From assembly GCA_963281255.1 (NCBI GenBank), contig OY725489.1, positions 4,898,001 through 4,962,000 of the forward strand: a DNA stretch of 64,000 nt, in the 5' to 3' direction. The DNA is from Aphrocallistes beatrix (lineage: Eukaryota > Porifera > Hexactinellida > Sceptrulophora > Aphrocallistidae). A program made the translations under genes and the position numbers. The notes under the pieces are model-generated. The model was not told where the DNA came from. It saw only the letters and a list, made by a program, of their open reading frames with translations, and did not search any database. Positions 1 through 64,000 of the stretch are shown here, in pieces. Numbering within the stretch: the first letter of the stretch is position 1; each line of letters begins with the position of its first letter.

Positions 1-419
1 ATACAATTTATACACGAGTGTATTGATATATTAGTAATTCTAATTACATATCTAGAATATTGAGACGCTTTAGGCTAATTCATTATTTCAACAAAATTAT
101 CTCTTTCAAAAATAGCATTATAGGCTAATAGTAGTTCAGCATATATCAGTCAAAAGACTGATTTTAGCTGTTGAGATTAACATCACCATATATATTTACA
201 ATATATTTAAAATATGAGGATTAAAAGAATCAGCATGACAATTTTCAATGCCCTACTACCACAATAATATCTCATTGATTTGAAAAGAATTGAGTTGTGC
301 TGATTCAGGAATAATTCACTTTATATGGTTGTTTCATTTTAGCAGTTCATCATTTAAATATAAACATTAAGCATATGTGCATAAAGAGTTCTAATAACAT
401 TGTGTAAAGATCTTAATCG

Positions 420-645
420 TCTCACAGTATATCTGCATTTAAAAGATTACATATTCATATGTGGTATATCTGCATGTAAGAGAGTGTACATTCATCTGTG
501 ATATATCTGGATGTGAGAGAGTACACATCCATCTGTGGTATATCTGCATGTAGGGTAGAGTGCACATCCGTTTCGTGGCATATCTGTATGTAAGAGAGAG
601 TATACATTCGTTTCGTGGTATATCTGCATGTAAAAGTGTGGATTT
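420..645. repeat. Minisatellite, about 60-bp units
   Basis: About four imperfect units carry the repeated phrase GTGGTATATCTGCATGTAAGA followed by a CATTCATCTGTG or CATCCGTTTCGTG segment. Units are diverged by substitutions and small indels, so the array looks old. No coding capacity is seen. The rest of the first 1.1 kb is unassigned AT-rich DNA. Confidence 0.8.
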
Positions 646-833
646 GCTTAGTATTATCTCCTACACCTTATCCTCAGTATTATATAAGTATTATATATCT
701 AGTTTTTCGTATTTCGTGGAAGGACTCTGCTGGTAGCTGTTGGTAGATTATGACTTACCTACCTGGACATTCTTGATTCAATTACGCTACATTAAAGAAA
801 TGCATCGAAATTTGGACTTTGATCTTACTATTC

Positions 834-855
834 AATTAATTAATTAATTAATTAA
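834..855. repeat. TTAA/TAAT microsatellite
   Basis: Five to six perfect TAAT units. Confidence 0.85.
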
Positions 856-867
856 CCCGCGGATGCA

Positions 868-985
868 TTGGGCTAGATCCTATTTATAGTAGCTACTCCA
901 ATTTTTATATGGCTCCCCTACTGAGAAGAGCTTAAACCGGAAATGAGGCAGCAGCATTCCTAGGCGACGATGGGTTTTAAGTTAT
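868..985 (-). repeat. Diverged repeat with CTATTTATAG, related to 63690-63810
   Basis: The order CTATTTATAG, then TATGGCT-CCCC, then AGCTTAAACCGGAAATGA recurs in reverse complement near the other end of the window (63690-63810). Both copies sit beside TTAATTAAT. The TATA-like block could belong to a promoter of a mobile element, but neither copy has a recognisable gene attached. Confidence 0.4.
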
Positions 986-1105
986 ATTAATAATATTATT
1001 CCTAATTAATCATGGTTTCAAAAATAATTCAGTTTAAATGAAATTAACATTGCAATTTCAATCAAGGCTGAAAATAGATTTGAAAAAACTTAGTAATCAT
1101 GTTTA

Positions 1106-1137
1106 AAAGATACTTAGGGCGTTCAATTAGTTCCAGG
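1106..1137 (+). repeat. 32-bp direct repeat, left copy
   Basis: AAAGATACTTAGGGCGTTCA and the following 12 bases recur at 3424-3455 with two mismatches in the same orientation. The pair brackets the mariner and Transib/RAG1-like remnants. Confidence 0.7.
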
Positions 1138-1309
1138 AATGAATGAGTCTATATCTCTTTTCTAATACAACCTTTCTATCTAATTCTCTGTTTCTAAAAT
1201 CCTCCAAGTGTGTACTATCGGATTGTATACCGAGTGATTTATCTACTGTAAATATTTTTTCTATATTACCTTGCCTTTTTTGCGGGCACTTTTGACCATT
1301 TGCCAAAAT

Positions 1310-2045
1310 ATGGCTTCATAATTGGATGGTTTGCATTACGATCAACGAGTGTTCATCAAATATCGAACATTATTAGGGAGTTTGCCAAAGGACATCCATT
1401 CTGACCTGGTTACGATACATGGATGATGCTCTTTCATCTTCACAGGTCTACGAATGGGCGAAGTGATTCCGTGAAGGACGTGACTCATGTGGAGATGACC
1501 CTCGATGCGAGCCTCCGAAGACGTCCGTCAATGACAGTAACATTGCTCACATTGCGCAAATAATAGAGGATGATGCCCCATTCAACTGTGGAGACTGTAG
1601 CTATGGAGGTTGGCATTTCAACGGGAAGTGCTCAGACTATTCTGACTCAATCTCTGTAGATGAAAAATATTTCAGCTCGATGGGTGCCTCATAGCCTATC
1701 AAAAAAGAACATGCAGGACCGGTTGAGAATCGCGAAAAATACACTCAATAAATACAAATACGCTGACTATCGATGCTTGACGGAGATAGTAAGTGGCGAT
1801 GATACTTGGATTCGCTATGATGAACCACTTCGTAAAGCTCAATCTAGGAGTTGGAATGGAAAAGATCGGGATGGGATCCGGTTGTCCCCATTGAAAAAAC
1901 CGAGGCCCGATAGGTTCAGAAAGAAGATAATGTATTCTATTTTCTTTGATGGGATGGGAAACGTAACTCAAATAAGTGTTCCTCGTGGGAAGACAGTAAC
2001 TGGGAACTTTTACGCGACTGAATGTTTATCTGCGGTGGAAAAAAC
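1310..2045 (+). pseudogene. mariner-type transposase remnant
   Basis: A mariner-family DDE transposase (cut-and-paste, TA target) in several frames. In order one can read an N-terminal helix-turn-helix part (HEQRVFIKY near 1347, then VYEWAKRF-REGRDSCGDDPR near 1450-1505), a linker with SARWVPHSLS, a central part with SGDDTWIRYDEP that holds the first catalytic Asp, and WNGKDRDGIRLSPLKKPRP. It breaks off after TGNFYATECL. The part with the remaining acidic residues is missing, and the reading runs straight into a Transib/RAG1-like sequence at about 2045. Frame changes and the missing C-terminal half make it inactive. Confidence 0.8.
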
Positions 2046-3298
2046 GTACAAGAGCATACGGCCTACAATACGAAGAATTATATCTTATTAGCATTCAAGA
2101 TAATTTCAGTAATTGACTCAACTGACAATACTCTCTGGTCAAGTGATACTCCCAATTCTCCATTCTGTGTTCTACCAGTCGTACTATTAGCTCAAAAGGG
2201 AAACGAAGAGAGCGTCAAGTTCCTAATGGAATCAATGGTTAATCCTGAAGTAACTACAATCGAACAAGGAGGGCTTCTGCTTCCCCAAGGAGTCGTCAAT
2301 GTAAAAATTCTACGAACCATGTTTGATCGAAGATGTCCGGTATTTTGAGTGGCGCAGGTGGTACTCATTGTCAGCTGTGTACAGCTAGTTTGCTGAGTTA
2401 AAAGATCTCGAACTCGTCGAGTCCGGTTTCCCAATGAATCTAAAAATATCATCAGCCGGAGAAATTTCCACCTCTGTCGAAGTACAAGAGTATTTATTAC
2501 TTCTTTCAGAACAACGATCGGGTTTGACTCACGAACCGATCTCTGAAATTGATATAATCCCGCATCACATCTACACACATATACCTGTGTATTTCGTTGG
2601 TATATATGCACCGAATTTATCTCATTTGTTCAGGGATGTTTAAAGGGTCATCTACCTCTAACGCAATCCAGGACTTTATGAAATTTGCTCGATACTTTTT
2701 GTACGAAAAGACTGGATTGAGGATCGATCAGCCAACTAGTGATGGAGGTACAAAATCTACCGTCAATATAGCAAGACAATGCTTTCTTAATATGAACGAG
2801 TTCATTTCGTGGGTAACCACCATGATTCCCAATTATTTAAGAGATCCAATCTGTCGCTTGCATACTCATCTGTCTGTCCTGCTCCGAATTTTCAACTCTC
2901 ACCAAGCAGGAGATACTGATAAATTAGACGCCCTCTATAAAGACACTATGAATCTATTTTCACGAACTTTCCTTGGGCAAATATCACTCCCTCTCAACAC
3001 AGATAACTTGCTCACTCTACCGAATTAATTCGGGATTGCAATGACGGGTATGGACTAAAGAGCTTTTCAGAAGAAGCAGTTGAGGCTTGCAATAAGTTAA
3101 TAAGAAAATTCCACGAAGATTTGGCAAGAAAAATTAGTTTTACAGCTAATGCCAAATATATATTTGTCTGTTTACTAAGCCAGAGTGACCCTATTTTTGG
3201 CTAATTTTCGCAAGTCCATTCGGTGTAAGGAATGTGGAGAGATTGTTCATACTTGTGGATATAAATGTAGCAGTCGACAGCTCTTTCCCACAGAGTAA
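2046..3298 (+). pseudogene. Transib/RAG1-like transposase, broken copy 1
   Basis: The same family as the element at 43628-46603, read across several frames. Segments in order: DNTLW and PNSPF near 2125-2160, MVNPEV near 2235, then a move to the -1 frame at an ATG (2333) opening MSGILSGAGGTHCQLCTAS with a CxxC pair, then ISEIDIIP near 2545, GLRIDQPTSDGGT near 2720-2755, and past the stop at 3026 SEEAVEACNKLIRKF near 3070-3110 with the position equivalent to RAG1 Glu962. It ends with a Cys-rich tail, CKECGEIVHTCGYKC, near 3223-3267, then a stop. RAG1 and Transib share this order of blocks. The N-terminal part is absent; a mariner sequence abuts it. Inactive through stops and frame changes. Confidence 0.8.
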
Positions 3299-3423
3299 GA
3301 CTTATTAGTTACTGATTTGTTATTTGGTGCTAATTAATGATGACGTCATAAGTAAAAAGTTGAAGCCATACATTATTTTGCCTTGGATTTTAGGGTCGAT
3401 ATCCTATATACCAATAATACATT

Positions 3424-3455
3424 AAAGATACTTAGGGCGTTCAATATGTTCCAGG
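3424..3455 (+). repeat. 32-bp direct repeat, right copy
   Basis: Partner of 1106-1137 (30 of 32 bases). It may be an unusually long target duplication or the edge of a larger segmental repeat. From here to 3858 I see only AT-rich DNA. Confidence 0.7.
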
Positions 3456-3858
3456 CCCAGCTTTATAATTCGAAAGGCAACTGAAACAAGGTATTTTCAA
3501 TTCTTTTATTGTATTCGTTAGAGGATTATCTTTCTACTGGCATTTTGATTTGCTGTGATAATATAATTATTGTGGTTAGCACACACTATTTATACACTCG
3601 GTTTACGGTACTTGTACTTATGGAGTAGTTTTAGTTTAATATTTGATTATTTCAGTTCTGAGCTGTAAGTACACCCGTATGCAAATTAACATAAATGACT
3701 CTATTTGTTTAATATAGGTATAGTAAATGTAGAATTAAATATATGAGAAGTAACAAAAAGAAGTATTGATGTTGTTGATAAGAAAATGTGAATTTACATG
3801 AACTGTAACTCTATCTAATTAAATGAAATTATTCTAAGCTCTGAAATTTACTGTTTTA

Positions 3859-5712
3859 CTATAAACTTTTGAAATGTCCTTCAAGAAATACTAAAGAATC
3901 TAAGGATGAGTCACTCAAACTTGACCTTAATTTAGTAATGAAAAGCACAGCCGAAGAAAATGCTCTTTCAGCTTCTACACTGGTACAGGGCATACTATAC
4001 AGGGCTTGCTCTAAAAGGAGTATATTCTTTGATTTTGTTCCGGTTAGCTCAAAAAGTTTGAAATCTTTGTTCAGTGTATCGAATTCATTTTCTAAATACT
4101 TCCTGGATGCCGTCGTTTTTCGAATACATTCCTTTAGTTCATCAATCATTGGATTTTCCGCAATAATAATATTCACATTCGCTGGTTCAACAAAGCCATT
4201 TATTTCGGATGAGTTCTCAATCTCAGCTTCTGTCACCGGATATAATCTTTTAAGAAGACATTTAGCATTCTTTTGAATCTCCGATCTTTTTGTTGATTTA
4301 TCAACATATGCAGGATCAAGGAGATATTTCTTTAGGTTAATAACTTCACTTAGTCTTCTACGTTCTATCCGCGTATTTAGTGTTTGAAGTAGATCAAGTG
4401 CTAGTTGTGACCCATGTTTTTCAAGTTGAGAAAACATGAAATTACAAATTTCTTCTGCAGTAAGAAGATTAGAATCTTATCCGCATAATGAAGACACTGC
4501 AATTTCTATCGGCATTAGACATTTTTCATATCCTCAAGCATTTCCCATTCATAATCATGTATATTGATGCTGCATGAAACATCTATCAACGCTTTGCTTA
4601 GCGGATTTTTGAGAACAACAAAGCGCTCAATCATTGTGAATAAACTGTTCCATCTTGTTTTACAATCGAGGATTAGTTTCATTTCCTTCCCATTATGGAT
4701 TTCTCTAACATAGGTTTGAAGTGTATCGTTTTTGGTTGAAGATTTTCTGAACAGTTTCACAATTCTTCTAACTTTGATTATAACGAGGTTGATGTGATTT
4801 TTCAAAATAGGTATTACCATATCTGTATCATACGGGTCACAGATTTCATTATCATCTAGTAGTATATTATCGTAAACTTCATTTAATTCAAAATTATCCG
4901 AGAGATTCAACAGCACTTCCGATGAATTTCTGTCTAATTCAGGATTATAAACAACATCACAAACAGCAAGATGGATAGCATGGGCAAAGCATAGTTGGTG
5001 AATCGGTTTAAACAAAGTTCCCATTTTTGTCATTACTGATGCACCATCAGTTATCACAGCTACAACGTCATCATTTAGATGAATACCAAATTCTTTAAGT
5101 TTTTCTACGAGTATATCTTTTGCTCGTTCAGCTGGCATAAGTACTGTAGAATATTCTAGTCAGACCTAGGATCCAAACTTTAGATTTGTGGTGAAGATTG
5201 ACATTCATATACCTTCTGTTTGAATTTGATGTATATTCATCTAGTGTTACACTAAATCAAGCATTTGACTTGAGTAATTCAGTTAATTCTTCTTTAACAC
5301 GATTTTTCATTTGTATACTATATTCTCTGACTTTTACAGATACTGTAGAATGACTGGTTGGAGGAATAAAGCCTTTTGCTGATAGAGATGATCTTATAAA
5401 CTTACTTTTTGCAATTCTCGAGTAGCTAAACCCATCTTCTGCAGCTAATCGGGCGAGTATTTCATTTATAGATTCCTGATTTGTGTAATCTAGCAGAGAA
5501 GATTGGTTATTGTTTACCTTAATCCTCTTTGACAAAAAAGTCTCTTGGTCTTCACTTCCATCTTCTTTTCCTCCTTCAAGATTCATATCATGTACTAAGA
5601 CTAGATGTTTTCTTAAGCTACTTGTACTTCCATCGCTACAACTCAGAATCTTTGAAGGGCATTGTAAACATTTTGCCCTTTGGCCCATTTTCTCAAAATG
5701 TTTCCTAACCAA
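3859..5712 (-). pseudogene. hAT transposase with BED zinc finger, broken
   Basis: Three minus-strand pieces. 5712-5257 has an N-terminal BED-type finger (CLQCPSKI, then HLVLVHD) that binds transposon ends. 5138-4515 has the RNase-H-like region with the hAT block VITDGASVMTKMG and the Cys/His stretch LCFAHAIHLAVCD. 4437-3859 has the C-terminal dimerisation block SVEAERAFSSAVLFITKLRS. The pieces lie in different frames with gaps of about 80-120 bases that show no splice signals, so this is a dead copy. No TIRs or 8-bp target duplication could be recognised. Confidence 0.85.
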
Positions 5713-5984
5713 TCAATGACTTGGATTTCATTGTTACTATTCTTAATATCTTGATGATATGTTAATAATATGGAATCAGGTTTATAATTTTAATGAGAAC
5801 AGAAAATATCAACATAAATACTCTACAATTTAAAAGACTATTATAATAAATTTATGTTTACAGTTTTCACTAGCATTATAGTAAGTATTCCCTATACTTT
5901 AAAAACACCATGTGTTGATTTGATTTTAGTGATTCCATGCGTAATCCGATGCCTTTTTATATAATGCGCAATACCCGCAGTCGT

Positions 5985-6112
5985 ATTCACTAAGATCTTA
6001 AGCACTAAGATCGATCTTAAGTCTTAAGATCGATCTTAAGACCAAACTTAATGGTATTCACTGAGAATTAAGATCGAATTTAAGATCGATTTTAAGATCG
6101 AACTTAAAAATA
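5985..6112. repeat. Palindrome-rich subterminal block of the Harbinger element
   Basis: AAGATCGATCTTAAG and close variants (self-complementary AAGATCGATCTT) occur at least five times in 125 bases, with TATTCACTAAGATCTTAAG at the left and TATTCACTGAGAATTAAGAT in the middle. The block lies just upstream of the Harbinger transposase and is probably the left terminal and subterminal repeat of that element. A matching right end was not found. Confidence 0.6.
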
Positions 6113-6248
6113 ACGTTAAGATTAATATGATTAGAATATAGCATTATACTAATCAAATACAAAACTAAAGTATAATATTAGTAATGGTAGGTGGTCATTT
6201 ATTATTGATCTAGTAAAAATAAACTATATTTCTTCTTTTTGAGCAAAA

Positions 6249-7139
6249 TTGATCACAGAGATCATATTTGAACATCTTAACACAACTGATAGATCTCATG
6301 CTGCACATCCACATGTACAAGTTTGTGTTGCTCTACAATTTTTTGCATCTGGTACTTTTCAGATTATTTGTGGTGATGGAGTTCACGTGAGCCAGCCCTC
6401 AGCTTGCAGGTACATTAGAGCCGTTACACTTGGACTGCAATCGGTATATTCTAAGTATATTAGCATGTCCGGTTCTGCTGACAAGGCTATGATTAAGTCA
6501 CAGTTTTATGAGCTCGCGAACCTTCCCGGCGTTATTGGACTTGTAGATGGAACACATATTCGTATTCAAAAGCCTTCTGAGAATGAGGCGGATTATGTAA
6601 ACCGACATTTCTATCACTCCATAAATGTTCAAGCAATCTGTCTACCTGATGGTAGATTTTCCGATGTATTGGCAAGATTCCCCGGTTCAGTTCATGACTC
6701 ACGTATTTGGAAGCTCTCTCAGGTTGGAACATATGTGGAGAATAACTTCTTGGCTGGTGAGCATATATTAGGTGATAGTGGGTGTATGCTGAAATCCTAT
6801 TTATTTACTCCATACCGACAAACTGCTTCAAATGCCCAAGAGAATTATAATTACTCCCACAAAAAGACGCGTGTATTAATCGAGCAAACCTTTGGGAGAT
6901 GGAAGAGAAGATTCCATTGCCTTCACGGCGAGATCCGGATGGCTCCAGATAAAGTCTGCACTATTATTCTTGCATGTGCTGTTCTTCATAATATGGCTAT
7001 TGTTTGGAAGCAGCCCATGTTGGAAGATTCCACTATTGACGATACAAGTATTATGGATGAACCGTTTGCATTTGAGGAAACGGGATATATTGCTACTAAA
7101 CACTACAGGGATCAGTTTGCTATTCATAACTTTAGTTGA
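6249..7139 (+). pseudogene. PIF/Harbinger DDE transposase (HARBI1-like), N-terminus lost
   Basis: A DDE_Tnp_4-type nuclease that acts with a Myb-like partner on TWA-type targets. The open frame of about 296 codons has an N-terminal helical part (VSQPSACRYIRAV near 47-59) and the triad in family context: Asp in GLVDGTHI (residue 100), Asp in SVHDSRIW (150) and Glu in RVLIEQTFGRWKRRF (212). The catalytic core is uninterrupted. The frame has no ATG at its start and family members are usually 50-80 residues longer, so the first part is missing. A Myb-like ORF follows 270 bases downstream on the same strand, as usual for this superfamily. Confidence 0.85.
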
Positions 7140-7407
7140 ATTAATCTAAATTTAGGAGCTATCAAAGAGCATAAGTTGTATCTCATGTTTCATAATATTT
7201 ATATTAAACAAAACATATAAACAACAAGTATCTTTGTATATTGTAACATGAAAAGCTCTCTAAAACAAAATATAAACACTGGATATGAGAAGTACAATAA
7301 ATTTAACTCTACGAAAATAAATGGTGTCATTAGTGGCTATGGTAAGTCGGCGTCCTCCCGTGTATATAAATTGCTGGTGAGCACTTGCATTAACAATATC
7401 TAAACAA

Positions 7408-8125
7408 ATGGACAAATCGCGCAAATCAAATTGGACCAGAGAAGAAGAGTGCAGTCTCAACAATGAAATTGAATCAGCTGGTGAGATTCTGAGAGGCTCA
7501 GGAAATTTTGCTTCAAAAACAAGAGGAGGAAACAAATCTGGAGAGACATTGCAGCCAAACTCAACTCGGTACATGGCAATGGCAGAGCTGTAGAAGATAT
7601 TAGGAAAAAATGGACCAACCTAAAGCTAAACGCAAAGTCCAAAGTCGATGCAAGCTTTAGGGAAGCCAGGGAGACTGGAGGGGATGCTAATTATATCAGC
7701 AGATAGAAGTATTTCTGACTCTGCAGATCGAGTAACAGAGATGTTTCTAAACACCCCTACCTTTAGCGGAATTTCAGGTGCTGTTGATCTGTTTCAAGCA
7801 CCAGCTGAGAACAATGAAATTACAATAGCAACACCAGTATCATCTGCAGTTCCCGATGAAGTCGAAGGTACTCCAATTTTAGAGTCTCCAGAAGAGACTC
7901 TAAATTCCGACAACATAATAGACATCAAAGAAAAGTCGGAAGAGGAGGCGAACTGTTAATGAGAATGATTCGGTCGAACTCTTGAAGGCTGCAGACTTAC
8001 TTCCATTACAGCAGGAAGTTTTGTTTCAACAAATGGCTGTATTCTCAGCACAGCTACAGTTGATAGAGGAACAGAGGGGCTATTATAGATTGAAACGTCA
8101 GAGACTGTTGGAAAAATCATTGTAA
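7408..8125 (+). pseudogene. Harbinger-associated Myb/SANT-like DNA-binding protein, frameshifted
   Basis: Starts MDKSRKSNWTREEECSL, a Myb/SANT-like (trihelix-type) DNA-binding head. Near 7536 the frame moves and continues WRDIAAKLNSVHGNGRAVED and IRKKWTNLKLNAKSK. Near 7674-7709 it changes again into an acidic, Ser/Pro-rich linker and ends with a leucine-rich, coiled-coil-like C-terminus (LLPLQQEVLFQQMAVFSAQ, RLKRQRLLEKSL) with TAA at 8123. This is the expected second protein of PIF/Harbinger elements, needed for nuclear import and end recognition. At least two frame changes inactivate it. Confidence 0.75.
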
Positions 8126-8389
8126 ATAGGAAATTCTTAGGATCAAAGTGATTATCATCAGTCATGTGAATCATTATATAAAGCTTATCTCTATAATTAT
8201 GAATGTTAGAATGAGTATAAGATTATAGTACAATCAAAGAATGTATGTTTATTTATTCATACAAACCCAAGAAGAATCGCCACGAATTATAGCATGTGAT
8301 ACATGTTGCGATGACACTCAATAAGAGAAATGTTGAAAAAATATTTAAATTTTATTTGAAGTCTAATATTAATCAAGGTGGATTCAATA

Positions 8390-9300
8390 TTCGATAGAAG
8401 TAAGCTCTGAGAGCTCATTACCATCAGGCGATGAGAGTTAAACTCCATCGCAGTGCCACAGCCTTTCCCTCTACCTTGAGGAATCGGAGTGCCAACCATT
8501 ATTTCCTGAAGGAAACGATGAAACATAATGGAGGCTATCGTATGCACAATTAGTTGCAGTGATACATTCTACTAACCCTCCTGTACGTGCATACAGCATG
8601 ATATCTCTTGTTGCCACACCTTCAGTGTAGCCATCTCCAGCATTATGACTGCTATTTCGAAAGCAGTTGGAGCATTGTAACGTCTCGGATCTAGTGAACC
8701 ATCAGCTCTGATGATCATCTTAACATACAATTCCTCCTTGCTTTCAACACATCAACACCTTCTCTGAAGTGAGAGACGTCGAGGTTTAGTTCAAGCAGCT
8801 AGTTCTGCAGTAGTTGCAGCTCGGGGAGACTCGGATCTCCAAGGTGCCGCTGGCGATTCTCCAGCTCTCCCTCCGGAGTACTATCATGGATGTAAATTTG
8901 TGCAAACAAAGCAGTTACTCCTACTTGAGGTGTCAGCTGCCCAATGTATGATGCACAACACCATGGATACTGAATGTGCATACTCTGCGCCTAGCGATAA
9001 CTGACTCCTTACCGAGATTAACGCCGAGTGAAGCGAGCGCTAGAGCCGACTTATACGCTCGAATATGCCCTCTAAATGCTCTGCCTCGACTGTTAGCAGC
9101 CAAAAGCAGATGGATGCACCAGTAGTTCAGGGGGAGAAGGAAAGCCGGGAATAACCACCTTCACTTGTCCGCAGCAGTGGGAAAACTTGAAGTCATCCTT
9201 AGTGCTAGTGGAGAATTTTTCACTCTCCCAAAATTTAGAATTACAATGTGAACATTGAAATTCCATCTGACCAACTGAAAATTCGTCACTTAAATTATCA
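8390..9300 (-). pseudogene. Helitron replication protein, zinc-finger region, broken
   Basis: Minus strand, several frames. TFDNLSDEFSVGQMEFQCSH then CNSKFWESEKFS and KFSHCCGQVKVVIPGFPSPP form the Cys-rich N-terminal motif of Helitron RepHel proteins. There follow AFRGHIRAYKSALALASLG and TPQVGVTALFAQIYIHDS (tail of that domain), ADGSLDPRRYNAPTAFEIAV and YDSLHYVSSFPSGNNGWHSD, all in canonical order. The Rep nuclease and helicase parts are absent. The coiled-coil N-terminus of the same protein lies at 11479-11893 on the far side of a P-like insertion. Confidence 0.8.
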
Positions 9301-9303
9301 AAG

Positions 9304-9310
9304 GTTTCAG
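9304..9310. repeat. Target-site duplication GTTTCAG, left copy
   Basis: Identical to 11479-11485 on the other side of the P-like element. If the last G of the element is counted the duplication becomes 8 bp, the usual size for P-type elements. Confidence 0.75.
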
Positions 9311-9873
9311 CATAGCATTCTATATACTAAGGCAATGGCACTCTATTGAAATTTTGGACCATGGATTGTCATTACCATCGACCTTCAGAGTACAATGTAA
9401 TAGCTATACACTATATCGGTGTAATTCTACTGCGCTGCTACTATTATTAATCATCAGTTTAAATGATTTACCGCACCCCAGGCTAATTTCAATATTATAA
9501 TATTATAAGTGAACATGTAGATTTTAATCAAAACAGTCAAACCATATATTACAGTACAATACGTATATGTATGTTAGTATAGAACAAACAACATAATATA
9601 TTCTCTAAGTAATAGTAGTAGCAGCAATATATTTCACCATCATAAACGTCCAGCTGGATATAACATTGAAAAGTACAATAGCTTCAGTCTTCTACACAAA
9701 CTTCTAACTGTAAGATTATCTAAAAAGGAACAAAGAAAAATTAGTTGTATTTTTTAAGCTACAGTCAGGGTCGCTTATTATGAACCCGCTTAATATGAAC
9801 ATTCGTTTATTATGAACTAACCTCCTGGTCCCAATTTCATTTTTTAATAGGATTTGTATTGAATCAAGTTCAC

Positions 9874-10140
9874 TTAATATGAAGTACCTCTATTAGAGCC
9901 CTGAATGAAACGGTAACAAGCTGGGGAAATGCCCTGAATTTTTAAACAAAATACCTGGGTGATGATGTTATAACGTCGAGCATGTTCATCAATGATTAGA
10001 TATTTCAACTGATCGAGCAAAAAAGTAAGACGCATTCGTATAGAATCCTCATCGATTTCGAAATATAATTTGGAATCAGTGTGCTCTAACGAATCAATAG
10101 CTTGAGCAAGACTATGAATAGAGTTCTCCACATATTGCAT
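9874..10140 (-). pseudogene. P-like transposase fragment
   Basis: An 88-codon frame reading MQYVENSIHSLAQAI at the start and ISPACYRFIQ near the end. The latter resembles the segment just before the catalytic domain of THAP9/P-type transposases. The RNase-H core does not follow in any frame, so only a linker-like piece of the enzyme remains. Assignment leans on the THAP exons upstream in the same element. Confidence 0.45.
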
Positions 10141-10636
10141 CAGGATGTCGCGGTAATTGTATGAGTACTTGGGGAAATTTCAAATAAATCAACTTCATGT
10201 ATAATGTTTTCTAAAAACCTGATATCATTGAGTGAGGAAGACGAGAGCTGAATTTTGTTTTTTTTCTTATAAAAATCCTTACAAAATAAACTTTCATCGA
10301 CAATTATATACCGTTCGACAGTGGAAACTTCGTTACAAAAATGAATTTTAAGAAAAATGATGTTAGAAGAATCAGGACGATGGAAAAGTCAACCGTTTGG
10401 GAGTTCAATCAAGTGTAACTTAGATATAATACAAGATTCGAAATCATAAACTTAGCCTCGGTCTCTGAAATTCAGCTCGACTTTTCTTGTATGCATCCTG
10501 CATCCTCTTCTCCTCTTTATTGTCTAGAGATAGCCTTTAGGTTTTAGCAATCTATGAGATAGGTTGGACAATTTGGAAGGATGCTAGGAACTGCAAATTT
10601 ATTTAGAACAACTTTTTTCCTGGGCATCTTGATCAT

Positions 10637-10933
10637 CTCAACTCTGTTATAATATTCAATATTTCTCTCAATTCTTCTTCGCGGAAGTGATGTAAACAGG
10701 CCTATACGTAAAGAGACAAATAATTATACATACTACTATATATTACAGTACAAATTACTATAGCAACTTACCAAAAATCGTTTATTCTTCTCGTAGTCTC
10801 CTTTCTGTCGGGGAATCGCTCGAAACCACTTTTCACGAGTTTCAACATCAATCGGAAAGGAAAAAGTAGATACGTATGAATCAGCTTGACTACGATCATT
10901 CGACTTACAACCAGCAGGTACTAGGCATGTCAT
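10637..10933 (-). CDS. THAP zinc-finger domain, two exons, in the P-like element
   Basis: Exon 1 (10933-10772) starts MTCLVPAGCKSNDRSQ and runs through FSFPIDVETREKWFRAIPRQ to NKRFL. It ends at a GTAAGT donor. After a 70-base intron (10771-10702, acceptor ACGTATAG) exon 2 continues in phase as ACLHHFREEEL and stops at TGA. Joined, this gives the THAP C2CH zinc set: two Cys in the first exon, then Cys and His in CLHHF. THAP domains bind transposon ends in P-type elements. Exon 2 ends soon after the domain, so the product would be a THAP-only protein (a possible repressor-like truncation) unless more exons follow. Confidence 0.65.
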
Positions 10934-10973
10934 GTTGAATAAGTGATGATGCGGAACAAATATTGCAATAATT

Positions 10974-11057
10974 AAGAAGTAACGAATAAATAATAACAAT
11001 AATTAAAATAGTTGATAATATATTTTAATTATTGTTATTATTTATTCGTTACTTCTT
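10974..11057. repeat. Perfect 37-bp inverted repeat with 10-bp loop
   Basis: Arms 10974-11010 and 11021-11057 are exact reverse complements (left arm starts AAGAAGTAACGAATAAATAA). It lies just upstream of the THAP exon inside the P-like element. Confidence 0.9.
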
Positions 11058-11478
11058 TGAACACAAAATTTATGGGTGGGTAAAATATTTTTCATATTAT
11101 GACGTTTATGACAGAAAATTTTCAAAATCATCACAAATATTGAAGCTAATGTATAGTTTGCATGTTGCTACATACAATCTCTATGCTTATGATGGATTAT
11201 ACTTATTCTTAGAACACTATAGGCGGTTAAAATTCGCGCGCGAACAATACGACTGAATTGAATATTCAAATACGTATATGCAAAACTGTGTTTTATAGAT
11301 CAGGCAAAATTATAAAATATATGTTCTAATGAGTAGGCAGTTGTTGAATACAACATAAATGTTAAATCATTTTAATAATTTAAGAATAAGTTTTTGTATA
11401 AAGTAGTCCGATGGTAATGTCAATCCATGGTCCAAAATGTCAATAGAGTGCCATTGCCTTAGTATATAGAATGCTATG

Positions 11479-11893
11479 GTTTCAGTTATTTGCATAGAAC
11501 GTGTAATAATACGAAAAGTAAAGTTAGTTTTACCTCTACTCTTGGATAACTCATACGTTCTCTGATATCTCAGGCGGGTAGACCTCTGTAAAGAGCTCTG
11601 TTTTGCATTCCTAGCAGTGTGATATTTCAAGCGCGCTTCAAGAAGCTCAACCTTCTGAGAGCTCTGTCCTGCGTACTGAGCAGTCTAGTATTTCAACCGT
11701 TGTTCTAGCCGCTCAGCCTTCTCCTGAGAGTTCTGTCCTGCGTAATGAGCAGCCTGGTACACCATTTGGTGATTAAGGCGAGCGAGCTTCCTCTGCCTCC
11801 GAGGTATCACTCAACCTCGCAAACTTTCTTCCTCTGAGCTTCACTATCAAAACGTTTCTCGCAAGAATGTCCACTTTTTTTTAGACGGGGCAT
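11479..11893 (-). pseudogene. Helitron protein N-terminus, coiled-coil repeats, broken
   Basis: From an ATG at 11893 the minus strand reads MPRLKKSGHSCEKRFDSEAQ. After frame changes come imperfect repeats of about 22 residues: YAGQNSQEKAERLEQRLKY, YAGQSSQKVELLEARLKY and HTARNAKQSSLQRSTRLRYQ. Arg/Glu/Gln-rich repeats of this kind form the N-terminus of many Helitron proteins before the Cys-rich motif. Here that motif resumes at 9300 after the P-like insertion. Several stops make it inactive. Confidence 0.65.
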
Positions 11894-12758
11894 TTCTGAC
11901 GAACGAAAAGTATACAGTCAAAAATGTATGATCGCTAAGTTAAAGAAAGTCTTTTATATAATTTATCTAGGACTATAGTTCAAGAACTTGAATGATTTAA
12001 AATTATTTAAATTAACAGAAAATTTCTATGGTACAATATAACATAACAACTTATACATAAGGCACTGCCGCGCACAAAAAAACTTGGTCCAGGGATGGAC
12101 TAGTATAGATAGAGAATTTCACAACATGAACCAATATTTTTCCTAGGCACGATCGACCTTAAAGATGTATTACCGGGATATGTAAAGCACATATCAGAGT
12201 CACCGAATCCGTAATCAAAATGTGCATTATCATCATCTTATTTCGCAACGAGCCCTTTTTTGAGGAAATTTAGGAAATCTTCTCACCAGTTTCATACAGT
12301 TATTATCCATCCTTAATGTCTAATTATCACTGGAAATCTTACATTAGGCAAGTTGTTTTGAAAGATGTGGAAATTTTCATCGGAATGTTGACACATTCCT
12401 GCGTTGCTAGAGAAATGTAAATTGACTAATTTGGACTGTATCTCGAGATTTGTCAAATGCTAGACGCCATTAGATGTTGTCATCAGGTAAGCAATAATCG
12501 ACTTCCTATTCACTAATAATATACTTTATCTCTCTAAATATAACAGTTATACAGTTATTGGGCTATATATAATTTTGGACGCAAATAGTAAATTGGTCTA
12601 TAAATGTACAGTCTAAACAGTTTTTTTCTAACCATTTCTTTTCAGGTAAGAATAGTTAGAAAAAACCAATATTATGGAAAAATGGGAACTACAAGTAAGT
12701 ATTAAATTTGATTTTGTGAAGGAGTAAACCAATAAATTCGAATATCGATCAAATATTT

Positions 12759-14267
12759 CTAGATAATGGACCCTTCCCCCGATTGAAGATTCTCTTGAAA
12801 AAAATTGGTCATCTTGCTTTGTTGTTGGGGAACGGACAAGAGTGCCTGCTCCACTTCAGTTACGGCATTGGGCACTTCTCCAGTACTAAAAATAAAGCAT
12901 CTGGTAATATTCCTCATGGCTTGCAGACATTCGCTTATTGTAGGAGGAGACTCGTCATTAACAGGGTATTGCTCATCTATATCTTCGTCGCTGTCTTCTG
13001 ACCTCGCTTCCTCCACCATGTTATCAATGATCATATCAATATCTACTGTAGGCTCCTCACTGGTTGTCTCAAAATCCTCTAAATCAGCAACATCAGAGAA
13101 TTCATCGGAATAGTCTTGCACCTGGTTCACTGCCTCATTTTGTTCAGCCACACGACTTAGAAGACCTGACTTTCTCCATGCATTCTTTATAACCTCACTC
13201 GACACATTAAGTTCCCAAGCAGATCTTACCATCATAAGACCTTCATAGAGGGAAACATCCTTTGCTTCCTTGGTTAGCAACAGGTGAGTCAACTTTACCC
13301 GATAATTAGCCTTCAAGGAGCGTATGACCCCTTGGTCGCAAGGTTGCAACATGGAAGTCGTTCGTTTCGGCAGCATCCTGATCTCAATACATGACTTAAT
13401 GCAGTCATAGATATCCAAAAACCGTTGTGAGAAGGACAGTTGTTAATGAACAGTAACACCTTTCGTGTTTTCAGTTTGCTATTGAACTTCTTTAAGCAGT
13501 TGAAAATAGTTTTGTGGTCATCCAACCCTTCTTGGAAGAAGCATAGTCCAGAGGAGCTTCTGCTCTCTTCCCTTGAACTATGGGCAATCTTGGTTTGGCA
13601 GCAGTGCCAATACAGAGGAGTGGCATCTTTTCACCATCTATCAAACACCCAACAAGGAGTGTGACTCGAGATTTGATAGATTTACGCCCACATATTTTCT
13701 CCTCCTGGGGCCCGACAAATGTTTACCACTGGACATTCTCCAAAAAAGAGCAGTCTCGTCCATGTTGTATATATCACGAGGATGATGCTTAGCTAGAATC
13801 GGCTGAATGGCCACCAACCATTCGTTGAAATCAGGGCAGTCAGCGGATTCTCCATGGGACCTCACATACTTGATTCCATGGCGTTCCCTCCATCTTTGAA
13901 CCTACGACTCATTCAAAGCTCCTTCAATTCCTAGTCTCAAGGCGATTCTTTCAGCAGCTTGAAGAAGTATCGAATTATTCAAATCTTTATTTATGGCACG
14001 CATGTTGGTGAACCATGTTAGAAGTGGTTCATCAGCCTCCCTGTGCTTCTCGGGGCCTTTTAATGATTTTCTTCTGGTGTCAGGTTCAGCAAGATACGTA
14101 GCAATGATTTTGTCCTTCTGTTGGAGAATATAAATAACAGAGGGTTTTATGATTCCAAACATTTTCGCAAGTTCCGCTTTCGTGCTACGTTGATGGAGAG
14201 GAGCATCGAAGAGCATCACTAGCCGATGTTTCTCTTTAAGTGTCAGCCGCACTTTTTTCTGAGCCAT
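12759..14267 (-). pseudogene. Tigger/Jerky-like transposase (CENP-B type head, DDE_1), broken
   Basis: Begins MAQKKVRLTLKEKHRLVMLF with a CENP-B/pogo helix-turn-helix (AELAKMFGIIKPSVIYILQQ). A second DNA-binding part contains an in-frame TAG just before VQRWRERHGIKYVRSHG. Then IYNMDETALFWRM has the first Asp, and after frame changes VLLFINNCPSHNG has Asn where the second Asp is normally found (DNCPSH). TSMLQPCDQGVIR has the third acidic residue. An acidic C-terminus follows to 12759. TAG, at least two frame changes and the Asp-to-Asn change all argue that it is dead. Confidence 0.85.
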
Positions 14268-14562
14268 ACTATTTAAATAACAAATGTACTAATAGCTAAC
14301 AAAGATAAAACGTTTAGTTAGAATAAACCGAGTTAGATAAAACGGATAGTTATGTTGGGTCGTCAACTTGTACCCTTAGTTGTGACAATGGTCAAGTGAT
14401 TAGAGAAGAGAAGAGAATAACTAAATTAAGTTAGGCGTACAATAACAAAGACTAATATCCTAGCTAATATATAGTGTAAGAGAGCCTGGTGAAGTCCTAC
14501 ATTGACTTTAACACCGTGGGTGGTACAAAACTAAAGTATTAACTCCGTTAATCTAAAAGTTA

Positions 14563-14790
14563 GATAAAACCGATAGTTAGAATAAACCGAGTTAGATAAA
14601 ACCGATAGTTAGAATAAACCGAGTTAGATAAAACCGATAGTAAGAATAAGCCGAGTTATAAAACCGGTAGTTAGAATAAACCGAGTTAGATAAAACTGAT
14701 AGTTAGAATAAACCGAGTTAGATAAAACCGATAGTAAGAATAAGCCGAGTTAGATAAAACCGATAGTTAGAAAAACCCGGTGTTAGAAAA
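14563..14790. repeat. Tandem array of about 32-bp units in the Tigger end
   Basis: Seven or so copies of GTTAGATAAAACCGATAGTT plus AGAATAAACCGA, two with GTAAGAATAAGCC instead. A single diverged unit is also at 14307-14350. The phrase resembles the terminal repeat itself (GTTAGAAAAACCGG), so the array may have grown from the subterminal transposase-binding region. Confidence 0.85.
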
Positions 14791-15399
14791 ACCGGTTTCG
14801 ACTGTACAACTGTTATATTTAGAGAGATAAAGCATATTATTTGTAGATAGGAAGTCGATTATTGCCTACCTGATGACAACATCTAATGGTGTCTAGCATT
14901 TGCAAATATCGAGATATAGTCCAAATTTGTCAAATTAGATTTCCTTAGCAACACAGGAATGTGTCAGCATTCCGATGAAAGTTTCCACATATTTCATAAC
15001 AAATGGCCTAAAATAAGAATACCTGTGATAATTAGACAATAAGGATCGATAATAACTGTATAAAATTGGTGAGAAAATGCCTACATTTCCCCCAAAAAAG
15101 CTTGTTGCGCAATATGATGATGATGATGATGCACATTTTGAGTGCGGATTCGGGAACTCTGATATGTGGTGTATATATGCTGGTAATACATTTAGGGTCT
15201 ATCGTGCCTAAGAAAAAATATTAGTTCATGTTGTTAAATTCTCTGACTATACTAGTCCATCCCTTTTTTTGAGCGCGGCAGTACCTTCTGTATAGATTTT
15301 TATGACTATGATTAGAAATTATAGAATTATTAAAGCGGGGTTTTAAATTATAATACAATAATAGAAATCGCTAAAAGCAATTTGAAACTGTATACTTTA

Positions 15400-16130
15400 T
15401 GTATATATTGTGCACAAATGTGAATAAATAATTTATCATACTATATATACTGAAAATACAATATCTGAAATCTGCACCCCGAAGAACTTCATGTCAACTG
15501 TTGGAAACTAGTCTCTAGCCTATTTTGGAATTGTGTACTTTATGAAACTATTGTAAACCAAAGTAGGGTAGACAAATAATTTATGATATTGATTTCAAAA
15601 TGTGATATTTGTTAAAATACACCACTGAAAACCCCATATTAACCGTAAACTTCAGTCTAGTAAGATAAATATTCGAGGTATGTGTTATGTACTATAATCA
15701 ATCAATTTGATCATAAAATAACTTTTAACGATCATATAATTGACTCAAAATAGCTGTTTCCATCATTTATATAAAATAGAATCGTGTGAATCGCATTATA
15801 AAAACTTGATAATTGATTGGTTCTCGCTTGAACCAATGAATGCCAATCACAAACAGTCCCTTCGATTGTATGCATTGTACGTATATGTAAGTCACTACTG
15901 TTTAGATCTCAATGCATGTGTCTTATAAAAGAAACGAATTTCATTGGTCAGCACAATTTGTGACCTATCCCGGCGAGGTATTAAGATTTGCTTAGATATT
16001 CGAACTTAGTCGTAGATTCATTATATTTGACACCTACATGCCAATTTTAATACCTCTACGGCGTACCAATTCTTCAATCAATTCGGACAAACATAGAAAA
16101 ATGCCTATCGTTTTAATATATAAGATTCTC
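15400..16130 (+). repeat. Repeat family A, diverged copy
   Basis: Matches the body of the copies at 27225 and 52487: segments around GAAATCTGCACCCC, TGGAAACTAGTCTCTAGCC and AAACCAAAGTAGG, then from 15958 the 3' part with CCTACATGCCAATTTT, CTTCAATCAATTCGGACAAA and the end CGTTTTAATATATAAGAT. The GC-rich 5' module is missing. No gene. Confidence 0.65.
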
Positions 16131-16171
16131 TTTAATTATTGCCAATTGATAATACTGAATTATTCAACATA

Positions 16172-16658
16172 CACTTACCTACCAAAAGTATTCGTACACC
16201 CCAATAATTCCCATACAAATTGTATAAATCGTATCAATTTTTGGAGTCAATAGTAATAAATCAGTGACAGTTTGACTAAATTTGGCTTAAAATTCATATT
16301 CTACACACTCGATTTATTCATTTTATGGTCTTTCAACTCAATTACTCTCCTTCAAACATGAATATTTGAGCATTTACTTCACTGTGCCACATACTATAAA
16401 TTAATGCCACTATAGTATATGATGGCATTAGTGGCGCTAGGTGTCGTGTCACGGGTTAAAATTATTTGACTTTTAAATACGCAGAGTAGTTGAGTTTAAA
16501 GACCATAAAATGAGTAAATCGAGTGTGTAGAATATGAATTTTAAGCCAAATTTAGTCAAATTATTACTGATTTATTACTATTGACTTCAAAAATAGACAC
16601 GATTTATACAATTTGTATGGGAATTATGGAGTGTACGAATACTTTTGGTAGGGAAGTG
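16172..16658. mobile_element. Tc1-type foldback MITE
   Basis: 487 bp with inverted arms of about 170 bp and a short loop. Termini are CACTTACCTACCAAAAGTAT at the left and complement of CACTTCCCTACCAAAAGTAT at the right, with TA on both sides. The phrase CCAAAAGTATTCGTACACC is typical of Tc1/mariner ends. One further arm lies at 30935-31013. Confidence 0.8.
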
Positions 16659-17078
16659 TATGCCGCAACATTATGTTTTTATTGACATTTGTAAATTGTT
16701 AAATTTCCTCAGATGTTCATAAAACTTGGAAATGCTTTCCAAATACTGCTCAATTTTTTAGGTTGATCTGTGCCAGTCAGTTCAAAATATTAATTGTGAA
16801 AAAGATTACCTTTACACTAATATATTGCTTTATGGATGGATGGGCTGTAGGCGTCCAATCTCAAGTCCTAGAGCTTGGGCCCGATGTGTATTATTGATCT
16901 CGTAAATAGCTTTAGTTAAACATGGAAAATGTAATATTATTAAATAAGAAGTCGTCTTTTGAGTCTATTGGTTATGTTTATTACCTCAACTACGTATGGG
17001 CGGAATGAGTTATGTGGTTTTCAAACCGATTTTTCACATATTAAAGATAACTTAATCGATATTCTGACCTGTTCTTAG

Positions 17079-17124
17079 CCTATTTTAAAGCGTCAATAAT
17101 GTCTGATATTCAGAGGAAATCAAG
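17079..17124 (+). other. Candidate first coding exon of a host gene
   Basis: A pyrimidine-rich acceptor (GACCTGTTCTTAG) precedes a 46-base segment with ATG at 17099 reading MSDIQRKS plus two bases of the next codon, then a GTAAGG donor. The layout resembles exon 1 of the small gene at 49309 (MAFRKSPSS, then GTATGT). No continuing exon was found before the LINE fragment at 18.1 kb, so this is tentative. 16660-17078 and 17125-18100 show nothing else. Confidence 0.3.
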
Positions 17125-18109
17125 GTAAGGACAGGTTGATTCGAAAAATTGCTATTTCAAATAGAATGTTGTTGTTACCTTCCATCGTTTCTATGCAAAC
17201 CTATTTTTACTGTTTGAGGATATATTTTGAAAGCCGTTATGGTTAGATATTCAAATTTGAATTATTAACAATGACAATTTTCCTCCATATGAGTCTCTTG
17301 CGCTAATTTTCAATAAAAACCCACTTGTACCATAAATTGTGAAAGTAATTTTCTTGAAATTTCAAACTTAAAAATTGAAAATGACTTGTATCGTTCTACC
17401 AAAGTTGTATATATCAAACTATATGACTAATTAAAGCAAAAACCCCAACATTTTAAATCTTATAATTTAAATTCAATATACGACGATACATTACAAATGT
17501 GATTTTATTTACAAGGTTTAACAACTTCAGGATTATTTGCAAATAATAACATCCCGAAATTCTCGGAAAAAAAGAAATATCTCGAGTACTAATTAAAACT
17601 TAGCAAAATCTCGGTAAAACCAGTTTCGTTACATTATAGATATGCAATAAAATCAAAAAGATTTTGACATTTCTGACGACTCACTGAACACTAGGCTAAA
17701 AATATTTTAAACCTTTGTATACAAGGACCATACAAGGAGCACCAGTGAAGACCTATCTTCTTGAGCTTAAATAAATATTTAGCTATTTGTGATTGTTTGG
17801 GTAAATACAAACCGATATTAGTTGAAACTTCCCAGATATCGTTTCAATTCTTTCACTGAATTTGGTCTGGGGAACTTCAACAATTTATCATGAGCGGAGC
17901 ATAGACGTCGCCTGTCCCCATCCTCCCCGTAATACAAATGTCCCAAGAATTCCAATTCGCTCTTTTCAAATGTATATTTGCACATTTCTCTTCTGGAAAA
18001 CCCTCCGTGGATTGTGCAGGTGTTCAGGAAAGCCTTTATGAGAAAATGATACTGCCGTCAATATAAGAATCTATTTGTCTGAGTACCTGAAATATATATG
18101 CTTCCATTA

Positions 18110-18958
18110 CACACTGGAACGTTACGTAATCCGATTCAAAGAAGTACGGAATCTAGAAACTTGGCTGGACAACACCTTCTCAATGTCTACTCAGGTCAGC
18201 AAAGTTGCCTCCTCCTGCTTCTATTACATCTATAACATCCGGCGTATTAGAAAGTATCTCTCTAGGGAAGTCTGTGAAACTCTCGTTAATGCTCTTATCA
18301 CATCTCGTCTTGATTACTGTAATAGTCTCTTGTATGGTTCCCCCTCATTCCTCATAGCTCGACTCCAGCGAGTCCAGAACAGTGCAGCCAGGCTTATCTA
18401 CAATGTCTCCCGTACCTTCTCGTCATCTCCTCTTTTTATCAACCTCCACTGGCTGCCTGTTAAACATCGCATCCTCTTCAAAATTCTGCTCATAACTTAC
18501 AAAGCCATCCATTCCCTTGCTCCTGAGTATATCATCCAGCTCATACAGGTTAAGACATCCAATCGCACTCTACGATCATCCAATGCTATCCTCCTTGAAC
18601 ATCCTAATATCAAATCTTCCAAAACTCTTGGTGATCGTGCATTCACTTTAGCTGCGCCTGTTGAGTGGAATCTTCTCCCTCCGAACATTCGGAATGCCCC
18701 TTCACTTCTTCTGTTCAAAAAACTCCTGAAAACTCATCTTTTCCGTATCGCACACGACACAGCCACTTAATCAAACACCCATTAAATTAATTTCAGTGAA
18801 TATACATACGTTACAAGCATACATACATACATACATACATATACATACACACACATACGCACATACATAAAATACATTCACTTTTATTGAATTGTCAAGC
18901 GCACTTGAACATATTAATATGGAATCTGCGCTATATAAATGTATATTATTATTATTAT
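18110..18958 (+). pseudogene. L2/CR1-group LINE, 3' end of ORF2
   Basis: Reads LETWLDNTFSMSTQVSKVAS, SRLDYCNSLLYG, LQRVQNSAARLIYNVSR and LHWLPVKHRILFKILLITYK, then FGDRAFT-like GDRAFTLAAPVEWNLLPPN and LKTHLFRIAH, the C-terminal part of a CR1/L2-group reverse transcriptase. The domain with the YADD motif is absent (5' truncation). After the stop at 18768 come CATA repeats and the tail GCGCTATATAAATG plus ATT repeats, identical in kind to the LINE at 56809-59321. A 231-codon frame is still open. Confidence 0.85.
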
Positions 18959-19462
18959 TATAATTAACAAATTATGCACTTCGTGTGGTGTGCTGAATGC
19001 AGTTTTCCCCATTTCAGTTTTATATACGGGCAAACATCAATAAGCGGAATATATGCCGATGACCGAAACATATTTAATGCCGTCTAAGATAGGGTGAATA
19101 TTTGAGAAATGGGCGTCCTTTTTGTAACGTCATTGAGGCGTCTGTAATCATTTACAAACGCCATTTTTAAGGTAACCAGCACTACATTGCTTGCCCGGGG
19201 TGCACTTGAGGGCGAAAGAAACCTTGGGCCAGCATTTCATCAAACTGTACGTTACTACTTCCCAACAAGAAGCTAAACGATGCGGTCTTACTATAACGGT
19301 GCTGCAGTCCCTATATCAATCACATGGCTGCATTTTTCAGTGCATTTTAGTCGCTCACTGAATACGTGGCTGAATTCATCCAGAAGATCAACGATTTGCG
19401 GTCATTCCGAGGCATTTAGTTCCTGATGTGTGTCTCCATTCATGGTTCCGATTTCGGTTTTC

Positions 19463-19890
19463 ATTATAAACAAGTGCGATACGCTTGCTTGCGCTGCACA
19501 GCCGGCGGACACTTTGTGTCCGCCGGAGGCTCCCTTCGGTCTCCTGGGGTCACATTAATTAATCATAATGGAGAAAACATCTCAAAATATGTCTGTCTTA
19601 CTGTTAATCCGATATCACTCAAAAAATCATCTAATTTATCAATTTTTAAAATTTTGGTGCGTAATGATGACGTTATTACAGAGCGATGAGTCATCATTTT
19701 TTGATGAAAGTTTGATCATGTGTGAGATATATCAATATACACATTCTATTAAAGTTTCAGGCTTCTATCACCTTAAATGGCTGAGTTATGGTCGAATAAC
19801 TGTATTGCTTAACTTTTAAAAATGTGACAATGACGTCATAATTCCACGATGAGTCGACATTTTTTGTCTGAGCTCAGAACTTACAAATAC
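19463..19890 (+). repeat. Repeat family B copy
   Basis: Starts with the GC-rich terminal module (CGCTTGCTTGCGCTGC, then GCGGACACTTTGTGTCCGC and TCCCTTCGGTCTCC). An AT-rich body follows with GATGAGTCATCA (19686) and AATGACGTCATAATT (19829) and an end near GAGCTCAGAACTTAC. The small frames inside are not genes. Confidence 0.8.
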
Positions 19891-20059
19891 TGTGAAGCCT
19901 TATATATAGTAGGCCATGTGTAGACAAAAGTCTAAAGTGCCACTTATCCAGGTTTACTGGTTCTACAAAGAAATTGGAGTTTTTCACGTGTCTTTAAGAT
20001 CTTGTCGCGTATTCACAGACACAAGTATTTACAACGCTGACTCTAGAAGATACAGATCA

Positions 20060-20280
20060 AATAGTTCTCCACGTTTTCGTCAGCATCCTTAGCTCTTTCT
20101 ATTCTGACAGTGTTGTTGCGAAACGGGGATTCACATGCGTTAAACAGGTTTCGATCCAAGACGAGAAATCATCTAGGCGGTGTCAACCTGGAGGCTGTAA
20201 TGTCGATGCGCCTGAATCCGTTGCCTTCAAGTTCCGACATTGTCTCCTCCTGGAAGGCGTCGAAGTAGAGGAGACGTCGA
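20060..20280 (+). pseudogene. Possible hAT dimerisation-domain remnant
   Basis: Across two frames one reads SDSVVAKRGFT, then LNRFRSKTRNHLGGVNLEAV and MSMRLN. This resembles the ERGFSxMNRIKxxxRNRL block at the C-terminus of hAT transposases. The rest of 19900-20560 has no further homology that I recognise. It separates two family B copies of the same orientation. Confidence 0.35.
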
Positions 20281-20571
20281 CAGGTAGCAAAACCAAAGAT
20301 ATACAATCGTCACATTGTTCACGAGATGTCCATTGCTGAGTTGAACGAGGGTCGATGACAAAGAATATAGTGAGGGCCAAGGGGACATATCGGGTGCAAG
20401 TTGGGAGGTTGGATAAAGAGATTTCGGAAGTTGAGATATAAGATATTCAGAAAGAGTGTGAGAAAGAGATATCCTTGAAGACTGGAATACTGGGATGTCA
20501 ATATCCATAGGTTACGCTTGCGATTCTGAAGGTTAACCGTAGCCAAAGAGGGCCAAACATTGAACAAATAT

Positions 20572-21062
20572 TATATACAAGCGCGCTTCGCTTGCTTGCA
20601 CTGCGCGTCTGACGGACACCTTGTGTCCGCCAAAGGATCCCTTCGGTCGCCTAGGATCACATTGATTAATTATAAGGGAGATAATATCTCTAAATATGTG
20701 TGTCCTACTGTTATAATCGATATCAAACGAAAAATCACCAAATTTATCAATTTTAAAAATTTTTGATGAGTAATGATGACGTCATAAAAAGTAATGAGTC
20801 ATCATTTTTTGATGATAGTTGCATCACATGTGGGATATGTTAGTATACAGATTCTATTAAAATTTCAGCCTTCTATCTCTTATAATGGCTGAGTAATACT
20901 AGAATTACTGTATTGCTTAACTTTTAAAAATATGACAATGACGTCATAATTCCATGATGAGTCGACATTTTGGTCTGAGCTCAGAGCTTACTGGAGGCAT
21001 AGCCAAAGATCCTCACATGCCAAAAATCAGCTTTCTGTGCCTGGCAGTTTCTTCAATCAATG
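20572..21062 (+). repeat. Repeat family B copy, nearly full length
   Basis: Begins TATATACAAGCGCGCTTCGC with the module (CGGACACCTTGTGTCCG), then the body with TGACGTCA at 20777-20784, TGAGTCA at 20795-20801 and TGACGTCA at 20939-20946. It ends AGTTTCTTCAATCAATGG. Copies at 43516/46604 and 53935 match along their length. 21063-21780 is unassigned. Confidence 0.85.
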
Positions 21063-21780
21063 GCAGTTTCTTCAATCAAGTCCATAAGCATGAGGGATCG
21101 GTGTCTCAAATAATGGCCATCGCTTACCTAGTCTGTTCATTCTCCTACCTAATAAATCACCCAAGCTACCTACACAAGGATGTGGCAATATATCTAGTCA
21201 CTCTTTCTTAATATTCCACCATCCTTGTCTTAAAGGGACCATCGGCTAGCCAGTATTGGGATGCTTGCAACATTTCCAGGTTACGTTGTGTACCAAATAT
21301 GAGAATTCTCTGCGGCTCTGAACCAGAGTCGTAGAGCAGTAATTGCTCTTCCTTCGCTGTCTACTGGCAGTCAAGTGAGAGATTAAGCTCCTCTAGGGTA
21401 GTTGGCTGTATTGAAATGATTATAATGAAATCTCATAAACTATAATAGAGTAAAAAGGTAGTGAAGTGTAACATAAGAACATTGCTTATCTAAAATATAG
21501 ATGACCCTACTTAGAATAGATGACTTGGAACTAGTGTATAATATTCTGTATTTAAAGTTAGCGGAAACCTATTAAATTTCAGCAGATTTCCTAAATTACA
21601 GTCTTACGTATCATGATTCGTAAGCATCTTATTTGAGGGATGAGAATACACATATAATTATTTAAGAAATCAGTTCTTATACTTCTAAGCATCTGTGTGT
21701 GCCATAATACTCGTATAAACGGATTTGGTGCGAGATTTTAAATTATTGTCTTAGCATAAAAACTTAATATTTTCATTGTA

Positions 21781-22094
21781 TATTAGATCAGTGGTTCTCA
21801 AACTTTTTACAGCACGTACCACTTCAAAAAATATTAGGGTCCCCGCTTACCACCATAAAGATCGATATTTAAATTCACCCCCGAAAAATAAACTATATGA
21901 AAAACACTCGTGAGATGAACAAAATTACAATACGTAAATAGAATATGATTAACAAAAGTACAAATAATAATTTTAATAATATTCAAATTTTGATATATTT
22001 TCAACGTAAATGATATACCTCCGCCTATCACTAGAAGGAGCTCGCGTACCACTAGTGGTACGCGTACCACAGTTTGAGAATCACTGTATTAGAT
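21781..22094. mobile_element. hAT MITE (298 bp) with perfect 8-bp duplication
   Basis: Element 21789-22086 begins CAGTGGTTCTCAAACTTTTT and ends with AGTTTGAGAATCACTG. Flanks TATTAGAT at 21781-21788 and 22087-22094 are identical. The terminal motif is that of CAGTGGTTCTCAA-type hAT elements. It holds no coding frame and is non-autonomous. Confidence 0.92.
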
Positions 22095-22427
22095 GATAAA
22101 AAATCAGTCTACAATCAGGTTAGTAGCGAATTGTCGTGTAGCAAATGCCGGACTTCCGTTTCAAATTGTGACATTCCATTCCTATATCGTGTGATATTCC
22201 GATACAAATAATAAGATATGAGTTTATTAATCTGTAGCTCCAAATCTGGGACGATTAAGTGAATTTTGAATTATAAGGATAAATATGAACCCAATTCTAT
22301 AGTGCTTATTCTAATGTATCTATGATTGGACTAACAATGGATCCTGTACAGCTTACCATACCACAGCAAACTTTATTCTAATAGATCAGTATTGATTTGT
22401 ATATAAATAATCAATCTCGTAACCTAC

Positions 22428-22450
22428 GTACTATATATATATATATATTA
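22428..22450. repeat. TA microsatellite
   Basis: About nine TA units. Confidence 0.85.
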
Positions 22451-22784
22451 TCCTTTGAATCCACGTGCTAGTACGAGTCTTATTATTACTAATAGTTTTC
22501 TGCAACATATTTTGATTTTACAATCTACCTTAACTACGATATAACCTCCAGAAATGGGATACCATGGACCCAGTTTTTTAGGCAACCCAGTTTCTGATAG
22601 CCAATGCTGACAACTGGTAAAATTAAATCATTAATATCTAATAACATCGCTGGAGCTTTGGGTAAAAAATCGATATGTACTAATAGAAATTTTATAATCT
22701 TCATAGATTATATCATTTTTAGGGCAAGGAAAGTTTTATTTTCCGTACGCTCAGGTGATCAGATGATCTAGAAAACGGTTACAG

Positions 22785-23140
22785 CTACATGTTGATAATC
22801 AACCTGTTCCCACGATACGTAGACTCCAACCTCTCAAAGACCAGGAAAAAGATATTATCCTTTGTGCATTCCAGTGAGAATGTGTATCCCGAGGGCATAT
22901 GCATTGTATGGCATAAGTCAAAAGATGCTCTCATGGTTAGTTGTCCGATCTCGCTGGCAAACTCTCGTATCTTCAGATGGAGAGCCATTTCGGGAAGCGG
23001 TAATTGCCAGTGCAATTAGCAGCAGGAGGCTTCCAAGTACCTACACTAGCCGAACAAACGGTAATGTACACTTCATTATTTCACGAGCCTTTAATACTAA
23101 AATGGGTATATTACTGAAGATAAAACCTCCTAAACGGTAA
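22785..23140. other. Unidentified open region on both strands
   Basis: Three overlapping frames of 76 to 92 codons are open here, two plus and one minus. On the plus strand an acceptor-like CCTTTGTGCATTCCAG at 22874 leads into MCIPRAYALYGISQKMLSWL and stays open to PPKR, which sits on a GTAAGT at 23137. On the minus strand the upstream bases read GTWKPPAANCTGNYRFPKWL before a stop, then another frame continues to RLIINM. Either strand could hold a broken exon. I recognise no family with confidence. Base composition is less AT-rich than the neighbourhood. Confidence 0.25.
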
Positions 23141-23164
23141 GTGGTACAACTAATCGGATTTCAG

Positions 23165-25865
23165 ATTCGAAATCTGCGCATTCGAATTAGTTATTGTAGA
23201 ATATTTCTAATCGATCATTAATTCTCAAAGTTTTCAAATGAACAATCGTTGCCATCTTGTGTCCCATATGTCCCTATTTACCACTATACATGATAGCAAA
23301 TTTTTCCACTAACATGGTTCGAAAAGTTTAAAGTCAACTCCCGTGGGAGATCCGTGTTCAGCTGCTGGGAGTCGTGGTAGCCCGAATCTTATCTGGGAAT
23401 TTTGAAAATGTTCAGTTCTGCTTTACGTAGCTTGTAAAAAACATCCACGCTCACATTTCCTGCTTGTTTCCAACTACACCAATGTTCCCAAAAGAAAAAT
23501 TGAAAACATATTGTATTTTCCTCTGTCTTTGACAACATAACAGTCTAGTAATATATGGATATAACCAATAGTCCTGCTCTCCTCCACTCAATTGCTTCAT
23601 CTATATCTGTTATTTCCCGAGACACCAGCTCAGTTACTCGGACAAGCTACCGTTCTCTGTTGGCATATGCAGAAGCAATTGGAAATGCTACAATTTGGAG
23701 CCAATGAAAGAGTCATGGAATGTCGGAAAACAGGGATACAACGTAGAGTGTAAACGTGATTGGTACAACAAATCTGTCAAGGTCGCCATTCGTCAGTGCT
23801 ACCTGTTTACTAAGCATGAAACATAGCAGGAACAATGATTTACAGCCTTTTTATTTTTCAATTACTAGTGACATTTCATGTAAAAAAATTATAAAATAAT
23901 TAACAACACTTAAATTATTGTAGGTGCAGCAGGTGGGGAAGAAAGGTTCAGATAGATTAAGTGACGACGCATTTTCACTAGGTTCAGTACATGTATTGCA
24001 TACAGTTCTACAAGTCTATTAGTTCACGTCCGTTCAGCATCTGTGCAAACTATCTAGGTTAGGTTGAAAGGTGTAACAATCATATGCTTAGCATTAAGTA
24101 TTCATCACAGGATGTGATGGGTAGTGATGAATCAGTTATTCATAAACATTGTGTTACACCAGGTGCTTTGCAGAAGCATTATTAGAGATGCCAACTAAAT
24201 TCCTGTCTTTTACAATATCCGTGGTAGCGCCAGTCGGCAGAACTACGCTATTGACTAGGATCAAGTTGATTTAACCATTATTAATTATTGAAAGAGCTAG
24301 TAGCAAAGCTATTTTGCTCATTTTAACTTTTTTATGATTAAACATATTTTGTCAAGTCATCCATTAAGGAAATTTTTAGGTGAAATCATTTTCAGTTGTT
24401 AAACTTTGTTTTTATTCGAAAATCGCCCTCCGCTGTTAGCTTAATCAGAAGAGTACTTTGCATGATTTTTATAACATGTTTGCGATTAAATATGAATATT
24501 TTAAAGTTAGGCTTATTTTACAGATGTATGTCAATTGAAAATTAAAAAAATTTAAATTTATAGAATTTGAATGAAAATGCTATATATTTGACCTTCTATA
24601 AGTACATGAATGACATCGCATTGGCAAAATACATGTCATCTCAGTCAACGTTTACTAAGTTGCAATTATTCAAATGGGCCTATGGAGATTTCCTTTCTCC
24701 CTCTCGATTTTGATATTTAGCTCTCTAAAGTCGACTACCTTAAAGGGCCATAAATATTAGATCTAAGTCTCGTCCTCCCTCGTAAAATGCTTGCTATACA
24801 CCCACATCCCGCACCCAACTACAGTTCTTGTTCTTAGGAGTCTCAAGATTGTGAAAAAAAAATTATGTCTCTTTGGCATTCATACTTGCCAACTATCTTT
24901 TTTGTCCTCTTCTATTGAGCGAATTTTCAGTGTCATTCTTTTGCACGAACATTCCCTATTCTGTCCTGATTTTTATTCTATGTATAATACTTTTCTATTG
25001 CGTCCCACCATGTCCCCCAAATTCAACAATGCGTCCCGCTTTTATCATTGCTCAACTTTGCATCGGCATGCACTTGCATTCATTGTAATCTTGGCTGACC
25101 TTAGCGGCTAGGTACTTCATTAACGAATTGAATTTTGTGCCACACATTAGTACTTTGGGAGTTAATTAACTTATTGATTGAATTCATGAAAGCATTGTGG
25201 GAGAATGTTGCTTACTGTACTATACCTTCACATTATACCCTTTCAGCAAATGAATTACTGTTTCGTGTTCTAAATAGATCTTTCTAATTTCCCTGTTTTC
25301 TGCTGGATGGTATGGGGAAGATCGTTTCTTTCTAATCCAGTAATCTGTTAACATACTTATAATTGCATGTTCTAGTAGGTACGTATATTCAAAGGGGATA
25401 ATATATAAATTACAAGAGCGATTGATTAATCAAATACAAATCAATACTATTCTATGTATTATAAATATGTTTGCTGTTCTACAGTCAGATATGCAATAAC
25501 AATTTTTATATTCTGGCAATCGATGTTCAAACAGGCATGTCCTTACAAATCAAAATTTACTTAGTCGTTACATACTTGAAGCTACAGAATAAACTACTAT
25601 GCTCATGCGAAAATAATCCTACGGTGGTGAGATCGCTTGATGAATGAGTTCTATATCTTTGACAGCATGAAAGGACATTTTAATGCTTCATAACAAGATA
25701 CTTCGTTTTACTACAATTTGTTAAATGGTTATAGCTGTTTACCTTTTTTATATATCGATTCCATTAGTACGGTTTGTTTTGGTTCAGGCAAATATTCCAA
25801 TACCCTCACTTTTTTCTTACCCTGAGTAACTATCACGATCTATTCTTGTTTAGCTGCGACCGCAT
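23165..25865. other. No gene recognised
   Basis: AT-rich DNA without supported genes. 24885-25060 has a C/T-rich segment with TTGCCAACTATC, TGTCCTG and GTCCCACCATGTCCC that looks like an old repeat. Short frames here have no domain signatures. Confidence 0.5.
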
Positions 25866-26000
25866 TTGCTTGTGGGGTAACTGTTATTACGTCATCACGT
25901 CATCATTACGCATCAAAAATTTCAAATTTGCAAAAATTTGATGATTTTTCGAGTGATAGCGATTTTAATAGTAACACAGACGTATTAAATCAGCTACCTT
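25866..26000 (-). repeat. Repeat family B fragment
   Basis: TACGTCATCACGTCATCATTACGCATCA, then AATTTGATGATTTTTCG and GATAGCGATTTT, match the part of family B that follows its bZIP-like sites, in minus orientation. From 26001 to 27224 there is no gene. Imperfect repeats of GTCACATGTTCGA/GACTCTGTTTTA lie at 26480-26600. Confidence 0.55.
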
Positions 26001-27224
26001 TTTGAAAAAGCTTGGCTATATTTCGTTCGATTTGAGGAATTTGCGAATTTTGTTAAACAAAATACACAGTGTCAGTTTTCAGTCCAAAATCTCCTGGACA
26101 TCATAGGGGGATTACAGCACCTTCAGACTACCAATCCGGTGTTGCTCCCATTAAAAGGCCTCAGGGGGGTTCTACGGCGGCAGCAGAGGGGTGTCTGGAA
26201 TCTTCAAAGCGAGTAGGCGAACAGAAGGTAATTTGGACAATATAGAATAAGAATTTGCATTTTTTTCCGCTGTGAAGTACAAAAATTTTACCACAAATAT
26301 TCCGCTTGTCCGGAAAATATTCAACAAAAAATATTCATAAATGATATTTTCTCTATACATGTCAAATATACTATTCACAGATTAATAACACACTATCTTT
26401 GGTACAAATCTTTTTTGTTTGATTATATTTTGGCAAAATTTAAACTCAAACTACATATTTATGAAGCGAATGCATTTGTCTGATTTTTATGTTGTGTCAT
26501 GTTCGAATATCTTTGTGTGTCACATGTTCGAGTCTGTTTTAGTATAATTGTCACATGTCCGACTTTCTTTAGTAGAATTGTCATTTTCGACTCTGTTTTA
26601 AAACTGGGTGCATTGAGACATTTTTGAATTACTCAATAAATATTGTGTTTTATATCCCAAAAATGTAAACTATAAGCTGAAAACTTGAAAAGAGCGAGTT
26701 ATTTATTTATTGTTACTCATCAAGCATTATAAGAGAAAAAACATATTAATCAAGAATACTGCATAATACCAATCTGAATTGAGAAGAGAATTATCCTAAT
26801 TTCTAATTAGTATAGATTTGAAAAACTATTTCCGATAGGCGTACAACAGATCGGACAGGGATGCCCTAATTCCTTTTAGTTTAGCCAGTGCAAAAGATTG
26901 CATGCCTACAAAGTAAAAATACCCAAGTAATTACCCGAATAGTGAGGCAAACTACACAATTATTCTGTTTGGTGGTTTCTTTACTCTCTTCTTCTACAGA
27001 TTTGTCAGATTCATCTGAATATTCTGTTATAAAAGCTTTAACCTTTCCAATAGTATGAGTGATAGCGTTCAGATATTCTCTTGGAGTATAGCTTCCGTTA
27101 GTTTAAGTTGACATTCAGTACGACGTTTTGCAATCAAAGGTTTGTCCTTTTTCTATTCCAACTTATATCATTGCCAGAGCATAACCTCTCAATTTCAAAA
27201 CAATAGCTGTTTCATTATTAATAA

Positions 27225-28120
27225 GCTCGCTTCGATTGATTGTGCTGCGCGGCTTGCGGACACTTTGTGTCCGCAGAGTCGTCCTGCGGGCACCAGGAGG
27301 TACTCAATCTAGCCTATTTTGGGAATTTGTTTACTTTATATAAATATTGTAAACAAAAGTAAACAAAAAATTTATCATACAGATCTGAAAATATAATATT
27401 CAAAACCAACACCCCTAAAAACCCCATGTCAACCTTTGGAAGCTAGCCTCTAGCCTATTTTTGTAACTTGTTTACTTTATGTATCTAATGAAAACAAAAG
27501 TAAACAAAATAATTATCATACAGACCTGAAAATATGATATTCGAAATCTACACCCCCAAAACCCCATGTCCACAGTTGAAAGCTAGTTACTAGCATATTT
27601 TTGAGATTTGTTTACTTTATGCATCTATTGTAAACAAAAGTAAACAAATAATTTATTATGGAGCTTCGAAAATACGATATTCGAACTCAACATCCCTAAA
27701 AACGCGATGTCAAACGTTGGAAGCTAGTATCTAGCGATTTTTGTAAAATTCATCAAATGGTGTTAAATATGTATATAAAGGTGTAAATATACAGAAAACC
27801 TTTTTAATTGCTATACACTATAATATAATTGAGACATCTATATAAGTTATTGATTTGAGTATTAATAGCAATGACAGCCTACAATAGTGTCGTACAATGA
27901 TTTCTATTGTGAAAGTGAAGCTGTACATAGTATTGTATAGAAAAGGTGTGAAAAATTGTTCTTCATTTTTATTGCAGAGGTGTGAAAATTTCGCTTAGAT
28001 CTTCGAACTTAATCGTAGATTCATTACTTGACATCTGCATGCCTATTTTTGTATCTCCATGACTTCTTCAATCAATTCGGACAAACTAACAAACAAAATC
28101 CTAGCGTTTTAATATGTAAG
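27225..28120 (+). repeat. Repeat family A copy, nearly full length
   Basis: Order: GC module (GTGCTGCGCGGCTTGC, then GCGGACACTTTGTGTCCGC); GAGTCGTCCTGCGGGCACC; TACTCAATCTAGCC; three to four tandem units of about 128 bp built on TTTGTTTACTTTAT and AAGTAAACAAAT; a segment with AAATGGTGT; GGTGTGAAAAATTG; TTCGCTTAGATCTTCGAACT; and the 3' part ending CTAGCGTTTTAATATGTAAGAT. No coding frame is supported. Confidence 0.85.
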
Positions 28121-28129
28121 ATACTTTCA

Positions 28130-29045
28130 ACCGTGCTTTTATGGGATAATCTAAAAGGTGTAGTCGGTAACATCTCCGAAAGTTCTGTAGCATTGTTTGG
28201 AATTATTAGTTGTAATTTTCTCCTCGATCTGTATATGGAAAAATTCGCATTCTTTAAATGTTATTTCACAAGTAGCAAGATCTTCACGTGTCACATCATC
28301 AAATGTTTTTCAGACATTTTCTTGGGACGACTTCGCAATACTCTTGCATTTTGATTTTAAGTTATAGGCTTGAGATTCGTATTGCAATGTTGTGTGATTA
28401 TGATTTAAATTGGTATTCAAGTTCAGTTTGCATCCAATCCTAAGGTGAACGCATTTAATGTAAGCTCTGTCTTATTTCACTTTATTTTTAAAATATTTGT
28501 GATTACCTGTTGTCGTAAATATCCTTCCTCTCTGATACTTATAGGAAACTGTCGTATATTCTATTTGAGTTTCAAGTTAACTGATATACTCTTCAGAAGT
28601 ATTTTTATTACAAATTTCGTGCTGCTTTAATTGGAGAAGTAATCTATAGAAATTCGCAAAGATCAGGAGTAGTTATCGGATTCAGAGCTTCTGAAGTTGA
28701 TTCAGACAAAAATAATAGTGAAGTGCTCAAAATCGTGATACACGAACACAAAAACTGAAAAATTAAACCAGCCGTGATATTGATGAAAGGTACAACTAAG
28801 GAGGCCTTCATCAAATATAAAAATTGTATCTTGCCCCAAATTTGGACAACAAGCGTTACTTCCTTACACAAATTAAATGAAAAAAAATATCAAATAAACA
28901 GCAACAGCGTCCAGAAAAGTTGCTACTACATTCATCACAAAATCGAATCCACAAAAGACACGACTTGTGACAGATTTCATGCCGCACCAGCATATTACGG
29001 CAGAAAAATATTACAGCCAAATGGGAAGTGGAAGTTATTTAATTG
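28130..29045. other. No gene recognised
   Basis: AT-rich. Frames of 60-108 codons are present without recognisable motifs. Confidence 0.45.
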
Positions 29046-29048
29046 CGG

Positions 29049-29560
29049 CCTATGAAGAGATAGGAAAATTGAGTACATAAAAAATATCATCAGAAATGTT
29101 GCCTGCGAATTGAACAGGTCGAACGGCATGCAACCGTTTCATACTGGTATCTAGGAGTATAAAATGTTGTTTTTCCACGTCCAGACTTCTCACTGATACG
29201 TAACGGTAAGCGCTAGCTATATCCATAAAAGAAAAATAACGACTTCCCCCTAACTTACCTGAAATTGAATGTATGCTAGGCCGGCTAGAGGCATCTTTAT
29301 TCGTAACCTTGTTTAATCGCCGGTAGTCAATTTGCGAATCTCCAGCTCCCATCCCTTTTCTGCGCCAGCACTACATTTGAGACCCAGGGTGAATGCAAGG
29401 GTCAGTACACTCCATTTTTCCAGTATTTCTTCCAACGATATCTCGACATCCTCCTCCAATTCGATGGTACCCCATCTTGCTCTCACCTTAATCGGCACTG
29501 CATCTCTTATTTCGATTACATGATCGCACATGTCTGTCTTTGAGAGCCGCTTAGGGTCCG
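29049..29560 (-). pseudogene. Ty3-type retrotransposon reverse transcriptase fragment
   Basis: Minus strand: IEIRDAVPIKVRARWGTIEL and EEDVEISLEEILEKW, then after a frame change IDYRRLNKVTNKDASSRPSI, GKLGGSRYFSFMDIASAYR. This is the N-terminal half of a Ty3/gypsy RT (palm start), with the first catalytic Asp in FSFMDIASAY. The YxDD part, integrase and LTRs are absent nearby. It is a truncated dead copy. Confidence 0.8.
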
Positions 29561-29569
29561 CTGCAAAAT

Positions 29570-30930
29570 ATCCTCATCTTCCTCTACAAGTTGGACCAGC
29601 CTTTTGCAGAGACCGAATACTCTGCTTGGTTCGAGAGTCATATGATTTGACAATCTTTGACCATCATAGTAAGTATAGATTTGTCGGCTGATAATTGATA
29701 TATTTTCACAGGTATATTGAAGCTATGCTCCTAAAAGACCAAATATCTGGGACGATTTGGACCTGGGAATCACATCTTTTCAAAAAATGTCTAGGATTTA
29801 TCATTACAGTTGGCTTTGATTTTACTGCTTAAAAAAATTATTCCTAACTCAGTGACTATAAATGAATTACTATAACTCCCTAAAATGATTCCTGGTTGGT
29901 TAACTAGTCAACATAGAGAAAATAGTTTAAAACGTGATTAAGACTATTAATTATGCAAATAAGTATTTGTTCAAAATTCTAGGAACGTAATATAAAACAT
30001 TGGGATTAGAATATCTTTCGTTTATTAAAGAATCTTCAGGTTTCTGAAGGTATAACTTCATTTTAATTTAATTGATGACTGCCTGTTAATTGTTATATCG
30101 TCAATTGCTGTATCTGTATTTTAGTCAATATTTGTACAATTGATCAATCTGTACTAAGTTACGATTTGTCCTATGTATGAAACAGTAAGTTTGAATTGTG
30201 CTATATTAATTTGGAGCTCTGAATTTGACTTGCGTAATTCAAAATTAAGTAGTTTTGAGCTCGTTGACTGTGATATGTAGTTATGGTATGCTGCATTTCT
30301 TCGTTCATGGTGGATTAATTTCTCTATACAGCAATATATTCTTGCATGGGATATTGATTACTGTACTTAGATTGGGTTGTATTGCTGATGTACAGTGTTA
30401 GTAATATGAATGTGCAAGGTTAGAATCTTGCAGTGTCGATGGTTAGTTTCTGTTGTATTGTTTTAATAAGCGCATATTAGATGAAGAAAGGTGCATCCGA
30501 ATTTGTAAAAGTAGGGGTTGGAGAAACGATCATTCACTAGGGCCCAGTGTTGGTTTTAATAGAATTGGAGTCACTGAAGTGAACAGTGACTGTGGTTAGT
30601 TATGGAACAACTGTATTGAAGGCTGTAAGTGGGTCTTTTTTTTCAGGAAATTTAGCGACAATTTGAGTTTATTTCTTCTGTAGAACATGGTACAGGTGTC
30701 TAACTGTAAGATTGCGAAGAAATTGGAAAATAATTCGAAGGGAAATGGTGATGAGTGTTCGTTGATTAAATATGTGAAATTATTGGATTAATTGTTGGAG
30801 TTTTGGGTTGATTATGGCAAAACACCTGGTAGCTGCTGGTTTTCTTTTGGGTTATGCTAACGATTCGGCGTTGTGTATTAGAGTATTTTGTTTGGCAACA
30901 GTGCAGTAACTCGGTGGTTCGGTAGTGGAT
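29570..30930. other. No gene recognised
   Basis: AT-rich unassigned DNA with many stops in all frames. Confidence 0.45.
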
Positions 30931-30934
30931 TTGC

Positions 30935-31013
30935 CTCCAAAAATAGATACGATTTATACAATTTGTATGGAAATTATCGGGGTGTACGAATCTTTGGTAG
31001 GGCAGTGTATGAT
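30935..31013 (-). repeat. Single arm of the Tc1-type foldback MITE
   Basis: AATAGATACGATTTATACAA through GTGTACGAATCTTTGGTAGG matches the right arm of the element at 16172-16658. The opposite arm was not found within 1 kb. Confidence 0.7.
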
Positions 31014-31623
31014 TCATGATCTGTATAATCTTTCAACATTTACTTTTAATTGACAGCTGAATGCGGGAAAATAAGGTTAATATTTTAAAGATATCCTAAG
31101 TAAGCAGCATGCATTTTTCTATGAGAATTGAAGGGACTTCTCATCAGAACACGATACGGAATCCTTTGTAACGATTTTAGACTTGGCATTCATCATTTTA
31201 AACGATTATTTGACAATAATCCCCGTGGTCAAATGGTATTATGTAGAAACTATAAGATCTTATTTCAGTAGTACATATCAGACACTTTATGGGTATATAT
31301 ATATAGCAGTGTTACTTATATAAAAGAATCCAACCTACATACATACAATTTCTCCAGCAGTTTATTCCGTCGTCATGCTGCTTTATTCACACATAAGTGT
31401 AAGTATGAATAGTGTGTAAATTTCTAATAAATCATTCTTATAAAAACAATATAACTATGATTTCCACGATGTCTACCTACAATCAATCAGATAAAGAGAT
31501 TTATCTGAATGACTAACACTTGTATCAACTAATAGAAGCTTAAAATCGAAGACTATCAACCAATTTCTAGTCGCATCGACTCGCAACTATCCGTAAATTT
31601 ATTCTTTAAAAAATATTTTCTTA

Positions 31624-32390
31624 TACAGGGTGGCAATTAAGTCCTGTTACAAGCTTCATTAGGTATAAAAATTCTTATACTCGAACGATCTTAGTTATTA
31701 TGGTCTCTTTAGAGATTGTAATTCGAATATTTACAATGATTTTAAAAGATTTTTCGATTCTAAGACTTAGAAATGTGTTTTGTATAGATAGTTTTTGAGA
31801 AAAAAAAATGTGTCCTGACACGAGGCGAAAATCGCGAATCAGGGCCCACTGTTTTTCAAGTTATTTTCCCAGAGTCTTCAAATTCTAGGAAAAAATAGCC
31901 AAACATTTTCCTCGAGCACTCTAAATTTGTAGAAATATAGGATGTTCAGATCAGTGCATTTTGAGGACCAATTGAATCAGATTTTTTTGTGATGTGAAAA
32001 AAAGTGCCATTTTGGGGAATTTTGCAAAATGTACTTAATTTGAACTGCGAATGAATGACCTTTTCTCGTTTCTGATAATTAATTCAGTGGATTTGTGAAA
32101 TATTTCTATGGCGAATGAAAGGTATTTGGTGCTAAATCGGCATGGAACATCGATTATGAAGGCATTTTTTACAGAAGAAGTGGGGCCTAATTCGCGTTTT
32201 CCGCTGCGTTTCCGGACCCGTTTTTTTCTCAAAACTCGCCATACAAAACACATTTCTAAGTCGTAGAATCGAAAAATCATTCAAAATATTCGAATTACAA
32301 TCTCTAATGACCATAATGAATAAGATTGTTTCAGTATAAGAAATTTTATACCTAATGAAGCTTGTAACAGAACTTAATTGTCACCGTGTA
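31624..32390. mobile_element. Long-TIR mariner/Tc1-type MITE (763 bp)
   Basis: Element 31626-32388 begins CAGGGTGGCAATTAAGTCCT and ends with the complement of CACGGTGACAATTAAGTTCT. TA lies on both sides. Inverted arms are about 230 bp (for example TTCATTAGGTATAAAA with TTTTATACCTAATGAA), with an AT-rich centre. No intact transposase, so non-autonomous. Confidence 0.85.
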
Positions 32391-33867
32391 TGTGATACCA
32401 TTGTAGGATAGAGAATCTAAGTTAATAAATAAATCAAATGGGTAAGCTTCAGTACAGTTCTAATGAGCCTGAAGATACCACCGATTCTTGAATGGAACGA
32501 CACATTCTGAACGTTGCTCCTGTAGGCCGATATTTACATTCAATCTACATTCGATTCTCACTTTAGAAACTTACAGGTATAGATATCATAGTCATGTGAG
32601 ATTATGAGAACAATAAGGTAGGATATATTCCTTGGTAAATTTCATCACGATTCAGGACACCTTAATATTATCATTATTATTTCACTTACGTATAAAGGCA
32701 AATACTCAGTCAGTTTGTAATTGCCATAATCAAGTCAATCTGGTATACAACTTGTCAGGATACTGAATGTTTGCATGTAATGCCGCACAGCTATCTATTG
32801 ACGACGAATTATTTCAAGAAGTTGAAGCAAAATATTATAACAGATTATATTTCTAGTGTCTAACTGGTGATTCAGTTATATCAATCGAAGATCATATAAT
32901 TAATTAATTCAATTGCAAGGTAGCTAAATGCCTTACAAATAGTTTATTTAGATATTCAAAGCATCATTCTCGAAATTAATTAATTATACTGAAAATTAAA
33001 TATACAGATTCAAGTACTCGCATTCTAATAACTTTAGATTAATCTCTTTCTACAGTGTATGGTAATCAACTAAAGCACCGTATTGAATTACCAGTTGAGA
33101 TTGTGCTTGATAAATTGTTTTGTGTCAATGGAGATATTCCTTTGATATTCGCAATCTAGCATGTCCAACTAAAGGAATTATGATCTACACTGAGAATGAT
33201 GTAAATACCTTACCAGATCATCAGGGGAGTACTACTAACGCACATGCAATTTAAAAAATGTAATGATACGACATACTACAATCAGATAAACTTCATTCTT
33301 AACCTATTTGTTTTGCATTCAGTGCCACCTGTACAATTCCTTGCAGTTGTACGGCAAGTTATGATGGCTCTTCAGGCTTACTTCTAAACTTAAATAAACA
33401 TTACTTTATTTACTATTCACTGTTGAAGGAATAAACTCGTAGTGAATTAATGACGGTTTTATCAGGTATATTATATTTGTGTCTAATAGATTAGTGAATT
33501 ATTTTTCAAATTATTAAATTCAAAATTTCAATATATATTTTTTAGTACAAAGAATCGAAAATTATTACACTTAGGCAGACATGGAAATAGATATTACCAC
33601 ATTTTCATCATGCATATAACGCTTATCCTCAAGTACTAAGTACATTTATTCCATTCAAAGTGAAACGGCAGAAAACTTTCGGATATTTAGAAAATGGGAT
33701 CATTTTACTTGTATTTTTTGATTTTGTAAGTACCAATGTTGTTATTGGGGACAGTCATATCAAAGATGTTATCTACTATTTTTCATGGTATAACGAGAAG
33801 AACTTGACACAGTAGTAAAACTTTCCAAAATAAATGTATTCTAGAGAGTGATAGTGTTTGAATCTTC
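32391..33867. other. No gene recognised
   Basis: AT-rich DNA up to the assembly gap. No splice-supported exon, terminal repeat or domain could be identified. Confidence 0.45.
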
Positions 33868-34067
33868 NNNNNNNNNNNNNNNNNNNNNNNNNNNNNNNNN
33901 NNNNNNNNNNNNNNNNNNNNNNNNNNNNNNNNNNNNNNNNNNNNNNNNNNNNNNNNNNNNNNNNNNNNNNNNNNNNNNNNNNNNNNNNNNNNNNNNNNNN
34001 NNNNNNNNNNNNNNNNNNNNNNNNNNNNNNNNNNNNNNNNNNNNNNNNNNNNNNNNNNNNNNNNNNN
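33868..34067. other. Assembly gap, 200 N
   Basis: Exactly 200 N, likely a placeholder length. Helitron coding sequence begins immediately to its right but nothing Helitron-like is visible to its left, so the missing part may be much longer than 200 bases. Confidence 0.98.
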
Positions 34068-35584
34068 GTAGACTCCAGAGAGTTGGGACGTAAGATAGTG
34101 CTTCCCTCCTCCTATACTGGCTCTCCTCGGCAGATGTTCGAGCTGTACCAGGATGCAATGAGTATAGTCCGGAAATATGGTAAGCCAGACTATTTCATTA
34201 CATTTACATGTAATCCGCAATGGGAGGATATTACGTCCGCTCTCATATTAGATCAGAAAGCGTCTGAACGCCCTGATTTAGTGGTTAGAGTCTTTAGATT
34301 GAAGTTGAGAGAATTGATTTCGGATCTTATGAATAAACACATACTGGGCAAACCTCTTGCTCATGTTTATACTATTGAATTCTTCCTCACGCGCACATTC
34401 TGATTATTCTATCGGATCATGATAAGCCCAGGGAACCGTGTGAGTATGATAGAATTGTGTGTGCTGAGCTCCCTGACCCGATTCTCCAACCTCGACTGCA
34501 CGCTATCGTTAAACGCTGTATGATGTACGGTGCATGTGGTGTAGCCAATAAGAGCGCTCCCTGTTTAAAAGACGGGAAATGCTCTAAGAGATTCCCAAAG
34601 GCATTTTCAGCAGCTACTACAACGTCTGAAGATGGCTACCCATTGTATCGTCGTAGAAACGACGACCGTGTTGTTAATGTGGGTGGGGCACGCTTGGATA
34701 ATAGATGGGTAGTACCCTACAATCCATTTTCATTGTTGAAGTTTAATGCTCATATTAACGTAGAAATCTGTAGTACAGTGAGTGCAGTTAAAACAAAGGA
34801 CACTACCGAGCTATTGTAGAATTTAAGTCAGGTGGTGAGGAGGCAGAGGCTGCCGGAAAGAAAAAGTGCGTCGATGAAATATCGACTTACTTAGATGCCC
34901 GGTATGTGTCTGCCACTGAAGCGTGTTATCGTATATTTGCGTATGAGCTCCACGCGAATCTGCCACATGTGTTGAGATTAGCTCTGCATCTTGAGAATCA
35001 GCAGCCAGTTTATTTCCCAGAGCAAGCTGAGCTTGATGATGTGTTGAGCCGACAAAGGCACACCACTTTGACTGGATGGTTTATTGCAAACCAGGAATTC
35101 CATTGCGCTAGGGAGATTACATATACTAATTTCCCCGATGAGTTTGTATGAGATAAATCGAAGCGCGAATGGAAGTTGAGAGTGAAGGGGCATGGCATCA
35201 TGATAGGTCGCATGCATGTATGCAGCTCATCCCGGTGAAGGGGAGCGTTTTTATCTAAGAATGCTCCTCAACCATGTCACAGGATGTACGAGTTTTAAGG
35301 ACATCCGTACTCTCGCTGATGGTACTGTCTGTGAAAGCTTTAAGGAGGCCGCGCGCAGACTTGGATTGTTGGAAGATGACACGGAGTTAGATCAGTTTTT
35401 GGCAGAAGCGGGTGTTTGTGTGATGCCCCCACAGATGCGCCAGCTCTTTGTCACAATCCTCCTATTTAGTGTCCCAACTGATCCCTTGGCTCTTTGGGAA
35501 CACCATCAGGCCTCTTTATCTGAGGACTTTCTGTGTCGTGCTAAGCGAGTAGTTCTTGACGTCCAATTGGATGAGCACATTTAA
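34068..35584 (+). pseudogene. Helitron RepHel protein, Rep (HUH) nuclease part, broken
   Basis: Rolling-circle initiator half of a Helitron protein. Reads VLPSSYTGSPRQMFELYQDA, YGKPDYFITFTCNPQWEDI and KPLAHVYTIEF. A frame change with a small deletion follows, then the HUH motif LPHAHILIILSDHDKPRE at 34383-34430. Then MMYGACGVANKSAPCLKDGK and RWVVPYNPFSLLKFNAHINV. Another change leads to VDEISTYLDARYVSATEACY, where the catalytic tyrosines are expected. RFYLRMLLNHVTGCTSFKDI is the conserved link to the helicase. At least four breaks show it is dead. The 5' third is lost in the gap. Confidence 0.85.
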
Positions 35585-35587
35585 ACA

Positions 35588-37163
35588 TTGTTGGATATTG
35601 AGAATCGCTTACAGAGACATGTAAAGTCTTTAGAGGATTACCCAGGTATGCCTGTCCCTAAGCATATGCGTAATCCGTACGAAGAACCCAGAATCATACA
35701 GAATGAACTTGATTATTGTGTTAGTGATCAGTTGGAAATGGTGCGTGTGAATGTGCCAATGCTCAATACAGACCAACTGATTGTCTTCAACACTGTGATG
35801 AAGGCCATTGATGATACCGCGGTCTATCCTAAGTTGTTCTTCGTGGACGGACCTGGCGGTACAGGTAAAACTTTCGTTTACAATACACTGTTAGCCAAGG
35901 TCCGTTCAAGGAGAGAGATTGCCCTCGCGATGGCTTCTTCGGGGATTGCGGCACTCCTCCTAAATGGTGGCAGGACTGTACATTCGAGAATGAAAGTTCC
36001 TCTCTCGACCAATGCACATTCTGCGTGTAGCATTACTAAGCAGAGTGTGCTTGCCCGTCTCATCCAGCGTGCAAGTTTATTGGTCTGGGATGAGGCTCCG
36101 ATGTCTCATAAGCATGTTGCTGAATGCATGGATCGAACTCTGAGAGACCTGTGCTCTTGCGATCTACCATTTGGCGGCAAGGTTATGGTATTTGGAGGTG
36201 ATTTCCGTCAGATTCTGCCTGTAATTAGACGAGGAACCAGAGGTGATGTTGCTTCTGCATGTCTCAACAGATCATCTCTCTGGCGCTATGTTAAGATTTT
36301 AAATTTGACTATTAATATGCGCCTACGGAAATTATCTTCTCAGGACTCACTTGAAGTGAGTTCTCCAACTTCTTATTGAGGGTTGGAGAGGGCACTGAAC
36401 TCGAAGATGAGGTTCACATGATTCACATCGACGACAAGTTTGTTGTCCCGGGAAATGATATTTCTGATTTGGTTTATTCTGTCTATGGTGACATTGTGAA
36501 TAATTACCTTGATCAGGATTTCATGAGTCAACGCATCTTAATGTCTCCAAAGAATGAGACAGTAGATGCCATAAACGATTACGTAATGCGACAGATACCT
36601 GGAGATGATCAAACATTTTTAAGTGCAGATTCAGTTGATGATACGCAGGCTGCCATATACCCCACGGAGTTCTTGAACTCTCTAAATCCTAATGGTATGC
36701 CCCCTCATCGTCTGAAGCTTAAAGAGTTTGCATCTATCATCTGCGGAATCTTGATTCTGCTCAGGGTTTGTGTAATGGCACTCGCTTGACTGTAAGATCG
36801 TTTACTAAACGTCTTATAGACGCAGAGATTGCCACAGGTATCCATGCGGGGACTCGAGTATTCATTCCTCGCATTCCATTACTTACTCCCTCAGATTCTG
36901 GCCTTCCCTTTATCTTAAAGCGAAGACAGTTCCCAGTTCGGCATGCTTTCTGTATCACAATAAATAAGGGTCAAGGTCAGAGTTTAGAGACTGTTGGTAT
37001 TTTCCTCCCTTCCCCTGAAGCCATATTCAGCCATGGTCAACTCTATGTGGCTCTTAGTCACGTTCAGAATCCTAGCGGTTTGAAGATCATGGTTTGTGGA
37101 GGACAACAGTCTACTGGAGGAGGAGTATTGGTGAAGAATGTCGTAATCGGGAGGTTTTTCTAA
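35588..37163 (+). pseudogene. Helitron RepHel protein, PIF1-type helicase part, broken
   Basis: SF1 helicase domain of the same protein. The first 263-codon piece has Walker A GPGGTGKT (residues 88-95), motif II in LLVWDEAPMSHKH (DEAP 168-171) and GGDFRQILPV (203-212). A frame change at about 36375 opens the piece with MSQRILMSPKNETVDAINDY. A last piece from 36768 has [32 protein letters not shown] and [11 protein letters not shown], the C-terminal motifs V and VI. The ATPase residues themselves are intact, but three frames are needed to read it. Confidence 0.88.
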
Positions 37164-37197
37164 CTCACGTTGGAGAGCCTTCGTCATCTAGCCAGGA

Positions 37198-38085
37198 TTG
37201 ATTCATTCATTTTCGCTGGATGGTATTTCGTTCGATTCTTCTCAGCTGTCACCAGTTCTTTCTCATGCCAAAAAGAGAGTAATGATGGCTGATTCTGAGA
37301 GGAAGAGTAAGGTATCAAAAATCTTCGAGTTCAGTCAGAGTAGCGTTGTTACATTGGAGGATCCTGAAAACAATGCTTTTCAAAGTAATCGCGTTACATT
37401 TGAATCGTCTGATGTTGTTTTCAATGCAACAATTATTAGGCATCCAAGTATGACTGGACATTCGGAAATCGCTCTCATTAATAACTTTACTCTCGCAATG
37501 CGATGTAATCTCGTCTTGGAGAATGAAGCGATTTTACCGAATAGAGAAGATATATTGTCGCGTGGCCCTATTTTGCACTACTATCAGTCACTTAAAGCTA
37601 GACTGCGCAATAAATTTGGTCCTCAAATTTATTTGTGTCCAGTGTATGGCGACGGTAACTGTCTCTATCGGACTCTATCTCATGTCATTTTTGGTAGTGA
37701 GAGCTCTTATCGTATTCTCGAACATAGTCTGATCTCCAAATTTAAGAGCACTCCAGCGCATTTCTATAACGTTATGCGTAGATAAGGTATTTTCAGTGAA
37801 CAGGAACTGATTGAGCATATGGATCGCGTATCTGTTCTCAATGAGTGGGGCACTAACACTGAATTGAATTTGATAGGGGCTTTTGCTCGGATAGATGTAG
37901 TGTCAATTAATGCTACCGACATAGATCCTCAATATTGGAATATCCAGCCAGTTTATATTCATGAACAGCTGGAAGTTCCTTTAGGGTGTGACCCTATTTA
38001 TGATGGTCGTAAATTAGGTGTTTTATTTCACCGGATTCACCATCAGATAGGCATGGAATACTTTGATCCATTCTATAATAGTTAG
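37198..38085 (+). pseudogene. Helitron-borne OTU cysteine protease domain
   Basis: An OTU-family domain, as carried by Helentron-type and some other animal Helitrons. The catalytic Asp-Gly-Asn-Cys block is VYGDGNCLYRTLSHVIFG (Asp152, Cys155). One in-frame TAA (37783) splits it from EQELIEHMDRVSVLNEWGTN, ELNLIGAFARIDVVSINATD and the end GVLFHRIHHQIGMEYFDPF with candidate catalytic His. The region before the OTU block (RHPSMTGHSEIALINNF) is not recognised. It lies 35 bases after the helicase, so it was probably part of the same product. Confidence 0.8.
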
Positions 38086-38336
38086 CTCGATAATTCTACT
38101 GACTTTAGTATCCTGCACTGATTATTCCTTTGGTTTAATTGTGTTGTGTACTATTCGTTAGTATAGTGAGTCTATGGCAATCATTCCCGATACTAGATGC
38201 TTCTATTGCAGGAGAGAGTGCCATCTTAGTCGTTCTACAGATTATTACGCATGTTTTATGTGAATCAACTGTATTTGTACTCAGTGTGCTGTTTTAATAA
38301 CATGCGTTCTGATGTACATTGGAGTAGTATTCACTC

Positions 38337-38565
38337 AGGTGAACCGATCACTCTACCTTGAAGATTTGCTACTTCGGTAGTAATTCAGATAGGTGGAGTG
38401 GTATGGCTCCCAGAGGTGAATCGATCACTCTGCATTGAAGATTTGCTACTTCGGTAGTAATTCAGATAAGTGGAGTGGTAGGGTTCCCATTGGTGAATCG
38501 ATCACTCTGCATTGAAGATTTGCTACTTCGGTAGTAATTCAGATAAGTGGAGTGGTAGGGTTCGC
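38337..38565. repeat. 77-bp tandem repeat, three units, downstream of the Helitron ORFs
   Basis: GATCACTCT recurs at 38346, 38423 and 38500. Each unit contains TTGCTACTTCGGTAGTAA, a short hairpin with a TTCG loop, and GATAAGTGGAGTGGTAGGG. Tandem repeats in the non-coding 3' part are known in Helentron-type elements. 38566-39145 holds a run of C at 38868-38874 and no gene. Confidence 0.85.
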
Positions 38566-39197
38566 ACAATGGGATTAATTACATTATCTTGAAACTATTC
38601 TACTGAGGTAGTATTTGTTGAAAGTGTTGTACTAATCCCTTCTATGGTAGTTGCAATTAGTTTGTTCTATGTTATGTATCTACTTTAGTAGTGCATATTA
38701 TTAACTTGCTTTTTGTGGCCACTATAGTGCACATGTGATAGTAACTATATAATTGATATTTCTATTAGCAAATATCTGAAGGTTTGATTTGCTTGGCTCC
38801 CCTTTGCGTAAGCAAGGGAATTATTGAGTTAACTAAAGTGTAGAAATCATTTCAATATGATTTCTACCCCCCCGTGAATGGATCGATAAATTCGGGGAAA
38901 GGTACAGAGTGTGTCCCAAGTGCACTCCTCTTAATATAATTAAGAGAACCCTGAGGGACTGAATTTATGGGGAAACCTTACATTGTTTGTGGACAATTGC
39001 TTAAATCATACAGTATACAACCAAAAGAATGGATAAATTAAACTTTAATTATAACTATCATACAATCAATTAGAACTCAGTCATTTACGAGAAAAGATTT
39101 GACTTGACAAGTTTATTCATTTATCAAATTCTTATAATAACATTAGATGTCTAAATCAAAAGGGAGGAGGAGGAGGGGAAAGAAGAACACTGCCAAA

Positions 39198-39219
39198 GCC
39201 TGGACATGTACGTCCAGGC
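39198..39219. other. Perfect hairpin, 8-bp stem
   Basis: GCCTGGAC - ATGTAC - GTCCAGGC. It may be the 3' hairpin of the Helitron, or lie in an upstream exon (ATG at 39147 reading MSKSKGRRRRGKKNTAKAW). No CTRR Helitron end follows directly. Confidence 0.5.
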
Positions 39220-39302
39220 TGATTGCAATTGTGGACAGATTAGCAAGTTTCTTATTAAATAAAGTCAATCAATTTGAGTGTTTTTTATTGTTATTTTTGT
39301 AG

Positions 39303-40134
39303 ACGCAAATTAAACAACAAAACAAAGTAAGTTTTAAGAATACTTTTTTCGAAAAAAAATAATGTCAGATTTGATTATTCCTTATACTATTTCTAATAAT
39401 TTCTCTAGGATCAAAGGAAGCAGAAACGTAAGTTAAAAGTATTTTTATTAGTTGAATGAAATATTCATTGTGATTACTAATCTTAATAAATTTTTCTAGA
39501 TCCCAGGGGATAAAGAGGGAAAAGCGGGCACCGGGTTCCAAATCCAGCACCCAACCCCCAAATCCAGCACCCAACCCCCAAATCCAGCACCCAACCCCCA
39601 AATCCAGCACCCAACCCCAAATCCTGCACCCACAATGGACCGGGAAACAAGCCCGGTCCCCATAATGGACCGGGCATCAACCCCGGTTGTTAGCAAGTAA
39701 GTTAAAATAACCTCAACCCCATATATTGGTATCTAGATATCTACCTTTATTTATTTAATTATATTAGATCTCAAGGCCTCGCAAGAAGAAGGGATAAAAA
39801 GTAAGTAATTTCTAAAAGCTTCGGATAATTAGCTTATATCTTTACTTTTTAATGTATGTAATTGAATTCAGAAATTATTTAGATAACACTCTTTAAAATG
39901 CTGAGTATTATGAATATAAATTTTATATCAATATTTCTTCTTAGCATAAGAAAAATAAAGAATGGAATGTAAGTTGTAGATCTACTACAAAAATTAAGCT
40001 TCTATCGAATGTTTGACATGTATATTTTGAAATAAAATATGAGTTGTTGATAGGCAAGCCTTACCCAAATACACATTTTAATTAGTCGACATTCAATTAT
40101 TATTCTCTCTTTTAGATTCTCACATATACACTAG
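39303..40134 (+). CDS. Small spliced gene with very short exons (basic / Pro-rich protein)
   Basis: Exons 39303-39326 (24 nt), 39409-39427 (19), 39500-39696 (197), 39768-39800 (33), 39945-39968 (24) and a terminal exon from 40116 with stop TAG at 40132. Each acceptor follows a T-rich tract and all five donors read GTAAGT. Only one frame stays open through all six exons with matching phases (2,0,2,2,2). It gives about 104 residues: basic start (RKLNNKTK, IKGSRN), a Pro/Gln-rich middle (QIQHPTPK, SSTQPPNPAPNP) encoded by a 20-bp repeat, MDRETSPVPIMDRAS, then a basic end (LARRRDKNIRKIKNG) and FSHIH. AATAAA lies at 40256. The first exon with start codon is unresolved; an ATG at 39147 is a candidate but lacks a good donor in the right phase. 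Family unknown. Confidence 0.6.
39538..39624. repeat. 20-bp minisatellite inside an exon
   Basis: Four and a half copies of AATCCAGCACCCAACCCCCA. As 20 is not divisible by three, each unit is read in a new frame; three units make one 20-residue protein repeat. All frames of both strands stay open here, which explains the Gly/Trp-rich minus-strand frames at 39365-39696. Confidence 0.9.
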
Positions 40135-40704
40135 ATTAAAACATCCACAGTTATCTTTTCATTACTTTGGGTTGCTGGGAAACTAAAGAATGTTCAAGGG
40201 AAGTATATACACATTTGAAAACTGGAGTATTTTATGATTACATTGAATCAGTTAGAATAAATAATATATTAGTCATTCTCTCTCTTATACTTTTTTTTAA
40301 GGTTAGATATCTCTGATGCTTGATGTATTTATACAAACACGTGGAATGAGAAGATTTGTATGAAGACGGAATATACATATTTTATGATAACAATCAGATG
40401 TTTATTAACTTTAGAGAGTGTATATATACTGTTTCGTTTGACTAATGACTGAAATTTGATGAATATCTTTACACATTTGAAATATTGAATAATTAATATG
40501 TTGAAATTCATGAGTACATTGATTGTATATACATTTTCAATCACTATAACGAATTTTAAAAAAGTCCAGCGAAGCAAGTTCTAAAACAGACAAAATGTCG
40601 ACTATTTCTGAAATATTTTAAATAATATATAAGTTGTAATAAAGATAACAAATTTGAGGTACATTTAAAATATTTTCCAATATGAACACTAATAAATAAT
40701 GAAC

Positions 40705-41014
40705 CATAGGCACCCAAAGGGCGCCTCATGCGGACACGAAGTGTTCGCTGCCTGCGCAGTGCAAGCAAGCCAATCTCCCTTATAATTAATCAATGTAACC
40801 ACAGGTGCCCAAAGGGCGCCTCCGGCGGACAGAATGTGTCCGCCAGCCGCGCAGCGAAAGCAAGCGATAGATTTTAAAACTAAGATGGACATATTTAGAG
40901 ATGATATATCCCGTTTAATTAACCAATGTCACCTCCAGGCGACCGAAGGGAGCCTCCGGCGGACACAAAGTGTCCGCCAGCCGCGCAGCGCAAGCAAGCG
41001 AAGCGCGCTTGTAA
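40705..41014 (-). repeat. Three GC-rich terminal modules in a row
   Basis: Three minus-orientation copies of the family A/B terminal module: 40711-40775 (diverged), 40800-40866 and 40922-41014. The last is intact with GCGGACACAAAGTGTCCGC and GAAGCGCGCTTGTAATATAT. Between them are the short AT-rich starts of family B bodies (TCCCTTATAATTAATCAATG; GATATATCCCGTTTAATTAA). This looks like serial insertion at or near the end of an earlier copy. Confidence 0.8.
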
Positions 41015-41174
41015 TATATGAATCTAACTCTAAAGAGGATGGCTAGAAAAGGGGGATGGTTTCATTAAAAGCCTAAAACAAACACTTTACAATGCATTAA
41101 GTAATTATTACATTGAATCTATCATCAACTTCAATATTGCCTTTAAATTAATGAATTCATAATAGCTCTTAATC

Positions 41175-41234
41175 TTAATCCATGGTCCAGAAATTCATTA
41201 GAGTATCATTGCCTTAGTGTATTAGAATGCTATG
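41175..41234. repeat. P-like terminal repeat, solitary copy
   Basis: AATCCATGGTCCAGAAATTC through GAATGCTATG matches the right end of the P-like element at 9311-11478 with a few changes. No partner end is visible nearby. Confidence 0.7.
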
Positions 41235-41292
41235 TATGTATATATCCTTGCATATAATGCTCTTTAAAATGTCTAATTTTAGACTATATCAC

Positions 41293-41530
41293 TACTGAAG
41301 GAATTCTCTCAAATTAAGTATACAGTATTGTTTATTTATAGACTCTGGTTTCTATTTAGTACTGAAGGAATTCTCTTCCTGCCATGCTTCGATTTGAAAT
41401 AGACAAACTAAGTATACACTATTGTTTACTTCTAGACTCTGGTTTCTATTTAGTACTGAAGGAATTCTCTTCTTGCCATGCTTAGATTTGAAATAGACAA
41501 ATTAAGTATACAGTATTGCTTATTTTTAAA
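41293..41530. repeat. Tandem repeat, 67- and 94-bp units
   Basis: TACTGAAGGAATTCTCT starts at 41293, 41360 and 41454, each followed by AAGTATACA-TATTGTTTA. The longer unit includes CTTCCTGCCATGCTTCGATT. Function unknown; no gene in 41530-41990. Confidence 0.8.
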
Positions 41531-42039
41531 CGATGAACAGTGACCCTATTAAGCGGAGTCAACTGTATATATATTTATACACAAATAAACATTAATCGAG
41601 TTTTAATAGTAAGGATTTGCATACAAAACGAATATGTTTTAATGCAGATATATGATATATTCCTTAAAACCGTATAATGCCCACTGGGGATACAGTGTCT
41701 CCGATATCGCGGATGTCTCTCGACCATTTTCTATGCAACTAAAGCCATAAAATGCTGGGCATTCTACGTAAAATTAATAATTCGTATCTGCTATAATTAA
41801 TACTTCGTCAAGCTGTCATAGGTTCTATTAAATTCCAATTTCACATCGTTGTGCTAGGAAACCATATGCTAAAATTATCTTCAATATGCAGGTTGTGATA
41901 ACATACTAATTTTAGCTCCGTTTAGTCAACACACCGGTGAGTATCTTATCTATATATAGCACATTGCTAATTTCACCTTTCGTAGCCATGCATGCTACTA
42001 AAACTGGTACATACTTTGTATATTTTAGGTCTGAGACAA

Positions 42040-42565
42040 AAAAATAGTATTAACGAATCTCATGGCAGTGTGATGAAAGAATTGATATAAGGAGCGGATA
42101 TTGAATTTACAACACGGAAACCTGACAAAATGCAAAATCTGTAAGAGGAATCTAAAGTGTCATGGAGGATCAAGGTTTGCATGTCAACCTTAAACCTTCC
42201 CCTCGTATTTAATTTCTAAAACTTCATATTTTAGAAAGTGATGTTAATAAAACAAAAAAACATCTAATTGAAAAACAAAAGAAATTGAAATTATGTTTGG
42301 GTGATGAACCATCTCCGTCGAGCATATTATCACATTGCGAGAGCATTGAGCTACAAAATGTAGCTATTGAAGGTTGCTGACATCATATATAAGACTACCA
42401 CAGAATAATTTGAGTCCTTTTCCTTTCAAAGGAATAATATTTGCTCTCTCATTTCAGGGTTGGCAGAAGCTAACTAAGGGTGGTTTAGCAAAAGTCATAT
42501 TTGAAAAAGTACAAGTAGTAAGGCAAAATTATGGTTTTGCAATACCTGTAATACAAATTCTATGA
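42040..42565 (+). pseudogene. Possible BED-finger protein remnant with intron-like structure
   Basis: One frame reads LTKCKICKRNLKCHGGSR near 42120-42174, a CxxC with GGSR spacing as in hAT-type BED fingers. After a TTTTAG acceptor at 42231 comes ESDVNKTKKHLIEKQKKLKL and SPSSILSHCESIELQNVAIE, then a stop. After another good acceptor (CTCATTTCAG, 42460) a frame reads GWQKLTKGGLAKVIFEKVQV to a TGA. Phases do not join cleanly, and upstream frames have stops. It could be a decayed hAT transposase or a decayed host gene. Confidence 0.35.
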
Positions 42566-43284
42566 AAAAGTGCTAAATGCCGCATTCGCTCCCGCTTGCT
42601 CAGGCTTGCATTTAGTTTTACCATGATTGTACAAACTAAAATATTAGAAACAAATTTTTAGATTTATTGACCATCAGAATACAATGTGATAGATTTGTAT
42701 TGTTTATCATACTGATTATAGTAATTAAAAGGTGCTAGCATATATATGCATAATTATTGACGGGGTAGCACAACTGGACCAGCATTTGAACACTCTATAA
42801 GTTGAGATGTATGCTGACACTCTAATGACACTCTAATTTATGCCCCCCTGTCGCGGAATTCCTGGCGCCACCCCTGATTGTTGGCTAAGTCTTATTGCAA
42901 GATAACATTGATATATAATTCGGAGCGCCTGCATTTGTCCGACTTTTCCTATATTTACCATATTTCGGATGATTTCGAGCCATAGCGACTAAAACCAAGC
43001 ACTACAGACAGTACTAGCTATTACATATGCTTTGTTATGCGCCTAAAATCGCATGAGATCACGTGAGTAGTTAAATTCTCCACCTCAAATGCTCATAAAA
43101 TATTATAATTATTTCTTTAAAAATGCGAAAATCGGGTTTACATATTAAAAGATCGTATATTAGCTGTTGAGAACTCGCTTTGGCTCAAAACAAGAATTTT
43201 TCAGAAGGTGTCAGAATATGTTTATAAACTTGTGTAGTAACTCCTAGCATTCACATATTTTAACTTTCAAAGTGCGAAATTCGA

Positions 43285-43515
43285 AATATTCTTATTAAAA
43301 TATATTGTAGACAAAAGTAAACAAATCAATCATCAAATTTACTCGAAAATATGATACTCGAAATCTACACCCCTGAAAATACCATGTCAACCGTTGAAAG
43401 CAAATTTCTAGCATATTTTTCAGATTTGTTTACTTTATGCATCTAATGTAAACAAAAGTAAACAATTAATTTATCATAAAGATCTGAAAATATGATATTC
43501 GAAATCTACACCCCA
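43285..43515 (+). repeat. Repeat family A, tandem part
   Basis: Two 128-bp-type units with AGTAAACAAATCAATCATC and GATATTCGAAATCTACACCC. Directly joined to a family B end at 43516, so one repeat inserted into or beside another. Confidence 0.75.
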
Positions 43516-43627
43516 TGTACACTTCTGTAACGTATTGATTGAAAAAATGCACTGCACAAAAGGCTGATTTTTGGCATGTGGGAGTCTTTTGGCTATGACT
43601 CCAGGAAGTTCTGAGCTCAGCAAAATG
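43516..43627 (-). repeat. Repeat family B, part 1 (interrupted copy)
   Basis: GTATTGATTGAAAAAATGCA through GTTCTGAGCTCAGCAAAATG is the end of a family B copy. It stops exactly where the RAG1-like element begins and resumes at 46604. Confidence 0.9.
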
Positions 43628-46603
43628 CACAGTGGCACTTGGCTATTTTTTCGAACGATAGACTAGTAAAAAGTGTTATTAGCCTATAGGTTATCATACC
43701 AAAAGAATCGAATGGAATCAATGAAACTTATGTGGGACTTCAGGTTTTCAAGTTATGTGGTTATTGTCATGATGCTACAATTATAAAGAACACTAAATAT
43801 TTCATAAAGTCATTCATAATAAGCTCTAATCATCCTCTTGTAAAAAAGTCTGTTTACAAGTATTTCTTGTTCGCCCACACCCTCAACCATCGTGTTTTTC
43901 TTTTGAATTGATTTCTTTATTCTTCTATTCAGTAATATCACTGGGTCGCTCAGGCATAACATTCGAGTAAAAACGTCCCTTATGTTATCTTCAAAACAAA
44001 ACTTACGGGATAACCGTTCTCTGTACCTGCGGATCAGCTTATTACTCGCCTCAAGCCCTTCTTCAGACAGTTGCTCTAACCCTTTGCCATTGTTGAATGT
44101 TATTATGATCTCTGGTGCGTGAGCTAACACCTTGTGCAACGTCGGAGTAATATTTGCCCAAGGAAATGTATTTAGGATAAATAAGTAGCGTTTTCGACAT
44201 ACCACTATTAATTCTTCTGTATCGATTTGTCTTCCACAGTTATACAGTCTTAAGACAGCTCCGAGGTATGTATGAATTAAAAATATAGCGTCTTTGTGCT
44301 CAGTCGGTAGTGTTGACAGCACCCAATATAGGAAATCCTTCTCGTTATCAGTATTTCGGATTAAGCAGCGCCTGACAACATTCCCTGTAGTGGTAGTCCC
44401 GCCTTGAGAAGAAGCAAAATCAATCAGGATATTTAATTTTTCTTTCACTAATCCGCACACGAAGAACTTTGCACCTTTGACGTTTGCTGAACTTGGTGAC
44501 CATTTGGAAACTCCAGCATTCAGATGTCCAACCAATTGCATCAGTCAACCGAAACACCTGAGATAAGCATGCAATGGTGAACTGGGGACGATATCTATGT
44601 CAGATAATGGGGCATGCGTGAGGTTATACCGCTGATCAATAGATAAAGACAGGAAATGCTCCTCATTGACCTCCTCGAATAGACTTATGGCATCACTAAC
44701 GTATCTATTAATAGGAAAGCCGTCATTTACAATGTCCACGTCATGAATCTGGCCGAATGTAGCAGTACAGAACTGGCAGACTGCACCTCCTGCACCGCTG
44801 AGAATCTGAGCCATTTACCATCTACCTGTGACCGTAAAACCTCTACTGTAGCATGATGACCGTTAATTAAATCTAATCCGTTTGCCACAATTTCACTCGT
44901 TTCTATGTTGATGGGTTTTTTCATAAGAAAACTAATATTTCCTCATTTTCGGGGAGGGCGAGTAAGGTAATTGGTCGAATGGTAAAGGGAGAATTAGGTG
45001 CTATGTTTTTCCAGAGAGTATTATCATGAATGTCTGTAATTGTTAGCAGTTTGAAGCAAAACAAGATAAAATTTTTAGTTGTAATATCCAGATGTGAAGT
45101 AGCTTGCTGATACACGCGATGGGAACCTGATCCATCCAACCCATCAGAAATACGAACTTTGAGTTTTTGTCCACAATCATCGAGAGGAATATTCAATAGA
45201 ACTCTGTTAATTGTATGTGTGAGCAGTTTACTGTATGATATACTGATACCAAACGGATAGTCTCTCTCCACTAACTTAACTTCTTCAGCTAAACTAATCT
45301 GACTTCGATGAAGAGCAACTCGATTATAACCAGGGAGGATGATGGATTCTGTCAATAGTACACGCCTCAGATCAATATATTTCGATTTTCCAATTTCAAG
45401 GTAGTCTAACAAGAAAGCGGATGTATCTAAAGACAGCTTGTTACCGAATTGCCCGAACTTTCCTGTATTGATTATCTGTGTGATAACATTAACTGTACCT
45501 TTATCGTGCTCCTCCAATGAGTATAATTTAACAAGATACATAACTATAGTTTTCGGAGTGCAATCTTCGTGTTGAGCAACTACTTCAACGTGAGATCTAA
45601 GTTTGCTGAGTCGGTTCCGAATTGCCTTATTCTGTAACTGGCTGATGTGTTTTCCACGTATCTGACTGAAATTCTCCTGGATTTCGAAAGTTAGAGTTGG
45701 AAACTGTTCCAAGGGAGAATCTTCATTGGAATATTGAGATAGATCACTGTGCGATGGATCTGAAGATGTGCAAAAGAACAACTGGTTCCAAGTCGGTAAA
45801 TCATCCCTCCTCAGATAAGTCAATCTCTCTTTCTTTATTTCAGAGAATTTCCTTCGCAAATGGTCAACTTGATAATCCTTACAGCCATGTTCCTCAATAA
45901 ACATACGAGAAATATCACTAAAACTTTTATCCGAGTTGGTAAGATAGAAACTATAAGCTTCTTCGTTATTCATGTTCGATAGTTTGTGTCAAATTGCTAA
46001 TCACTCATAAAATAAAAAATGTGTCAATTTTTTGAAAAAATGATGAAATTACAAATCGGTAAATTAGAAAAGTTAATGTAACAAATTTCGGAAAGCTTGG
46101 GAATAGCTATAAATTTTATATTAGATTAAAAATCGAATTTCCTTTATAATATATAAATCTTATAACTCGCAAGCATAGGCAAAATTAGTTCTATCACTTT
46201 AAGCAGCGCGGTTTATTTTTATACGACTTGGAAATCCACTCAGTTTTAAAATTAGAACATCAAATTCCGGATAGTAAATGCAGTAACGAAGTATATCAAT
46301 TATTATTCAGCAGAAAAAGAGCTATTGATTGATATATAATAATCACAACTTAGGATGAGCTGATGAGGGGAGCCTTTATTATTCTGAATTACATCATAGT
46401 CGAAAATCGAAACCTAAATTTATACTTTTGGAATATTGAAGTTGACATGCCTGTGAAGAGTAATATGAGGTTAACGGAAATGGAATTCCAAGAATGAAAT
46501 TTGGTTTCCTAGGTTTACGAGTATGCTGATTTCGAAAATCAACATTAGAAAGAAATTCAATGTTATGAATTTCCATCCAAAAGCCACCTGCCGTGCCGTT
46601 GTG
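43628..46603 (-). mobile_element. Transib/RAG1-like transposon, 2976 bp, exactly bounded
   Basis: Ends are CACAGTGGCACTTGGC at the left and complement of CACAACGGCACGGCAGGTGG at the right (9 of the first 11 positions match). Flanking AATG at 43624-43627 and 46604-46607 is a 4-bp target duplication (5 bp with one mismatch is the alternative). The host is a family B repeat whose uninterrupted copies at 54020-54035 and 20955-20975 (complement) show the empty site AAAATGTCGAC. The only gene is a RAG1-related transposase on the minus strand; no RAG2-like kelch gene is present. The first 630 bases and last 180 bases are non-coding. Confidence 0.88.
43810..45973 (-). pseudogene. Transib/RAG1-like transposase, copy 2
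   Basis: DDE recombinase of the Transib/RAG1 family. Start M at 45973. The N-terminal 270 residues include a basic helical part (QLQNKAIRNRLSKLRSHVEV) and YIDLRRVLL, as in Transib. Core: VRISDGLDGSGSHRVYQQ (residues 274-290, first acidic residue), DNTLW, PNSPFTIRPITLL. A one-base loss at 44922 shifts to MKKPINIETSEIV; a further -1 step at 44814 opens MAQILSGAGGAVCQFCTAT with the CxxC pair. Then APLSDIDIVP, SPLHAYLRCFG, an in-frame TGA at 44542, and GGTTTTGNVVRR, LHKVLAHAPEIIITF, LSEEGLEASNKLIRRYRERL (Glu164 of this piece matches RAG1 Glu962). It ends at 43810. RAG1 has HKTLAHVPEII and SEGNESGNKLFRRFRK at the same places. The second catalytic residue could not be assigned. Confidence 0.85.
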
Positions 46604-46971
46604 AATGTCGACTCATCATGGAATTATGGCGTCATTATCACATTTTTTAAAGTTTAGCAATACAGTTATTCGAGGATAACTCAGCCATTATAGGAGATAG
46701 AAAACTGAGATTTCAATAGAATCTGTATACTAATATACCTCACATAAGATGCGACTATCATTAAAAAAAGATGACTCATCACTTTGTTATGACGTCATCA
46801 TTACTCACCAAAATTTTAAAAATTGATAATTTTGGTGATTTTTCGTGCGATATCGATAATAACAGTAGGGCAGAAGTATTTAGAGATGCTATCTCCCATA
46901 TAATTAAACAATGATGATCACAGGTGCCTCTGGCGGACACAAAGTGTCCGCCAGCCGCGCGGCGCAAATGT
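46604..46971 (-). repeat. Repeat family B, part 2 (interrupted copy)
   Basis: Continues from 43627: TCGACTCATCATGGAATTAT, TGACTCA at 46772-46778, TGACGTCA at 46790-46797, then the terminal module GCGGACACAAAGTGTCCGC truncated at GCGCAAATG. It abuts a family A 3' part. Confidence 0.9.
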
Positions 46972-47045
46972 AGTCATTTATTTTGTATAGAAAAGGTGTG
47001 AAATGTTGTTTCCATTTTTTTTGCTAAGTTATATAATTTCGCTTA

Positions 47046-47793
47046 CAGTCTGTTACATAATTATTTGGAATTTAGCTTGTAATTGATTTAACCATATTAG
47101 GAAATTTTGATCTCTTACTCCAACATATTTTTGCTGATGAGATGTCGGTAGAACTCTGAGTAGGGATCAAATTAAAATATGGACAAAATCAGTTTGAGAA
47201 AGATGAGGCCCCACGACTAAACATACGCCAAAGATTAACGTATAGGCGGCATTCTCTTCATCGGAGACTTCCCCCTTTGTACTTTCAATCAAAATATGGA
47301 TAGTACCTTATTTATAGACATCCGTCAAGGTCATCTACTTGCCCAGCCTTACGTTTTCCTTGAAAAATACTGGCAACTCGTAAAGGATAACGATCCAAAA
47401 ATACCGCTATAAAGGTCAAGCATTGGCTGAGCTCAAAAGTGCCCAGAGTAGTTCCGTGGCCTTCAAAAACCGTGATCTCAATCCTATTGTGAACCCTTTT
47501 GGTTGGCTAAAGCAGGAATTGCTTTAGCCAACCAAAAAAGTTAAAAGGTTCACAATTCCAGAGCTAAAGAACATGTTGGAGGCCGCCTGGAGCAGGCTAG
47601 ATTCTAATTTTCTTAAGCCATACTGGTCATCAATGGCGCGCATATGTCAAATGGTTAAAAACTCAAATGCATTTTCTATATAATATTGAATTTTAGCAAT
47701 GTAGATAAAATCTCTTAACTTAGAATGTTGACCATGAATAATCTTGTAAGAAAATTTTGTCAAATTAATTCCAAATAATTATGTAACATACTG
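47046..47793 (+). mobile_element. Tc1-type element, decayed, 748 bp
   Basis: Ends CAGTCTGTTACATAATTATT and complement of CAGTATGTTACATAATTATT with TA on both sides. From 47446 it reads VPWPSKNRDLNPIVNPFGW (Tc1 motif SPDLNPIENLWG, Asp and final Glu positions decayed), then LKQELL, a TAG, FTIPELKNMLEAAWSRLDS and FLKPYWSSMARICQMVKNSN. The N-terminal half cannot be read. It sits inside a family A repeat. Confidence 0.8.
47497..47537. repeat. 17-bp perfect inverted repeat inside Tc1 coding sequence
   Basis: TTTTGGTTGGCTAAAGC, 7-base loop, GCTTTAGCCAACCAAAA. It covers the codons for FGWLKQELL and the following stop. Confidence 0.85.
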
Positions 47794-47905
47794 TAGATCT
47801 TAGAACTTAATCGTAGTCATATCATTTGACACCTACTTGCCAATTTTCAATTCAGACAAACAAAAAAACAAACAAAAATCCTAGCGTTTTAATATATCTT
47901 ATGTA

Positions 47906-48655
47906 TTAAAATGCTAGAATTTTTTTGTCATTTATTTTTTGTGTTTGTCCGAATTGATTGAAGAATTGGGAAGTCATAGAGATGTGAAAATTGGCATGTT
48001 GTGTCAAATGATATGGCTACGATTAAGTTCTAAGATCTAAGCAAAATTTTCACATCTCTGAAACAAAATGGAAAACAAATTTTCACACCTTTATATACAT
48101 ATTCTCACACCATTTGACAAATTTTGAAAAAAATGCTAGAGACTAGCTTCCAACGGGTGATATGTTGTTTTTAGGGGTGTAGATTTTGAATATCATATTT
48201 TCAGATCTATATGATAAATTTTTGTTTACTTTTGTCTACATTAGGTACATAAGGTAAACAAATCTCAAAAATATGCTAGAAACTTGCTTTCAACGGTTGA
48301 CATGGATGGGGTTTTCAGGGGTGTAGATTTCGAATATCATATTTTCGAGTAAATTTATAATTAATGTGTTTACCTTTGTTTGCAATAGATACATGAAGTA
48401 AACAAATTACAAAAATAGGGTAGAGACTAGCTTCCAACGGTTGACATGAGGTTTCTAGTGCTGTAGATTTCGAAAATGATATTTTCGGATCTATATGAGA
48501 AATTATTCGTTAACCTTCGTTTACAATATTTATCTAAAGGAAACAAATTTCCAAAATAGGTTAGATTGAGTAACTTCAGGCGCCAGCAGGGCGACTCTGT
48601 GGACACAGAGTGTCCTAAGCCGCGCAGCGCAAGCAAGCGAAGCGCGCTTGTAAGA
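47906..48655 (-). repeat. Repeat family A copy, minus strand
   Basis: Reverse copy: 3' end at 47906 (TTATGTATTAAAATGCTAGA), CCGAATTGATTGAAGAATTG, the tandem AGTAAACAAA units at 48110-48560 and the GC module at 48580-48652 (CGCGCAGCGCAAGCAAGC). It lies tail to tail with the plus-strand 3' part that ends at 47905. Confidence 0.85.
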
Positions 48656-49308
48656 TATATATTGAAAGAAACTAATATTAACTGGCAGCCAAATTGGACA
48701 AAACTTATCTAGCAAAATTATTGGAAGATTCCTCTTAGTATGAAGTAACTCAAGTTGATCTGTTAATGATGATCAATTCGTGGTTAATTCATTTAAGAAA
48801 TTTAGATGCTTCTAACCTCAAGAATTTATCTAGTACATATTTCACACGATTTGTGTTCGATACGAATAGAAACTAAAATATGTTAGTGGCTATCATGTGC
48901 TAGGAGCTAAATTATATATATACGCATGGTTTGTGTGTGATTAGCATAACACCAAATTTTTCATTTCTTTTCTCTTTTATTCTACATTTCTTTTGGAATA
49001 TAAGTGAGTTGATATATATTTAGTATTTTTTAATATATATGCTATGTAAAATAAATTATTTATTAATGTTTATCACCGCCGTCCGGAAATTTTATTGTTT
49101 ATGGTAAATTCAATTTTGCTTATGAGCCTGTCCGAAATTAGCTAATTAATAACTGCCTGATGTATTTTAATATTTTGGAGTATGAATCTCTCTATTTTGA
49201 CAAATTATTGCCTCATTCAGTATGATGTGACTCGTTAATGTCAAATAGAGATGTCTGTTTCAAGTAATCCATTTTGAATAATTAATTGCATTCTTTGACT
49301 TGGCTTTT

Positions 49309-50493
49309 ATGGCATTTCGCAAGTCTCCATCATCCATCGGTATGTAGTATTCTGCATCTGCTTTTGGAGGGTTGGCTGAAACTCGCATGGTATGTCACAC
49401 TGCCTTTCTCCAACGATGATCACCTCAGATAAATTAATTCTGGAATTCGCAATACTATCTCTCCTTGATTATCTACAATTGATTCAATATGATATTTTGG
49501 TGCCAATTGATCGATTCCATTGAATAATCATAATTGATGATGACTGTCAGGTAAGGCTAGCCCACTCAGGTAGATGTAATGATTTTTTCGTAAGTTCATT
49601 GCGAAACAAAGGAATAATTGTTGGTGTCAGGTACGTCATATGAATTCCAAGCATGTCGATATGTAGCCATAGAGTTAATGAATGTTGTGTAAAACCTGAA
49701 ATTCGCATTTTGATTTGGATTAGCCCACCCAGATAGATGTAATGAATTTTTCGTAAGTTTATTGCGAAACAAAGTAATAATTGTTGGTATCAGGTACGTA
49801 ATATTGAATTCCTAGCATGTCGATATCTGCCATGGAGCATCGCAGAATTGAATGAATTGATCAAATTATTTAAACGTCGACTGTAGGTTATTTTATTTTT
49901 CTCTGTAGTGTCTCAACGTTTTCTGGCTGCTCTAAACAAATTCCCGTGTGCTCGGAGGCAAAGACGCATAATCATGCGCCTAGAAAGGAACGTGGAGGAC
50001 CTCACGACAATGGTCCTAGAAATTAGAGATCATTTGAGGGTGAGTCTCTTAATCTTAATGCGTTTAGTGTATCTAATTACTATATTCGTAGCTACTTCTT
50101 AATCAAATAAGCGGCTATTATTCTGCCTTTTTGCAGCCCAGAGAAAACCATTGCCATAATTAAATATCATGTCAGATAATGCCTGAATAATCGTCGGATT
50201 TGCACTTCTAAGTCTTCAAACTGACACACATCAATAGCTCCAATTGTTGCATCTTGCAACAGAGCTCATTGTTTCAGAACTTATTATAGATTATATTTAT
50301 ATCACAGATTTCCTCCACAATCCCACCAACTCGAGAAGGAGGCGAATACCACATTCCGGTTAGTTTACTCCTCAATTATCATAGTACACCCAAATCTTGG
50401 CCAATTAAACCCCCAAAAAAGGAACATTTGTACGATGGTACATTTTCAATCTGCCAATTTTAGTCTCAACTGCACCTCTTCACGCTTACTTAA
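49309..50493 (+). CDS. Small spliced gene, four exons, 80-residue protein
   Basis: Exon 1 ATG at 49309 to 49339, donor GTATGT, ends in phase 1. Exon 2 49909-50039, acceptor TTTTTCTCTGTAG, donor GTGAGT. Exon 3 50308-50358 (51 nt), acceptor ATATCACAG, donor GTTAGT. Exon 4 from 50464, acceptor CTGCCAATTTTAG, stop TAA 50491-50493. AATAAA at 50517. Joined: MAFRKSPSSI, V, SQRFLAALNKFPCARRQRRI, IMRLERNVEDLTTMVLEIRD, HLR, ISSTIPPTREGGEYHIP, SQLHLFTLT. All phases agree. Residues 30-54 (MRLERNVEDLTTMVLEIRDHL) look like a short coiled coil after a basic patch. The 569-base first intron contains a duplicated segment (49561-49680 and 49730-49835) with GTAAGT and GTACGT sites, so additional micro-exons are possible. 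Family not recognised. Confidence 0.6.
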
Positions 50494-50954
50494 TTAATAT
50501 TATAACTTTTGAATTTAATAAAACGTGTTCATATCATCATCAAACTGCACTTTTAGACCAAATTGCAGCAAATCTTGACCATATATTCTTTATAATGGTG
50601 GAGATTTGAACGTAGGATCAAATTATGAAATAATTTAACACCTTTCCGACTCTCAAGTTTCGATAATTTGATTGTTAAAAGTTTATTAATATCGAATTGA
50701 TTGATCATAGTATATAACACGCTTTAATTGTTGACGACAGGGACTGAAATTGGCTGATTATTTAAGTATAATAATCTTTAGTAATGTGAACTTTTGTGTA
50801 TGCAAATTGACCTTACATTCGGGATTCGTTGACTTAATACAAAGTAAATTCTATTTATCACGAACCAAATTTTCTGCTATAGTTCTGATTTCATTAATGC
50901 ATCCGTAGACATAGCAATTAGCATACTTTGTAGAAAAAACAGCGACGTATTGTT

Positions 50955-51046
50955 TTTTTAATATCCCCAAGCACCCACTGGGCAATCTGCGGACACTCAA
51001 TGTCGCAAGCCGCTCAGCGAAAACAAGCGAAGCACGTTTGTATGCA
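50955..51046 (-). repeat. Diverged GC-rich terminal module
   Basis: CAATCTGCGGACACTCAATG, CCGCTCAGCG and AAACAAGCGAAGCACGTTTG match the family A/B module with substitutions. No body is attached. Confidence 0.65.
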
Positions 51047-51599
51047 ATAATCTCAAAGTTGTATGTATATAATGACAAAGTACGCTACGCTGTACGCTTT
51101 GCGGCAAGAAGTAGAAGTTTGGCTTGACTTGCTCCATTCAAAAATAATTCAATAATCGCCGAACGTTTCTGTCTAAGGTTCATAACTGAAATACAAAACT
51201 TTTTAGGATATCAAATACAGTATACTTGCGTAAGAATACATTCATCTAACGGAAATACTGTACTATATAAAGCATATATTGTGGTTATATACAAATTACG
51301 TCATTTGAAAATTGTTGCAGAACTTTTGGGACACCCTGTATATGAACTGGTTCATAGAACAAAATACTTGTACAAGTAGTTTGCTCATACAAGTTCATAA
51401 AAAAATATGCTCATGATAACCAAACTAATATCGCTCACAATTTGCGAACCTGATGGTATATATGTTATCTTAATTGCATTTCATGCGGCATGCTACATAA
51501 TGTGTTAAGAATTAGAACCCCATACAGTTTGTTACATGATCTTGAGCCCCCCCAATTTTTTCACCTGACCACGCCACTGGCTACGCAGTTAGAAGATCA

Positions 51600-52032
51600 C
51601 CTAATTACTGGGTTACCATGGGAAAGGGAATCTGTGAGTATTCCCATATGGAATGGGAATGGGAATGACTTTAAGCCTATGGGTATTCCCACATGTGGGT
51701 TCTGTGGGTTTCTGTGGGTTTTTTTGGTTTTCCTGTGGGTTTCTGTGGGTTTACTTTTGGTATCTGCAGGCATCTGTCGGGATTCTGTGTGAAATCCTAC
51801 TTAGGCCTAAATAATATCATTGTAAACATAATCTTGTAGTCTATTATTATATCAGTTAGGATCAGCAAATTCAATTGGTTTTTGTGAGTTTTTCTGTGGG
51901 TTTTTCTGTAGTATTCTGTGGGTTTTTATATGGGATTCTGTGGGTTTTTGTTGGTATTCCCACAGAAATCCTGTGGGAATGGGATGGGGATGGGTATTGA
52001 AATTCCATTCCCACGGCAACCCTGCCTAAATT
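51600..52032. mobile_element. G/T-rich hAT-like MITE
   Basis: Element 51608-52024: left end CTGGGTTACCATGGGAA, right end complement of CAGGGTTGCCGTGGGAA. Flanks CCTAATTA and CCTAAATT (6 of 8). The inside is degenerate TTCTGTGGGTTT repeats with TATTCCCA/TGGGAATA near both ends. The 100-codon frame at 51490-51792 is a by-product of these repeats. Confidence 0.65.
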
Positions 52033-52107
52033 GCAATAACCTTGTCCATTAATTTAATCAGGGTTTCAGAAACGCATTATATATATTTAATATATAACTA
52101 GTCCACT

Positions 52108-52150
52108 TCGCTGCGAGGCTTGAGGATACTTTGTGTTCGCAGAACTTTCC
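52108..52150 (+). repeat. Diverged module fragment
   Basis: TCGCTGCGAGGCTTGAGGAT and ACTTTGTGTTCGCAGA resemble the family A module. Too short for certainty. Confidence 0.5.
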
Positions 52151-52484
52151 AGAATTGGCATGGTAGAATTTGTTGAATAGTTTAAAAGCATGATTATATT
52201 TGAATTAATGAAATATTAAGGTACATAGACCGTTTTTCTTGGATTGATCTTAAATAAATGTGTAATCCTTTGATAGATCCACCTTCGCACTTATGCACTT
52301 TTCAGGAATAACATTAATTAATTTTCCACATAGGGAATGCTTAATTGATTTCCAAATTGCTGCACCTTCGAAACTTATTTCTCCCCATCATATAAATATT
52401 TGTAAATTCGATATTTAAGTCATACAAATCACTAATAATTTTTAGAAATGTAATTTCAATTCGAGCATATTATTTATTCTGTAC

Positions 52485-53200
52485 AAGCACGCTTCGCTTG
52501 CTTGCGCTGCGCGGCTTGCGTACACTGCGTGTCCGCAGAGTCGCCTTGTGGGCGCCTGGAGTTACTCAATCTGACATATTTTGGGAATTTTTCCTTTATA
52601 TAAATATCATAAACAAAGGTCAACGAATCGTTGGAAGCTAGTCTCTAGCCTATTTTTGTAATTTGTTTAATTTATGTATCTATTGCAAACAAAAGTAAAC
52701 AAATAATTTATCATATAGATCTGAAAATATGATATTCGAAATCTACACCCCTGAAAACCCCATGTCACCCGTTAGAAGCTAGTCTCTAGCATTATTTTCA
52801 AAATTCATCAAATGGTGTGAAAATATGTATATAAAGGTGTGAAAATATGCACATAATCTTTTTTATTGCCATACACTATAATACATTTAAGATATCAAAC
52901 ATAAGTTACTTTGAAGTATTAATAACAATGACGATCTATTTATTGTAGTGTCGTACTTGTACAATGATTTCTATTGAGATAGTGTAGTCATATATTTTGT
53001 ATAGAAAAGGTGTGAAAAATTGTTTTCCATTTTTTTGGCAGAGGTGTGGAAATTTCGCTTAGATCTTAGAACTTAATCCTAGATTCATCATTTGACACCT
53101 ACATGCCAATTTTCGTATTTCTACGACCTGTCAATTCTTCAATCAATTCGGACAAACAAACAAACAAAAAAAATCATTTTAATATATAAGATATTGAAAT
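52485..53200 (+). repeat. Repeat family A copy
   Basis: TACAAGCACGCTTCGCTTGC, GCGTACACTGCGTGTCCGC, GAGTCGCCTTGTGGGCGCC, tandem units, AAATGGTGTGAAAATATG, GGTGTGAAAAATTG, TTTCGCTTAGATCTTAGAAC, CTACATGCCAATTTTCG, CTTCAATCAATTCGGACAAA and the end TTTTAATATATAAGAT. It serves as the uninterrupted reference for the split copy at 46972-47905. Confidence 0.85.
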
Positions 53201-53284
53201 AGTATTTCATCCAATAATGGGAAAACCTGTAGTCTGTAGATAATAGTACAAATCAATAGACACTATAACAAAGGTCTCTACATA

Positions 53285-53400
53285 TGTGCAGGATTAAACA
53301 TAATCGGGATCCCGGGATTGAGAAAACTAATCTCGGGATAAAACACACCGGGATCCCGGGATTAAAAAAACAAATCCAGCCCTGCATAGTCATCCCCCCA
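53285..53400. repeat. CGGGATCCCGGGATT repeat, hAT-like terminal motif
   Basis: CGGGATCCCGGGATT occurs at 53309 and 53350, with ATCTCGGGATAAAAC between. It begins near TGCAGGATTAAAC and ends near CCAGCCCTGCATAG. It resembles a short hAT-type MITE, but the ends are not well matched. Confidence 0.4.
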
Positions 53401-53934
53401 AGGGGGGTTAGCACCCCCTGAAAATATTTGATAGCATCTTGCTCCTCCTGTGATATTCAGGGCTGAATCCAACCCTGCTTGATAGATATTTTCCTCGCCT
53501 CGGCCAGATGTCATATCCCCTGGAATTTAGAGGGAACACTGACGGTAATACTTCATACCTATTACATTTTCTTTCAGGACCAAATTTTAAACAAAAAAAT
53601 CAAATTCAGAAAACCGATATACTACATTAGTGGTTCTCTGTACTGACTGAAATTCGTGCTAATGAGCTCAGAAATAAGAATGTCGATAAACCAATCCTGT
53701 TGTGACGTTATAATATCATATTTCACTTCAAAAAAACAATAGATCGTGCCAGCGTGTAATATTACCCCTTTATACAATTCTTCAACTTTCTATAATATGA
53801 TGTTTTTCTATTAATAATGAACGAGCAAACAAACATACAACAAATATACTATTTCTGATAGTAAAGTTTTTTACTTTATACTGACAATTGGTCTTATTTA
53901 CATGGCGATTCGAACAAATGTAATGAATTGATTG

Positions 53935-54412
53935 AAGAAACTGCCGGGTACAGAAAGCTGATTTTTGACATGTGGGGGTATTTTGGCTATGGCTCCAGTA
54001 AGTTCTGAGTTCAAACTAAAATGTCGACTCATCATAGAATTATGACGTCATTGTCACCTTTTTTATAATTAGAAATTTCAGTTTTTCGACTATAACTCAA
54101 CCATTTTAGGTGCTAGAAGGCTGAAATTTTTATAGAGTATGTATATTAATATACCTCACATATGATAGAAACTATTATCAAAAAATGATGACTCATCACT
54201 CTGTTATGACGTCATCATTACGCATCAAAATTTTAAAAATTGACAAATTTAGTAACTTTTCGTGCGATATCGATTATAGCAGGACTGAGGTATTTAGGGA
54301 TGATATTTCCGTTATAATTAATCAATGTGAACCTAGGCGACCAAAGGGAGCCGCCAGCGGACACAAAGTGTCCGCCAGCCGCGCAGCGCAAGCAAATGAA
54401 GCGCGCTTGTAT
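53935..54412 (-). repeat. Repeat family B copy, uninterrupted
   Basis: TTGATTGAAGAAACTGCCGG, GTTCTGAGTTCAAACTAAAA, TGACGTCA 54043-54050, TGACTCA 54190-54196, TGACGTCA 54208-54215 and the terminal module with GCGGACACAAAGTGTCCGC and GAAGCGCGCTTG. It preserves the empty site for the RAG1-like insertion. Confidence 0.88.
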
Positions 54413-54544
54413 AAAATAAATAACTAGTCAGCTTATCACATAGAATAGAATGCATTAATTATGAATAGTAGTAGTTTTGGTGCTAGAATACCCATATACT
54501 CTTTGTACTTGTGAACACACTGTTTTAGGGGTCGCTTAACATTA

Positions 54545-55329
54545 CGCAAGCAACATAAAACTTAAGGAAATTACATCACACCAGCACATGAAAAGGCGAG
54601 AGTTGCATGGGTAAGAAAACATCGTAACATACATTGGCATAAAGTTACCTTCACTGATGAGGCTCGATCTGGTTCCTAGGAGGGAGATTATACCTCTGGA
54701 CCAAAGGTTCACAAAAACCAATCTTAAACGTCCCAAAGCATTCCCCTAAACTGCACATCTGGGGGGAATCTCTGCACGTGGAGCCACACCAGTCCATATC
54801 TTAAAGGAAAATTTTAATTCCAAGGTATATTGCGATGTTCTGAACGAAGTTCTTATCGAAAACGCCGATACCTTATATCCAGATCGGTGGAAACTTCAGG
54901 AGGACAACTCCAGTGTCCACAGATCCAAATTCTCAATTGCATATAAGGACTTTCGCCAGATACGCAGCATCGACTGGCCTTCAAATAGCCCAGACTTGAA
55001 CCCAATTGAGAATTTATGGGGCATCCTCAAACACCGAATCCAAATCAGGGCTCCAAATCAAGACAATTAGAGATGTGGAGAACTTTATCAAAATTGAGTG
55101 GGAAACCTTTGACCCTACTTTTTTGGTCAACTTCACAGGATCGGTGAAGAAGCGATGTGACTTGATCATCGCTTCCGGTGGGAAAAAAGATCAATTATGA
55201 ACTCAAATTGGTTTTTATTATTAGCTTAGACAATGTGTATTAGGACTGAATAGTATCAACCATATCCACTTCTCAAATTACAAGTAATGGTATTCCAATT
55301 GATTATAAATAATTATGTGACAGACTGTA
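54545..55329 (+). pseudogene. Tc1 transposase, 5'-truncated copy
   Basis: Reads ITPAHEKARVAWVRKHRNIH, WHKVTFTDEARSG (first Asp), then after frame changes GGISARGATPVHILKENFNS, LQEDNSSVH (second Asp), IDWPSNSPDLNPIENLWGIL (final Glu, 34 residues from the second Asp, DD34E type) and SVKKRCDLIIASGGKK. The right TIR ends at 55327 (complement of CAGTCTGTCACATAATTATT) with TA after it. The helix-turn-helix part and left TIR are lost. Confidence 0.85.
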
Positions 55330-55680
55330 ACTTGATACCATACTTTTATATTTTTTAATTCTAACTTGATGCCATTGGTATCGCAAGTAACTGAATCTGT
55401 AGTATATTAGTATTTTTAGTTAATTATAATTTTTTTTCATTTCTTTTTTATTATTAAAATACTTGTATAGTATACAGGCAGATCTTGAAATGGATCCTCA
55501 GTACCGTAATAATTTGATTCAATTTATATCGTTTGGAATGTGTAACCAGTCGATATTCAAAATACACCCGAATACAGTCTGTAACGAAATTATTTACAAT
55601 TTTGCTACTTCATATTTTTTGGATATTTGGATATTTTAAAAAGTAAAAGTTATCACTTACGATAATGGTTAACCATATTC

Positions 55681-56660
55681 ATTTTAGTTAGACTAGTAGT
55701 TTATTTTTTCCCATTCAAATCGATCATCATTTTACAGCGTCTCTTCATCGAGTTGATGGTGTTGCCTAAAAATAAAGGATCAAATTGAAGCCACCCCACT
55801 TCGATCATATTTTTTAGTTCAGTTAGTACTTTTGGTGACCTTATTTGTATTATTTGCTTGAGAACTGCCCAAATGTTCTCTATAGGACTTAAATCTGGAC
55901 TGTTTGGTGGCCAATCTATCGTAGGATCTTCTTCGAAGCCTTATAAGCTGTGGATGTCCTCGATTTATGAACACTCGAGTTGTCTTGTATTTTCCAGCCA
56001 TCTGGATGCAACATATTAGCAGGCTCGATTAATTTATCATTTATAACGTCGCAATAATGTATTGAATTGAAATTCTGCCTGAAAATACAAACTGGTGTTG
56101 CGCCGCGAGCGGATATTCCCCCCAGATGTGTAATTTAGGAGTGTGGCGAGGAATATTTAATACTGGTTTCGTACCCTTCGTCCACAGATGAACCTTTGCC
56201 GCTTTGCAGCCAGATTGAGCATTCTTCTGTGATCAATACTTTGTTCCAACGTATGTTCATATGTTGTTTCGCCCAGTTAACTCGTGTCATCTCAATAGCT
56301 GGAGTAATGAATGGTCCTCTAACGGCCGATTTCTTGGAGTAACCTAACTTTTTCGTAGTCCTCCATATGCTAACATGTGACACATCCACCCCCCTTTCAT
56401 GCTTGAATATGCTCTTTAGGGTACGCAATGATATCCTAGGTTGGTTTCGCAATTTAATGCCTAATGAAATACGATCGCTCTCGGTTAATTTCATCGGTCT
56501 TCCAGCTCCCATTTGTGGTCCAACTTCTCACCGCATTGGAGTTTGGCCCGCACATTGTAAACTGATTTCAAAGAAACGCCACATCGTACAGATATCTGTT
56601 TAATTGAATGTTTATTGGCAACAAGATATTCTGATACCTCTTCTCTCTTAATTTGGTGCA
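55681..56660 (-). pseudogene. Tc1 transposase, broken
   Basis: Minus strand: MHQIKREEVSEYLVANKHSI and KQISVRCGVSLKSVYNVRAK (paired helix-turn-helix start), frame change, GAGRPMKLTESDRISLGIKL and RRTTKK-like WRTTKKLGYSKKSAV, WAKQHMNIRWNKVLITEECS (first acidic site, Glu-Glu instead of Asp-Glu), WGGISARGATPVCIFRQ, DGWKIQDNSSVHKS (second Asp), then IDWPPNSPDLSPIENIWAVL (final Glu) and NSMKRRCKMMIDLNGKK. At least three frame changes. Confidence 0.85.
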
Positions 56661-56755
56661 TTTCGGAGGAAAATTCCTTAAATATGATGAAAAATATAGA
56701 ATAATGTCAAAAATAGTTACTAATTCAGCAAAATAAATCATTTTAATATCACAAA

Positions 56756-56808
56756 ATTAGGAATGGAATTAGATTACATACTGATTCGATTTATTTGACA
56801 AATAAGAC
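56756..56808. repeat. 53-bp target-site duplication, left copy
   Basis: ATTAGGAATGGAATTAGATT to AAATAAGAC, repeated at 59322-59374 with one mismatch (T for G). Confidence 0.9.
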
Positions 56809-59321
56809 GATAATAATCATAATAATATACATTTATATAGCGCAGATTCCATATTAATAAGTTCAAGTGCGCTGTACAATTCAATAAAAGTAGGTGTGTG
56901 TTATGCATGTAGGTATGTATGTGTATGTATGCGTATGTATGTATATGTATGCTTGTAAGGTATGTATATGCGTTGAAATTGGTTTAAGTGGATATGTCGT
57001 GCGTGATACGGAAAAGATGAGTTTTCAAGAGTGTTTTGAAGAGAAGAAGTGAGGGGGCATTCCGAATGCTCGGAGGCAGAAGATTCCACTCAACAGGCGC
57101 AGCTAAAGTGAATGCACGATCACCCAGAGTTTTGGAAGATTTTATAGTAGGATGCTCAAGGAGGATGGCGTTGGATGATCGTAGAGTACGATTGGATGAC
57201 TTAACCTGTATGAGCTGGATGATATAGTCCGGAGCAAGAGAATGGATGGCTTTGTAAGTTATGAGGAGGATTTTGAAGAGGATACGATGTTTAACAGGCA
57301 GCCAGTGTAGGTTAATAAGAAGAGGAGATGACGAAAAGGTACGAGAGACATTGTAGATAAGCCTGGATGCACTGTTCTGGACTCGCTGGAGTCGAGCTAA
57401 GAGGGATGAGGGGCAACCATACAAGAGACTGTTACAATAATCAAGACGAGATGTGATAAGAGAATTAACAAGAGTTTCACAGACTTCCCTAGAGAGATAC
57501 TTTCTAATACGCCGGATGTTATAGATGTAATAGAAGCAGGAGGAGGCAACTTTGCTGACTTGAGTAGACATTGAGAGAGTATTGTCGAGCCAGGTTCCAA
57601 GATTCCGTACTTCTTTGGAAGAAGAGATTCTCGACTCACCAACAGAGATGCTATCAGTTTGAACCTTAGATAGTTGTTGACGAGTCCCTATTATAAGGAA
57701 CTGAGTCTTGGTGTCATTGATAAGCAACTTGTTGGTGAGGAGCCAGGAACGGATCGCGGAGATGATTGGATGGCGGAGAAAGCAGATTCTTCAGAAGAGA
57801 TGGAACCGGGTTTAAAAGAAAGATAGACCTGAGTATCGTCGGCATAGCAGTGCATGTCGGGGAGGTGGGACCTAATGAGGTCGAATAGAGGACTAGTATA
57901 GAGGCTAAAGAGAAGCAGACCAAGACAAGAACCCTGAGGAACTCCGTGTTGGACCAGGATATTGGAGGAATTAGAACCCTTAATCGAGACGAATTGAGTC
58001 CTACCAGAGAGGTAAGATTCAAACCAAGACAAAGAAGAGCCGCAAATACCGAAATGAGACTGGAGACGGTTGAGTAAGATGGTATGGTCGACGGTGTCGA
58101 AGGCTGAGCTAAGATCAAGAAGAACCAGAAGGGATACGTGTTGGCGATTCATGCTGAGGAGGATATCGTTTGTGACCTTCAGGAGCGCAGTCTCCGTACT
58201 GTGGTGTTTACGATAGGCAGACTGCGTCCCGAGGAAGAGATGATGTAATGTAAGATGATTCACGACCTGGATGGATGCGGCCCTCTCAGTGATCTTAGAA
58301 ATGAAAGAAAGATTGCTAAGTGGACGATAGTTAGAGAAGATGGGATCAAGATTTGGTCTTTTAAGTTTGGGCAAGATGATGGCGCGCTTCCAGGGAGAAG
58401 GAAAATGACCAGTGGAGAGGGAACCATTTACGATTTTCGTAAGGATGGGTAGAGAGGATTTGACCAAGGATGCTGGGATAGGATCGAGGATGCAAGATTT
58501 ATTAGGAGCAGAGGAAACAAGGGAAACAATTTCTTTCTCAGATAATTCTTTGAATTGGTGGAAAGTATGTTGGAATTCGATGTTTGAATTATCTGAGGGG
58601 GTAACGGAAGACGACGATGTATTTGAATCAATGGTGGAACGGATGTTATCTACCTTAAGAACAAAGAAGTTGGCGAGTTCCTGAGAAAGAGCAGCCTTAT
58701 CAGCATGAGGTGGTAGGACCTGTTGCTGGCGTAAGCCGAGAAGTGTGTTAGCCTTACGGAAGAGTGAGCGCTGGTCATGACAGGACTGACTGATCTAATC
58801 AGAATAGAAACTGCGACGTTCCCTGTTCATCAGGTCAGTCACAAGATTCCTCTGATGCTTGAATTCAGCCAAATGGTTAGAGTCATTAGACTGGCGCCAC
58901 TTCCGTTCAGTTTTCCTTCTCGCCGCTTGGCCTGCTTGATGCTACTGGTGAACCAAGGGACACGGGGACGGGTGACTATGGCTTTGGATCGCGGAGGAGC
59001 ATGCTGATCATAGATAGAGGATAGGATGCTGTTATATGATACAATAAGTTCCTCAAGATGATCAGGTGGGCGAGCACAGAGATCAGAGGAAGCGAGATCA
59101 GCAAGAAAGATTGGGAGGTTGATGGATTTGGAACGAGAGGTAACCTCCTGAGAGGAAAGAGAAGGTTTGGAAAGCGAGAGACTACAAGAGATGGAGAAAA
59201 GGTCAGAGAATATATGAACAGGAGGGGGATCAGAATCATCCTCTCTGATCCCTCTCCTGTTCATCTGTCTGCAGAACGGGATATTATTAGATCGAGAATG
59301 TGACCCTTCTCATGAGTTGGA
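56809..59321 (-). mobile_element. L2/CR1-group LINE, 5'-truncated, about 2.5 kb
   Basis: Minus orientation with 3' tail at 56815-56845 (ATTATT-type repeats beside GCGCTATATAAATG) and CATA microsatellite. It begins inside the endonuclease-RT linker at 59321. Flanked by the 53-bp duplication and inserted in Tc1. The other copy in this window is at 18110-18958. Confidence 0.9.
56984..59264 (-). pseudogene. LINE ORF2 (end of endonuclease, reverse transcriptase, C-terminus)
   Basis: From 59264: YNSILSSIYDQHAPPRSKAI and RPRVPWFTSSIKQAKR (linker after the endonuclease). 58467-57691: FPSPWKRAIILPKLKR, NYRPLSNLSFISKITE, LLVLLDLSSAFDTVDH (first Asp), VLQHGVPQG-like ILVQHGVPQGSCLG and MHCYADDTQVYLSF (YADD). 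57727-56984: NDTKTQFLIIGTRQQL, LGTWLDNTLSMSTQVSKVAS, SRLDYCNSLLYG, LHWLPVKHRILFKILLITYK, GDRAFTLAAPVEWNLLPPS. Catalytic motifs remain, but frame breaks near 58500 and 57700 and the 5' truncation make it non-functional. Confidence 0.88.
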
Positions 59322-59374
59322 ATTAGGAATGGAATTAGATTACATACTGATTCGATGTATTTGACAAATAAGAC
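59322..59374. repeat. 53-bp target-site duplication, right copy
   Basis: Second copy of 56756-56808, followed directly by the remaining 87 bases of the Tc1 element. Confidence 0.9.
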
Positions 59375-59877
59375 TTGTGATTACACAAAAACAAACAGAG
59401 ATTTAATGCTATGGTATTATATAAAGTATGGAAAAATTGAAAATAATTTCGTTACAGACTGTACTCACGGGAAAATTTTCGACTGAAAGTCTCAAACTTT
59501 CGTGTTGAAGGAGATAGTCTCTATAAGGTAAGAAAAGTACCTATATGTATTCTAATTCTATATCATATGTTGTTCAAAATCCCCCCTGCCATATATGATC
59601 AATGATCTATTTTCGACAAAATTGTACTATTAATGTAGGACCGGATACAAAGTAAAATGTAATTTCCCAGGGATTTAGTAATTATTGGAATGTAATATGC
59701 TCTTTTATACCTATATATAAATCAGTGGTTCCCAACCTTTTTCTTGCTGCGACCCCATTCCATGAACAACTTGGAGCGCGACCCCCAAGAACAAAATCAA
59801 AAGTAAGACGATGCATCATTTTCATTTATGGCTACAAATATTGATAATGTCATCCTAAGATTAGTGTCATATAATAA

Positions 59878-61671
59878 TCAATGTGATGGTTGAGCCTGTT
59901 TTCCAGCAACCAGTTTTTTAATGCGAGGCTCTGTAGATGATAATGTGACAATCATGTCGCTCTCTAGTTCAAGGGGATTCCTGTATTTAGTTTTAATCAC
60001 TACCATTGTAGAGAACGACTGTTCACATAGGTATGACGATGGGTACGGCATTAGGAGCCAAATTGCCTTCTTTGATAAACATGGATAGGATAGAAGCATT
60101 TTGCACCAGAAACTGTGAAAGAAGAGTACTGAAATAATGCTATAGCTCCTGAATCTTGCTTCAGTCTCACGAACTCCTCTTCGGTGATATCATCGTCGAT
60201 GATGGCGTCTAATGATGCACTGAAAGGGTCTCAAGCAACAGCGAATGACTGGGTGTCGAGCTCGGGAAAATAGTTTTCGAATTGACCGATCAGTGACTGA
60301 ATATGTTCAGTAATTGCGTATGAAATATGCTTGAGATCGATGTCTTCCGATTCTTCCATGTGTGTAGGCAGATAGACGCGGAAATAAAACGAAGCAGTTG
60401 TGACTCACTTTATCTTTCAACAAAGCCAGTGTTGCGAGAAACCCTTTAATTTTGCCATGGAAGAGCATCATGTTCGTATCTTTCCCTTGAAGCGTACGAT
60501 TTAGTACATTGATACGTTCAAAAATGTCACTCAAATAGCACAAGTTAGCAACCCAGTTACTGGACTCAAGCATTGTTACCCATTCATTCTTATTTTGTGT
60601 ACGTAGGAACTCTTTTAACTCTTCACGTAGCTCGTAAACACGTAAATAACATTTCCTCGTGAGAGCCAACGTACCTTAGTGTAGAACAGTAAGTTTAAGT
60701 GGTCAGTGTCCATTTCATGACAGAATAATCTGAATAACCTCGTGTTTAGGGCACTCGATTTGATGTGATTTATTATTTTGATCACCTGCGAAAAGACGTT
60801 CATCAAGCTTTCTGGCATTGTACGGACATCCAGCGCTTCCCGATGGATCATGCAATGTATCATCAGTGCATGAGGAGCCACTTGCTGTAATTTCGTTTTG
60901 AAGCCAGAATGCTTCCCAAGCATTGCAGGAGCTCCATCTGTTGTAGATCCAATTAATTTATTGAAGTCTAGACCTTCTTTATTGTTAAAATAATTGATTT
61001 TGTTGAAAATGTCCTCTCCTTTAGTTGTCATCTCCAATGACTTGCACATTAAAGGCTCGTCGACAAAATCGCAATCTTTGATAAACCTGATCCAAATCAT
61101 TAATTGTGCGCATGATGCAATGTCAGTTGATTCATCCAGCTGTATTGCATGCCAAGGTGACTCCTTGATAGCAGCTATATTCTGGGCGGTAATGTCCTCA
61201 CACATGTCACAAATTCTGCGATGAACAGTGTTATTTGAGAGAGGAATGATTCCGAGTTTACTAACCATTTCTTCCCCGATCATGAGAGAAACCATTTCCT
61301 TGGCACATGGCATTATCAGCTCCTCTCCGATGGTGTGTGGATGTTTAGCTTTTGCAATGCGCAATGAAACCCGATAAGAAGCTTCCAGAGCATGCTCATT
61401 GTTCTGACTATATTTACCTTGTTTATCCAAGCGAGTGTCTCTAATGGAGGTCAACTTCCGTTCGAAAAAGGAGCGATCTCTATCTTTGTACGCTGGATGT
61501 TTTGAAGACAGATGTCGTTGTAATTTGTTCTGTTTCATGGATTCACTCGAAAGTACTTCGTAGCAAATAACGCACTGAGGTTTCTGGAGCCCACAATCTG
61601 TCACATAATAGAAACCAAGTTCAATGAATTTGTCTTGGTAATGTCGTTCGCGTGATGCTCCCGCCATCTCC
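59878..61671 (-). pseudogene. hAT transposase, ZBED5/SCAND3-like, broken
   Basis: Probable start MAGASRERHYQDKFIELGFY at 61671. BED-like finger: CVICYEVLSSESMKQNKLQR with HLSSKHPAYK. Then hAT core: WHAIQLDESTDIASCAQLMI (first Asp), LIGSTTDGAPAMLGKHSGFK (second Asp), CMIHREALDVRTMPESLM, VRWLSRGNV (second half of the family's RW block). A frame change near 60660 continues YELREELKEFLRTQ to LALLKDKV; another change follows. 60099-59878 has the dimerisation block YLCEQSFSTMVVIKTKYRNP and LSSTEPRIKKLVAGKQAQ. An apparent 60-residue extension upstream to 61868 comes from the nested MITE. Confidence 0.88.
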
Positions 61672-61684
61672 CTGCACGAAACAA

Positions 61685-62060
61685 CTCTATAGCAGTGGTT
61701 CTCAACCGGGGTGCCGCGGCACCCTGGGGTGCCATTTGCTTTCTCTAGGGGTGCCGCAGGCCTTACCACACTTACATACTGCTTTATTTTATTTTCTATT
61801 GATACCATTGTCAATGTTGAATTTGATGATTGTCCCCTGACAATCCTCTGGAATAATTTATTACACAATATTCACAATAATTTTCTAGTTTATTAATTAA
61901 TTATTCTATAATAAAGTCGTAATAATTCAAATCAATCTCCACTTTTACTATCATTTGTTCATTGGCCTGCCCCTAAGTCAAATTAAGGGGTGCCGCTGAA
62001 AGGTATATGTTTAGAAAGGGTGCCGCGAGAAGAAAAAGGTTGAGAAACACTGCTCTAGAG
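61685..62060. mobile_element. hAT MITE (360 bp) nested in the hAT element
   Basis: Element 61693-62052: CAGTGGTTCTCAACCGGGGT at the left, complement of CAGTGTTTCTCAACCTTTTT at the right. Flanks CTCTATAG and CTCTAGAG match at 7 of 8. GGGGTGCCGC is repeated four times. It sits just upstream of the transposase start codon. Confidence 0.88.
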
Positions 62061-62218
62061 TCTAAACTTAGTATTAGCAATATAAAATGATGGGTATAGG
62101 AACGAATACGTGCAATGACGAAAAAGATTAGAGATTAGTCCGCGACCCCATAAAAAGTGCTTCACGACCCATAGTTTGGGAACCAATGATCTAGATCATT
62201 AGCAACAAAAGAGGATTT

Positions 62219-63107
62219 ATGGAGTGGTTTGAATGTCCTCCAGTCTCTGAAATCCTCCGAATCATGGATACATACCATGTGGATCATCCCGGTATCAATG
62301 CCATGACTACTTCCATCCGACAAAGATACTTTGGGGATAATATCTATCAGCGAACCGAAAAATATGTATGTAAGTATGTTATGACTTGTCGGCTTAAGGC
62401 CATAGTATGGCTATACCACACCCATGCTACTATTTCTCGTAAAATGAAACAACTTAATTCGGTTTAAATGTATGTCCTCATAATTCAATGTGGCTGGCAT
62501 CATTATGCTTTAACAATCAATTTGCGCATCAAATTGGTATTTTTTGTGTAGAATACAGACATGATTTACACAAATTGTTTATTTTAGACCAATAGCTTTG
62601 GGCAAAAAAGTAAGACTAAAGCAGAGTTCAAGTTGTGAATAATATAATACATTCTCATTGGAGTTAGGTTTACCACCCATTTCAGCCAGTACATGCTTCT
62701 ATAAGGTTATTCAACCGTAGATGCCAGGGCACCCACAGACACTCCGAATTTACATTCTCATACAATCACTTTCAGAATAGGCGAAGTCTTGCCATCAGTG
62801 TCAGATCTCTTCTGCCAAAATTCAGCAACCACACAGAGAACTCCAACCCATTACTACCCCAGAGAGACCTTGGCAACACATAGGCATTGAATTATTCGTA
62901 GAAATGCCTCAAAACGAGTTAGGGTACAAACATGTACTTGTGGTTGCTTGCTACCTGAGCAAATATGTAGTTGCCCGACCACTTAAAACAAGAACGAGCG
63001 CGGAAGTTGTGACTGAGCTTTTGGGCATCTATCTGATATTTATTGTCCCCAAAATATTCCAGCACGATCAAAGGGAATAATTTACCAGCAAGGTAAGGAA
63101 TATTATA
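62219..63107 (+). pseudogene. Ty3-type integrase, zinc finger and first core part
   Basis: HHCC finger: EILRIMDTYHVDHPGINAMT, IYQRTEKYVCKYVMTC. After about 370 unreadable bases: AKIQQPHRELQPITTPERPW, QHIGIELFVEMPQNELGYKH, VLVVACYLSKYVVARPLKTR, IPKIFQHDQRE then TAA. In active enzymes the core has Asp at GID and at the VxDxxSKY-like block; here these read GIE and VACYLSKY, so the metal-binding residues are changed. It breaks off at a duplicated 20-mer, AGCAAGGTAAGGAATATTAT. Confidence 0.78.
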
Positions 63108-63689
63108 GCAAGGTAAGGAATATTATATTAATTCCACACTAAATGCTTCATTTAATTACTAAAAATATTATGATTACTTTCCTACAAGTTAATATGATTC
63201 AATTCAAAGTTTCTCAATAATAAATTATTCACATCATTCCAACAATGACGACAGATACTCGTTGATGATTTCGTTACTTTCGCTTATACAAGAAGCCCCT
63301 TGTTTGCACTAAGCTGCAATTATTACATCACTTCATGCAATATACAACATTTATGATTACTACTATATTAGGATTTGTAAAATTAATGCCGACGAAAGAT
63401 TGATGACCGACTGTCCGACACACACACAATTCGATAGCCTTTTCGATGCTAATTCATATGAGTTTGAATTACATGGCTCGAAATTGAACCGTTCTCGAGC
63501 ATTTTCTGAAAAGGTCCGCTTTTAATTAACCGTCTGAATCCACTTTGTAGTACAAAATACACCACATTTGACTCTAAAACTAAATTTCTTTTGAAAACCT
63601 GTTTCAGTTACTTTTGACATTTTCGAAATGAAATCTCTTGAAGGTACATATTTTAACCTTACTCAACCATTTACGTTCGAATTTTGATC

Positions 63690-63810
63690 ATCATTAATTA
63701 ATAATTACCCGCGCATGGCGGTGTTTTGTAGCGTCATTTCCTGTTTAAGCTATTTTGGGCGGGGAAGCCATACAAGTTTGGGTCCGACTATAAATAGAAA
63801 AAATCACTTA
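63690..63810 (+). repeat. Repeat with CTATAAATAG, related to 868-985
   Basis: Reads TTCCTGTTTAAGCT, GGCGGGGAAGCCATACAAG and GACTATAAATAGAAAA, the reverse of the block at 868-985. It lies in a segment of about 730 bases that splits the Ty3 integrase, so this segment is probably an inserted non-autonomous element. 63108-63689 has no gene. Confidence 0.4.
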
Positions 63811-63837
63811 GCCAAGTAATTAATAGGAATTCAAGAA

Positions 63838-63962
63838 TGTGCATCAAAAGCTAGTTGATAATCGGCGCACTAGTACATACTATCCGCAGAGTAATGGTCT
63901 TGTGGAGGCACACAACGAAAATGGTTTGAAATGCTATTTAAAACACGATTACTATTTGAGCT
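63838..63962 (+). pseudogene. Ty3-type integrase, last core part
   Basis: Reads VHQKLVDNRRTSTYYPQSNG and LVEAHNENGLKCYLKHD, then TAA. This is the block with the third catalytic acid (PQSNGLVEAHN, Glu retained). It continues the piece that stops at 63107 and ends near the window edge. No LTR is visible. Confidence 0.75.
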
Positions 63963-64000
63963 AAAATAAAGATCTATTATTTGATATCCGTAGGAAAATC

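Follow-up and report, generated by a model that had tools for sequence, protein, structure and literature searches.

In the 64,000-nucleotide window of the Aphrocallistes beatrix genome, we found a transposon of 2976 bp at positions 43628-46603 that begins and ends with CAC and encloses a single gene, broken into pieces in several frames of the minus strand. Its features are:

43624-43627, no strand: AATG, copy of the target-site duplication on the downstream side of the gene, identified by comparison with the window's two repeat copies that show the empty site
43628-43638, plus strand: outer element of the 3'-type end, CACAGTGGCAC; the following 20 bp, which contain the second element in the sister copies L046 and L058, are missing
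43810-44541, minus strand: C-terminal piece of the transposase with the ZnH2 histidines (codons 44134-44136 and 44119-44121) and the catalytic E (codon 44050-44052), residue equivalence taken from alignments
44545-44814, minus strand: transposase piece with the ZnC2 cysteines and the region corresponding to RAG1 alpha11-alpha12 (about 44581-44766)
44727-44924, minus strand: transposase piece in another frame with the second catalytic D (VLRSQVDGK; codon 44820-44822)
44921-45973, minus strand: N-terminal piece of the transposase with a region resembling the nonamer-binding domain (NBD; about 45494-45658) and the first catalytic D (DGLDGSGSH; codon 45134-45136)
46578-46588, minus strand: 5'-type end, second element, GGTGGCTTTTG; its start lies 16 bp from the tip
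46593-46603, minus strand: outer element of the 5'-type end, CACAACGGCAC
46604-46607, no strand: AATG, the other copy of the target-site duplication

A broken element in a dispersed repeat

The element sits in a dispersed repeat. Two uninterrupted copies of this repeat lie in the window; with the sequence ...AAAATGTCGACTC... at the insertion point, both run straight through the same place and show the empty site. The original prediction had named an element of this length with the ends CACAGTGGCAC and CACAACGGCAC, AATG on both sides and an empty site in intact repeat copies, and we recovered every one of these features. Its edges were exact. What it had missed is that the gene is broken, that part of one end is gone and that the ends of the family are asymmetric. 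The duplication of this copy comprises only 4 bp, while 5 bp is the commonest length in the family, and its left end lacks 20 bp that are present in both sister copies, to which it is 96.3-97.8% identical (blastn). The window copy is dead: its frame is broken and 20 bp of one end are gone. Having lost its open frame as well as the downstream second motif, it is expected to yield no functional enzyme and to serve poorly as a substrate.

The conserved blocks DGLDGSGSH, DNTLW, SGAGGAVCQFC, LHKVLAHAPEII and EEGLEASNKLIRRYRE follow one another on the minus strand in the order given by the original prediction, albeit split among frames, and the catalytic D, D and E are still legible. The C-terminal piece matches the HzTransib transposase at 7.7e-13 and the N-terminal piece at 3.5e-4. 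In the profile comparison with RAG1, which had been proposed as a check, the Pfam RAG1 family matches the C-terminal piece at 2e-5 and 23.4 bits, just below its curated cut-off of 25, and the Pfam scan of the other two pieces gave no match. The gene encodes, in broken form, a RAG1-related transposase of the Transib superfamily. The core of the earlier reading, a single-gene, Transib-type member of the RAG1/Transib family, was right.

Two unequal ends and their target sites

A genome-wide search for ends of the form CACARYGGCAC, suggested along with the original prediction, returned 90 + 93 occurrences in the host genome; the control, the same pattern reversed, occurs 23 + 26 times. The ends of the family are bipartite and asymmetric, consisting of CACARYGG(CAC) and a second motif, whose start is about 16-18 bp away from the tip on the upstream side of the gene and 25-27 bp away from it on the downstream side. 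The distance of the second motif from the tip is 9 bp greater downstream than upstream, clearly so in five of six families. Over the six families, +9 bp was the best offset, with 46 of 66 letters matching; shuffled sequences gave at most 35, and none of 400 shuffles reached the sum. In the per-family test, for which the match window was picked after inspection and the shuffle test repeated with maximisation over windows as well, +9 was the best or tied-best offset in five of the six families: offset -2 ties with it in L046, and family L055 has no +9 motif (4 of 11 letters). When three subsets of three families were shuffled, the subset L051+L054+L055 was weaker, its value being reached by 5 of 400 shuffles. 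Short elements share the ends of L051, a 3005-bp element whose frame is open.

Exact 5-bp duplications flank 12 of 26 copies, as opposed to 1 of 650 mismatched pairings. Two of these 12 cases are circular, since the ends of L051 and L052 were located by requiring a 5-bp repeat; without them the count is 10/24. A 5-bp repeat displaced by 1-3 bases from the tip was found in seven further copies (one of which shows an exact 6-bp repeat), and neither form in the remaining seven, three of which match at 4 of 5 positions by eye. The count omits L047 and L049 among the 11 CACARYGGCAC pairs, for inner ends unlike those of the family and ends of different types, as well as L023, for which no 3' end was found, and L055.

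Relatives of the transposase and its RAG1-like regions

The host genome holds 83 related places at E <= 1e-5. Six copies of one subfamily (L021-L026) are 98.8-99.8% alike over 2.7-3.3 kb, and three of them (L021, L024 and L025) retain an open frame of 734 codons. Related copies look recently active. A RAG1-family search of the same genome gave 10 matches, among them the focal element, L046 and L058 as well as L051 and L049. The best reached 23.9 bits and all lie under the cut-off; a strong RAG1 gene distinct from the elements did not turn up. Protein searches returned 52 and 107 sponge-like relatives, of which the named ones all belong to Oopsacas, and insect-like relatives, the named ones being insects among the 120 of 1186 matches listed. 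A single bacterial match (L065; 96 bases, 59%), located at one extremity of a contig of 3.3 kb that bears the label Candidatus Paceibacter, was read as probable animal contamination and set aside; the viral scan gave no match. The literature matches listed contained no prior report of a glass-sponge Transib with RAG1-like traits, and a search by term found no mention in PMC10280926 or PMC10282587, two papers on glass-sponge genomes.

We compared two profiles of 26 rows each, a sponge-type one (A1; three host-genome proteins, five named Oopsacas proteins and 18 further ones) and an insect-type one (A3; 10 named insects and 16 further proteins, hand-chosen from listings). The sponge-type profile matches HzTransib at 1.4e-43 (152 bits), and its D, D, E and zinc ligands align with those of HzTransib, RAG1L and RAG1. 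At this equal depth, the sponge-type profile scores higher than the insect-type one against amphioxus RAG1L (63.8 vs 49.9 bits) and against the RAG1 chains 9lqo (62.9 vs 34) and 3jbw (56.7 vs 47.7). The insect-type profile matches the C-terminal RAG1 block with 28.8 bits in amphioxus RAG1L and 20.7 bits in a RAG1 chain, about as well as the sponge-type profile with 24.1 bits in another RAG1 chain. The predicted "unusually RAG1-like C-terminal blocks" are therefore not supported.

At the level of sequence, the sponge-type proteins are more RAG1-like than insect-type Transibs in two other places, the N-terminal NBD region and the 62-64 residues that follow the ZnC2 cysteines. Searched alone, the N-terminal domain finds the RAG1 NBD first (3gna, E 0.0041), and the best 16 of 21 matches are all RAG1; the same structure is found by sponge-type profiles and is not listed by the insect-type whole-length profile. 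Although the profile E-values are modest, the sponge-type proteins thus seem to carry a recognisable RAG1-type nonamer-binding domain. The stretch from ZnC2 to LH, which aligns with RAG1L, measures 62-64 residues in 25 of 26 sponge-type proteins and 58 in amphioxus RAG1L, in contrast to 27 residues in those 21 of 26 insect-type proteins that have the pattern. By sequence, the sponge-type proteins thus retain the counterpart of the RAG2-binding region of RAG1 (alpha11-alpha12), and insect-type Transibs are without it. The zinc tail of RAG1L (Cx2Cx3GHx4C) is absent from the focal lineage (L009-L012, L051, P0001, P0002, P0004 and P0005), whereas the L052/L054/L055 lineage has a C-terminal zinc motif with x4-x6 spacing, like the CTT1-type motif of Subgroup I Transibs.

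Classification and comparison with RAG systems

Taken together, the window element is best explained as a defunct copy of a cut-and-paste transposon that belongs to the Transib superfamily and whose family has two unequal ends and a RAG1-core-like DDE transposase, NBD included; we put the probability of this reading at roughly 0.9. The family agrees with the Subgroup I Transibs as described by Tao et al. 2022 (PMC9435367), which share its asymmetric ends, alpha11-alpha12 region and NBD equivalent, except that the tail is missing in the focal lineage and the window copy has lost its 3' second element. The main text of that paper names no sponge. In a tree containing neither an outgroup nor other Subgroup I rows, the sponge sequences form a clade (99/98) apart from the insect-type and the RAG1/RAG1L rows.

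Could the sponge elements instead be RAG-like (RAGL) transposons whose original gene pair, RAG1L and RAG2L, has been reduced by the loss of RAG2L? A passage of Martin et al. 2020 (PMC7204232) suggests RAG2L loss as a possible origin of Transibs, and such a history would agree with the retained alpha11-alpha12 region and with the CTT-like zinc motif of one sponge lineage. We nevertheless consider it unlikely, given that the sponge-type profile matches HzTransib far above RAG1L (152 vs 64 bits), that the sponge clade is separate from RAG1/RAG1L in the outgroup-less tree, and that a Pfam scan of four proteins of 700-761 residues detected neither a RING nor any other zinc domain at the N-terminus. 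Inside L051, L052, L054 and L055, frames of at least 150 codons encode the transposase and nothing else. A RAG2-like gene, which the original prediction had proposed to look for, was not found either, and the RAG2 profile matched nothing, although its 14 control genomes were equally silent and the search hence has no positive control.

That the sponge proteins belong with the common insect-type Transibs (Subgroup II) and resemble RAG1 by chance is very improbable. The insect-type profile does match the C-terminal end of RAG1/RAG1L as well, and NBD equivalents are reported in both subgroups (PMC9435367), so that the NBD alone cannot separate them; however, the sponge-type profile outscores the insect-type one on RAG1L, 9lqo and 3jbw, and the long ZnC2-LH stretch is at odds with the description of Subgroup II in PMC9435367. 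A domesticated RAG1-like host gene, as the UniRef name "V(D)J recombination-activating protein" of several Oopsacas relatives might imply, is scarcely credible in view of the exact transposon ends, the empty site, the target duplications, the many copies and the broken frame, and these names look automatic.

How does the Transib-type sponge family compare with known systems? Like the sponge family, the HzTransib element of Helicoverpa zea has CAC ends and a single gene; its duplication is 5 bp, the commonest length in the sponge family. Its transposase (PDB 6pqn and kin) shares the DDE core and the zinc ligands with the sponge family, but its ends are called symmetric in a passage of PMC8289069, unlike the sponge ends. 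The RAGL transposons ProtoRAG (amphioxus) and AanRAGL (Aureococcus) resemble the sponge family in their CAC ends and bipartite asymmetric ends and have a 5-bp duplication, the sponge family's commonest length; the AanRAGL spacers of 4 and 13 bp differ by 9, the same as the sponge offset. ProtoRAG, in contrast, has spacers of 27 and 31 bp, and RAGL transposons differ from the sponge family in that they carry RAG2L and a RAG1L with a long N-terminal non-core region. Vertebrate RAG1 with its 12/23 signals shares the DDE core, the NBD, the CAC heptamer (the left tip of the window element reads CACAGTG), the combination of a long and a short signal and, with the focal lineage, the want of a CTT zinc motif. 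It differs in its spacer difference of 11 bp, its RAG2 partner and its status as a host gene.

We infer that the family's transposase recognises two unequal ends through CACARYGG(CAC) and the second motif at its different depths, that the NBD binds the second motif and that one end of each kind is presumably paired through it. Cleavage would occur next to CAC, by a chemistry generally known from HzTransib and RAG, and insertion would produce a staggered duplication of usually 5 bp. A more tentative possibility, which we regard as doubtful for now, is that the sponge Transibs have their own long/short end rule of 9 bp, read by a RAG1-type NBD without RAG2, and that the tail-less focal lineage, relying on the NBD and the asymmetric ends, is an independent parallel of the step to the 12/23 rule.

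These elements extend RAG1-like Transibs with asymmetric ends to a glass sponge. The origin of RAG1's pairing of unequal signals is debated, and here a single-gene, seemingly recently active system combines an NBD, open genes and unequal ends with sister lineages that do and do not have the zinc tail; it allows one to ask, in a setting free of RAG2, which end motif each domain reads. If the proposed end rule is true, a parallel to vertebrate RAG1 sits in one of the earliest animal lineages.

Bounds and state of the window copy

The tips CACAGTGGCAC (43628) and CACAACGGCAC (46603, minus strand) enclose 2976 bp, as the original prediction had it, AATG stands on either side, and the joined, empty site is seen in two further host-repeat copies of the window (near 54030 and near 20965). 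The single gene that had been claimed is indeed one minus-strand gene, but its reading is spread over several frames. The proposed kinship with RAG1 and Transib was borne out by profile and PDB searches, in which the C-terminal piece of the transposase matched the Helicoverpa zea Transib (HzTransib) at 7.7e-13, amphioxus RAG1L at 3e-5 and RAG1 chains at 1e-3 to 7e-3. The Pfam RAG1 family matched the same piece at 2e-5 with 23.4 bits, below the cut-off of 25, and the N-terminal piece matched HzTransib at 3.5e-4.

The window copy differs from its sister copies by 39 mismatches over 2917 bp (L058) and 38 over 2392 bp (L046), plus small length changes. Its transposase frame is broken, and it has lost the 20 bp immediately inside the CACAGTGGCAC tip, in which the second motif common to both ends sits. 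This copy is therefore dead; of its relatives we claim only that some have open frames.

Transposon debris surrounds the element. A further fragment related to the Transib transposase lies at 2049-2225 (47% to residues 292-350), and a Pfam scan of the debris matched six of ten frames:

3862-4437, hAT dimerisation domain
6249-7136, DDE_Tnp_4 transposase
12762-13418, DDE_1 fragment
34068-36376, Helitron-like domain and PIF1 helicase
57694-58467, reverse transcriptase

Related copies and target duplications

In the 100.5-Mb assembly (28 contigs, window included), one protein query returned 83 related places at E <= 1e-5, and a genome-wide search for copies gave CACARYGGCAC sites exceeding the reversed-pattern control by 134. 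Loci L021-L026 form one subfamily of six copies with 98.8-99.8% identity over 2.7-3.3 kb (L054 is the same locus as L021, cut longer). In L021, L024 and L025 the frame is open over 734 codons; the remaining three hold 733 codons with one stop, 683 and 529. From this near-identity we infer that the subfamily was recently active. Elements of a family of about 1.1 kb share their ends with the 3005-bp element L051, whose frame is open, and are too short to hold the whole gene; the whole short element is covered at >=93% identity by 11 of 48 matches, the query's own place counted. A short CACARYGGCAC element (C19) is nested, at L027 318-1449, inside a copy of a related L054-type Transib.

Among named proteins, the nearest belong to Oopsacas minuta, a glass sponge (55% full length, or as much as 66% over 60% of the length), and unnamed ENA proteins reach 88% full-length identity to L051 and 99% identity to L054; the genome is thus probably that of a glass sponge. 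The Oopsacas paper gives DNA transposons as 15.44% and, searched by term, names neither Transib nor RAG. Judged by their titles, none of the papers listed for Transib and sponge seems to deal with sponge Transibs; in the one searched by term, 'sponge' occurs in the passages shown as the transposon name Spongebob. The literature search gave no publication on a 'RAG1-like' transposon in Porifera.

At 1-96 of L065, the very end of a contig labelled as a Candidatus Paceibacter MAG, 32 residues also match the sponge transposase; this is likely animal contamination. Bacterial Transibs have been invoked as ancestors of RAG, and the match is of interest given this proposed role.

Target duplications were counted in 26 copies with both tips placed. 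An exact 5-bp repeat abuts the tips in 12 of these, compared to 1 of 650 mismatched flank pairings; for two of the 12 (L051 and L052) the ends were located by requiring the repeat. A repeat 1-3 bases off a tip occurs in seven copies (7 of 650 mismatched pairings), which is above chance. These are L042, L044, L046, L024/L059, L058, L071/L072 (an exact 6-bp repeat) and L083/L084, and imprecise cleavage outside the heptamer is a possible origin. Neither an exact nor a displaced 5-bp repeat was found in the other seven, the window copy included. Its AATG duplication is 4 bp long and could reflect a 4-bp cut or a 5-bp cut followed by loss of an A.

Transposase, zinc tail and classification

The sponge-type profile (26 proteins) matched HzTransib with 152 bits, amphioxus RAG1L with 63.8 and its best RAG1 chain with 62.9, the last match beginning ahead of the RAG1 nonamer-binding domain (NBD). 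The insect-type profile (26 Transibs) reached 49.9 bits for RAG1L and 47.7 for its best RAG1 chain. On the same chains, the sponge-type profile scored 62.9 bits versus 34 for the insect-type one (9lqo) and 56.7 versus 47.7 bits (3jbw). A search with the N-terminal domain alone, which covered the sponge-type domain only, placed RAG1 NBD entries on top (3gna, E 0.0041), and the best 16 of 21 matches were RAG1. NBD equivalents are reported for both Transib subgroups (Tao et al., PMC9435367). The ZnC2 cysteines lie 62-64 residues from the LH motif in 25 of 26 sponge-type proteins, against 58 in amphioxus RAG1L and 27 in 21 of 26 insect-type proteins, the rest being without the pattern.

The sponge-type proteins form a single clade (99/98), separate from the insect-type rows and from RAG1/RAG1L, in a tree without outgroup whose long RAG branches were flagged by the program; the clade is not placed further. 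The C-terminal zinc motif of RAG1L, the CTT, is described as Cx2Cx3GHx4C in PMC7204232. A tail of this type, Cx2Cx3GHx4-6C, is present in the L052/L054/L055 lineage and absent from the focal lineage. Within a clade of 16 (99/94), 13 rows carry the motif, two a variant (P0176, P0178) and one is decayed (P0179); none of the ten remaining sponge-type rows of the tree shows it. This distribution fits one gain or several losses. Where tip and tail are both seen, the upstream tip reads CACAGTGGTTT in the three families with this knuckle and CACARYGGCAC in L009-L012, L016, L017 and L048, which are knuckle-less. Two do not follow this: L032 has a different tip, and copy L023 has the GGTTT tip but no knuckle was found in it. 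The association follows the tree and thus counts as one event.

The focal element is a member of the Transib superfamily, as predicted. It acts like, and mostly resembles, a Subgroup I Transib, yet we do not file it there outright, because the focal lineage lacks CTT1, a criterion of that subgroup.

Asymmetric ends

Both ends start alike for the first 8-12 bp and then diverge. A second motif occurs in both, 9 bp farther from the tip at one end than at the other. On the upstream side of the gene in L054, AAAGAATAGG begins at 18, and on the downstream side at 27; in L052 the common AGGGAGTT does likewise (18 and 27), and in the focal family (L046) GGTGGC begins at 16 and 25. Summed over six families, the +9 offset wins among all windows and offsets with 46 of 66 letters (shuffles <=35, 0 of 400); as the families are related, these are not six independent cases. 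Taken singly, +9 is the best or tied-best offset in five of six: it ties with -2 in L046, and the motif is not matched in L055 (4 of 11 letters). The spacers of AanRAGL, 4 and 13 bp, differ by the same 9 (PMC9435367). Asymmetric ends mark Subgroup I Transibs and Subgroup II has both kinds (PMC9435367). The ends of HzTransib are described as symmetric in PMC8289069.

No frame of >=150 codons besides the transposase lies inside L051, L052, L054 or L055, and no RAG2 match was obtained in a search run without a positive control. Judged from its homology to HzTransib and RAG, the transposase would bind the tips and cut at CAC, and insertion would proceed with a 5-bp stagger. The NBD may bind the second motif, and the 9-bp difference may enforce the pairing of unlike ends.
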